Source of the DNA: Thozetella sp. PMI_491
Taxonomy: Eukaryota; Ascomycota; Sordariomycetes; Chaetosphaeriales; Chaetosphaeriaceae
Assembly (NCBI GenBank): GCA_021432635.1
Contig: MU270023.1
Location: 868,001 to 932,000 of the forward strand
Reading direction: 5' to 3'
DNA: 64,000 nucleotides
The notes beneath the pieces were generated by a model. It worked only from the letters and a program-made list of their open reading frames with translations. It was not told where the DNA came from and ran no database searches. Every line of letters starts with the position of its first letter. The first letter of the stretch is position 1. The translations under genes and the position numbers were made by a program. Positions 1 through 64,000 of the stretch are shown in pieces.

Positions 1-327
1 TCGGGAAGTGGTCGTGCCCCCGAGAGGTACGAGTCGAACAGGAGCCAGAGGCATAGCATGCCGAAGCTAAACACATCTGCGCGCAAAGCTTGCTGCACGG
101 TGAACTCGGGGTATTCATCGCACTCAGGGGCGTACCAAGGCCAGGATCTAGGTAGCTCGATGCGCTCGCTGCCCGAGGCATGCCAAGCAGAGTAGCCAAA
201 ATCAGCAACCTTGGCGGCAAAGGCTCCGCTTTCCTCTCTAAATATGAGTATATTCTGTGGCTTGATGTCTCCGTGGATAACATCTATCATGGTTTAGGAC
301 AAAGCAGTAAATACCAAGTCGCCCCCC

Positions 328-359
<32 letters not shown>

Positions 360-977
360 CGCGAGTTGCTACTCACGATTGACGTGCATGTGCGCTAACG
401 CCGATCCAATATCGATGCACAGCTTCAAGCGGTCATTTATGCCGAGCTCGCGCGCGATGTCGAGCTTGACGAAGTGGTAGAGGTCGCTGTACGGCGCCTT
501 CTCAAACACCAAGACTGGCCATACCTTCCAGTGACTTGCCGGATTGTCCTTTCCCAGGGGAACGTCACTCTCTTCCACAGGGGATACGTCCCAGCATATT
601 CCTTCCAGCTGGGTTATGTTCGGGTGGTCTCGGATGGCGGGGTGGCGGAGAATGGTAATCTCGTTGGTGACGCACTGATAAATATCCTCTTCCGCCTTTA
701 AAAGCTTATCCACCTCCGAGACGCGCTTGAAAGCTAGACTCGTCTCTGCATCTATCAAACCCTGGCTCACCTGGCTGGTGCCTCCAGCGCCAATCAGCCG
801 GCGCCGTTGCTGCCAGGTGATGGGCAAGAAGCGAATCTGGAGTCTTTGCACCGCTGCGAGGAATGCGACTAGGTTATGTCCTGCACGTGTCTCTATCCCT
901 TGTCCGGAGCAAATGTCTGAGAAAAGGCGAGGGTTATCGAAGATGTCGTCCTCGATGGTGGGAATGGAGCCTTCCAT
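1..977 (-). CDS. Protein kinase-like protein, 3' end cut by window edge
   Basis: Two exons are visible, 977-377 and 283-1, and the gene runs off the left edge. Exon 1 opens with ATG at 977. It carries a glycine-rich loop (GAGGTSQVS), the ATP-binding lysine in LAFKRV and an acidic helix with a glutamate. The donor is GTGAGT and the acceptor is TAG. The splice rejoins the frame into the catalytic loop HGDIKPQN and the DFG motif (KVADFGYS), followed by a WYAPE activation-segment end. All core kinase motifs are therefore present, so an active Ser/Thr kinase is likely. The substrate is unknown. Kinases of this style are common in accessory fungal regions beside HET and ankyrin genes. The 93-nt intron contains the C8G30 homopolymer run described separately. 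Confidence 0.8.
322..359. repeat. C8-G30 homopolymer run inside a kinase intron
   Basis: Eight C (322-329) are followed directly by thirty G (330-359). The run lies wholly inside the intron of the kinase gene (284-376) and leaves the splice sites intact. It may be a real mononucleotide tract or an assembly artefact. Confidence 0.95.
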
Positions 978-3196
978 CCTGCTCTATGGGCCGAGGGGCT
1001 TCGGTGCTGCCGTAGCTCGTGGACAGAACTTGGTGCCGGCCGACGATAACGACAGTATTCGCGAGGGTATGTAATGAGACAGAATGTTTGAAAGCCGCTT
1101 GGTGAAAGGAGCCGAGGCCTCGCGGCTCCCCGCCACACCAGCGCAGTTTAGAGTGCCACAGGACTATCATTGGTCACCAGCCTTCCGCAGGGGCCGGTGT
1201 GGGCATCCTGGCGCAAGGGTGGCCCGGGTGGGTGTCACACAGACCAGAATGGCGCAGGGGTCGCCGCCCTCAGCTTTGCCGCAGGATCAACCAAACAAAC
1301 AATGGATTACCTTGCATACCGCTTCTGGCGCGTCCCCAGCAAACCAAACCCGCATCGGAACGCTGTTTTACTCCCCAGCTAGCATTATCCTGAGCGGCGA
1401 CGCGCAATACGATCCTAATAGCCTTGTTGGAAACGCCGTTCTACTACTGGGAAGAGGTTGCGCAGACGCGTTTGTTAGCATGGAGATAAAGCGCTGAGAC
1501 CATGGCGCTCATGGACCGCCTCCATCTTCGAGCTCTCTGGAAGCCCCTCTTCAAGGTGGAAAGTCTGATCTCATAATGCCGGCGTTCAAACGATCTCGTC
1601 ATTCCAAATTCCCTCAAACAAGCCGATGGTATCAAGCCTTTAAGCGCCTAGATATGCGACCGCATATTTGCAGTGGCAAATATTCATAGCATCCAGCGAG
1701 GGCGCCAACACATCGATCACCATAGAGCTTTCGCCATCCTCGATATTAATCTTTTCTTGTCGTGCACCACTCTACCGGTGATTCTCGACATAAGCGATGC
1801 TACGTGTAGTTAGGCCCATGTTCGTCCCGGCCACCGCCTCCATGCTCTCCGTGAGAACAAACAGGGGAGTGCCTCTTCTGAGAAGGAAGAAACAGGAAAG
1901 TGGGGTTGTCAAATCCTTGCGAGCCCTGTCTCACTGAAGCATTGTCACCGATTCGATCTCGGCCTGTGCCGCCAACGCTTAATGGATGGGCAATGGACTG
2001 GTTTACAAGGCAAAGCAGGTCAATCCCGCACCTGAGTAAGCTCTCGTGGCGCAGTGATTTCTATCACGTCGCCTTCAATCTAGGATGCGTTAGCAGGGGG
2101 GCCATGGTGGTATCTCGACGACATTAATACTTCAACCGAGTATTTTTTGGAATCCCCAAACTCCTTCTCCAGCAACGCGACCAGCTTGAGGGCGCTGAAG
2201 TACCGCGCTTCGAGGCGAGTCATTTCGGCCATTGGGAGGTGGAGGTGCCGCAAAGACAAAGGATCACGCTTTGGGGTGCCCTGAATGTGGACGAATGGGC
2301 AGGGACGAGGGCACGCGGGCCTGCTTAATACTTAGTACGTTTTTCTCTATTTTAACTTAGCCAAGCGGGCTGGCACAACCTCGGTGTCCTTATCCGACAG
2401 CTGCGGTGCGGTCGGCTTCTGCGATGCATTTCAAATAGTGAGAGACGCGGTTAAAACCACGCCTATTCCCTGGTAATTGGGTAGGAGAGACACAGATTAG
2501 TATAGGGGCAGATTTGCCCAGCCTAGCATCGGTTGGCGGGGAATGTCTCTGGGCAGCTGCTCAGTAGTCAGGCATCAATGCAACCGGGACGCAGCCCACC
2601 CGAAACCAGCTGCCATTCATTGCATACGGCAGGGGGCCTTGTCCTGGCGGGCCTGCAGCGATGCATCTGATTGCCTCAAACGCGAGCTGTAAAGCCTGTA
2701 ATCCGCGGGCTGCGAGGAAGATGCAGCCAATTGAGGGCGTAATGACCCTGTGGCGGCTGCCTATCATTGGCACTGCCGCACCCTTTGGAGCAGGAAGGGG
2801 GAAGTCTTGCCACACCACCCACAAAAAGAAACTGGTGTATTACTGAGTACCTGGTACACATCACATAGTGAATGCGAATCTGGAGCCTGCCCAAACCTGG
2901 CATTTCCAGATAAACCAAAATGACCCAAAGTCAAAATTGGGGCAGAGGAGAGCTATCCTATACTTAATGTGAATGTGCAGTGATTGCTCGCGTGATTGCT
3001 CGGATGAAAGAATACCGACTGCTATGTTTACGGCGCGGGTGGCCCGAGTCTTTGTGCCCGGCAATCTGCACCGCCTCACTCAAGGGAGCAGGGGTCGCTG
3101 GGCCGTCTCCAGGGGGCTAATCCTACGTTTTTAGGAGGACTCCGATATCTCATCACGAGAAGACATCCTCTCGCCCAGCGCCGGTCTGGACATCAC
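978..3196. other. Spacer with possible decayed coding sequence
   Basis: No intact gene is seen. On the minus strand, 2232-2080 encodes a 50-residue open frame (start MAEMTRLEARYFSALK) that looks protein-like. Further minus-strand stretches between 1440 and 1870 read as protein-like segments broken by stops. I do not recognise the parent family. The most likely reading is a decayed gene upstream of the kinase; chance open frames are possible. The rest (2340-3196) shows nothing I can support. Confidence 0.3.
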
Positions 3197-5234
3197 ATGC
3201 ACCAACGTGATTTTCGTAGGCATACCGTGGACTTCTTTCGTTGGAGTCAAGTGGCAATTGCAGTGAAGATCGAAATGGCTGTTCCAAACAACCGAACCTC
3301 GCTCGAGCCCGACTTCCTGCGCCGTGCCATCAACAAGTATGAGCTCGACCATGTCTGGCCTAAGTTCGAGGCAAAACTCGGCGACCTGTTTCTTGCTGAA
3401 GAAGAAAACTGCCGAGTGGGGATTGCTCAAATCGTTCCGCCGTTGCCGCAGGCAATCGCTGGCGACCCTGTTTCTTCCGGTGAACGAAGTTCATTAGAAT
3501 GGGTGTCCACGGCAAGCAGGCTGCAAGCTGTACTTGAGGTAAGTGACATTATTTTCAACGGGAGAAAAAGGTTGATACTAAGAACACCCCACAGTGCAAG
3601 ATGCTCTCAAACGCTAGAAGAATGATGTAATGCCATCTTTTTTAGACCGAACGGAAGCTATTCGTAACGCTAAAGCCCCCCCTAGAATCCTACATCGCCT
3701 AAATTCGTGGAGCCGTATGAGCCTTACCTCCGGCATGTTCCAGGCGATATGCAGGACAAGTTTATTGACGCCTCGATTCTTGAAGATATCCATGGGCATG
3801 GGAAGAAAACTGTCCTCTGGGGACGAGCACTTCATGGCTTGCTACAGCTCCTTCTCAATCCCAGAGGGGCAGCAAAAGTCGAGGGAGGAAGGGAACGGCG
3901 AAGACGACAAGAGAGAAGGTGACAGGGCAAGCGGTGGGTGTTCTCGATATCTGACCACTTACCTTAACTAAAGGATGCATACTGACACGAACCATGTTAG
4001 AGCTATGCTACAATCTGCGCCACTTCGAACTCCATGGGCGAGATCTTGAGGATCCGTGGTCTTGTCGGCAATCTGCTCTGCATTTCAAATACTGCCACGA
4101 TACCAGGCAGTCCAGTTTTATTATAATTCAGCCGCCAACTGCCTTTGGTTTTGGCCCGAGTGACTGGCAGCCATGCGAAATCTCGCACCCGATGAATATA
4201 CACCTTCGATATATTGCGGCTGCCACTCAGGGTTGGCGAGAATATTTGGACTACATGTCTGAGAAACTGAAGAAATTCGTGAGTCAGATCAATCCTATTG
4301 GCGTTCCGACTCGCCACTTAGCGAAGCATATAGGAATATCTGCTGAGTGAGGCATGTGCTGATCCCCTCTCTACATTTTTGTGTAATAGGATGACCAAAT
4401 AGCTATATCCAAACCGTACGGCCAATTCCAAATTGGCTTTTCCTGTCTGCAGAAGATACACAATATACGGCGCAAGCTGCATCATGCAAACTCGATCCTC
4501 GCAAACACTACGCGTGTTCTCGCCGTCATTCAGAAGCACGAAGATACACTCGCCCAGAAAAGCACAACTCCCGCCTCAATCCATGATAATTTCCAACGCG
4601 AACTCCATAGCATCTCCGGTGAAGTGGCAAGTCATCTAGAAACTACGCAGAAGCTCTTGAATCTCTCGAACGATATCAGGTCTATGGTGAGACTCCCTTG
4701 AGACACTGGCCCCCTTCTCAAGGAGAATCCGATAATAACGGTAGTACCTATCAAGTACAAAGACATCTTGGAACTACACAAACAAGAGCTTCTGCACAGC
4801 AATGGCATGAAACTTGCGCAAATTGCCCAGGCAGACTCAACCGAAACCGGCGTTATGGTGTCTCTGGCGGACAAGACGGCGCAAGACTCCCGTACAATGC
4901 GTATTGCGACTGTGGTTGCCATGTTCTACCTGCCTGCGAATCTAGTCATGGTGCGTCTCCCTCCCTCGTTCGTCTAGCCTTGTTGATTGAATGACGGCAT
5001 AATAACTTGGTATCATCGCACTAGTCCTTCTTCAGCACAACGCTAGTTTGGTTCCAGGATGACGCTGTGTTGCGGGTACACCCGGAGGTGTGGATCATTG
5101 TCGTGGCAACGATTCTATTAGCTATCTGTACAATCTGCACATCGATCTGTTGGGGAGAGAGGGAGAAAAGGCTCGACGAGAAATGTAAAGGCTTAAACCG
5201 TCATAGAGACCGGTATTACAGGCACAAAGGATGA
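3197..5234 (+). CDS. Fungal CorA-like membrane protein
   Basis: Model of six exons: 3197-3538, 3618-3918, 4001-4278, 4390-4686, 4723-4950 and 5025-5234. All phases agree, giving about 551 residues. The start could instead be the in-frame ATG at 3275. The central block NSWSRMSLTSGMFQ and the block LRHFELHGRDLEDPWSCRQ are typical of fungal proteins annotated with a CorA-like transporter domain. A coiled-coil-like helical segment follows. The C-terminus has two membrane helices: one around IATVVAMFYLPANLVMSFF and one around VWIIVVATILLAICTIC. That layout is as in CorA. The canonical GMN motif of true Mg2+ channels is not seen, so transport activity is not shown. Intron 4 (4687-4722) would be only 36 nt, so that junction is the least certain. 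Confidence 0.72.
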
Positions 5235-6572
5235 ACACCATAAATCAAAACGTATAAAGAAAGGTATCACCTTGCCTTACCTAAACATATTAATAGCTAT
5301 TCGTTGTCCATACGGTCTCCCTTCATCAATCGCGGCAATAAAGCCGCCAATTCCAAACCCAAAGCTCATTTAGACGGCTGATTTTTTCGTTGCTCTCACG
5401 TCAATGAAAATGAGGAAAAGGCTAACAGTGTGGCAAGTTGTCAGGCTCGCCTGGCAGAGCTGATGAAGTGCGCCTAACAGCATAGCATAGCTACAGCTGT
5501 ACCTGTATCAACGCACTACGCTGAATCAGCAAACTTGCGAAACAGGCGCGACGAGCTATTAGCTCTTTCAGTCGTTCAAAGGGTGCGGTTTCTTGTCACC
5601 TACAGCGACTGGTGCTGAAGTCCTTTGAGCGGATGGGATATATTTCTGAGAAACCGGTTCATGTTCCACTCTGGCAGACATGAATAACATGAATATGACA
5701 AATTTTGAGGATGCTTGCAACTTCGCACAGACGCGGAAGTCGGCGAGATTGGTTGTTGTCTGCCGCCCTGTGCCCCAATGTTGTCCCGCGCTGTCGCTGG
5801 ATTAAGAATGCTTGCCGTCGGGACAAGGGGATCGGCCATGGCGTATGAATACTTCTGAGGGAGGATCGCGCCTGAGGTAGGTAGTGTTGTGCAAATGATA
5901 GAAGCAGAGATCAGTCCTTCTGGTGAGGCTTAGTCTTGTGGCGTGCTTACTATGTCAGGTATGCGTGTAGGTCGGGCCAGGGAACGAGCAGCCACCGAGA
6001 TTGCTGCTATATCGGCTACTGTTACTACCCAACAAAGTGGAGTTCCAGACCGCCGCGAACTGGTCTCGCTTTGCGCTTCCAATTAATTAGACAATTTGAG
6101 TCGGTATCATTAGGTAGCTTGCACGCCTACTCTCCTCTCCTTTTGTCTAAACTGTTCCTCTACTTTGACTGGGGTGTCTGGCGCGTCTATTAACCCCCCC
6201 AATTCTAATCTTTATCCACCTACTCTGGGATGCGAGGTGACGCTAATGGCCCTAAGGTGTCACCAGAAAGGGCTAAAGCGCTACTTCTCACACAGTAACG
6301 GACGTTGAAGAATTTTGTAAGCGGGGGCTCTGGGTTTTTGAAACCATATCCCAGGAGGGGATTGTGTCTGATAATGATACTGCTGAAAGAACAACTCCCA
6401 GACTGCGGTTTGGTCTCAGGTAGAGGTCTCTAAAGTAGCGTATTAAGACAAGATGGACAGAATCTCGTCCCACGTTTCCTGATAAAGTTCATCACCTCTG
6501 GCGCTGCTCTCTAGCTCACTCGGCCTAACTGGTGTGTCAATAGTGTAGAAACCCCTTGGGTGGGATGAAGGC
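5235..6572. other. Intergenic, nothing supported
   Basis: Only short open frames lacking recognisable motifs are present. No RNA gene or repeat stands out. Confidence 0.5.
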
Positions 6573-7478
6573 TTACCCCATGTACTGATCATTGATCCAA
6601 AACTTGCCATGGCTCTCGGGCCCGAGGCCGGTAGCACCGACCAATGTTCGCGCCCCTTGCTCGGCCGTTCTCCCGACGAGGGCATATTGCAAGTACAGCA
6701 TAGCTCTCACCGCAAATAGGAATCCCCTCTGCGGGTCTGTTATCATGTTAGTCTTACAGACTCCAGAGCAAGTTCCGTTCACGACGATGTCTGGGGCGCC
6801 AGTGTCTGGATTTTTGCAACGCTCCGCGATGCCCCGAATGGCAAACCAGGCTGCAAGCTTGCTGGGGAAATAGTGGTTTACCATGTGGAAGTGAGACTCG
6901 TCATTCAGGCGTTGAATTAAGCTTTGACCTGGAGGCACATCGGAGGCCTTCACTTCAAGGTGGGCCACGCTATTGAGGAAGGAGATATGCGGGAGCGTAC
7001 CGTCCGGAGGAGGTCCGGTGGCACGCATCTTTGGTATCAGGAGCAGCGCAATTAACGCGGGCGATAGGACGTTCACCTCGACCGTCGACTCGTAGCCGTC
7101 ACCGGTGCGCACATACGCTGGAGCCATGACACCACCGGTGAGCTGGAGGATATGGAGAGCAGACACCTGAGCAATGATCCGCTCACAAAAGGCTCGAACA
7201 GACGCGAAGCTCGCCAGGTCGAGTGTCTGGATGGTGAAGATGTCGGGGGAGCAGCCCGTGGTGCGCGCGATGTCTTCTTTAGCACGCTCGCCCTTCTCGA
7301 CAGTTCGCACTCCTAAGATGAGATGCGACGCGCCGAGAGCCGCATATTTTGTGGCAGCTGCATGACCGAGGCCTGAGTTAGCGCCTATCACAAGAACAGT
7401 TTTGCCCGCAAAGGAGAGATGGGCAGGGTCGACAGGCGGATGGCGGGCCGCCCACCACATTGCACCGAAAGACGCCAT
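6573..7478 (-). CDS. Short-chain dehydrogenase/reductase
   Basis: Single exon of 301 residues. The N-terminal Rossmann nucleotide-binding motif is GANSGLG (residues 32-38). The catalytic Ser170 (LNS) and the Tyr203-xxx-Lys207 pair (YFPSK) are all present, so an NAD(P)-dependent oxidoreductase is expected. The usual NNAG segment reads LTGG here, a mild departure. The overall build resembles fungal retinol-dehydrogenase or WW-domain-oxidoreductase-like enzymes. The substrate cannot be read from the sequence. Its start lies 238 bp beyond the 3' end of the HET-domain gene on the same strand, and no functional link is evident. Confidence 0.88.
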   Translation of the reverse strand: MASFGAMWWAARHPPVDPAHLSFAGKTVLVIGANSGLGHAAATKYAALGASHLILGVRTVEKGERAKEDIARTTGCSPDIFTIQTLDLASFASVRAFCERIIAQVSALHILQLTGGVMAPAYVRTGDGYESTVEVNVLSPALIALLLIPKMRATGPPPDGTLPHISFLNSVAHLEVKASDVPPGQSLIQRLNDESHFHMVNHYFPSKLAAWFAIRGIAERCKNPDTGAPDIVVNGTCSGVCKTNMITDPQRGFLFAVRAMLYLQYALVGRTAEQGARTLVGATGLGPESHGKFWINDQYMG

Positions 7479-7715
7479 TGTGATTGAGAAGTGGAGGTGG
7501 CGAGGTGAAGGAGGTAGTCGGTTCTTACGTTGATACTAAAGCAAACGGATATGGTCCCGTTTGGGAAAATACTACGGCAAGCCAAGGGTGGACCAACATG
7601 GGTTTCCAAATTGCCGGGCCTTTTGCAAAAAGCGCCGCGCTCATTCGTTGGACCGAGCTCGCGGGTCTCTACGAAGGTCAGACTGTCTAGTGCACCAAAG
7701 GAATTTTGCTTATCT

Positions 7716-10197
7716 CTATAACAGGCTGATGGTCGCATCGGAGAACCTTTGCTCCCATTCGTCGTGGAATTTGAGCAGCGTCGTCTTCACAAATCCCACC
7801 CGAACATACTTCTCTCCTCCCGTCTCCATCTCCTTCAACAGAAGAGCCTCGCTCCTGTGATCCTGATTGTGCCCTATACCGGTGACATAGCGTCGAACGA
7901 GCAGCATGCGGACCAGCTCCCGGGTTGTCGGCCGCACGCCAACATGGTCTGCCCAGACACGTGCAAAGTCGCCGACTTGCTCGTCCCCAGTCTCCGAAAC
8001 GTACAAGCACATCTTTTTTTCTTCCTCGTTCCCGCTGGGGCCCCAGTACGCGTCGAGCAGCTTGCCCTGCACCTTCATGTAGCCGGAAACTACGGCCCCG
8101 AGGGGCGGGCTATCCTCGGCCGGAGTGCATTCGACATGAAGCACCTCCACGTCGAGCTTTTTGAGATCTGCGCCACCCTCATTCTCGTTTTCAGGGTCTG
8201 TATAACGGGCCCCGTCGACCGCTCCCCAGGACCAGCTCGGGGCGCGGTATTCGCTCGGTGGCTCGCGAGGCTGGGCGACATACCATAACAGCCCCTCCCC
8301 GGCAACGTTTGCCCATAGACCTGCGGAATAGGCCCCGAGGCTATCCCCATATCGGTCCGCATAGTTTCGTGCGAGGGCTGCCATGGCAATGAGCTTGTCG
8401 GACGGGTAGGAGATCATACGGCGGGAGTAGTCGGTCACCAGCCTGTTCCAGACACCGACGACGCCCGGCAGAAATGTACAACCGAGCATTGCGTCCGACG
8501 CGATGGTAATGGCCTTGCCTCTACTAAGCATTCTGAGAAAAGGGTGCTGCGTTGGCGGGATTGTGTTGCTTATTGACGTCCCATCCGACAGGTTGGCAGT
8601 GACGGTCAACCTAATGGGAATTATTCGGAACACCTCATCTGACGAGTCGATTTCTGTCATGTCATCGTCCTCTTTCACGTTGATTTGGATCGATGCATCC
8701 AAGCCAACCATATGCAGCTCCGGGCGATTTCCCAGCTCGGCGAGTTTCCGCACCTGGTTGATCATGGCCAGGAGACGACCGTTGAAAGGGATATATGTTA
8801 TGCCTTCTGGGAAGTCATCGGGCTTCGTGAGAGACTCCTTTGCCCAGGGCTTCGGTTTTCGGCCATCTTCGAGATGATAGTTGACATTTCCGTCTTGTGT
8901 GCCCCATAAGTTGCCATCGCAACGGAATATCATGCCACCAGTGGACGGAAATGTGAGTAGCCGCCGGCAGAGGTTTTGCTCCTGCAAGATCCACCCTCGC
9001 ATCGCGGCTGGCTCGGCGTCTGCGTCGTAAGAGGGCATCTCATCTATTGGAGCGAGGTAGAGCACATCTTCCTCGCCTTTCTCGGAGAGGAAGGGGAGCT
9101 GGAAGAACTCTGCCTCGGACTTTTCATCATCTTGCAGGATTTTGGCAACAGCAGAGATGCGCGCTTCGTCCAGAAAGCCCTCATCGACGGAACTGGTCCC
9201 TGAGGTCTGGATGACTAGCGTAGCCTCGCTGTAGTAGCGATGGATTACCGAAAGCTCCCGTTGCAGGTCTTCTGAGTCATCCTGCCAGATGCACATTGCA
9301 TCTATCCACAAATACTTGAGCCCGAGCCCATGTGCCACGCGAATCGCATCCCGAAATACCGCCGGAAGCGAATCTGGCGCTATGCTGCTGCTGTAGGCAG
9401 ACCGAGCCAACTTAGCGAAGTCACGGGGTCGACTTTCCCGACCCCATGTGTATGACAAGCATGCGTACTCCCCAGACTCCTCGGGTCGCGAGTCTCGAAG
9501 AAGCGCAGCTGGCATTGCCGGATCATCCGTCTCTACCAGCTCTAGGATGCGCGTCGGCAAGCATGGTGCCTCACCTTTGTCTTTGCACGACGCATGGTTG
9601 GCTTTACATGCCGTAATCCACTGCTTTGCAAGCTCCTGGTCAAATCCGGCCTTGTTGGGCTCCATATCTCGTGGGGATAGGAAGGCTTGGTTGGCCGGCC
9701 CGCCTTGGAAGCAGTCAAGTCAGCACGGCGCCGTGCTCAAGTTCGGGGGAAGGCTTACCGTATCGCGAGAACACGCTGAATCTGGTGTGGAACGGCCACA
9801 TCCTTTCCGAGCCCGACAATATACACCTCGCGTCGATAGCGTTGATCAGATCAGGCTCGACCCCGGGAGGGCCCCAGAATTCTAGAGTAATTGTTGTCGG
9901 CTTCAAGCCGTACTGCTGGACATCTTCCCAAGTACCCGGGAGGCCAAACTTGTTCTTAAGGAGAGCACACCATGAGCAGATATCGACATTTTTATAGAAA
10001 GTCTCGGGCGTAATTTCGTAGCAGATGACTCGCTTGAGTGCGTCATCATCGCTCATCCATTTCAGATGAGTCCGATAGGTCTCGCGGCTGAAGAAGTCTT
10101 TCCATCCTTCGTCCCCCCAAGGATTCACTCTGCACGAGTCACACAGCGGGTCGATCCCGTGCTGCCGGCGCTGAACGATAGCGATTTCGCCGCTCAT
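7716..10197 (-). CDS. HET-domain (heterokaryon incompatibility) protein
   Basis: Two exons, 10197-9759 and 9667-7716, encode about 797 residues. The donor GTAAGC and the acceptor GAG leave a codon split 1+2, which restores the frame. The N-terminal part has a Cys-rich opening (DPLCDSCRVNPWG). The HET domain follows, with the family signatures ACLSYTWG, LPAVFRDAIRVAHGLG and YLWIDAMCIWQDD, then a Tyr/Ser-rich block (HRYYSEATLVIQTSG). The order and spacing are those of canonical HET proteins, which trigger cell death on allorecognition; many are orphans of unknown trigger. The long C-terminal half ends with a typical tail containing APSWSWGAVDG. Its role as an incompatibility determinant is inferred from the family only. 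Confidence 0.9.
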
Positions 10198-12081
10198 CCC
10201 TCAATGTGAATTCGGGTGTTATGCAATTGAGTGCAACTTGGGACCTGCGCGGGGCTGTCAAATGAGAGTGAAACGCGAGTCAAGGGGATAGACTGAGTGT
10301 CGGCTCAAAGGCTTAAATAAAATATACGCATAGGCCGCCTACAATATCGGCAAGTGGAGAGCTAAGGTCAGAGAATCGCCGTTGTTCTGTGGAATAGGCA
10401 GTCGTCTCCAGAAGCGGCGGCGCAGCGACATCTGAGTTATGGCCGGGATCAAGTAAGCAGCCGTCTATGATATTGCAGACATGCCCTGGGTTAGATTGTG
10501 CACTGCCTGGTCTTGATTGGCGTCGGCCTCAACACTCTCCACTCTGGACGCCTTGTGGCAGGCCTCCACCCCTGTCGGAAATGGGGGCTATTTCCGGGCC
10601 ATCGGCTAAGGGTTGCCGCCTAGTAGGATCTTTCCTGAGTCGGCGCTACCAATCTACTCTACCATCTTTTCGCCTTTCTTACGAACAGCAAATAGTAGTG
10701 ACGGTGGAGGGCCAAAGGCTGATCACGACTGCCTGACAGCGATGTCAACAGTTCTAGCCGCTACGAAACCTGGAAGGAGAGCCAATAGTATAACTACCTG
10801 ATTAATATGTGATCTAAGAGCGGATTATCTTCGAGTATGTGAGGGCGATTAAGCATCGAGGCAAGCAGCGGATTAAATGAAAAGATATCAACTAGTTATA
10901 CATTTAGACGCATCAAACTTGTCTAGAGAGAGGGCCCAAGAACTGAAATAGTCCATAAGCCCAGAATCATAGGCGACTGCACGATTCGCCGCCTAGACAA
11001 AAGTGTTTGAAGCATGGACTAAGTCAGTGAACGCCTCCTCAGGTAATGCTAAAATTGGAGTGTACAGTAACGGGTTTGCCAACGTTAGCACGATGTCCCT
11101 TGCAGCTTATAGAAGGGTGCCCATTTCTCTTCAACTTTCTCACTTTGGCTAGTATCACTGAGAGTATGGGTAGCTCGTAGGGGATTTTAGTTCGAACGCA
11201 ATCTTTTATTCCCGGATGTATAAAGCGGGAGGTTGCATAGCATCCTATCGCAACACCAGCTTCTCATATAAGTTGCGATAGTACAATTTACACTCATGTA
11301 ACCCATACCCTACACTCCACACGAAGCTTTGATGAAGTCTTCTTCTAAGGGGAGGTGGACGCTTTCCCGGGTTCGGCCCTCATAGTTTCGTTCCGCTGTA
11401 TTGTGTCTCAATCTATCCCAACCCCGTGCAAAGTAGAGAATATATATCGCGCTATATATCTGCCATGCAGTCGAGGATTGATATCTTATCCTTCTGGCTA
11501 GTTGCTCTATCTGGAGAAAGTGTATAGCCGGCTGTCGGAATCCGTTTACTTCGAGAGGCCGATCATGTGGCATATACGGACAGTCTATATTCCAACAAAA
11601 CCATCCCGAGGTTATACCAAGGTGAAATCGTCAAGCTGGATGATGTGTTCAGCAAGCACACTGTGGCGCATGCGCAGTAGAATTGAATTTTCTCTGTGAT
11701 AGTCACCATTGCAATCCGAGGCTAACATTTGGCCAATGATAATTTCAGCCCGAGTCCTTGTGACTGGCGCTCAGCTAATGCCTGGTGCCAAGCCGGCACC
11801 TGAGACACTTGACGTCGGTCCGCCCATATCTTGTTCCATGGGGCGTCCACTAGTGCCGAGCTGCCTGGCTGTTGCCTCACTAGTGCTCGGACGTTGGGGT
11901 TCGACATTGGCCCATTTGTTGCATGGGCGAGCTGGAACATACCTAACTATTTAAACTTCTGGAGTTTCCTGGGCCGCCTTCATCTTTACAGCCCCGCTCA
12001 TCTTCCTTCGACATTGCTATTTCGACGCCTTCCATCTCTACCTGCCTTAGGCGCTTGCCACGTACCTTTAATATCAGCGAT
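10198..12081. other. Intergenic, nothing supported
   Basis: This 1.9-kb spacer has only short open frames. It would hold the promoters of the HET-domain gene on the left and the YCII-domain gene on the right. I see no clear repeat or RNA gene. Confidence 0.5.
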
Positions 12082-12513
12082 ATGCCGAAGTTCATGATTT
12101 GCGTCCGCGGTACGAAGGCCGCAGAAGCAGGCGAGATCCCGGAGACTGATCTCCTGGCCGAGATGCTAAAGTATAACACGTCTCTCGTGGATGCCGGAAT
12201 ACTCGTTGCTGGAGAAGGCTTACTCCCTTCCGCCAAAGGTGTCCGCGTCAACTTTCGCTCCGATGACGGCCAACCCACCCTCACCGATGGCCCCTTCGAT
12301 GTCTCGACCATCATCTCCGGCTTCTGGCTCATAAAAGCGCAGAATCTTCAAGAGGCGGTTGGCTGGGCTCGAAAGGCGCCTTTTCGAGACGATGAAGCTG
12401 TTCTCGAGGTCCGTCAGGTGGCTGGAGCCGATGACTTTGGTGACCAAATGACAGCAGAGCTTCGTGCAGGCGAGCAACACTTGAGGGAGAGAGTGGACGA
12501 AACTTCAAAATAG
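12082..12513 (+). CDS. YCII/DGPF-domain small protein
   Basis: One exon of 143 residues. The start MPKFMICVRG at 12082 is chosen because the family begins at this beta strand; the open frame upstream has no ATG. The DGPF motif characteristic of YCII-related proteins is present (TLTDGPFDVSTIISGFWLI), followed by the usual segment with ALGWA-like spacing (EAVGWARKAPF) and an EVRQV strand. Members are ferredoxin-like-fold proteins of about 100-150 residues, some acting as small dehydratase- or hydrolase-like enzymes. No specific reaction can be assigned. Confidence 0.88.
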   Translation: MPKFMICVRGTKAAEAGEIPETDLLAEMLKYNTSLVDAGILVAGEGLLPSAKGVRVNFRSDDGQPTLTDGPFDVSTIISGFWLIKAQNLQEAVGWARKAPFRDDEAVLEVRQVAGADDFGDQMTAELRAGEQHLRERVDETSK

Positions 12514-13164
12514 CGCCATCTATTATCTTGGACGAGCATGTGAGCGACCCAGATAATGGTTCGTGGTGATGTTCACGTCTGATTTACCAACCAGGCTGTT
12601 TTCTGCGCAGGTATCTACAGTTATCTTGGTAGACGCGGTCCTGCGCTCCGTTTGATCGGCCTTATTCTCTCTTTCCAGAATACAGATCCTTATCCTCGAG
12701 TTGAACACGCTTCGTTTTTTGAAATAGCTCCCAGAACACAATTTAATCACATAAACCACTAGCATCATGTAAGCTGTTGTAAATTTATCAACTGGGAACT
12801 TGGGAATGAATGCCAATGGTAAGGATGGTGAACCCATGTGCAATATATTTGCCCCATGGTAGTAGCAAGTCGAGATAGGGTAGCATGCCACGGCTGATGC
12901 CCAGTGTCTTCACGCAAGATGGAGATCCAGTTCAACTCAGCAAGTACCGTTGGCAGCGGTACGGGGTGTTTAATTACCACCAATTCTTGCCGTTGGTCGA
13001 TACAAACGATTTTCTACTGCGAAAGTTTGGGTTTACTCCAGCCGTGCAAAACTCTTGATGCTGAACAATCCGCGAAGAGCGGCTAGTACGATTGTTCCAA
13101 GGCACTTTAAGCTTGAGCTTTAGATGACTGATGATAATCTGACCAAGACTGTATAAATCTGAAG
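12514..13164. other. Intergenic between convergent genes
   Basis: The flanking genes converge here, so only 3' ends and terminators are expected. No coding signal or repeat was identified. Confidence 0.5.
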
Positions 13165-14490
13165 CTACGACGCTCCCCAGGATAATAGCCACCCTGTTTG
13201 TAAGCCCATGGATCGATCCAGCCTCTTCATCCCCTCAACCCGTTGTCGATCCCAGAATGTAAACCCGCTGCCTCTCCAAATTTCCAACGAAATACTTTGC
13301 GCCGTATAGTTCGCCTCGTTATCATCCGTGGGTGTCTTAGGGACAGACAGAAGACCATCTCCGAACCAGTTCACGTAGTGTCCATCCAACGCATCTACCC
13401 AGCCGAACGGGGGTTGATCAACCGATTCTCCAATAAATCTAACCAGCGCCCTGCCGTTGTCTTCTTGCCCATGCTCCAGGTGGTCTTTCTCCGGGTCTGG
13501 AAAGGCCCTCAGACGGAAAGTCTGCCAGCTGGATTGAAGACACAGAAGGGAATACCGCCACATAAACTGTCTGCACATGGAACTAGGTTTGAAGGTGTCT
13601 GGGTCGTGCAGTGGCAATAGTGATAGAGTATGGAGTGCAGCCTCTGCTATGGTCCGGTGTTCTCTCATATACCGTATTAAGTAATCCGCATGCGAGTACA
13701 TTTCCCCGAATTCCATCTGGCCGATCGATCGTGTTACCGTCAGGCTGGGGCCGTTGAGAACCAGATCAGCCGCGGCCTCCTCAGTAGCTAAATGGAGCGC
13801 TGCGCATAGTCGTGAGACGAAGTGGTCCGCGTGGTCGATGTGCTGTAGCTCCCAAGGCTCAAAGATAGAGAAGAGTCCCAGGCGCACGCCTTGGTGGTTG
13901 CTGGTGTTACTGATGGCGGCCACCTCCTCATTCATCCATCGCGCCTCATGCATCGTTGGCGCCCAAGCGTTGCAGAGGATCTGGCGACGGTAAAACGATC
14001 TCACTAGGCGTTGCCGCTCGGTGCGCGATGGTGGCATGACGACTCCTTCCTTGCTTCTAAGTAAGTCTCGATGCGCGGTGAGATAAGTGTCGGTAAGGAA
14101 ATTAATTTCGTGGAGGGTGTGACAAATTTGGGTAAGCTCGGTTAAGCCTGGGACAGCATCATCCAGTGCATCCAGTCCATTCCATAGCATATCCCTATAC
14201 ACCTCTGTCTTTGTGTGAATCCAGTCACAATACGTGAACAAATTGTCCCGACTACCAGGCTCTGCGTAAGGAAACCCGAGAAGAAACTTGGCATCCATTA
14301 AAACGGGACCAAGCTCATTCTGGAGAGTACGGAAGAGGATCGGCGCTTTTCGAAGCTGAAAGCGGGAATAGGTGAAGCGGGCAGCGTTTATAAAGTTGCG
14401 AAGAGCGAGTACAGAATCCACCTGGAAAAGGATTTCGTCAATAAGCTCGGGCGCAAGAGCCCCTAGAATGCAATGGTTTGGTAGTGACAT
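13165..14490 (-). CDS. Hypothetical protein, F-box-like N-terminus
   Basis: Single uninterrupted frame of 441 residues starting MSLPNHCILGALAPELIDEI. The leading segment LAPELIDEILFQVDSVLALRNF has the spacing of a degenerate F-box (Leu-Pro replaced by Leu-Ala), suggesting a substrate-binding adaptor of an SCF ubiquitin ligase. The rest is helical, rich in Trp, His and Arg, and includes FSIFEPWELQHIDHADHFVSRLC, a pattern seen in uncharacterised fungal F-box-associated proteins. There is no membrane segment or enzyme motif. The F-box call is tentative; the presence of a real gene is not. Confidence 0.8.
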   Translation of the reverse strand: MSLPNHCILGALAPELIDEILFQVDSVLALRNFINAARFTYSRFQLRKAPILFRTLQNELGPVLMDAKFLLGFPYAEPGSRDNLFTYCDWIHTKTEVYRDMLWNGLDALDDAVPGLTELTQICHTLHEINFLTDTYLTAHRDLLRSKEGVVMPPSRTERQRLVRSFYRRQILCNAWAPTMHEARWMNEEVAAISNTSNHQGVRLGLFSIFEPWELQHIDHADHFVSRLCAALHLATEEAAADLVLNGPSLTVTRSIGQMEFGEMYSHADYLIRYMREHRTIAEAALHTLSLLPLHDPDTFKPSSMCRQFMWRYSLLCLQSSWQTFRLRAFPDPEKDHLEHGQEDNGRALVRFIGESVDQPPFGWVDALDGHYVNWFGDGLLSVPKTPTDDNEANYTAQSISLEIWRGSGFTFWDRQRVEGMKRLDRSMGLQTGWLLSWGAS

Positions 14491-14759
14491 TTGCGCTGAT
14501 GGATATGATGATGGGACAGTGAGAGCGGAGTAAAGGAATGTGGTTGTGAGTGGGAAAAGAGGCCACCTTTCCCGCTGTCCTCCCGAGGCGGCGCTGAATA
14601 GTCGGGTTATCTGACAATCTTCACGTGCACTTCAATTCATTCCGGTAGTAATGTTGGTGAGATAGAGTTGGGTTGGTTGACCAGGCAGAAGTTCTGTGAG
14701 CCAGGAGCATCTTACTCTGACGGCAGCTACTCTAGGTGGAAAGGTAGCTGCGATAAAAC

Positions 14760-16245
14760 TCAGACACTCCGATTCCATCCACCTTTAGCTTCAAACAAAT
14801 CACCAACAGCTCGTGCAACAGCAAGTAGATGTCTGTCATAATACCGTGGCGCGACCAACGAGAGCCCGACGGGTAAGTCATTTTCGCCCTTAAAACCTGG
14901 AATGTTGATAACAGGGGTGTGGAGGGCCTAGAGCAACGCACGAATTAGCACATTAGTCCTGCAACTACAACGTCACGAGTAAGCAATTCTCACCGTCCAA
15001 ATTCTGTTGAAGTTCTGGTTCCCGGTCCACTCCTGCCCTTCCGGGGCGACGTCGGGTACGCTCGGGGTGATGATAGCGGCGTACATGCTCGCAATCTTGT
15101 CTATCTTGGGACGTAACGCGGCGATGCCATCGAAAGCCTCTAATTGGGCCGCGCGTGAGACTTGATTCGTATTCTCAACCTGGTTGATCAGGTCTTGGTG
15201 GAGCTTGCTTTTGCCTAGCCGATACTCGGGAAGGAAGGACGTACGGCCGTCGCATTCCACGACAGTACGGTGCCAGTCTGGCATCTTGCCAAACTCAGGC
15301 AGATCGATCTCGTCAACTGTTGCTCCTTGATCTCGGAGTAGTTTTGTGGCAAGTTGGATCGCAGCGATCGTTCCTGGGCCTGCCTCCGGCCACACTACGG
15401 TTCGGGCTAGGGCGAATCTAGCACCATGTAAGGAGAATGCTGAAGGTTGTAGAGTATCATCCGCAAGGGAAAAGACATCTGCCAAGAGATTTAGGTCGTC
15501 CACGGAACGAGCAAAGAATCCGATGGTGTCCATGGTGAGGGAGTGTATCCTCTGTCCTTCTCGAGATATGGAGTTCCAGGTAGGCTTGAGCGCGTAGATA
15601 CCATTAAACGAACCCGGTCGAATGGTGCTTCCTCCAGTTTGCGATCCTAGAGATATTGCTACTTGGAAATCGGCAACAGCGGCCGCTGAGCCCGAGGATG
15701 AGCCGCCAGGGGTTCGAGTCAGATCGTTGGGGTTGCAAGTCTTTGGTCCTTCGCCAGTTGCAGCGAATTCAGTGGTCGTGCACTTCCCTATACTGCTTGT
15801 TAGCGGCTAGGCATAAGTGATCAGCATGAAAGTAGTACCCAGTATCAAAGCGCCCGCATTCCTCAGTACGGCAATAGATGCGGCGTCAACTTCTGGAGCG
15901 TCTCCTTTGTAGATCGCAGAGTTATATTGCGTCGGCATACCTAGTACCAGTCAGTATGGCCACATCAGTGGCATGGGCTTTAGAAAGTGTCACACCTTTG
16001 GTGTATATGATATCCTTGACACCGATAGATACACCGTGCAGTGGCCCGCGACTCTCTGGCGGGATCTTGTCAAGGTTCCTAGCTTCGTCGAGCACATATG
16101 CTGGGTCTATGTGCTCCCATGCTTTCACCTGTGCATCTCGCTGCGCAATACGCCGTAGAAGGGATTTGGCATAGTCCTCTACCATCAAAGAACCACTTCG
16201 AAAAAGGGCAAGAGCCTCTGAGCCGGTAAGTTTGTAAGGCTCCAT
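14760..16245 (-). CDS. Amidase-signature enzyme
   Basis: Four exons, 16245-15996, 15940-15839, 15787-14994 and 14927-14760, join in phase to give 437 residues. The start is MEPYKLTGSEALALF. The Ser-cisSer-Lys triad is visible: Lys in SIGVKDIIYTKG, the cis-Ser in PGGSSSGSAA, and the nucleophile in the glycine-rich GSQTGGSTIRPGSFNG. Introns interrupt the conserved stretch at YTK-GMPTQYNS and LILG-KCTTTEF, which supports the splice model. The enzyme hydrolyses C-N amide bonds; its natural substrate is unknown. It is divergent to a second amidase across a 715-bp promoter. At 437 residues it is shorter than the 500-570 usual for fungal amidases, mainly in the C-terminal half. Confidence 0.88.
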
Positions 16246-16960
16246 CTTGCAGGAAGCTATCTCGAGCCACAGCGAGTATACGCTGGCCAAGGTAAGGGTG
16301 TAACGAGGCTGCCTGTGCGATGCAATATGCTGCAGTACGCCAAAGAGCCACACAAATACTTTGATAGGGTATCTCGAGTCTGAAGCGCTCAATTGTCTCA
16401 TAGGACGGCCAAGGCGTAGATGATAATGTATTACTGTTTGCGGTAACGTTAACTGGGCTCGTCGGGAAACGATTCCGACCCATTAGGTAATAGAGGCATT
16501 GGGAAATGACAATGGGAAGCTAGTCGTTTGGTAGCGACGAGTCTTTAGTCAAGCGACCACTTGGCGCATTAGGCGGTCCCTGATACTGGAAAGCGCCGTG
16601 TGCAAAAGGTGCGGGTCTCCGGCTGCTCCGCAAGTTGCGCCGCGGCCAACGGCGGCTTCCGCGCGGCTCAAGTTGCGGCGCCGTGGGCGGGTCAACCACA
16701 ACCAGCTCCGGTCACATCGGCGGGATTTGCGCGGCCGTAGACGGAGCAATGGTAATAATTAGTTGGAGGTTGGACAAGGATTCTCCATATTTGCTCCCTC
16801 TCCACGTTCTTCCGTCGGCGGTACCTTGGTGGGCCCCCGAGCTACACTTGCCGCCCCGTTCTCTCGAAGCTCGTCAAGCACCGTTTGGAGCCCATCTTCC
16901 CTCCTTGGCCCTGCGCACACACAAACACCCGTGATTCGACCTCTTGAGTGAGCTCGGTCT
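16246..16960. promoter_or_regulatory. Divergent promoter of the two amidases
   Basis: This 715-bp spacer is shared by the two amidase genes. It contains a GC-rich block (about 16600-16740), unlike its surroundings, with the repeated AGTTGCG core described separately. No coding sequence is supported here. Confidence 0.6.
16632..16683. promoter_or_regulatory. Paired AGTTGCGSCGC motifs, candidate regulator site
   Basis: AGTTGCGCCGC occurs at 16633-16643, and the one-mismatch form AGTTGCGGCGC at 16671-16681. They are direct repeats 38 bp apart. The exact 11-mer recurs twice, as an inverted repeat, in the promoter between the DUF1479-type gene and the sugar transporter (23133-23163). Binding by the nearby Zn2Cys6 regulator is an inference. 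Confidence 0.5.
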
Positions 16961-18807
16961 ATGCAAATCATGGCACAAGGCCCCCCGTTTCTAGTCGAAG
17001 ACTGGCAAGCTGCGGCCTCCGCCAAGCGCGATCAGCTCTTCAGCTCTATTCCGAAATCACACCTCCTGCCTATTGACTTGGCTGCTCGAGCCGCGAATCA
17101 CGACCTACTGCCTTTGGACCCGGCTGTTTTGTCATGCGGGATTCTCTCTCCCTTAGACTTGGAGATTACGAACATCGATGACGCCGCCGTACTCCTCGAC
17201 CGTATAAAAGACAAGACGTACACGGCTGTGCAGGTGACGGAGGCATTTTGCAAACGAGCCAGCATTGCCCAACAAACAACCAACTGTCTGACCGAGATCT
17301 TCTACGACCGGGCACTAGAGCGTGCCGCATGGCTCGACCGCTACCTTGCAGACACAGGAGAGCCATTCGGAATTCTGCACGGGCTCCCTGTGTCTCTCAA
17401 GGACTGCTATAGCGTTGAAGGTATTCCGGTCACCTCTGGTCTGGTGTCTTGGATTCCAAATATCGCAGCCGCCGATAGCGCTGTGGCTAAAGGCCTTGTC
17501 GACTCGGGCGCGGTCTTGTACGTCAAAACGAACGTAAGCCAGTCACTCCTCATGGTTGAGAGCATCAACAACGTGTTTGGTACCACGAGAAACCCGTACA
17601 ATTTAGATCTCTCAGTTGGCGGGAGCAGCGGCGGCGAAGGCGGCCTACTGGCAAGCAGGGGCAGCATCCTTGCCACTGCGACAGATGGTGGGGGGAGCAT
17701 CCGGTTTCCGGCATCGTTTTGTGGCGTGTGTATGACTTCCTTCTTAAAGCCCCCTTGTATATCTAATGCAGTGGCTTGTAGGACTGACCCAAAAACAGGG
17801 GGAGTCAAATGTTCTAAAGGAAGAATCCCGGCCACGGGAATACAAGCACCAAGGGATGGCAACGAGTCTTGCAACGCTGGGCTGGGCCCCATGGCGCATA
17901 CGGTTTCGTCCATGGAGCTCTGGCTCAGGGCCCAGCTTATTCATAGGCCATGGGACTATGACCCCGGCTGCATCCCGATGCCCTGGAACGATCAAGAGGC
18001 GGAGCGGCCGACACGGAAGCTCACCGTCGGGGTGCTGTGGGACGATGGTGTTATTAGGCCGACGCCTCCCGTCATGGTGAGGTCTAGACTCCGAACTTGT
18101 GACTTCTGCTCGCATTGACTAACTCTTGGGCGATTCATCCACAGCGTGCTATGAAACAAATGGTCGGGATGCTTGAGAAAGCCGGCCATACTCTAGTTGA
18201 CCTACCGGAGGACGAAATGAAGTCCATCCACCGGCGTGCACTAGCCTGCACTATGAAATCCAATGTCCAGTCGGGAGGTTACTCTGTTCAGAAGCATCTT
18301 GATGCTTCCGGAGAGCCGGTTGTGCCTCGAACGGCTACAGGATCTCCGGCCTCGTTCTTAACTACACAGGAGGTTTTCGCCAACCACATGGTCCGCGGCG
18401 GACTCGCAGGGGAGTACAACGACCTCTGGGCGCGTTTCCAGATGGATGCTATCTTGGCACCGGCCGTCGCACACCCAGCGCCACCGCATGGTACATACGT
18501 CAGTAACGGCTATGCGACGGTGTATAACATGCTGGACTACACCACCGGATCTGTACCAGTGACGAAGACGGACTTGCAGCTCGACATCGCCGATAAAGAA
18601 TGGTACGAAGCGGCCCCATATCCTAGAATCGAGGAAGAGCGGTTTCCTTACGACTGGGGCGACAAAGAGATGAAAGAGCTGTACACTGGCCCGGAAGTGT
18701 ACCGAAACGGGCCTGTGGGCGTTCAGTTTGTATGCCGAAGATTGAGGGAAGAAAAGCTTGTGGGGATCCTGAAAGAGGTGGAAGCGCTCATGGCAGCTTC
18801 AAAGTAG
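16961..18807 (+). CDS. Amidase-signature enzyme (acetamidase-like)
   Basis: Three exons, 16961-17729, 17799-18076 and 18145-18807, give 569 residues (start MQIMAQ, or MAQ at 16970). The triad is Lys147 (PVSLKDCYSVEG), cis-Ser222/223 (VGGSSGGEGG) and nucleophile Ser246 (TDGGGSIRFP). The length and the PxxFCG-GVKCSKGRIP block resemble fungal general amidases of the acetamidase type. The first intron (17730-17798, donor GTATGA, acceptor CAG) is 69 nt and stop-free, so an ORF finder reads straight through it; removal restores the conserved FCGVWGVKCSKG. The gene is divergent from the other amidase and convergent with the Zn2Cys6 regulator, whose stop is only 19 bp away. The cluster suggests use of an amide as nitrogen or carbon source. 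Confidence 0.9.
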
Positions 18808-18826
18808 ATAGGCAGCTTACGGAGGG

Positions 18827-20700
18827 TTAAATGGTTAAATCCCAAACCTGGTGGCTATCAAATATGTCCTCGTACGCAGGTGCTTCCGTGAATGATGCCA
18901 GTAACTCCAAGCGCGCCGCGGCAAGCTTCGTCGTGTCGAATCCATCGCTATGTAGATCCAGCAGCCGCCGGTAGCGAGCAATCAGCTTGGTCCAAAAGTC
19001 CACCTCATCCTCGCCTACCGAGGACAGAAGCATGCTGAACATGAAACTGCCCACGAGCGCAAAGTTGATCCGGCTGGAAGGCGACCACCAGAAGGCCCTC
19101 AAGCGAGACACCTGCAACCGGCTCAAAAAGTCCACGGCGTCGAGCAAGCAGGCTCGTGCACGTTCACGCACTCCTATAGATGCAGCGGGTGGGAGGTAGC
19201 GGAGTACGGCCCGATAGATGACGACTTGGAGCGTATGGTACGCCAACTCGACCGTTCCAGAGGGATCTAGGATTGCGTCTCCAGAGGCGAGAGCCTCGAG
19301 GGGGGCCAGCGTCCCCTCGTAGAAAGCATCGAGCTGGTCCTCAAAGAGCCCCGTCATCTCTGTCAGCTCGTCGGCCGACATACCCCGCATGTTCTGCTGG
19401 GCTCGCATGGTATAGAACTTGTGGAGTGCCTCCGCTAGAAGCAGTGAGAGTTTAGCCATCGCTATGAACACTGCCTTGGCACTTGCGGGGGTATCGTCGT
19501 CGGGGAAGTCGGCCATCGTCACCATGGGGACGTTCCAGTCGTCTCGTGAAATGTAGCTTGGCCGTCCGAGACCCAGAGCAGCCCACTTGTCGGCGGCAAA
19601 CAGACCCCAGGCAAGTCGGATGCGCCGGCTCTTTTGGGATTGCTCCATCTCCCACCCACTCGGGTCGACGTTTAGGCCAAGGTCGTGTGCCATGCCGACA
19701 AGGCTTCCAATCTCGCTCCATAGCCCCGGAGTCGTGGGTACTCTGTGGATCAGGGCATTTCGTTGCACCCAGCACAGGGCGGCTTCGACAGTTTCCAGGC
19801 GTGGGTGTCGAGCTTCGATGGGCATGGCCTGATACATGAAAACGCGCCACCCATAGATATTCTCGTCGCTGATGGCTACATCCTTCGAGAAGTTTCGTGC
19901 GAGGCTGTACATAGCTCCCAATAGCGGAGCGTCTATCTGTGCCGGCGGTCGTTTCAACAGCGCAGGATCAAGAAGTGGGAACGATGCATGTACTACCGAG
20001 AGATACGTACGAAGCAGTGCCCTGTGCGTTTCTGGACCACTACCATCGAGACGAGGATGCGATGGGTAATATGACGGGCGCGCGTCAAGATGGCTATCCG
20101 GCACGATCTATCGACTGTTAGCAGCCGTCACCGGGCGAGGCCAGCAGCGTCAGGTGTGACATCTTTACCGTAAAGTGAGCCGGCGCCTGGTCGATGTCTC
20201 CCTTAACGCGCAGGCACGCCCATCCACTCCGGCTATACCGATTTCCATCGAATTGGCAGTGCCGGAGTACATAAGGATCCTGGTCGCCACTGAGCCCGAC
20301 GAACTGGGAGATCCACTCCTCAGATACCACATTGGGTCTTCCTGTGAGCTCTTGAGGGACATAGGAGCCGGCGGCTGCGGCTGGCGTCTCGTGGTCGGCA
20401 GTGCTGCTGCTCGGCGACTCAGAGGCACGAACCTGCGCAACCGTGGTGCGCCTTCGCGCATTAGGCTGGCTGAGAAATGTGCATTGCTGGGACCTCATCT
20501 GGCACAGGGCGCAAGGCACAGAGTCGGACTCGCGAACGCAGCAGATCTTCCGCCTCCTGCAAGCATCGCATGGCTTCCTCTGTCCCTCTTTGTCAGCCCC
20601 GGCTCGCCTAATTGCGGCGTCGCTCCGCCCGAGAGGGGTTGTGACGCACCTTTCGGGCCCGGTATGTACGGGGCCCGGAATCCCCCGTTCCAGCGCTCAT
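18827..20700 (-). CDS. Zn2Cys6 transcription factor
   Basis: Exons 20700-20650, 20579-20169 and 20107-18827 give 580 residues. The first exon is only 17 codons. The DNA-binding knuckle spans the start of exon 2: CDACRRRKICC then CALCQMRSQQC, the CX2CX6C-X8-CX2CX6C spacing of fungal binuclear clusters. The last intron has a perfect GCTGCTAACAG branch site. Exon 3 holds the fungal-specific transcription factor domain, including LYSLARN-type and GLNVDPSGW blocks. It lies between the amidase pair and the DUF1479-type/transporter pair, whose promoters share an 11-mer, so it is the likely local regulator. Confidence 0.92.
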
Positions 20701-21133
20701 GGTAGCTCGTGTGCTTGAGAGATGCTGTTCTCAGAAGCTTCCAGGGCGACGGTCTTCATCCAGAGCCTACCTTAGGTAGATACCATGACTCGTGACAGCT
20801 GGTAGAGTTCAGAACACATCTAGCGCCGTCCCCCAAAAGTTGGAGAGCGACGCGACTCGTTTTCCTCGAAGCCCCACAGTTCGGCGCGGGCACGGCACTT
20901 GAGTCTAGGCCGTTTACCGACCGTAGGCCGGTCCAAGGCAATGACTCTGCCCTAATTGGCCGGGCTAAGCATAAACTAACCAAAGCCCCTTGACTTGTTT
21001 ACTGGTCCATTTCGAAAAGAGCCCCTTTGCATCGTTCAGCAATATTTGAAGGTGAGCTGCGAGGAGAGAGTACATATTCTAAACGCAGCAATGGCGATAC
21101 ACAACTTAATCTAGCCGCCCGCACGGAGCTCCC
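20701..21133. other. Intergenic: regulator promoter
   Basis: This 433-bp spacer carries the promoter of the Zn2Cys6 gene on one side and the 3' end of the DUF1479-type gene on the other. I found no copy of the 11-mer motif here and no coding signal. Confidence 0.5.
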
Positions 21134-22675
21134 CTACTTTGAGCTGAGCCCTAGCCTCTCATTGGCGAGCCTGCGCATCTCCCTTTGGCCGGGAGTCAGT
21201 CCATCCTCGCTCTCGTCAAAGGGCTCGAAGCCTAGCGCCCTCAGGCCCTCCAGGGAGAGAATGTTCTCACGCTTAGCACCGTGGTCTTCGTGCTCGCGCT
21301 CCAGCTCTCCGTGCTCGTACTTCTCGAAATCCGCCGGCGGCAGCACGTCGAGGAAGCTCTTGTGCATCTTGACGAGGTTCTCCAGGTTGTACGGACACAA
21401 CGGCACGCAAGCATTGTAGCTAACGGACGAATCTCGAGTCCCGGGGTGGAACTTGTCCACCTCGTGGATGAGGTCGCAGTGCCAGAAGACATAGTCGCCA
21501 GGCTTCACGGGCGGGATACCCACCATGGACTTCTGCATAAGCAGGTGGGGGTGCAGCTCGTTGGTTGGCAGGAATTGGAGACGACCAGGCGTGGCTCCCG
21601 GGAATAGCGGGGTCGTGTCGTCGAAGGTCTCGTTGAGAATAAAGTAAGGGCGCAGCAGCTGGTAGGCCGTCGAGAGCTTCAGCTCGGGGACTAGGCGCAG
21701 CGTCCCTTCGCCCGTGCCCGTGTGAGACAGGCTGATCCATCCTTGTAGCGAACGGAAAGCGGTACACGATTCTTCAGAGGGCTCAGTCAGTCTCGAAGTG
21801 GGGTTGGAACCTCATGTTGTATACTTACTGCCGGAAGCGTAGAGATCTGTCTTCGCTTCGGATCGGTGGTCTGCGTTCCAGGGATCGTAGTCTTCCCATC
21901 TACCCTCGAAGATTTCCTGATAGCAAGCCCGATAGTCCGGATCTTCCCATCGTTCGATAGCTCCGCTGTCCTGGTGCGCATTGAGCGTGTATTCTAAGTC
22001 TATTCTGCGTTAACCTTGTCGGGCGAGGGTGTGTAGGCGGCAGAGGCATACATACCTAGTGAAGGGTGCCTAATGCGAAATCGATCCGCATATGCAACCT
22101 GAGTTGCCATGTCGAAAGGAGTCTCGTCGCTGGTCAGGTGCCATAGCTTGCTGACAGCGTGCATTGCCTTAAGCACCCGCGGATGGCTGCGAATCTGGAC
22201 CTGTGAAGGAGTCCAGAATAGGCTGAAGTTTTGCGGATCGTGCTTCGGAAAGCCAGCGATCTTGGGGTGCCGCTTTGTATAGCTCCTCAAGTCGTTCTCC
22301 CACTGCACCGCTTGTTCTTCCGAGACGACGCCACGGATGATGACACAACCAGTTTGCCGGACTTGCTCGACCAGACCCTTTGGGAAGTGGCCGCCATTGC
22401 TCTCGACCGTGGAAAAATCGATTTCCGGAATCGACTTGGGCCCCTCCTTTGCAATTCTCTCTGCCTCTACTTCTAGGGCTTTCGTCAGCCGGTGATAGGA
22501 CTCGATAACTCGGTCCCGGTCTTCGCTCCGGACAATAGACTGCTTGAGCTCGGAAAACCTCTGCTCCAGAAGCGGGCACCTATTCTCGATAAGAATCCGC
22601 TGCAGGATGCGTGAGGGAAGAAAACGCTTACGGGTAGCTTGTTTGAGCCACCGTTAGGGTGGTGGTTTGGCTCAT
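21134..22675 (-). CDS. DUF1479-family protein (Fe/2OG-dioxygenase-like)
   Basis: The model is 22675-22631, 22599-22056, 21999-21829 and 21771-21134, in phase, about 465 residues. The core matches DUF1479 proteins: HDPQNFSLFWTPSQVQIRSH, then LNAHQDSGAIERWEDPDY with the HxD iron-ligand pair, then FRSLQGWISLSHTGTGEGTL, then PGDYVFWHCDLIHEVDKF with the distal His, and Arg in TRDSSVS as a probable cosubstrate clamp. The family is related to phytanoyl-CoA/2-oxoglutarate dioxygenases; the substrate is unknown. The first intron would be only 31 nt, so the N-terminus (MSQTTTLTVAQTSYP) is doubtful. The gene is divergent to a sugar-type transporter. Confidence 0.85.
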
Positions 22676-23132
22676 CTTATCGGTGTGGCGTTGTATTTGG
22701 GCTTAGAACCTCCGAAGGGCCTCGTGCGCGCTTGTATGCAAAAGGTGCAATGCAGTAGCGGCCGCTGCTTTCTAGGTGGAAATGGAAGTGGCAAGGAGTC
22801 AAAGTTGCTCTGAGACTTAGATAAGAAGGCATTTATCACTACGGCCCGCGTCACTACATGCTTGGAAGTTTGGAGATCCACTAAGAAGCCTGGGATTTCA
22901 GGTCATCCGATGGCATTGCCCGCGGCGGGGGTGCCGATGCGATGCTACGCCCACTTGTCCGGCTAAACTCGCAGCCCCTGGGGAATGCTTCCTTGCGTCG
23001 GATGGTTGCCGAGAGCTGTCGAGTGAGATCGCTGTGGCCATGGCCGAGGAAACTCCCCGCCTGTCGCTGAGCTTGGCTGTGACATGTCCCTCGTGCAAGT
23101 TGCCCGTGGGCCTAGGGACGGGCAGGGCTTTG

Positions 23133-23163
23133 AGTTGCGCCGCAAGTTGCGCGCGGCGCAACT
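23133..23163. promoter_or_regulatory. Perfect 11-bp inverted repeat, candidate operator
   Basis: AGTTGCGCCGC (23133-23143) and its exact reverse complement (23153-23163) flank a 9-bp spacer that itself begins AAGTTGCGC. The 11-mer is also found in the amidase promoter at 16633-16643. The symmetry suits a dimeric regulator. Confidence 0.55.
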
Positions 23164-23212
23164 GACAGATACGCTTGCCGAGTCAGTGTGGACCCCAACG
23201 CTTAGTCCTGTG

Positions 23213-23264
23213 CTAGTGCATCCCCAGACTCCAAGAATTGCTCCCATACTAGCGCATCCCCAGA
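23213..23264 (+). promoter_or_regulatory. Paired CCCCAG direct repeats (CreA-like sites)
   Basis: CTAGTGCATCCCCAGA (23213-23228) and CTAGCGCATCCCCAGA (23249-23264) differ at one base. CCCCAG fits the reverse complement of the SYGGRG consensus bound by the carbon-catabolite repressor CreA. A site ahead of a sugar-type transporter is plausible; binding is not shown. Confidence 0.4.
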
Positions 23265-23677
23265 TCCGAACTCACGGAGTGGATTTTTTTACTCCTATTC
23301 TCTGTCTCTTGCCTCCTACGCAGCGTGTAGAGATCTCCCTCCCTCCACTCATGACCATCGATTAGTAAGGAGTGATTGAGAGTGGTTCTCCCAGCCGAGG
23401 TCCTTGACAGTCCCGGCTTCTCCAACTTCATTTCCGAAGATACGATACAATATCAGGGAGTTGCTTAGATCCACATGGTAGCTGGTGTCCCTCCAGCCCT
23501 TGCGGTTCTCCTAGTTCCTCGATTGAAAGGGTAGAAAAGCTCGCCTCTCCCCCTGCAGTTGGGGTCGGATTCACCAGACTTACATCAGTACTTGGCGACC
23601 TCCTCAGTCCTTGTCTCTACTTTCTCAACATCTACCTACCTGACATTTAGTCCGAACTGGACTCTCGGCAAGCGAAG

Positions 23678-25600
23678 ATGCCTAAGCCATCCGTCACGGC
23701 CGGCATCACGCCGCGCCTACTCCGCATCTTCTTGTTCGCGTCGGTAAGTTCTCTTCGCGATAATCCCCTATGTTTAACTGATTCTTGTTTTTGCAGATCG
23801 GAGCGATGGTATGTACTCGGCTCCCCCTCTTCGGGCGCGGCTCGTCGGCGCCCATTAACCCTCCTCATAGAACTTCGGCTACGACAACAACTGGTGGGCT
23901 GGTGTCATCACTTTACCCTCTTTTATCGAAGATTATGGCCAAGACAACGGCCCCGGCAAAGCCCGAACCCTCCCATCGTCGTGGCTCTCGGCCGCCAGTG
24001 GCACCCCCATTGCCGGATGGATCATCGGCTGCCTGTTAGCTGGCTTTCTGACAAAGTCTTTGGGGCGAAAGTGGACTATCGTCATCATCTGCGTGATTGC
24101 CTTGATCGGCATGATCCTGCAAGCTGCTGTGCTGAACTACTGGGTTCTGATGACCGGAAGACTGATCAATGCATTTTCCATGGGTAAACAAGATTCCTCT
24201 GATGCACCATCCAAGAGAAAGACTAACCACCACCAAGGCATCGAGGCAAACACGATTCCGCTGTACATGGCGGAGCTAGCTACTCCGGCACTCCGAGGAG
24301 GTCTTGTTAACTTTTACCAATCGTGGCTGTATATTGGAGCCCTCGTCGCTGCCGTCACCGTCTACGGCTCTTCTGTAACCCTTACCGGAATGTGGACCTA
24401 CAGGACAGGTATGCAATGGCTTTCCCCCTCATGTAGAATGCACTGCTAACCGCTACTGATGAAGCCATCATCGTGCAGCTGGCTCCCCCCTGCATGCTCC
24501 TCGCCGCCGTATGGTTCATTCCCGAATCGCCCCGCTGGCTTCTATCCAAGGACCGCAAAGAGGATGCCTTCAAGGCGCTCGCCTACATGCGACAAGGAAG
24601 TCATACAACGGAGGAAGAAGTGTCGGCGGAGCTGAATCTGATCGACCGAGCGATGCAAGAGGAGAAGGAGAATCATCTAGCCACCACCTATGCCGACTGT
24701 TTCCAGGGGACCAATCTGCGCCGCACCATCATTGCGATTGGAGTCCAAGTGCTACAGCAGGCCCAGGGTAACTCGTTCACCACCACCTATCTCGTTATCT
24801 TCCTGCAGCAAATCGGGCTCGCCCAGCCCCTCTTGATCAATGTAGCCAAGATGTGCTGCAACTTCGCCGCTACCTTGCTGACCTTTTACTTGTCGGACAA
24901 ACTCGGTCGGCGCCCTATGCTTCTCGCCGGCTCTTTCTTCATGGGGAGCTTAATGTGGATCATCAGTGCCACCTCGGCCTGGGGCCAGCAACCCCTTCCC
25001 CAGGCCACTGCCCAGGGACTTATCGCGGCCATCCTGTTTTATGTAAGTACAGGTCATACTCGCGTGAAATTGCAGTTCTAACCGTCGCCAGGGAATGTTT
25101 GCTGCCTCTTGCTGGGGATCGGTCATGTGGACAGTGACTGGTGAGTGTACTTGAGCTAGACCAATACCTACCCAAGTCTCGCGACTGACGTTTCAACAGC
25201 CGAGGTTTCCACTACGCAGCTCCGAGAGAGAACCATCTCGATCGCTACGCTCAGTGGGTTTATTGTCAGCTTGTTAATCACTTATATCAACCCCTTTGTA
25301 CAGAACTCGCCAGGGTATCTAGGAGCAAAGGTAGGAATGATTTACGGCAGCATCTCGTTCTTATCTATCTTCTTCGTCTATTTCTTCGTGCCGGAGATGA
25401 AAGGCCGGAGTTTGGAGGAATTGGATGAGCTGTTCCATGCCAAGGTTCCCGCTTGGAAAGCAGGCAGCTATGTCTGCAGTGGCATCGGAACGCAAATCAC
25501 CAATATCCAGAACGCCGGGAATAAGCTCGAATTCGTGGATGGTAAAGCTTTGGGCGTCGAGGGTACCCGGGAGAATACTCAGGATAAGAACAAGGCTTGA
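23678..25600 (+). CDS. MFS sugar transporter
   Basis: Seven exons, 23678-23743, 23797-23808, 23871-24183, 24238-24408, 24465-25042, 25092-25140 and 25200-25600, sum to 529 residues. The second exon is a 12-nt microexon (IGAM) joining FAS to NFGYDNNWW. Sugar-porter hallmarks are present: GRKWTI, GRLINAFSMG-IEANTIPLYMAE, PESPRWLLSKDR, GQ-type QQAQGNSF, DKLGRRPML and PEMKGRSLEELDELF. About twelve membrane helices are expected at the plasma membrane. The substrate (hexose, disaccharide or other polyol) cannot be fixed. The upstream region has CreA-like repeats and the shared inverted-repeat motif. Confidence 0.93.
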
Positions 25601-26490
25601 ATAAGGATTCCATCCTGCGATTCTCTTGATCCCAGGATTTGAGGAATAATTAAATGCATAATGAAGGCGGGTAACAACATAATAGTTAGGCAGTGATTTA
25701 AGCAAACTTTCTCGAGAAAACAATCTAGAAAATAGTATTGAAGCTGTGAGAAGATTAGTAGTAAATAGACTTTGCGGCTCGTGATTGGAGTGAGCAGTCC
25801 AGCTGCCGTGTGATAGTTGACATAAATACCTGAGGGTTCTACCCCCCCGTTACTATACCGTCGAGCGGCAAGAGTAACTATATGTTTCACCAAGACCAGT
25901 TAACTACACCCGACACCTCTAATAGCATCATTTCAGATTTACGATCACGCAGAGGCGGTACTAGCGTATCAGCCACGATACATCCCGTGCCGCACCCGCT
26001 CCCTCCGCCGCTACCGTCCTCCTGGTATCGCACTAGCGCCTTGAGTCCACTATTTCCTGGTGAGCTGATGGCGATATCAAGCTTGAATGGGCATGCCAAG
26101 ACCAACTCGAAATGAGGCATCCACCCCCAAGAAAACATTATTGCTGAAAGAGACTACAATGCAGCGTTAACGCCTTGGCAAGAACCCGGTTTTACCGTTG
26201 CAACGGATAGGAGCCCAGCGTCTCTGCACGTGGGGGACCAGCCAAGACAACATGCCTTCCTCACTATTCTTCGGTGACCAGAACCGTCGGGTCCTACAGC
26301 AGAAGATCGACGCCGGGGTTTATACATTCGCACGCTAACAAGGAAGCTAGACACTTGCTCACTCTTGCACGCTGTACATGAGTGTCGATATAAAACCCCC
26401 GATCGTCGTCAGACGCATAGATGCTTGCCCCCGGAACATTCATCCTTGTTCCAAGCTTGACGATCTAGCAGACAATCCATTTCGGGGAAA
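25601..26490. other. Intergenic, nothing supported
   Basis: 890 bp between same-direction genes. Only short unrecognised frames are present. The last 150 bp must hold the promoter of the pyrophosphatase-like gene; ATATAAAACC at about 26389 could be a TATA box. Confidence 0.45.
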
Positions 26491-27737
26491 ATGCTGGCCA
26501 AGAACGCGCTCGTCCCGCTCCTCCTGAGCTCACCTGCGATTGCAGCGACCGTTTCACACAGGGCCACTGATGACACCAGTGAGTTCCTGTACGCAGATTT
26601 GAGCGTGCGCGAAGTCGGCGCGAGAAACACTGTCGTTCGTAACCCCGCCGTGAAAACTCCTACGTCCCTCTTCGCTGACAACGACGAGATAGGAATGGCG
26701 CGTGTGGCTTGAGCGCAAGGGCAAGATCATCTCCCCGTGGCATGATGTTCCTCTGTACCCCGACCCATCCAAGAAGAACATTGTCAACTTCGTGGTGGAA
26801 ATCCCACGGTGGACTGACGGCAAGATCGAGACCAAGAGGGATGAGCCAATGAACCCGCTCTTCCACGACACCAAGAAAGGAAAGCCGCGCTTTGTGGAGA
26901 GCGTGTGGCCGCGCAAGACATATCCTATTGTCTACGGCTCGATCCCGCAGACATGGGAGAACCCAGATGTGATTCACGAGCTCACAGGATACCCTGGAGA
27001 TAACGACCCCATAGATATCTTCGACATCGGGGTTGACCCTGGCTATACCGGACAGGTGCGGCAGGTAAAAATCCTGGGAGGTCTCGCCATGATCGACGAC
27101 GACAAGACGGACTGGAAAATCATTGCTATCAACGTGAACGACACCTTGGCCGCGTATGTTAATAGTAAGTTTCCTGACCTATCGAGGATGGTGGAAGAAT
27201 TCTAATTGACGAATGAAAAGCTGTTGAGGATGTCGAGAAGTACCGTCCTGGTGTTACCCAGGACATGTACGAGTGGTTTAAGTACTATAGTCCGTATCCC
27301 CACGCTCCTTATTGCCATTTTCGTCGAATATCGGGAGCATTTGAGCTCCTGCTCTTGAGAAATGCCCAGGGTAGCTACAGAAACATCCATTCTGGGAGAT
27401 TACTAACACTGGGTTATCGATAGAGGTCGCTCGCGGCAACCCTATTAACGTTATCACTGGAGAAGCCTACCAGGCGGCTACGACCATTGTAGACGTTATT
27501 GAGCAGAGCCACGGCTGGTGGAATTCCATGATCCACGGCGAGCTGAATGGCGGCGAAATCAACTTCAACCAGACCTCAACCCGATCAGCGAATGTCAGCT
27601 ACGTCAGTGCCTGCTCCACGACCAAAAAGTTTAACTTGCCGACAAAGTCGGACATTCAACCCGCAGTAGCCAAGCCAGAGGAGTACAATTGGTGGTACTA
27701 CTTGAACTCGGACTGGGAGTTAATCACCGTCCCATAG
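26491..27737 (+). CDS. Secreted-type inorganic pyrophosphatase
   Basis: Exons 26491-26631, 26693-27164, 27221-27289 and 27424-27737 give 331 residues in phase. A hydrophobic leader (MLAKNALVPLLLSSPAIAA) suggests secretion, unlike the cytosolic housekeeping enzyme. The body follows family I soluble pyrophosphatases: REVGARNT-EWRVWLERKGK, ISPWHDVPLY, IVEIPR-type VVEIPRWTDGK, the signature DNDPID with its metal-binding aspartates, GYTGQV and DDDKTDWKIIAI. It would hydrolyse pyrophosphate to phosphate outside the cell or in the secretory path. Two of its introns need donors beginning GTC (GTCGTT and GTCCGT), which are unusual, so those junctions rest on homology and phase. Confidence 0.85.
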
Positions 27738-27890
27738 ACAGATCTAACGGGGCTTACTAGATACCAGATGAATTCGAATGGTGTTAATGCTAATGTCTAT
27801 ACCAAATCTAAAACAACAGAAAATATAAATAACTACAGGACTGGGCCGTATATCGAAGCTTCTAATCCAGGGCAATCGCTGCCCATCTGC

Positions 27891-30142
27891 TTATGGCACC
27901 CTGACCTGAGTCTTCTGCCACATGAGTAGGCACGTGAAGACCGCTGCGACTGCGAAGCCAAGCACAATCCTGGTCTGGAGATTAAAGCTGAGAACAAAAT
28001 CACCTCTAACTACAGTCTGCAAGCTAGGCGGTAGCTCGTCGATGGTTTCCACCGATTGAAATAGCTTTTGAATCTGGGAAGGAGTTAACACGCCCATGAG
28101 TTCATCCCTCAGCCACGTATTCCCCACAGCCGTGATGATTGCAATGACAACGGCGCTTCCGAGGTATCGAGACTGGACCACGGAAGATGAACCAACGGCT
28201 TGAAAATAACTTTGATTAGTACTAGCACCTTTTCACCTCGGCATGATCTGTAGAATTAGTTGCTCGTACCTATGTCTTGCTTGCTAACAATGAATGGGCA
28301 TATGAGTGTTGACATGGCTATAGAACCGCCAAACCCAAGCCCTATGATGACCTGAATTCCGTAGAGTGCGGGCCATTCTGGATCATTGGGGTCTCCCCGA
28401 GAGAGGAGGACAATGCCAATCAGCTGCAGCAAGGCCCCAGCGATGCCCATGTAGAGTGGGGGAACGCGCCTGTTCTTCGAGAGAGCTGCGCACATGATGG
28501 TGCCGATGGGACCGCAAACTGAAAATGGTATCAAACGTAGCCCAGCCTGTAGGGGCGAAGGGCTAACCGTCGTCTGATACCGCAGAGGGAGCAGGAAGAT
28601 ACACGTGAGGCTCACTGTCCCTGTGCAAATCGAGGTCCTATAGAGCCACTCAGTTTCTTTTCAGACCGCTCTGTCAAAAGAGGAGGAGAGAAGTTCAGAC
28701 TCGAGAGAGTGGGAAAAGAGATTTCTGACATACAACAAAAGACCCATCATAACCCGATTCGTCATGAGTCGCCATGGGAAGACTGGATCGATGCGACTGC
28801 CCGGGCGAGATACATGCCACTGGCTAATCACGAAAGCCACCCAGGCGACAGCCGAGCTACATATGGGACCGAGCACCGTGGAGTCTGTCCAGGATAAGAG
28901 AGAGGCGGCTTGGTTGAGGCCCGTAATGAGCAGGATCACCGCAGCCGCCATCAGGAACGACCCGGTGACGTCCAGATTGCGCAGGCCGGTTTGCTTAGAC
29001 TGTTCTTTTAATACGTGACCAGGGGCAAGACCTTGATAAGGGAAGTCATGTGGGATATAGAGTAGGAGGGTCAACCCTGAAACTCCAGCGCAAGGGACAC
29101 TTCTTCAGTCAGCATGTGTGGCCTAACCCAGGGGGCAAACTAAGAATGGGAGAATGGAGTAGAAGGTAGTTTACTTCAGGAAGAAAACCCAACGCCACGT
29201 CGTATTCTGCGCTATTAATCCGCCAAATATAGGCCCTGATGCAAACGATAGAGCGACTAACGCCATTACAATGGCTGTATACAAAGGATAGCGTCGTTCA
29301 GGCACTAGTTGGTATGTCATGGCGATGGCGATCGAATAGACACCAGCTCCGCCTACTCCCTGCAACGCGCGGCAAATGATGCTAGGACCTAGTCATTATG
29401 TACTCCTAATATGCGGCAAGACCCGAAGAAGTGAGCTTACAGCTGTGTCATAGTCTGCGCGGCGCCGCATCCCGCCGAGAAAGCGGCAAAAATGAAGAGC
29501 GACGCGAGGATTGTCCATTTCCGGCCAAGAAGGTCAGAGGCTTTGGCCCAGATCACTAAACCAGCTGTAGCACCTCCGAGTTAACAAATTTTCGAAATAA
29601 CTGTTGGCAGGATATTGAGATGCACCCACCAACGAAGGTGCACAGGTAGGCGGTGATGATCCAGTTGCTGCGGCTGAAGTTCTGGAGGTCGTCGGTGATG
29701 GCCACGATGGCGGTGCTGACGATGGTGATCTCGAGGTTAATTAGGAATAGCGCGATACCGAGTCTGAATACCTGTGAGCCGTGCACGAATGGTCGAATCG
29801 ATATCTGAAAGCTAGCGGTAGGGACGGAGACGTACGCGGTGTTACATACCCAATAGTCGAAGCGTGGAGTTTCCACCCTGAGAGATAATTGAAGCCACCA
29901 TCGCCTTCGTCGGAATCGTCGCTCGGCGTTCCGGGTAGGGTCTGTTGGTCTTGGCCGTCTACTTCGGCGATGGTCGCCTCATCTGCCTTGTCCAAGACGA
30001 AGGACGTCGGCGATGGTCGCCTCATCTGTTTTGTCCAAGACGAAGGACGTTGCGCTCTTCTTCTCCGAGAGTGCCCCCATTTTGGTGTCGACAGCATGTA
30101 CACTGTGGTGTTGACTTTGGAGGGCGTCTCGACGGCGGCCAT
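27891..30142 (-). CDS. MFS drug-type transporter (DHA2/TRI12-like)
   Basis: Seven exons, 30142-29850, 29763-29630, 29573-29441, 29381-29175, 29099-28734, 28637-28270 and 28198-27891, sum to 602 residues. Features are those of 14-helix proton antiporters: LEITIVSTAIVAITDDL, WAKASDLLGRKWTILAS (motif A), the glycine-rich LQGVGGAGVYSIAI (motif C region), FGGLIAQNTTWRWVFFLN-VP and a long final loop before a last helix (IVLGFAVAAVFTCLLMW). It likely exports a metabolite or toxicant. The first exon contains a 43-bp tandem duplication that changes the N-terminal reading frame. The current frame opens at ATG 30142, whereas the older start was probably a different ATG near 30080. Confidence 0.88.
29964..30049. 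repeat. 43-bp tandem duplication in coding exon
   Basis: Unit 1 is 29964-30006 and unit 2 is 30007-30049. They match at 41 of 43 positions; the only differences are two adjacent bases (CC versus TT). The length is not a multiple of three, so it shifts the frame of the transporter's first exon. Confidence 0.9.
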
Positions 30143-32480
30143 TGCTTTCTAGACATAACGGTCGTCGCTTCGCCCTGCTTGGACTCATCCATCACGTCTA
30201 TTCCCGAGACTGCAGCCCCCACCATTTACGCCGATTTTGGCCCTATGGGAGTGCTAGTTGGACAGCGGCCCCCAAAGCGAGATAGCGAAGCATCCCAAAC
30301 ACTGCCGAGAGTCGTCGCCGAATCGGCGGACCATATACATAGAACGACACACGATTGGACGTTCAGTGCGTCTGCTTCTCAGCCGCAATCCGTACCACTA
30401 CTTATCTTCAGTTCAAGGGTAGCATGCAAGAACCCGGTCTAAATGCTCCGCTAAACAGCGCAGACAAGGATCACGGTTATCCACTCGCACTCCGACTGGT
30501 TCTGCTCCTCCTTCCAGGTAGTGCAACGCTGTTATAGGTAGGCGGAGCTGTCGGGCCCCCAACGGCCCAGGATATAGGTAGTTTCCCGGTCGGCAAGCAA
30601 AAACGACAAAGGCGTGCAGAAATACGAGTCCTTTTGGCTGATCCTACCCATCATTTGACGAGTCATGCCAGCTTGCAGTAGTTGGTAATCCTCGACGAAG
30701 CTGCAACGTGATGCACACTGCGTTGTGCTGCTCACTGCTCTGCGGTGCACCTCTATAAAGCTCAAGACATGTTGGGTTGCAGTTGATGCAATTACTCATA
30801 GTTCTCGGTAGCGAACGGCCTGGAATGCCACCGAATTAGCACGGACTAAAACGAAAGGGGATACCCAAGGCTCAGAAAGGAAGGAGCCAGCATTCTGAGG
30901 TAGCACAGCAGCATGTGCGCAGACGAACAGTAAAGGCTGTCCTACCAGCAAAAGCACATCTAGATTGGCTGATTTGCGGCTAGAAAAGATATCGACTACC
31001 AAGGCTGCACATTGAAGGCAAGGAACAGAAGAGCACACGCTCCTGCCACCATGTAGAGGGTGCAGGTGTGGCTATCTCGGTCATCAATTATATAAATGGG
31101 AGACACGCGACCGACTCGCGAGGCTCCAAACAGAAGCTGCCCGCCATACTCCCGATGTAAGCAGAAATCGGAGTGACTATATTCACAGACTTATTCACAG
31201 ACTAGCAATAGGAAGGGAGTGGTCTTAAATAGATGCTACCGATTATCTTGGCGAAAGATGTACAAGTCCGGGTCCCCAAGAAACAAGAGGGGTTGCCCAC
31301 GGATATTATAAAATAGTCGTCTTCTTGCGGCTGCTTGGATCACTGCGGCCAGGCACAGCAATTCCATCAAGATCTATAGCTACGTCTGTAATACACCATT
31401 CGCATCTTGTCCCCATTTGTGCACAACGGAATCGCCTCTCGCCATTAAGAAGTCGACACCACGGTCCTTGTGGCTATGGGTCAGAGGCCTTCAAAGTCCC
31501 ATCTTCATCGTACCTCTGTGGTCGAATCACCTTGAGAAACCCTGCACCTGACCTGAGGTAGCGGGCGGCCCATTAGGCCCTTGGCGGTTATATAGCGCCC
31601 CTATGTGTTTTGTGTGTGTGCATGGTTACCTACAATGGATATATGTGGGTGTGCTAGTCAGCCGCACCGAATGTCCACTTTAGATAAAATCTCTGTGGCC
31701 AGGCGTGGTCGGGATGTCGATTTTCGGTTTTGAGTTTGCGGGATAGTCCACTTTCGCAATTAATAGTATTAGCTGATGCGACTTCGTTTATAAACCTGTT
31801 ACCGTGTTCATATATTTATTCCACGTCAGCGTAAATTTGTGACTTAGGTCACATCATGCAATAAGATTTGAACGATCGAACCAAGCCAGACTCGGCTGGG
31901 AGCCTGTCTTTGATCGCTGCCAGTTTGTAAGCCGCTGCAGGAGAGGAGGGCTCGTCGAATGAGCCTCTCTATCCGCACAGGTTGTTTGTCACATTGAGGC
32001 ACCGGGGACCTTATGCCTGCTCCATGAAGTCGAAACCCTAGTTATATGATGTACCGGGGGCTTCCTGCAAGATCTAGGTAATCTCGACAGCCGTAGTCGA
32101 TTGTAAACCCGGATTCAGAATATATCCGTGCCATGAGATTCGTAGCAAACGCTCAGCTTAGACAGGGGTACCACCTTAGTTGAATTGTCACTCGTGGCCC
32201 GAGGTCTACTACTCTAAGGGCTTAGCGCATGGTTAGCCTCAGAATGACGCTAGATCCCAGCGCGAATGTGTACCGAACATGTGTTGTTATTGGCCCCACA
32301 CTGAGACCTGAAAGCTGTGCCTCTTCCACGCGGCGTCAGTCGGCCGCCCAATCTCACATGTCAGCAAACGTCCAATTGATATGAAGATCCGCTCGTCCCT
32401 GGCGATCCAGACGCGTAGAAATTGGATCGTCGAAGCACACATACATCTAGCGGGTGAAATAGCCTAGTTGACTAAGGGAT
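30143..32480. other. Intergenic, nothing supported
   Basis: A 2.3-kb spacer between the divergent MFS pump and the FAD monooxygenase. Only short frames are present, and no motif was recognised. Promoters of both genes must lie at its ends. Confidence 0.45.
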
Positions 32481-33866
32481 ATGGCGCCTAAGAATGTCGT
32501 GATCGTAAGTTGACAGCCTTTTCCGAGCCCCATCGTCTACTCAGCTGCTTGCTGATCACGTCGCACCACAGGTCGGCGGCTCCATCGCCGGACTCATTCA
32601 TGGTATTTATCTGAAGCACCAGGGCAGCATTGTAGTTATCCTCGAGCAGGACCCAGATGCTGAGCGATACAGCCATCACGCGGGCATCAACATTGGCCCT
32701 AACCTTCTGGAGTTCCTGAAGGAGAATGACGATTGCGGGATAAAAATTGGCATCCCCGCCCCATTCCTCGCTTTTGGCTGGCGAAAATACCCCAGAGTGT
32801 TAAACCTCAACTCACCCCGCGTGCTCACGCATTGGGGACTGCTGTACCGGGTTCTGCGCGCGAATTTTGACGGCATGGCATCGAAGACGATTCCAACTCC
32901 GCCTACGTCTCGTGAAGGGGATGGTCATACCGAGTATCGACGTGGCAAAAGGGTGGTCGAACTGCAAGATAACAAAGAGGAGGGCACGGTCGACGTTCAG
33001 TTTGTTGATGTGAGGAGCGGTGTGAAGGAGACTATCGCCGCTGACCTGGTTATCGGGGCTGACGGAATCAACTCTGCGGTACGACGACTCTTAGAGCCAG
33101 AGTCACGCACTAAAGAATACGCTGGGTACGTAGCGTGGAGAGGCACTGTACCGGAAAGACTGGTATCGTCGGAGACGGCACAGTACTTTAAAGATCGTGT
33201 GACAGGCTGCCTAATGAAAGGCTCATATTTGATCGTGTAGGTCTACTCGTATTCCACCCATCCCCTTCCTTATGCATCTAACCCGGTGGCAGATATCTGA
33301 TTCCTACTGAAGACGGAGGTTTGGGGCCTGATGAACGACTCCTCAACTGGGTTTGGTACCAGAATGTCGCAGAGGGATCGCCAGAGATGGACTTCATCCT
33401 CACCGATATTAACGGCACTCTACACCAGAACACCGTCCAGGCAAACCTCATACCTCCGGAAACCTGGAAGCAGCAATTCGCAGGGGTCGTTGGGCAGATG
33501 CTTCCTCCCGTGGTCGAGTTGATCTCGAAGACGAGCCAGCCGTTTGTCACGAAAGTGAATGACATGCACTGCAAGATACCCAGCTTCTACGATGGCCGGG
33601 TGGTGCTTGTGGGCGATGCAATGACCGCGATTAGACCACACTCGGCTATCGCGAGCGACCACGCAGCGACACATTGTAGCCTGCTATCCAAGGTCTGGCG
33701 GAATGAGATGAGTATGGCAATGTGGGACCGCGCCGTGCTCTTTACTGGCGAACGCCTTGCCCTCCAAAGCAGGGCTTTAGGTATTTTGGGACAGGGAACC
33801 ATCTATAGCTTTTTCAAGGCGTTAATTGGGTATATTTGGTTTTTAGTACGGGCACGGTGGGATTGA
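32481..33866 (+). CDS. FAD-dependent monooxygenase
   Basis: Exons 32481-32504, 32572-33236 and 33293-33866 give 420 residues. The first exon is eight codons and ends inside the dinucleotide-binding strand, NVVI-VGGSIAGLIHG. The GxGxxG position reads GGSIAG, common in this group. The second FAD motif is in DLVIGADGINSAVRRLL and the third in GRVVLVGDAMTAIRPHSA. The layout is that of group A flavoprotein hydroxylases (salicylate hydroxylase or 2,6-dihydroxypyridine 3-monooxygenase relatives), which hydroxylate aromatic rings with NAD(P)H and oxygen. The substrate is unknown. A degenerate membrane-protein fragment lies downstream. Confidence 0.9.
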
Positions 33867-34323
33867 GGTCGAACTGGGCTGGGATGGGCTGCTATGAGCT
33901 GATTAAATACCTTAGTTGAGCTGAGATGCTATATGTAAATCTACTATTTCCCTTGGACTTTTATACAGGATAAATCAACACAAGGCAAGGAGACTGTGTT
34001 TATTTCCAGTGTTTTAGGACAGATACCTAATCTCCCTACTAGAGTCTTCTCTCGCTAAAGCTACGGCAAGAGCCTCTGTTAGAGCATCTGTTAGACCCAA
34101 TCGGCCAGAATTGTTTTCCCTTTCAGGCCGGCATATCCTACACTGGCCGTCCAAAAGACGGCACTCTTGCCATGATTCTACGCTTACTTCCATGGGTTTG
34201 GAGCTGTTAAAATATCGACCCTTTGGATCACTCGTGCCGTAGGGGCGGACACGATTCCAGGGCAGCCGCGAGTACGTCATCGATCCACCTGACCGGGAGG
34301 CGCAGTATGATGTTCGGCGATAT

Positions 34324-34500
34324 CTAGTTCGCGGCCTGCGTCAAGATAGAGAACAGGGAACGGGGGACGAAGCCGAATATGCTTGCGGTGATGTTGATCG
34401 GCATCATGCCCAGGTCCACCAAGAGGACCGAGATGCCACTTAGCTGGAGGACCGTGTCGAGCCGGCGCTGGAGCTTAACACTGGGGCGTAGCATCATCCT
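34324..34500 (-). pseudogene. Fragment of a membrane-type protein gene
   Basis: The minus strand reads a protein-like segment beginning RMMLRPSVKLQRRLDTVLQ, then a hydrophobic stretch (GISVLLVDLGMMPINITAS), ending at a stop at 34324-34326. Reading on past the stop (towards 34260) still looks protein-like (RWIDDVLAAALESCPP). No start, flanking exons or complete domain are found. It appears to be the remains of a larger gene; the family is not identified. Confidence 0.35.
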
Positions 34501-34719
34501 ATTAGCATACGCTCTCTAGCTTGTCCATCGAGCTTCCCGATCTAAAGACGGCGTAGACGGGATACCCACGTCAGTACGACGGCGTACATTTTTGCCGACC
34601 CGTAGCGCCGGACCCCTGCGGACTAAGGCCGGTCCTTAGACGACCCGTCGACAGTAGGACTTCACGAACTCTTGGAAACGGTTACAATGATCTCGGTGTT
34701 GGGATCGGCGAAGGTCTTC

Positions 34720-34743
34720 TTCCCTCTTCCCTCTTCCCTCTTC
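34720..34743 (+). repeat. TTCCCTC short tandem repeat
   Basis: About 3.4 copies of the 7-bp unit TTCCCTC in an intergenic region. Confidence 0.85.
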
Positions 34744-35624
34744 ACACGCACCGCTAGCTTTGTTGTCAGGGTTGAGAGACCTGGTTCGAGCAAAAAGAAC
34801 AAGATAATCGTGAGCCCAGTGCATCTCTTGGGGCGGACAGGGAAGGAGAAGAAAAGAAGAAAAGAGATATGACATGAACCATACCCCCGACTATATCTGC
34901 TCCACCCGACTCTCGATAGAAGCTCTGCAAGAGTAGCAAAACCAATAGCTAATTCCCCAGGTAGTTGACCGTGATCGATCTTTCCAGGCCACTTTCGGAC
35001 TTTGTCTGGATTCTGGGAACTTGTCGATTATTATGTACAATTACTTGTGTAATCGCTTTTAGCTGTTTACATATTTCTTGTAAAGAACTAAGACTATATC
35101 CTAGAAGCTATGACGAGCCCGCCGAGGTGTGGTTGAACCTTGCCATGATCATCATGGGGGCTTTTGTGAACCTCAATCAGCTCTGCACGTGACGCAAGCT
35201 GGTCGTGGCTTGTCAGCCCTGACGAGCTCCGCATGTGAGGCATGTCCAGGATGAGGCTTTGTGAGCCCCGAGTGGCTACATCTGTCAGCGATCAATTGTG
35301 ACCATTACTGGATTATCGCTGTGCTTAGAGATACTGGGTATGGTATCTACCGTGTGGATTGACGATTTTTCATTTTTTTTTCTGTGTGCGTAAACCAACT
35401 TTTGGGATTTCCTAAAGATAAATTACCTTGCATAAGAGAGTTATATACATAAGAAGGTGTGCAACGTATAGCTGCCGAGTATCTAGCTAACAGACGCTAT
35501 TAGGAGCCCGCTAAAAAGATATCCCTTAGCTAGTATCCACAGTAATAGACCAGAGAAGTAGTCTCTTTGAAAGAAAGCAGCGACGGTTTACCGCAATGAA
35601 TTAGGGCTTGCGCATTTTGCCTAA

Positions 35625-38600
35625 TCAGCTCATCTTCGACTTTTCAATCGGCTCGATATCAACGCTATACTCACGAAGCAAGCGAACAGTGCTATTATGG
35701 CCGTTCTTAGCTGCCCAAGAGAGCGGTGTTTGGCCAGAATCACTCTTTGACTCGATATCGGCCCCTTTCTCAAGAAGNNNNNNNNNNNNNNNNNNNNNNN
35801 NNNNNNNNNNNNNNNNNNNNNNNNNNNNNNNNNNNNNNNNNNNNNNNNNNNNNNNNNNNNNNNNNNNNNNNNNNNNNNNNNNNNNNNNNNNNNNNNNNNN
35901 NNNNNNNNNNNNNNNNNNNNNNNNNNNNNNNNNNNNNNNNNNNNNNNNNNNNNNNNNNNNNNNNNNNNNNNNNNNNNNNNNNNNNNNNNNNNNTTCCTAG
36001 CTGCCCAAGAGAGCGGTGTTTGGCCATAATAGGTATCTTTTGACTCGATATCAACCTCTTTCTCGAGTAGACGCTGTAGGACACTACCAAGCCCAAAGAA
36101 TGCCATCAAATGCAGTCTCGATATATGCGGCGAGGCAGGACCGTGGTTACCATCAGAATGAGGGACGTAAAACTGTATTTGTATCGACCTTTGCACATGG
36201 GCTTCCCGTTCTATGAAACTCAATATCTCATTTGTCGAAATGGAAGAGCATCGAGCATGGTGGCCCCAGTTATTTGCCGAATATTTGTAGAGTGGATTTG
36301 TTTCCAGCCACTTCTGCGGGTCGTCCTGTGTGGATCCCCAAGGCCCTCCGAAGGTGTCAAATGACAGATATGTAATGCAAATTGTTGTGATCTCGTTCTC
36401 CGCATTCGGAAACCATTTTTCTCGGTTCTGCCCGAGATAAACCCTCGCGGAATGATGAAATAAATTGACCGTTCTCTCGGCATCGTCTCCGTTGCTGAGG
36501 ATCACAAGTCCAGCGCATGCTGATAGGATGTTGGCTATCCGGGGAATACGGGATTGGCTCAACTCAGAATCCCCGGGCGCTACTGCCAATGCATGAAGGA
36601 GCTCTAGAGCAGAGAGCGGCCGTCGCGCGCAAACGACCCATGAGAGAGTCTTCATCGCGAGGCGTTGCCGATCTTGTCTGTCCTTGCCGATCCGCATCAT
36701 TGTTGCTTCGTAAAAGGAATCAAGAAAACTAAAGTCGCTTAATTTAAGCTGAAGCTGTGAGTGAGGGAGACCCGATCGCCCGTAATGCGCGAGGCTCATT
36801 TGAGCAAAAAGAAACCTAAGGCAGTCCAGTCAGAAGTGAACTTCTTAGTAAATTAAAATCAAACTTACATTCCATCAGTGTAGTCCTTGATCGTGGTTTT
36901 AACACCGACCCATGATTCCTGGTTGGCCAGGCCGGAAGGCAGGTGTTCCTTCTGAACTTCCAGAAAACTCTCCACATCTTCCTCACTAGCGCGATATCCT
37001 AATATTGTGCCTTCAACATCTTTGGCGGGCAAATCTACTCTTGCCGTTGCAAATATTTTTATTGCTCTTTTTTGGATGGCCAAAATGCTAGACAGGAAAG
37101 TTTGCTGGCACTGGGCTGTGCATTCATCAAGTCCATCAGCAATGATGAAGAGCTTCGGCATAATGTCAGCAATATCCCCCAGAACGGTGATTAGTTGATC
37201 GATTGTTGGTGCCGCTCCGCTCTTTATGGAGTCGGTATACCAAGACGTGAGTCGGCTAGGTAAGCCACCCAAGCGTCGGAAAAGTTGGCCGACGACGCTT
37301 CCAAGGAGCGCTTGAGCAGAATGCTCGCTATTTCTTCGGTAATCGCAATAAATATAGGCAACTCCACACGGAGCAGGTTGTGGAAATAGCTTGCAAACGT
37401 GTTCAATCACGGCAGAAGAGAGTATAGTCTTTCCAGTCCCTGGTGCACCCAAACAGACCAGTAGCTGCTGGTTGTTCGATAGCCACGAGTTAAAGTCCTC
37501 GTGATCGAGGAACCAGTCACATGTTCCGGGTGTATGCAGTCTTAAGTAATTATGGTGCTCTTCTTGGAAGTCCAATTTGGTTATCCAGTCAAAATTGACA
37601 CTGGAGTCTGTGGCAGCGGGGTTCGACGAGGATGTGTCCGCAGAATCATGCTGTTGCTGTCCCCATCCCAGGCCGCTAACCTTGGCAGAAAGGGTAGTTG
37701 CGTTCATCCAGCCATTAATCAGATGTGAACTCCCCTGACTTGGCTGGGGGCAATCATTGATAGTGCGAAGTCGCGAAGAGAATTCTTCCGTTGATATGTT
37801 CTGTCCCCCCATGTCTGCGAATTCATCGTCATTCCCGTATAGTTGGTGAAATTCTGCGAGATCTGCGCTCTTAAGCGCATCTTCGTGTGTCGAATCTGAC
37901 CGACTGCCTGGACGACCACTTGCAACGGCGTCCGACTCTTTGACGTCGTCTCGAGCGGGAAGTGCCAAGAAGAATGCGCGATTGAGATGGTTTGCGACAT
38001 GCTTTAGGAGCCCAGCATCGCTGTCCTGCGGAGCGAAGCAAACAAAACACCATTTCGTTAACAACGCAGGTCGTCTCGCTTCTTGGAGGATACGACGAGT
38101 ATTAGATTGATTAATGCTAGGATGATTTAGGCTCAAGTGCTCGTGGAATTGTGCAGCTGTGTCGAATAGAAATTTATCTCCCTGAGGCAAGTCTGCTTCG
38201 TGGTGCGAGAGAGGACACTGCCAGTCTTGGTCGTGAGGTTGACTGATGTGTGCCTGCCACTCCCGAAAGCTTCGGTAGGTCTTGGCCGGTAGATCGCAAT
38301 TTTCAAATAAGCATATAAATGGGTGTAGGTCTTCTAGAAGATGCCTCTTCCACCCCCTGGACTTCCTGTGGCTGGAGAATGTTTTCTCCGGGTACACTAA
38401 ACAGCAGTACGGACACATCTTTTCCTTTTCGCCTGGTTGCAGTTCTGGGGGAGGAGGTGCTTCGAATGGCCCAGCAGAGCCTAAGCCACCGGCCTCCGAG
38501 AGGGACCCGTCTGACGATGGCGCAGACACAGATTTTGGTAACCGGAACAAAGTGGACTGGATTTCGGTGCCGACTGTCTCGCTAGGGGCATCATCTGTGA

Positions 38601-39593
38601 TTTCTTGGATCTTTGGAGGTTCAAATTTCAGCCTACTGGAGATGGAGAGCTGCTGTTTGGTCGGTAGCTCGGTGGGCGGAGCACTTCTAAGCTCTACCTG
38701 CTTCGCACTTATCTTAGCGAGGTTGGCTGTCGCTGACACTTCTAGTCTTGCTTGGTGTTTCCGAAAGTAGGCAAGCTGTCGCCTACGGTTAGAGATGGCG
38801 GCAATGCAGCGATCAAACATTTCCTGGCGATAATTTTTCTGATCTTTGTCCAATCCACCATCATCCGGCTCTGGGTTTAGCCATCTTGTCGTTAATACCC
38901 TTCGAATGAAATCCTCGAAGCCTCGGGTTGTATCGAATCGAACGCGAGGAACGACTTCTCCTATATCATCGCCGGGCTCTCTTACGTAGACATACTCGTT
39001 ATCGACGCCATAGAGATGAGGCACTCGCACAAGACCATTTCGGTTGCTCGCCCTTCGAATGGCGAGCGAGATTTGATGAAGGGTATCGATTGTGCGCTAC
39101 ACGGCACGCAAGGCTGAGATTCGAACAGACGATGCATTTATTTTATCTTCGAGCAGGTTGAGCCCAAAACTAGCAATCATGCCGAGGCTAGTGTCTGCGA
39201 AATCATCGAGTTGCTCGTCGGTGATATCTTCCCGATCTGCAAGAGCTGCGGTACTTATTAATACTGCGCGAGAGACCGAGTGATACCCTCACTGCAGTGA
39301 CCAGGGAGTCGCTTACCCGATAGTAGATATCCACAGAGAATATCAAGATTGCCCTCAACCGCAACTCTCGCCACCAAGGCTGTACGGAGTCGATAGTCGA
39401 GGGATGCTTGCTTGGCAGCGAAGACACCGATATTAGATGCCCATAGGCGGAATCTGCTTAGCTGGGAGCTTGCTATACGTTTGGGTTCATCGGTAAAATT
39501 CTCCTCGCAGACAAGAAATAACTCCTGTGCTTTGCCAGCTGTGTCGGCGATCGAGGATAGACTGACACCGAGGGTGGCCGGGGCGCTGTCCAT
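35625..39593 (-). pseudogene. NACHT-ankyrin (NLR-like) gene with premature stop and assembly gap
   Basis: Exons 39593-39317, 39245-36869 and 36815-35625. The start MDSAPATLGVSLSSIAD is followed by a helical N-terminal domain. Next come C2H2-like zinc-binding segments (CPYCCLVYPEKTF; HLLEDLHPFICLFENC; WCFVC). The NACHT ATPase has Walker A GAPGTGKT near residue 692 and Walker B LFIIADGLDE. The gene ends with ankyrin-type units of the form QTPLSWAA. This is the STAND layout of fungal innate-immune or incompatibility receptors. Exon 2 has an in-frame TAG at 39099-39097 (about codon 142), in the conserved stretch between SALRAV and RTIDTLHQIS, where the family has no break. CAG to TAG is the simplest cause. 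The rest of the frame is clean, so the break looks recent, unless it is a sequence error. The N gap falls in the ankyrin units. Confidence 0.82.
35778..35993. other. Assembly gap (216 N) in ankyrin repeats
   Basis: Both flanks encode nearly identical ankyrin units; GCTGCCCAAGAGAGCGGTGT occurs on each side. The reading frames on the two sides are offset, so 216 is a placeholder or the gene is shifted. A continuous frame would need a true length of 3n+1. Confidence 0.95.
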
Positions 39594-40011
39594 ATCTGGT
39601 CTCCCCAGACACAAGTAGCATGCGATTTAGCGCGCTAATACAGAGGAATACTGGTAGAATTTCGTCCTCGCTGTGAAACTTGGGCCAAGCTTGAAATGTG
39701 GATACTGTCGTTAACTCCAGACGGAAAGGATGTTAGTTGCCAGAAGGCTCGGAAGCGGGGAAGCTGAGCCGCATGACTCCTGCAGACCGGGCACAAATGT
39801 ACAAATACGTTAAATGCACTTACGCATAAACGTATAAAATGAATACATAAGAGAAGCGCCGCCCACTTCACTGCGCAACTTCTCGCACAACATTAGCGCA
39901 GTCCAAGCCAGTGGGATTTATGGAAGAAGATTATAGAGAGATGCAAGTTATATCATCAGTTTCCTCTCCTCCTATTGACTCGAATCGTATCATGGGATTG
40001 AGGTGGACTTT
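39594..40011. other. Spacer upstream of the NACHT-ankyrin gene
   Basis: 418 bp between the 3' end of the gasdermin-like gene and the start of the NACHT-ankyrin gene, both on the minus strand. It must contain the latter's promoter; no specific element was recognised. Confidence 0.5.
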
Positions 40012-40839
40012 CTAAATAGGAACATAAATATCACAAGGGTCGCCTCGTTCATCAATCCCCGTCCGCTCCTGTAGATCAAACTCATCAACATCGTCCTCAT
40101 CCAGCGTCTGACCTGCCCGTTCAATGATATAATCGGCTGTCGGTCCATCTTTCTTGGTAAGCATGGCACCGTCAACATACTCCTCATGCTTAACCCTCCC
40201 TCTCAAGTTGACCCTGATCGCTTCGAGTTCGAAAGCAAACACAATCGGTCCCTCAATCGTCCGGGTATGAGTACCAAGACGCCCAGAACTGTATGATCCT
40301 TTAGGACCTATGGTGGTCTGTATTACAGGTATCTCTATTCCAATCTGCGCCGTCACCTCGTGTTTCTTTTCCTCGAGGGTGGTAATGGTGACATTAGACA
40401 CGGTTTTGATGCCGGTAATGACGAAACATTTACTCCTGAAGCCACCGTCCTTGAGATATTTCTTCACTGCGGTATCTCCGGCTGCCTTGGAAATGTAGGA
40501 TAGAGATGGCGTGAACCTGCTAGTGCTCATTGTGTCACACGAGTAGTCCACTTGGAATGTTGAGTCCGCTGTGAAGGATGCCTCCGGGCCAATTGAAACA
40601 GCTTCAAGTACGTTGGCAAACAGCTCGACACTCCACTGCTTGTCCTTCTTAGCGGTTCCGGAACAATTTGTTTCCACGAACTCTTCGGGAACCAGCGTAT
40701 CGATGCTCTGTACGAGGCTTGGTGATGAGAGGGGCTTCTGCGGGGTCCTCGGATTCGATATCACACTCCCAAGCGCTACCTCGCCCGGCCGGATGCTCCA
40801 CGATGGAGCAAGGAAGTATGTCTTGTGAGAAGCGGCCAT
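40012..40839 (-). CDS. Fungal gasdermin-like protein (HET-Q1/RCD-1 type)
   Basis: Single exon of 275 residues. The start MAASHKTYFLAPSW, the strand VALGSVISNP (21-30), the central FRSKCFVITGIKTVSNV (134-150) and VFAFELEAIRV (200-210) fit the beta-rich fungal gasdermin family as I know it. There is no signal peptide or membrane helix. After about residue 225 a roughly 50-residue acidic tail (TLDEDDVDEFDLQERTGIDE) ends the protein. Podospora HET-Q1 has a similar size and is cut near its C-terminus by the linked subtilisin-like HET-Q2, which frees a pore-forming fragment. Here a subtilisin-like protease gene lies divergently 479 bp away. The tail would be the natural region to be removed. Family assignment rests on pattern, length and neighbourhood, not on a search. 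An alternative is another small beta-rich fungal protein of unknown function. Confidence 0.62.
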   Translation of the reverse strand: MAASHKTYFLAPSWSIRPGEVALGSVISNPRTPQKPLSSPSLVQSIDTLVPEEFVETNCSGTAKKDKQWSVELFANVLEAVSIGPEASFTADSTFQVDYSCDTMSTSRFTPSLSYISKAAGDTAVKKYLKDGGFRSKCFVITGIKTVSNVTITTLEEKKHEVTAQIGIEIPVIQTTIGPKGSYSSGRLGTHTRTIEGPIVFAFELEAIRVNLRGRVKHEEYVDGAMLTKKDGPTADYIIERAGQTLDEDDVDEFDLQERTGIDERGDPCDIYVPI

Positions 40840-41318
40840 TATGGAGTATTTAACATTGGTTTTTTGTGATTCGCATGACCATGGGAAAGCCCGGCCGACT
40901 CCAAGTAGTTGGCATAGAGCTGTGAGAATGGACGAGAGCTTTCAGCTGATTCTGTCGAGCCGTCTCCTAAGCACGTGACTATATGATAATCATCGGACTG
41001 AGCTGAAATCGTCCTGTGCACTTTCCCCTCCTCATCGTGAGCCGATCGTTCAGCCACGCAAATCACCAACTAGTATTTCACTTAAATTGCAGCAGTCCAG
41101 ACTGTGCCTACTCCCAGATGGAATTCAGTACTCAATTCATACATACTATGTCCAGGTAGTCGGTCGCGAAAACGAAGGATCTTAGCCCCACAGCCTTATC
41201 TAAAGGCAATGCTCATTGAAACAGCGTACTGACCTAACCTGGCGTTGAATTGGACCTACTTCACCAACGGAACTATCGATGCCACTTGAGAGATCTATTT
41301 CCTCGTCTCGGTACAAAC
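40840..41318. promoter_or_regulatory. Shared promoter of gasdermin-like and protease genes
   Basis: 479 bp between two divergent start codons, which would allow co-regulation. No specific binding site was recognised. The protease start is uncertain, so the right border may shift. Confidence 0.5.
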
Positions 41319-44314
41319 ATGAATAGGAGGCGGTGTCTCCTTCAGTTCCTGTTGCCATCCTTTACAGATGGCGCAGCTGGGATATATGCTCGCACCAAGC
41401 GCCGAAAGGACAAGGCTTTTTGGGCATCGTTTGTTACTCCTTGCTTTTTGTTGCGCTCTTCCGACTATGCGCTACATGCGCTTGACGCCGAACATGATGA
41501 GCTTGTGTATCAACTGCTCGAATATCTAGACAAGGCTGTGGTGATAGAGAAGGCGGATATGGCACAGGTAACCCTACTTTACTTGACGGTACGTGAGATA
41601 ACCCCCGATGGGCTGATATATGATGCAGAAATATTCGTCTCTGGTGTTTCCTCATCTTGAAACATTGAGACAACTGATCAAGGCGGCCACCTCGGATGAC
41701 GAGGAACAACTGGCCGAAGGTTGGACGCTAGTAAAGCCTGAAGATGAGCTGCGCTGCAACGACTTAGTGAATCTTCTAAACCAGCTCGCAGAAGCGACAA
41801 GAGATTCTTCAAAACAACCACTTCCCGAAGACGCCGAGTCCGCGACTCCACCGCTACGATCTTCAATAGCACCTGCTATCACTCAGCTATTCTCTACCAT
41901 CGCCAAATACTTCCAGTGTGGGTGTCACGCCCACGCGCCACACAGGGCTATACTGCTGCTCTTCTCTTGCCAGCCCATTTCCTCGAAATATTCCGATTCC
42001 AAATACTTCACGTTACTCTTGGGCCGTAAAAAAGAAAACAGCAAGTTGATGTGGAAGGAGGCCAGTGTAGTAGTTGAAGAAAAGGAGTACGTTCCTCAGT
42101 GCTTGTTTGACTCAAGGCATGGCGTATAACTTAATAAAGGCCTAAATCCCGAGTACTAATGACCATTCCTGCCGACTATCGCGGAGACCAGAAGCCGGAC
42201 CCTGCACGATCTTCTCCAGTTGATAATCTGTGCACAATCATAGGCAGCAACTCGTATCCTCGACTGGGCCTCGCCGTCCGTGGGTCGATTTTGCATCAAG
42301 TCGATACACTCGACAAAGAGAGCTCCGGATATGAGCAAGCCGAGCTTATAAGCCTCGAAGAAGGACTAATTACCAACCCAGCTGAGCTTGCCATTAACAT
42401 CAAGACATGTCTAGCAGTTGTCTTATCTTATTCAATGCTAGACTTTTGCGGCGAGGCTTGGTTTCCGCTCGGCTGGACCAAACGGGGGATAAAGCTATTG
42501 CAACACAGCGGTAGATTGTTTCTGAGACCAGCCCTGGTCACTTCTTTTCGCCAGCACCCAATCACTCCTGAGTTGCCAAATGTATCACGCAACAAGGAGC
42601 TTCTTCTTCTTCATGCGATTGTTCTGATGGAAGTCTTCGAACAAGAAGCTTTACCAATTCACATCGGTAACAGCTCTCCTGGCAATATCGAAGAACTTCA
42701 TGCGAAGGTGAGGGAGCTGTTTGACCACATCAAGTGGGGCGTTTCAGAAGGGTTCAGACAAGCTGTAGAAGCTTGTATTGATGGCTTCCCAAAAAGGCAC
42801 CCAGAAGCCGACGAGAATCCGGATAGGATATTCGAAGAATCCTTTTGCAGGTGTATTATCCAGCCTCTGGAGCGAGACTTTGTATCGATATGGGGCAAGA
42901 AGGACCCAGATCAAGTATTAACAGCAGAGGGTTATCTTCCGAGCATCCAGCGTATAAAGCCGACACCGCCCCCGAAGGACCCTCGCTTAAAAGTATGCTC
43001 CCCAGATCTAACAGAATTACTTTCGTATCTGTTAACAGGTTAAGCAGTATCATAAGGGAAAGCCGAGGCCGCCGATATCTAACACATCTATGAGCGTGCT
43101 TCCTTCCCCGGCTGCTTATTGTCCAATAGCTTCGAGACATGGAACTTCCGAGCTCAAGTTTTTCGATGTCGACGACGGTATAGATCATAGACAGTATGTT
43201 CCTTGCATTGATTGTCTGGCATGATAGGATAACTCACCACGCCTTTCGCGTTGCATAGAATCAAAGGTTCCCTAACTTGGTTTAATTCATTCGAATGCGC
43301 CCGTGCCCAAATTGCCGAAAAGGACAAACAAAAACCCGGCAGGAGAGCTCAGATACTAGGGAAAGGGATAAAAGTCGCGATCCTGGACACTGGAATCGAT
43401 CTTTCCAACTCTTGGATGTCGTCTAAGAGGAACAGAATTCAATGTTGGCCTCGCATCGATTCCTGTCACGACAGCGATGGACACGGAACTCAGGTCGCAT
43501 ACCTACTCCTCCGACTCGCGCCCCTCGTTCAGCTCCGAGTCGCCAAGGTCAGCAGTTCTCAATTGCTTAAAGACGTGGCTGAGATTGAGGAAATCGCCAA
43601 GGTAGGCCCCCGGTTGTATGAGTTACAGGGCGCTCCTCGGCCTTTAGCATCTAACGCTCGATCTCGTAGGCGATTAGACACTTTTCATCAGATGAAGGCG
43701 ACCGGGTTGACATGATCAACCTTTCTTTTGGCTTTCCTCGATACTCAAATGAGTTGCAACCGATCCGCGAGGCTATCCGCTTTGCCCGAGCCAACGGCGT
43801 TCTTATATTCGCTGCTGCAGGGAACGACGGTGGTAACCAGCGAACGTTTTGGCCCGCCATTTTAGACGACGTAATCGACATTCATGCTACTGACAGTAAC
43901 GGAAAGGCGTCGACCTTCACCCCGGCGGACGGAGACCGACACATCTGCACTCTAGGGGAGGCCTTACCGTCATGTGAGGAGCATCCAGACAACGCCGAAC
44001 AAAACGTCCACCGAAGCGGAACCTCGTTTTCTGTGCCAATCGCCGTAGCTACTGCGGCCATTGTACTAGGTTTTATGGATCATGCCGCCGAGCTAAGTGC
44101 CGAGGAGCGCGGTGGACCGGATGATTCCGAGGCGCTACGGCCACGGCTGCGGACACGGACCGGAATGGAGAATGTCTTGCGCAAGACATGCGTTTTACAG
44201 GGAGCGACAAATAATGCCGGGTTTTCGTACATCGCGCCATGGTTCTTTTTGGGGATTGAGGAGTCTAGTCGAGTAGGGATTATTAGGAACGAGCTCTGGA
44301 ATAGTGCTGAATGA
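41319..44314 (+). CDS. DUF7580-like + subtilisin-like serine protease (HET-Q2 type)
   Basis: Six exons, 41319-41567, 41629-42123, 42192-42992, 43039-43193, 43259-43601 and 43670-44314, sum to exactly 895 residues. Branch sites TACTAAT and CTAAC support two of the introns. The first 500 residues are helical and resemble the fungal DUF7580 region (LAINIKTCLAVVLSYSML). A linker with KFFDVDDGIDHRQ follows. The S8 domain then shows the full triad: Asp610 (VAILDTGID), His642 (SDGHGTQVA) and Ser800 (HRSGTSFSVPIA), with oxyanion Asn733 (AAAGNDGG). There is no signal peptide, so it should act inside the cell, unlike secreted subtilisins. The N-terminal region probably senses or inhibits. The start is uncertain; ATG 41319 is the first in frame. 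Its divergent neighbour is the gasdermin-like gene, the expected substrate. Confidence 0.88.
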
Positions 44315-44940
44315 ATACTATCACACGGCCATTAGCACCGCCTTGTTAATAGGACATTGACTCAATCAAACATATAGGAATAAGCAGCTGTCAGCTTTGA
44401 CATAGTATTCACGTACGAGAAAAGTAGTATTCTACTCTTTCAAATTTACCCAGCTCTAATGGATTGTAGATGAGAAATAAATAGTACACTTACCAGATTT
44501 GAACTGATGGCTCCGAGCGCAGCAAAACGACAAGTATTTCTGGGTACCTAATTCATAGATAAGGCAGCAGCCACGTAGGAGAGAAATATTTATAGATTCT
44601 CGTAGTTATCGCAGCCGCAATTTCGTTACTTCCAGGCACTCAGTTTCGTAGCGTGACAGTGGAAGCTTCAAAGATGTTCCATCAATTTAACTATGGTTAC
44701 TAGCTTAAGCCAAGTTTTACCCTAATTTTTAGCCTTATCTTCATTGGGAATCGCAAAGACTTCTGTCATCCGACTTCGGGTCTGGCTCAGCAACGTAGCC
44801 GAGATGGACTAGGGTTACAGACTAGGGAAGGGTAGTCAGAAGCGCGGGGTAGGTTGCCAAGCCAAGTCGCATATCCTTCTTAGCCACACCGCTGTCTCCT
44901 TTGGAGAACAGACCCGACACGGGCATTCTTTGTCTCTGCT
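44315..44940. other. Intergenic, acyl-CoA ligase promoter
   Basis: 626 bp between two plus-strand genes. No gene or repeat is seen. Confidence 0.5.
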
Positions 44941-46880
44941 ATGGCGTCTAGAATCAGCTCGACGCCAATGGGAGCCCAGTGTGAGCTGTCGCTAGTCCAG
45001 GGTCCATCGTCCCCTCCGCTTTGGACAAAGACCTTAGGAGAGGTGGTTGCAGAGCAAGAGGCCCGATTCGGGAACCGAGTCGCGCTCATCATCCCCTGGC
45101 AAAATGTGCGGCTTACCTATCGGGACCTTGCGCACCGCAGTAAGGCTGCCGCGAAGGCTATGCTGGACGCAGGTCTGAGACATGGCGATTGCGTTGGCAT
45201 CTTTGCTGGGAATTGCCACCAGTACCTCGAGTTATTCCTCGCCACTGCCAGGATCGGGTGTCCTTATGTGGTCTTGAACAACACTTACTCACCGGAAGAA
45301 CTGTTGTCCGCTGTCGTACGAAGCGGTGTGTAGGCACTTTTGTCCCGTCTGTTAGGCGCAGGAAAGTCGAGGCGGCCGCTAACGTAAGTCATCACAGACT
45401 GCAAACTACTTTTTGTAGCCTCCGCGATTGGGTCGCGGTCTCTCTCGCACCATGTTGAAAAGCTAGTATCCACGAGCTTGTCACGCCCGGGAGCCAGAAT
45501 GGTGCAGTTCGGAAATGCCAGTTTGCTTCCGTCAGATCAACCAGATATATATCAATCCTACGCTTCATTCTTGGCTCGAGGCTCATCTGGCCACGCAACT
45601 GATGCCGCTCTCGATCGTGCCGAGCAACTCGTACGCTCCGATGATATTCTTAATCTTCAGTTTACTTCCGGTAAGTCATGATCTTTTTGCCACGTCCTGG
45701 ATGGTGTTCACTAAGTCCAACTCAAGGCACGACGGGTCTGCCCAAGGCAGCGAAGCTTACTCACTCGTAAGTTTTCCCGTGTGCTCTCTGTCCCCAGAGA
45801 ATATTTTACTAAATACTCCTTAGGAACTTAATCAACAACGGTCGATTCGTAGGGCAGGCAATGCACCTAACAGAAGAAGACATTGTCTGTTGCCCGTGCC
45901 CTCTGTTTCATTGTTTCGGCCTCGTCATGGGATTCCTGGCCTCGTTTGTCCATGGAAGTTCCATCATATTTCCTTCCGCAGGATTCAATGCGACAGCAAC
46001 CCTGGATGCTATCGTGCAAGAGAAAGCGACAGTCCTGCTGGGCGTTCCTACCATGTTTGTTGCCGAATTGGAGGAGCTCGAGCAGGTGCCTCGGCAGCTA
46101 AAGACGATACGCGCTGCCCTTGCAGGAGGATCGTCAGTACCACCGGCTTTGTTGGAGAGACTACGCAGCAAGATGTCGATTGGGAAGACACTCACGGCCT
46201 ACGGAATGACCGAGACCAGCCCGGTGACGTTCATCACCTCGCTGGAGGACACGGATGACAAGATGCTTAACACATTTGGCAGGGCCTTCCCTCACACGGG
46301 CCTCAAGATCATAGACGGCTCCGGGAACATTGTACCTCGGGGTGTGCGTGGTGAGATTTGTACCAGCGGCTTCGCTTTGCAAAAGGGCTACTGGAAAGAC
46401 GAAGTGAGAACCTGCGAAGTGATGAAACGTGATGAACACGGCATCATTTGGATGCATACAGGAGACGAGGGCTTCTTAGACGACGAGGACTATGGGCACA
46501 TTACCGGGCGCATCAAGGACCTCATCATCCGGGGAGGCGAGAACTTGTCGCCAAGCGAAATCGAGAATCGCCTCCTCCGGCACTCTGCCATCGCCGAAGC
46601 CTGCGTGGTCGGCGCGACGGACCACAAGTATGGCGAGGTAGTGGCCGCATTTTTGAAGCCGGCTACGAACGGCCACCAGCTGTCGGACCAAGAGATACGG
46701 TCCTGGGTGCTCCAGGAGCTAGGCCGCGTCAAGGTGCCGGAGCATGTCTTCTGGCTTGACGGAAAGGAGGCAGGCGAAGATCTGCCCAAAACGGGCAGCG
46801 GCAAGTTCCAGAAGCATCTAATCCGGGCCATCGCGAACAAATTGGTCAAAGCGCGCAAACAACCCCAGGCCAAACTTTGA
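44941..46880 (+). CDS. Acyl-CoA ligase, 4-coumarate:CoA ligase-like, peroxisomal
   Basis: Exons 44941-45325, 45398-45670, 45727-45766 and 45824-46880 give 584 residues. The adenylate-forming P-loop is split by introns: FTSG, then GTTGLPKAAKLTH in a 40-nt exon. Other signatures are YGMTETSP, HTGDEG, GRIKDLIIRGGENLSPSEIE and the catalytic lysine region TGSGKFQKH. The last three residues, AKL, form a PTS1 peroxisomal import signal. The enzyme would activate an aryl or fatty carboxylate with ATP and CoA for beta-oxidation-type breakdown. It sits with a Zn2Cys6 regulator, an M20 amidohydrolase and an anion permease, which suggests it handles an acid released by the amidohydrolase. Confidence 0.92.
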
Positions 46881-47241
46881 TGCGGAGGTCGACGCCGGCA
46901 AGGCAAAAATCCTAAGTCTCAGATAGATTATAGACATAGTTATTGCTCTCAACAACTGGATACATTGGAATATATAAATCAATTATGGTACTCATGTTTG
47001 CAAGACACACCCGTCTTGCCAACAAAGAGAAAGCAAATTTCGTCATGCTAATGCATGCGCCGCCTGAGCTAGATCTGTAACTTCGGTTAACTAGCGGCCG
47101 CGACTGGTGCTGGCTGCTTAAGTAAGCCCCCATATCTCGAGCTTGCCCCCACTAACTGCCCGAAAAATAACGGCACGGCAACTTTGTTCCCACTTCGACG
47201 ACACTCCATCATTAGGTATCTGCTACCTGTCGCGTGTAGAA
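46881..47241. other. Intergenic, regulator promoter
   Basis: 361 bp upstream of the Zn2Cys6 gene. An inverted CGGCCG is present (47094-47099 within GCGGCCGC) but it is too common to call a site. Confidence 0.45.
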
Positions 47242-49499
47242 ATGGCAGAAGCGAGCAGGTATGCTCTAACCCAATCCTACAACATCATTATACTCTATCT
47301 AACTAGACATAGGTCTCTCTCAGCATGCTTGAGATGCCGCAGACAAAAACTGAAGTGAGAATCGCAATTTGGTCGAGTTGCTCTCGGCATCATAGAATCG
47401 ACTGCGTTGGAATCAAGCTGGTCATCCTTCTAACTCTAGATTCTCAGGTGCGGTGGTCCAAGTCAAGTCCCCTGCCAGAGATGCCGAGCGAGCGAGTCTG
47501 AGTGCATCTTTGTCCGCCCGAGAGCAATCCTAGTCAAGGAAACTCGAGGCTCTCCGGCGGAAGCAACCGAGGCAAATTCGGGGTAAGTGAGCCCCTGTCG
47601 TCATTGGCAGAGCTAACGATTGTATAGAGACAGAGTATCCCAACTCGAACAGCGGCTTATCTCTGTCGAATCGCAGCTTCGCGCCGAGATCGAAGAGCTT
47701 AAGGCTTCTATCTCGACTAACCTTCAAGGCCAAGGGCGTAGTAGAAATGAACGTAGTCTATCGGCGGCCGCGTCAAGCAGAGGTGAGATGATTCCCTGGA
47801 ACCATATCACCCAGCTGTCTACCGCAGCTGCCCATGGCGGTGCTGCGGACCACTCCGCGGATATAGTCTCCAGAGGCCTGGTGAGCGAAGAGGACTGGAA
47901 CGAACTATACTCATTGTGAGATTGTCCTCTCATCTCCACCTCTAAGCTTTCGACCTGACATTTTGCAGCTATTGGGATGAGTGTCGAACGATTGTGGGGT
48001 TTATGGACGACCAGGTATACCCTCCGATGCACATCTTGCGACGCCATCCCCTCTTGTCGACGGTGATATGTAGCGTTGCGGCGAGAGCCATCAAGCCAGA
48101 ACTGTATTTATTCCTACTCTCGGAGGCCGACAACTTGATCAAAGACTCGTTTCAAGGGCCGACCCCGGACTTTTATTCCTTGATAGCTATGATTCTGGTG
48201 ACCGCCTGGTGTGGCCGGTTTCGTCTCTGGTGCTATGTCATCTCGGTAGCAAGCGAGCTCAAGCTCAACGAGGCCGCCCTGCAGCTTGGCGAAAACGACA
48301 TGCAGAACACTGAAGAAGTGATGGAACGCGCGAGGACATGGTTCACTCTATGCTGTTTTGACCTACAGTATGTTTTTTGTCGACTGCCTACGCGTACCCG
48401 CTCGATATTAACAAGGTGTTTGCAGGTTGAACCTCACGCGGCCGTTCGCCATGACCAGATTGAAAGACTATCTACCTTATGCCAAGGCGCTCTTGACTTC
48501 GCCGTATTGCCGACCAGTAGATTATCGAATATGCGCCCTGATTGAAGGATTTACTATTGCAGGTGCGGATAATTACCTACCCGGCTTTGTTTGACTCCTT
48601 TGAAGTTGACATACCAAAGACAGTGTCAAGTCTCAGCTGCGAAGCTCGCAGCTCCAAGCGCAGCCACTTTCAAGAGCCGTATGCCAGCTGCTCACCTCGT
48701 TCGACGACAGAACCGATGAATGGTTTCACAAGATAAACAACAAAATCGAGCCATTATACCAGACCTTTGGAGAACAGCAAGATAGAAACCGGTTCATGAT
48801 ACCCTACGCATACCTCAAACTGTAAGTGCTGCTCTCACGCGGAGGAAGGTCTGAGTCTAAGCCATGTTCCACAAGCTATATCAACGGTTTGGCGTTTCAC
48901 GGCCTCGAATCGGCTGCCAGCAATGCCCCCGATGCTAGTCGACTGGCATTTATCCGCAAAGCGCTCGATAGCGCTAGCCTACTGATACAAACGCAATTTG
49001 AGTCCGATATGTTCCAGGCCAAGCTCCGATACACGATAGTAAGTCCTCGCTCCGATTTCTTTCAAGAGTTTTCGGCCATTAATGCGGCCTGAAACCATAG
49101 GACTATAACGGCACCACCTTAATTCATGCTAGCAACTTTATTCTGAAGGTCATTCCTTTGGTATACCAGCACCTCGACTGCCAGAAATATTTAGCGTCTC
49201 TGCGGAAAGCCGCGCAGATGTTCGAACAAGCTGGCGCCCAGGAAGCGGCAAATGAAATGCGATGGGAGCAAGAGAACTTGTTAGAGCTTACACAGACGGA
49301 GCTGTCGCCAGAGGCCTACGACGATGGTATCGATGCTACCATGGAGGAGACCGAAGGGCTCTTTGACATTCCCAACTTTCTGAACGACATGGTACGTTTT
49401 TCGCACGTAAGAGCAAAACTTGGCGAGTGCTTCAAACTGACCATTACGTAGACCTGGGCCAGTGATTTTCCTATCCTGAGCGATTACACGCTGTCTTAG
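47242..49499 (+). CDS. Zn2Cys6 transcription factor, ten exons
   Basis: Exons 47242-47258, 47313-47354, 47448-47582, 47628-47915, 47969-48367, 48426-48562, 48620-48821, 48876-49038, 49101-49391 and 49452-49499 sum to 573 residues, every junction in phase. The binuclear cluster is split by an intron: ACLRCRRQKLK, then CGGPSQVPCQRCRASESEC. A coiled coil follows (RVSQLEQRLISVESQLRAEIEELK). The middle region carries fungal transcription-factor blocks such as HILRRHPLLSTVICSVAAR, LNEAALQL and LNLTRPFAMTRLKDYLPYAK. The first exon is only 17 nt. The gene ends 23 bp from the convergent M20 gene. It most likely controls the ligase, amidohydrolase and permease around it. Confidence 0.92.
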
Positions 49500-49522
49500 A
49501 GATATCCCAGTTGTATTGTACA

Positions 49523-51017
49523 TTATGCTTCCTCATTCCACCGGCCAGCCTTCTTCATAGCTTCGATGAACTCGCTCTTCATCTTTGCAGCAAACTCTTC
49601 GTTCATTAATACTTCTAGGCATATGAGTGCGTTCGCCTTTCCCGCACGTATAGCCTCATTGTGCGCGAAGTCTTTACCCGCCGCCTCTCGGAAGCCAATG
49701 GTGTGTGGCGGCTCGGTGGCTTGGATGTTGAACATAGGCTGGATTCCTGGGCATATATACGAACAACTACCAAAGTCCCTATCGAGGCATGATCAGTACT
49801 GGAAGCCATCGTAGTAGGCAAAGCAGAGTAAACGTACGAGCTACCTGATTGAGTATATTTTCCCCTCGCTTCGTCTATGGGAATCATCTCTTCTGGCTCA
49901 AGGCCGAGATGACGGATCATATATTCGCGGTACTGCTTGGCCAATATTTCGTTTGTCACAACGTCTTCGTACAGAGCGGTCCTGCGATGCAACACACTTG
50001 TTAGCCTGTGATAACATTTAAAGATTTAACGGCCCACAGCTCGCTGGGAGAACTCGCCATTCTACATCGGCAGTACATCCAGTGGCGGCGGCAGCGGACT
50101 CGAATATAGGCGCAACCCTCTTCCGCAGCTCATCAAGCTCTTTCATTGTCGGTGCCCTGATGGCAAAGGCGCCTTCAGCATAGTCGGGAATCACGTTGGA
50201 TGCCTTGCCTGCCTCAAGAATGACGCCCTGGATGCTGTGGTTCCGGGGAATCTGCTGCCGGAGGAGGGCGATACCAGTGTATGCTTGCACAATGGCATCG
50301 CAGGCGTTGCGGCCCGCCCACGGCGCCGCGGCGGCGTGGGCATTTTTGCCGTGGAACTTGACTCGGATCTTCCACGAAGCCGCGGTGATGCACAGAGGCG
50401 TGCTGAAGTTCGGCATGCCGTGCGTCATGACGCACGCATCGAAGCCCTTCCAGGCACCGTTCTTGGCCATAATCCATTTGCCGCCCCCAGACTCTTCGGC
50501 AGGTGTGCCCATAACGACAACAGTACCAGACAGCTCGCGTGCCTTCAAAACGGTCTCGACGGCTACTGCTGAAGCGAGAGCGGTGGTCGCGATGAGGTTG
50601 TGGCCACATGCGTGGCCAACGCCCGGCAACGCATCTACCGGAGTTTAGCCAGTGTGTGGAACTCTTACAATATGGACGAGCCTACCGTATTCCGCGTTGA
50701 AGCAGATTGTCCTCCCACCCTCCTTGACAGAGAAACGAGCCTCGAAAGCAGTCTCGATTCCGTAGGCACCGCGCTTTACTGTCCAACCGCGGCCCTCGAA
50801 CCAGTCTGAAAGGAGCTTCAATGCCTTGAACTCTGTGAACATAACCTCGGGGTTGTTGTAGATCTAGCCAAGTTAGCAGTGAGTAACTTGCAAGAGCAAT
50901 CCTCCAGCTGACCTCTAGGTTCAGACGTCGCAGCTCATCGTTGGCAGCGTCTACAGACTTGACGGCCTCCTCGATAACATCTCCTGGAAGGAGCGGGACA
51001 TCCTGGACGAGTTGCAT
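49523..51017 (-). CDS. M20 family amidohydrolase/dipeptidase (ACY1L2/PM20D2-like)
   Basis: Exons 51017-50913, 50863-50686, 50634-50031, 49981-49838 and 49778-49523 give 428 residues in phase. The metal-site motif GVGHACGHN and the catalytic glutamate pair in PAEESGGGK are present, as is the dimer-domain HGKNAHAAAAPWAGRNA with its bridging His. The HACGHN form (Asn rather than Asp) and the length match the ACY1L2/PM20D2 branch, which cleaves peptide or N-acyl amide bonds. The third intron uses the weak donor GTTAAA, chosen because it alone gives the right phase. There is no signal peptide. It is divergent to the MFS permease, and the two likely share control. Confidence 0.88.
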
Positions 51018-51618
51018 GACTGCTCTTGGCGGAAAATCTTGGCACTGATTGGATCCCCGGCTGGTGGCTCGTTTGACTAGATAAGGATCAGATAGACGGA
51101 AGCAAGTGCGCGGGGAAAGAGCCGGACAAGGACTTGACTCATGGGTCTTCAAGGCTTAAAATACAGCTCGGATGCACCCCGCAGAAGGATTTACATAAAC
51201 CAGGCATCTCATGGCGATACCAAATGGCAGGTGCCGGGTGTGGTGTGGAGATGAGCAATCGGCACTCGGCCGGGCCGACCGAACCTGGGCCGACCGGTGC
51301 GATCGGCTCCGTTGATTTGCTATTGTAGCCCCATCTAATGACTCGCGTCCCACTCTCTTTCTGCTTCTAGATTCTAGATTGGGCGAGGTGCGCCAGGATA
51401 GGGGACCGACCTCGAGTATCCTATGGGTGGAAATTATCCCACAGCTGCTGCTGACGGCCAAGGCGAAGCGCGATAAGCCATCCCGGAGGTGTGGTTCGAC
51501 TACTTGCATGCCCCATATCGATAGAGCGGGTATATGATGCTGGGGTAAGGCCTACCTCCATCGTGGAATGTGAAGGTCTCACGCACACCCGAGGGGTTGG
51601 CTCGAAACCTACGCAAAC
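51018..51618. promoter_or_regulatory. Divergent promoter, amidohydrolase and permease
   Basis: 601 bp between divergent genes. GGGCCGACCG is repeated directly at 51272-51281 and 51287-51296, 15 bp apart, embedded in a CGG/CCG-rich stretch as favoured by Zn2Cys6 regulators. Binding is only suggested. Confidence 0.45.
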
Positions 51619-53621
51619 ATGTCGGCCAAACTAGATGTCAGCGCTCAGCAGCAGCCCCAAGCTCCCAGCCACAACTCCGTCGAGGAGAAACACGTCGACG
51701 AAAAGCTCATCCGCACTGATGACGTCGGTGTTGCTGCCCTCCAGGGCATGACCGAGAACATAGACGTCGATGGTCCCGAGGCTCGCAAGGTCCTACGCAA
51801 AATCGATCTCCACCTGTTGCCCCTTCTCTGCGTCACTTATTGGCTCCAGGTACAGAGCAAATGAATTTCGAGGGGTACATGTGTCTCTCAGCTAACGCGA
51901 AGTATCAATATAGTTCCTCGACAAATCGTGTATCTCGTATGCCGCCCTGTGGGGAATGGAGGAGGATGCTCACCTCGTCGGCGCGCAATACTCCTGGCTC
52001 ACCACTATTTTCTACCTCGGCTACCTGTTCAGCGAATTTCCGACCAATATCATCTTCCAGAAGTTCAATATTACCCGTGCCTGCGGTATTTACATTATTC
52101 TCTGGGGAGTTGTCCTGCTTTGCATGACAGCTGGCAAGGACTTTGCCGGTCTAGCTACCTCCCGCTTCTTCCTCGGCGCTCTGGAAGCCGGTGTTAGCCC
52201 GTGCTTCGTCCTTCTTACATCCATGTACTACAGGAAGTATGTATAGCTCCGAACTCTAGGTTTTTTTAATTTGTCTAACCTCTGTGGTAGGAGCGAGCAA
52301 CCTCTGAGGACCGGTATCTGGTTCTCAATGAACGGGCTGGCTAATATCCTGGGTGGGCTTATTGGGTATGGAATCGGCTTCATAAAAGCCGACATCCCCG
52401 CTTGGAAGTTCCCGTTCGTCATCTTCGGCTCGATCACGATTGTCTGGGGCTGTGTATTCCTTTACTTCACTCCCTCCAACCCAACAGTGGCACCGTGGCT
52501 GACTGAGGAGGAGAAAGCCATTGCTGTCATGCGACTGGTGGACAACGAGACGGGTATTGACAACAAGCAGTGGAAGTGGTACCAAGTAAAGGAAGCCCTT
52601 GGAGATTATAACTTCTGGCTGATCAACTTGATGGCGTTGGCCAACAATATCCCTAATGTATGCACCGGCTCCTCTACCTTGGTGGTCCCTCGACCTTCTG
52701 CTTAACACTTCACAGGGCGCTGTCTCGGCTTTCGGTCCGCTCATTGTCAAAAGCTTTGGTTTTACCCAGCTTCAGTCGACGCTTCTTAATATGCCTAGCG
52801 GCGCATGCCAGATCATGGCGTTGTGGATATCCGGGTATGATACTCTTATCGCGCCTTCGTTATTTTTGGACTGCTCGCTCATGTGGATCCTAGATATATC
52901 GGCATGAGATTCAGCGGTGTGCGGCATTTCATCATGATAGGCGGTGTTCTCATTGCTCTCCTGGGTGGTGTCCTAATTTACACCCTATCCGATCCTCAGC
53001 GCGTTGGCCGACTCATGTATGTGACGCTTGCGGATTTGTGATCGAGTGCCTATTGCTAACCAAATTTTAGTGGCTACTATATCCTTGTCGGCTTCAGCGT
53101 CGCCTTCGTTTTCACCCTCAATCTTGTCCAGTCCAATGTGGCTGGTCGCACGAAGAAGACTGTCTTCGCATCTTCGGTCTTTATCTTGTAAGCCAGAGGC
53201 CCTGGCCGGTGATCGAGCCACATGACTGATATCTCTTAGTTATTGTGTCGGCAACCTCATCGGCCCCCAGCTTTTCTTCTCGTATGAGGCACCGCGTTAC
53301 AAGTCCGGATTTGAGGCCATGATCATATGCCTCGCAGTGCAGGTCATTATCGTATCTACCATGTATATCCTCAACCTGAGAGAAAACAAACGCGTAAGTT
53401 GGCTCCTCTGGCTGCAACTTAGTGATAGGCCTGCTGACTTAAGTTGCCGAACAGCGCGAAGCGCTGGCTTCTAGCACCCCCGAGAGTGGCAATGCCGGGG
53501 GAATCATGCTAGGACTTTCGGATTTGACGGATGTGAGTTTATGTACCATTCCCGCCTATGAGTTAAATATTCTAACTTCTCTAAACAGCGCGAAAACTTG
53601 CACTTCCGATATTCCCTCTAA
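51619..53621 (+). CDS. MFS permease, anion:cation symporter (allantoate-permease-like)
   Basis: Nine exons, 51619-51849, 51914-52236, 52291-52657, 52716-52834, 52894-53016, 53071-53187, 53240-53393, 53455-53532 and 53589-53621, sum to 514 residues. Family features include RKIDLHLLPLLCVTYWLQ-FLDK, YSWLTTIFYLGYLFSEFPTN, SRFFLGALEAGVSPCF, RTGIWFSMNGLANILGG and RENLHFRYSL at the end. Twelve membrane helices are expected. Members import organic anions such as allantoate, nicotinate or pantothenate. With the amidohydrolase and ligase beside it, uptake of an acidic amide conjugate is plausible. Confidence 0.93.
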
Positions 53622-54936
53622 TAGTTGCGCTACCTACTACCATATGTAATCTCACAGTGAAGTAAGAATATGCTTTCGGAAAGAGCCATCTCATGGAAAG
53701 ATTAAATTCTAGTTAGAATTTGTGCTTCTCAACCAAGGAAAATGGCCTGTGGGCTGAAAACCACTCGCATATTCAGTATTTAAGATATTCACTTGACAGC
53801 TATGTGAATTACACCTGTAGTTACGTGTTGATGCTGCGGAAGTCTAATGCCTCACTTTTGGCACTTTAAAATAAAGGTTTCCGTGTCGGACTTGTGCCTG
53901 CCGAAAACGTCGCCCTCGGCCCACTCAAAATATTTCCTTGGAAGGCAAGGAAGGATATGCCACTGTCACCCTCCCCTCAACAACAGCCTCTTCTCCTGGT
54001 GAAGGAATCCGAAGATAGTAGCATATCAATCTCTACTCTCCCTACTTCGACATCTTGACACGATGATATCACACTGCAAGAAGAGGCATTCTTAAGATCA
54101 CGTTGCACCGTTTGACATAGACGGCTTGCATTTAGAGGTCCAGCCGGTGGCGTAGAAATCCCTCACGTCAGTGAGGCTGCTCATTCCACCCGAATCAGGA
54201 TTACAATACCTCCGAAGCTGTATCCAACCAAGCTGAGAAGTGAAACGATAAGGGTGGATCATATCTCGCCAATTGGCGTTTAATCGGCCGTATCAGAGGA
54301 TACACAGCGTTATCACACTGCTGTCTCATTTTTTTCTGGACGGCGGCTGCTTGAAATACGAACGGTCACCAAAACGAAGCATTGGAGTGGTTGCTGGGAG
54401 TGCGTCCCTTTGAAAGATTGTCCTTGTCCTACTATTCTCTTGTCGCAGCTCGGCATCCCCTTGATAACCTTCACGAAGCGTCTTGGATGCAGCCGTGGAG
54501 TTTAGTTGCAAGCTAACCGGAATTTTACTCTTGTAGCAGTCATCGCATGTGTGGATATGTCGTCACCCCCTGTAACCACAGCACGCACATGATTATATGG
54601 ACCAAACTCGGCAATAAATGCCCAGGGATGTCTCATGTTTCCGTGGTCGTGGGGAAGGCCGTGGGGGGAGGTTAGATTTGTCTCCCTGGATTTGGATGGT
54701 ATGGCGATTGACGCATGTTTCGGAAGGGGCCAAGCTTTGTGGCTATCACTACCCGCAAGTCTTGCGTGGCCTGCGTGCCTTTACCACCGATCGGAATCTC
54801 CCTGTCTCGAAAGAAGGATGAATCAGGAATTCGTATAAAACCTGGCGTCCTTGGCGGTCTTGGCGCTAGAGCTGGTGGCCTTCCACAGCCCGCAATTGCA
54901 ACTTAATCCTTCTGTTTTCTTTGCCAAGACCAAAGA
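53622..54936. other. Intergenic, nothing supported
   Basis: 1.3 kb with only short frames lacking motifs. TATAAAACC near 54834 could be a TATA box for the next gene. Confidence 0.45.
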
Positions 54937-57900
54937 ATGGTGCCGCCCCACGCGGTTGTGCTACCACGAGAGGACGCTTCCGCCCATATCGTGACACTTC
55001 ACCACACAGTTCAAGACACGCCAAGAGGAAACGACACAGAGACCCTGACGGAAGCTTCCCGCTCCCGCGTTGATGGGACATTGCCGTCCTTTCGAAGCCC
55101 AGCAGAAGCAACTCGGTCCCAACAGCCATCTCAAAATAACTCGCTGTTTCCAGAACAACATAAATATGATGCAAGAGGGCGGCCTTGGAGCACCGATGCG
55201 ACTCCGACTCGAGTCGCCTCACGCCGACAAACGAGTGGTGCGTGGATCGTAGTCTGCAATAGCCCCATCGCAGGCGCAGTCTTCGAAGCGAACAATGGCG
55301 AAATTGGAACTCGCGGCCAAACAGTGAAGGATTCAACCCCAAAAGTGGAAAACACCAACAATGCAAACCTTGAGCTCCTCGAATCGAGACCACGCTGCCT
55401 GGAATATTTCATCACCATTTCCGACAGCAGTAGGCTACCAGATGAGCTCGAATTTCTCCTTTGTGCGGCTCTCACATTCTCGTTTGAGGAACATCGAATT
55501 TCCTCGGCCACAGCAGAGCACATCGATTGGCAAGGCTCGAGCGTTCCCTCCGGCTTGGCCACAGAAAAGCTGTAAGACCATACTTGTAGTTCCGAAACGA
55601 GACTTCGCTAATCGATTTTACACAGATTTCAAGTCGTCAAAGATGACTCTCGACATTTGAGTTGGGCAGAGGAGCAGGTTGAACCCTGGCCCTGGCCGCG
55701 TGGCGCTTCTGCCAGCGAGGTGCCTAGCCACACCCATTTCTTGATTCCTGGCGATGAAGGCTACAGCATACAGCAGTCTGCATATACCTTCAATCTTTGT
55801 AGATCAGCATGTCTGACTACGGTCGCCAAAGGTCTGTGGGCCCGAAGCCTGCGCGGCCTCGAGATTTGCGGTCCTCTCGCGAACAGATTTACGGCTGCAT
55901 ACCACAAAATCGCTCCAGATGAGGCCGCACTCGCTCAGAAACCGCTCCGACTTTTACCAGATAGGTCACTGCTTAGGCACCCGTTTCACTTTATAGGGAA
56001 ACAGGCGCCTCGGATAAGCCATTTTGTCCGACTACATAAGAGATCGAGTATTGTTCCCTTATCGAGCATTGGCACAGAGGCCAGGCCAATTGAGAACAAT
56101 ATGGGATTCCCCCAGTCTGTGTCGGAGACATTCCGCATGTCGTCGCAAAAGTCAGGCCCCCCAAGGTTAATAAAGACTACCGTCAATGACTGGGCAGCTA
56201 CGGGAGACAAATGGGTCCGTGGCAAGCTCCAGAAGTTCCGGCGGCGCACGCGGCCAGATCTCTTTTCGTTGCTTGCTTCTGGAGAGAAACCTAACATTTC
56301 GAGTATTGGAATCCTCACGGAAGGATTCCAAGATGGGTTTACGTATCCAGCGCTGCAAGACCCCGAGAAGCAGAGTGGTACTGCAGCCACCTTCTCCCGC
56401 CAGACTACAGATAATAGGTCTAATCTCAACATTTTCCTTCGGTTCCTGACAGAGATTTTCCCACGTGTACCGGAGATCACACCGACTAGTGACTTCTTCG
56501 ACGACCTAGCCGGCCACAGTTTGGATGCGGCTATGCTGGTTTCCAAACTGCGCAACGAATATCCAGTAACACCGGGCTTGGAACGACTCGCCTTGCAACA
56601 CGTGTACGCGAATCGCACTGCTGAGCGGATAGTCACAGCCCTTGACAACGATGACGACTTGTGCGATGATTCTTGCGACGACGAAAGCTTTGACGACGAA
56701 TACAGGACTCAGATCGAAGAGCACTGGCCAGTGTCCCCGAGGAGCTATATTCTCTGCGGTTTAGCACAGATTCCTGCCCTGTTTTTTCTGTTCTTTGTTC
56801 AATCTGTCAGCCTATTCACGCCATTTTTGGTCTTCTACGCTATTTTGGGCATTGGGACACTCGGAGAAGCGCTCTTGGCAACCTATCTATCTTTCACTAT
56901 CACCCCACTCGTTATTAACTTCGTTGGCGTTGCCGGCAGATGGATCGTGTTGGGGAATGCCAAGCGGGGCGAGTATCCTCTCTATGGCATTTATTACTAC
57001 CGCTGGTGGCTTGCTGAGCAGTTTGTCCGCCTTGTCGATATCAACGCAGTAGCGGACTCGCCTCTCCTTCCGATTCTGCTGCGATGTATGGGAGCCCGTA
57101 TCGGCAAACACTGCCACATCGGTACTACACATGTGGATGCAGCAGTCAATCTTTTGACCATTCGCGGTGACTCCGTCCTGGGGAAGCATACTATTCTCAG
57201 CACAAGCTGGATCGAGCGTGGCCGCTTGGTGATTGCGCCGATACGCATCGGAAGCCAGACGCACATCGGAAGCAACTCCATCGTGGAAGGTGGTACTGTC
57301 ATCCAAGAAGGTGGCGAACTACGCCCCATGGCTATGTTGCCGGCCAGCTCGCTAGTTCCCGCTGGAGAGCGATGGGGCGGCTCTCCGGCGCGGTTTCAAG
57401 ACTACCCATCTGATGTTGGAAACATGAGAGCTTCGCGGCCCAGCAGGGGTCGTGTTGTCCTAATGACGCTTGCAACAGCATTCACATGGCTCTTCATTTT
57501 CCCCATGATCTCGTTCGCCCCGCAGATTCCTACCCTGTTTCTGTTCGAGTATCTCGCCATTCCTAATGTCAACCCATACGCCCAGATCGCAATAGTTTCT
57601 ATTCCTGCCACCCTTGCGTACTTGATTATCGTATTCGTGGAGATTGTCGCGCTGCGATGGTTAGTCCTTGGAACGATTCAGGAAGGTTCATTTCGCACCA
57701 TGTCAGTTAACTTTTACCGGAAGTGGTTCGTGGACCGCCTGATGCTCCATGGCCTCGACAATCTTGACCCACTTTCCGGTAGTCTGTACGCGCTCCCCTT
57801 TCTACGCTCCCTTGGGGTCAAGATTGGGCGGACGCCAGCTGTCCCGAGAGCGCGAAATGTTAGGCTTAGCATCATGGAGATCAAGCACGAATCTTTCGAT

Positions 57901-58753
57901 ACGGAAAAGTTCCTCATGGCGGACGGTGAAGTGCGCGGCCATATGGTGATGCTAAAGAAGAAGAGGCTGAACGATCCCACAGGCGCGCGCCAATCCGCGG
58001 CAGAGAAGCAAGAGAACCGGGCTACCAACTCGCCTGTCCCTCGCCGGCCCCAGCGGTGCTGTTCTGCAACCCAGCCCTGTGATCTTCACAGTCCCCATTG
58101 GACACAGATCGGCTTGCGGCTCTTTATCGAGGGTATGCGGATCGTCGTGCCCAACACTCTAGTCGTCTTCTGGCTCGCAATTTGCGTGGAGATCTTCCAG
58201 GCGGTCTCTCTTCAGCTTGACCTGGTGCTGACGCTAATCCTGACACCACTGATATACTTGGCCTGTGAGTATCCGGCCCTAATGCTAGCGCGAATGCCTG
58301 CTCTGACATCAAGTTCCTGTAGTCCTTGCGATCCCTGTCCTCGCAGTCACCATCCTGTTCAAATGGCTCTTCGTCGGCCGTTACAGGCACGCTGAATGGC
58401 CGCTCTGGACTGCCGATGTGTGGAGGTCGGAATTCGTTACTTCCACCTACGGCATGCTTGTAGTACCCCTTCTCAATGAATTTTTGACAGGAACGCCGTT
58501 CCTAGCCGCAGTCTTTCGGCTCTTTGGTATGCGAATTGGAGCACGGACAACGCTGCTCTCGGGTGGCATCGCCGGATACGACATGTTGAGCCTGGGTGAC
58601 GAGGCTGTTATCAACAGATATGCGGCAGTGCAGACACATATGTTTGAAGATTGTGTTATGAAGGTTGGCCGAGTGGATATCGAAAGTCGTGCGTGTATGA
58701 AGACACACTCGAGATGTGTTCCGAACAGTCGAATTGCCGCCTGTCAGGCTTGA
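54937..58753 (+). CDS. Pls/PosA-like carrier and hexapeptide-repeat membrane protein
   Basis: Exons 54937-55571, 55626-58264 and 58323-58753 sum to 1234 residues. A phosphopantetheine carrier domain lies near residue 500, with the attachment serine in DDLAGHSLDAAML. It is followed by several membrane helices and left-handed beta-helix (hexapeptide) repeats (GARIGKHCHIG; IRIGSQTHIGSNSIVEGG). This is the Pls/PosA terminal region known from NRPS-like proteins, as in bacterial epsilon-poly-lysine synthetase. That enzyme has an adenylation domain before the carrier; here the first 420 residues show no adenylation motif and I do not recognise them. The C-terminal repeat block stops early (SRIAACQA), where relatives continue. 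The gene may be diverged or partly decayed; it could need an adenylating partner. Confidence 0.75.

Positions 58754-64000: not shown

Follow-up and report, generated by a model that had tools for sequence, protein, structure and literature searches.

Passages on fungal gasdermin (fGSDM) clusters in PMC10197012 report protease clustering for about 80% of the fungal gasdermin genes and clustering with S8 proteases for about 63%. Two-gene clusters of an fGSDM and a Q2L protease are attributed there, and in PMC12881547, to Clave 2022, and the cluster passages of these papers name WD40, ANK, TPR, NLR and "kinase-like" partners. HET-Q1 of Podospora anserina is reported to be cut near F238 with a loss of about 5 kDa, and RCD-1 of Neurospora crassa to exist as two allelic variants that work without cleavage, in passages of PMC12881547 that also call what the sensors of gasdermin cell-death pathways respond to a major open question.

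Here, we examined a window of 64,000 nucleotides, bases 868001 to 932000 of contig C9 (MU270023.1) in the 72.3-Mb genome of Thozetella sp. PMI_491; other loci are named by contig and, where needed, position. Unlike RCD-1 as reported, the gasdermin of this window has a protease partner, and the pair adds one more to the fungal gasdermin/protease clusters already known. We consider it highly probable that this is an intracellular cell-death pair in which the subtilisin acts as sensor-activator of the gasdermin. The parts worth following are the quantified genome-wide association of the two genes and a predicted, so far unrecognised kinase-like sensor domain in the protease.

A divergent gasdermin and subtilisin gene pair

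The gasdermin gene occupies positions 40012 to 40839 of the minus strand and encodes 275 amino acids in a single exon. Twenty other proteins of a large database align to this open reading frame, 19 at 42 to 60% identity and one at 25%, including proteins of Neonectria, Melanomma, Botrytis, Recurvomyces and Septoria; therefore, it is a real, conserved gene. Pfam gave no family match for the sequence, and a PDB search with the single sequence retrieved no gasdermin, only a chance match to an isomerase (E 0.29). The homology missed in this way was recovered by profile, with matches to HET-Q1 and RCD-1 (1e-19 and 4.7e-23; 1.5e-11 and 1.6e-8), and the profile alignment with HET-Q1 spans the same protein body. 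The predicted structure, of moderate confidence (pLDDT 69), has a gasdermin fold, with RCD-1 as the best fold match. Judged by profile homology and predicted fold, the protein belongs to the fungal gasdermins.

The last 48 residues of the gasdermin contain 15 D/E and 5 K/R, and each of the nine remaining full-length paralogues of the genome likewise has an acidic tail (10 of 10). Based on pLDDT and residue composition, the acidic C-terminal tail comprises residues 236 to 275 plus the stop codon (40012 to 40134, minus strand) and is a putative inhibitory element. It is preceded by a predicted flexible linker, residues 214 to 235 (40135 to 40200, minus strand; pLDDT below 50), which is the candidate place of activating cleavage. 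This linker includes a conserved GAML motif (residues 224 to 227; 40159 to 40170, minus strand), in which G224 is invariant and A225, M226 and L227 are nearly invariant across 21 aligned rows. A hydrophobic pair occupies the GAML position in 8 of the 10 full-length paralogues.

The two ATGs are separated by a divergent intergenic region of 479 bp (40840 to 41318), beyond which the DUF7580-subtilisin gene extends over positions 41319 to 44314 of the plus strand. Our splice model has six exons (41319-41567, 41629-42086, 42140-42992, 43039-43193, 43259-43601 and 43670-44314) and five introns of 46 to 68 bp, all GT..AG, and yields 900 amino acids, compared with 806 in the deposited public model (P0022). 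Pfam places DUF7580 at residues 164 to 483 (41869 to 42881, plus strand; 5e-20) and the Peptidase_S8 domain at residues 606 to 824 (43359 to 44083, plus strand; 1.4e-19). The S8 catalytic triad is intact, with plus-strand codons for Asp615 at 43386-43388, His647 at 43482-43484 and Ser805 at 44024-44026. Relatives of the protease begin about 19 residues further upstream. These conserved residues, which by eye are unlike a signal peptide, are missing from the model that starts at 41319, and the gene model is uncertain at its 5' end (region 41279 to 41319, plus strand).

An earlier note on this DNA had described the single-exon frame of 275 residues with an acidic tail, the opposite-direction spacing of 479 bp and a complete S8 triad. 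All three hold, the triad residues given there as 610, 642 and 800 being shifted by 5 in our model. The protease gene proposed in that note also stands, while its length of 895 residues is replaced by the one given above.

Further along the minus strand, the other flank of the gasdermin carries an NLR-type gene about 420 bp away (35630 to 39593, minus strand), which the earlier note did not mention. Its open frames, joined by eye, encode a zinc finger-like region, an NPHP3_N/NACHT domain, a winged helix and ankyrin-like repeats; the repeats are alike and are broken by a stretch of N at about 35778 to 35993. The window also contains a 649-amino-acid open reading frame with a HET (heterokaryon incompatibility) domain at 7716 to 9665 on the minus strand.

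Linkage of gasdermin, S8 and DUF7580 across the genome

A whole-genome search with the window protein and two paralogues from the first search gave 17 gasdermin loci. Outside this set are pieces on C31, found with a query picked through its DUF7580 neighbour, and a broken copy at C6:342k seen only in a fetched locus. A Pfam S8 match lies within 10 kb at 12 of the 17 loci (0.41 expected; P 2e-16) and a DUF7580 match at 14 (0.22 expected; P 2e-24), where expectations and P values assume uniform placement. Since tblastn adds an S8 domain near the C77 and C7 gasdermins, S8 is found near 14 of the 17. The nearest S8 is 9.9 kb from the C66 gasdermin and 6 to 7 kb from those of C45, C49 and C19:266k.

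Seen from the protease side, a gasdermin is nearby at 12 of the 16 S8 loci that have DUF7580 no more than 3 kb away (11 of 16 when counted from the DUF7580 match) versus 1 of the 62 remaining S8 loci (Fisher p 5e-10). The S8-gasdermin linkage is specific to S8 loci that bear DUF7580. We class the window protease as Q2L type (HET-Q2-like, putatively gasdermin-activating) on its intact S8 triad and its place within 10 kb of a gasdermin beyond chance, as judged by the distance of 479 bp and this genome-wide test.

The association has exceptions. Four of the 16 DUF7580-S8 loci have none of the 17 gasdermins beside them, one of the four adjoining a broken gasdermin, and the gasdermin loci of C11, C1 and C19:327k lack both S8 and DUF7580 in the surrounding 10 kb, with no CHAT protease among the matches listed. 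CHAT as the usual partner was rejected: by eye, only 1 of the 14 listed CHAT matches lies within 10 kb of the 17 loci, which leaves CHAT as an occasional partner at most in Thozetella. That match (C6:77.3k) lies 4.1 kb away from the gasdermin of C6:72k. The gasdermin stands between it and a DUF7580-S8 gene 2.3 kb away (C6:69.4-78.1k); a second activator is therefore possible at this locus. At C66:178.6-183.2k, a gasdermin adjoins a DUF7580 gene without detected S8, and the frame in between is alpha/beta-hydrolase-like by eye. Gasdermin-like frames that are broken or bear stops occur at C6:342k (2906 to 3950 of the fetched locus), C31:333-337k and C19:327k, pointing to gene birth and death.

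In other fungi, which were covered through protein records, Neonectria ditissima very likely holds a neighbouring orthologous pair, namely, gasdermin AK830_g10540 and protease AK830_g10541, which have consecutive tags and are both on contigs of size 77097. Database proteins P0007 and P0030, from the gasdermin and protease searches, are likewise both on contigs of 4489. Cudoniella and Diplogelasinospora account for two of the three full-length protease relatives named from other fungi. For both, the matches listed, with the two protease searches covering up to 8000 candidates, include the protease relative and no gasdermin on a contig of the same size; this either speaks against pairing being universal or comes from gaps in annotation.

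Co-divergence of the pairs and alternative explanations

We compared the gasdermin and S8 trees for 12 gasdermin/neighbour-S8 pairs, leaving out C19:266k, C66 and C6:342k and including the C131 and C7 gasdermins as partial frames. The two are correlated (Mantel r 0.68; p 5e-5, the lowest value that 20,000 permutations allow), and r stays at 0.58 to 0.69 across seven subsets (p 0.0004 to 0.003). Nearest neighbours are the same in both trees for 5 of the 12 (C10, C77, C6:72k, C131 and C7), the window pair not being among them; the grouping of C22 with C6:72k has support of 0.999 in the gasdermin tree versus 0.13 in the S8 tree. DUF7580 is correlated at 0.33 with the gasdermin (p 0.012) and at 0.31 with its own fused S8 (p 0.015). 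When columns are matched, S8-gasdermin values are 0.55 to 0.74 versus 0.28 for the DUF7580 core columns. This pattern is what would be expected from enzyme-substrate contact between S8 and gasdermin combined with an independently evolving sensor, and the evidence is indirect.

By eye, 4 of the 12 pairs are arranged head-to-head, 5 are tail-to-tail and 3 are tandem, and a shared bidirectional promoter was rejected as the reason for pairing. Sister gasdermins differ in their orientation to the protease: C22, C131 and C77 are all tail-to-tail, whereas their respective sisters C6:72k and C7 are head-to-head and C10 is tandem. The gasdermin-protease association has therefore survived rearrangement. 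At the S1 wall, placed by subtilisin numbering, 21 S8 sequences show Ala only in C22 and C6:72k, with Gly in 18 and Asp in one, and the same two are the only ones among 10 full-length gasdermins without the hydrophobic pair before the tail. C22 and C6:72k are one sister pair, so this is a single event, and covariation of the substrate pocket is only a lead.

Could the two genes be together merely through duplication as a block? Blocks duplicated together would likewise yield matching trees, and linkage and co-divergence would then reflect a shared history rather than an enzyme and its substrate. We give this reading little credence, given the differing orientations of sister pairs and the behavior of DUF7580, which is fused to the S8 domain and yet tracks the gasdermin far less closely than S8 does. 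It is similarly improbable that allelic variants of the gasdermin pair up and act without cleavage in the manner of RCD-1, the protease being degradative or an unrelated neighbour. Such a reading would fit the best fold match, RCD-1, reported as not cleavage-controlled in the relevant passage of PMC12881547. Yet it sits poorly with the genome-wide linkage and the co-divergence with the S8 domain, with the hydrophobic pair and acidic tail kept among full-length paralogues, and with an alignment to HET-Q1 over the same body.

The neighbouring NLR could instead be the real sensor, in a three-gene cluster of NLR, gasdermin and protease. It adjoins the gasdermin on the same strand, and the part of PMC12881547 concerned describes death clusters of two or three genes. 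By eye, an NPHP3_N match lies within 10 kb at 5 of the 17 gasdermin loci among the matches listed (C9, C10, C65, C22 and C77), compared with 0.75 to 1.47 expected (P 0.0007 to 0.012 over the range of NLR numbers assumed); the matches listed are a minimum. This association makes a three-gene cluster possible, not established. Yet 12 of the 17 loci have no NPHP3_N within 10 kb among the matches listed, and the genome is very rich in NLRs; we regard the neighbouring NLR as an unlikely sensor. Three further NPHP3_N matches (C28:97607, C15:1168123 and C96:125539) lie in open frames of about 24,000 to 27,000 residues, which are probably stretches of N taken for open sequence.

We favor activation of the gasdermin by the subtilisin. 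The gasdermin would be made inactive, its short acidic tail holding the pore-forming body, and the divergently transcribed subtilisin would be the sensor-activator, its helical bundle and kinase-like DUF7580 restraining or triggering S8. Upon a non-self or stress cue, the protease would cut the linker around residues 214 to 235, near the conserved G-A-M-L or just after it. The tail of about 5 kDa would leave, and the freed body could oligomerise into membrane pores, causing death of the hyphal compartment; loss of the C-terminal piece would in this way make the window gasdermin cytotoxic. The earlier note had read the pair as executioner and activator, and that reading is supported in kind by family identity, triad, predicted fold, linkage and co-divergence. 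It withstood both refuting checks that the note itself had set: the predicted structure has a gasdermin fold, and relatives of the 275-residue protein in this genome neighbour proteases far above chance. We infer that the protease cuts this gasdermin and where, that pores form, that a cue sets off the process, and that its purpose is allorecognition or defence.

The N-terminal half of the protease with its predicted kinase-like domain, and known systems

The N-terminal half of the protease is predicted to consist of helices, two further helices and then a kinase-like domain. The predicted structure of DUF7580, from a model of the relative P0025, has kinase topology and is preceded by helices. 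DUF7580 lacks the HRD and DFG motifs of an active kinase: the equivalent stretch, identified by eye, holds no HRD-like motif in any of 17 relatives or of 12 paralogues from the same genome (one partly covered), and a DFG-like motif is likewise absent from the 17 relatives. A sequence-level link to kinases was rejected. In hhalign comparisons, DUF7580 reached a probability of 0.1 to 0.2% against five kinases of the same genome, no better than a gasdermin control, and a PDB profile search with the DUF7580 alignment found no kinase; the evidence for the kinase fold is therefore the structure prediction. On that prediction, DUF7580, which the earlier note had suggested might sense or autoinhibit, has a degenerate-kinase (pseudokinase-like) fold. 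Two open frames (C47:496927-499077 and C21:823838-826066) each contain matches to both a protein kinase and DUF7580, so the domain is also used with kinases.

Helices are predicted in the N-terminal part, but the fold comparison hardly covers residues 1 to 187; Pfam gave no HeLo match among the 17 members. MLKL is absent from the 50 entries listed for the fold comparison, which excludes nothing. In its predicted layout, this half is likened to MLKL, a helical bundle plus pseudokinase, by domain order and rough lengths only. Unlike MLKL, the Thozetella module is fused to a protease and gave no sequence match to kinases. It is conceivable, though doubtful, that bundle and DUF7580 form an MLKL-like pseudokinase sensor fused to the subtilisin, a necroptosis-type switch gating a pyroptosis-like gasdermin executioner, with DUF7580 marking the whole protease class and S8 co-evolving one-to-one with its own gasdermin, independently of the sensor half. 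More broadly, the unnamed domain DUF7580 would gain a role in controlling proteases that activate gasdermins, along with a likely fold, that of a degenerate kinase. One genome would also offer 12 candidate pairs of enzyme and substrate as a panel on which to study how a cell-death protease stays specific for its own gasdermin among many paralogues.

The passages on fGSDM clusters in PMC10197012 and PMC12881547 do not name DUF7580 as a mark of gasdermin-linked S8 proteases. The S8 neighbours of 14 of the 17 Thozetella gasdermins come close to the protease clustering of about 80% stated for fungi in PMC10197012. Unlike HET-Q1/HET-Q2, the Thozetella pair, covered here in one genome, is not known for allelic incompatibility, and HET-Q2 is given as 388 amino acids in the relevant part of PMC10989679, compared with the 900-residue window protease and its DUF7580 module. 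Both systems nevertheless combine a gasdermin of about 275 amino acids (278 in HET-Q1), a short C-terminal tail, an S8 gene as partner and a homologous body, and the loss reported for HET-Q1 in PMC12881547 fits in size the tail release proposed here.
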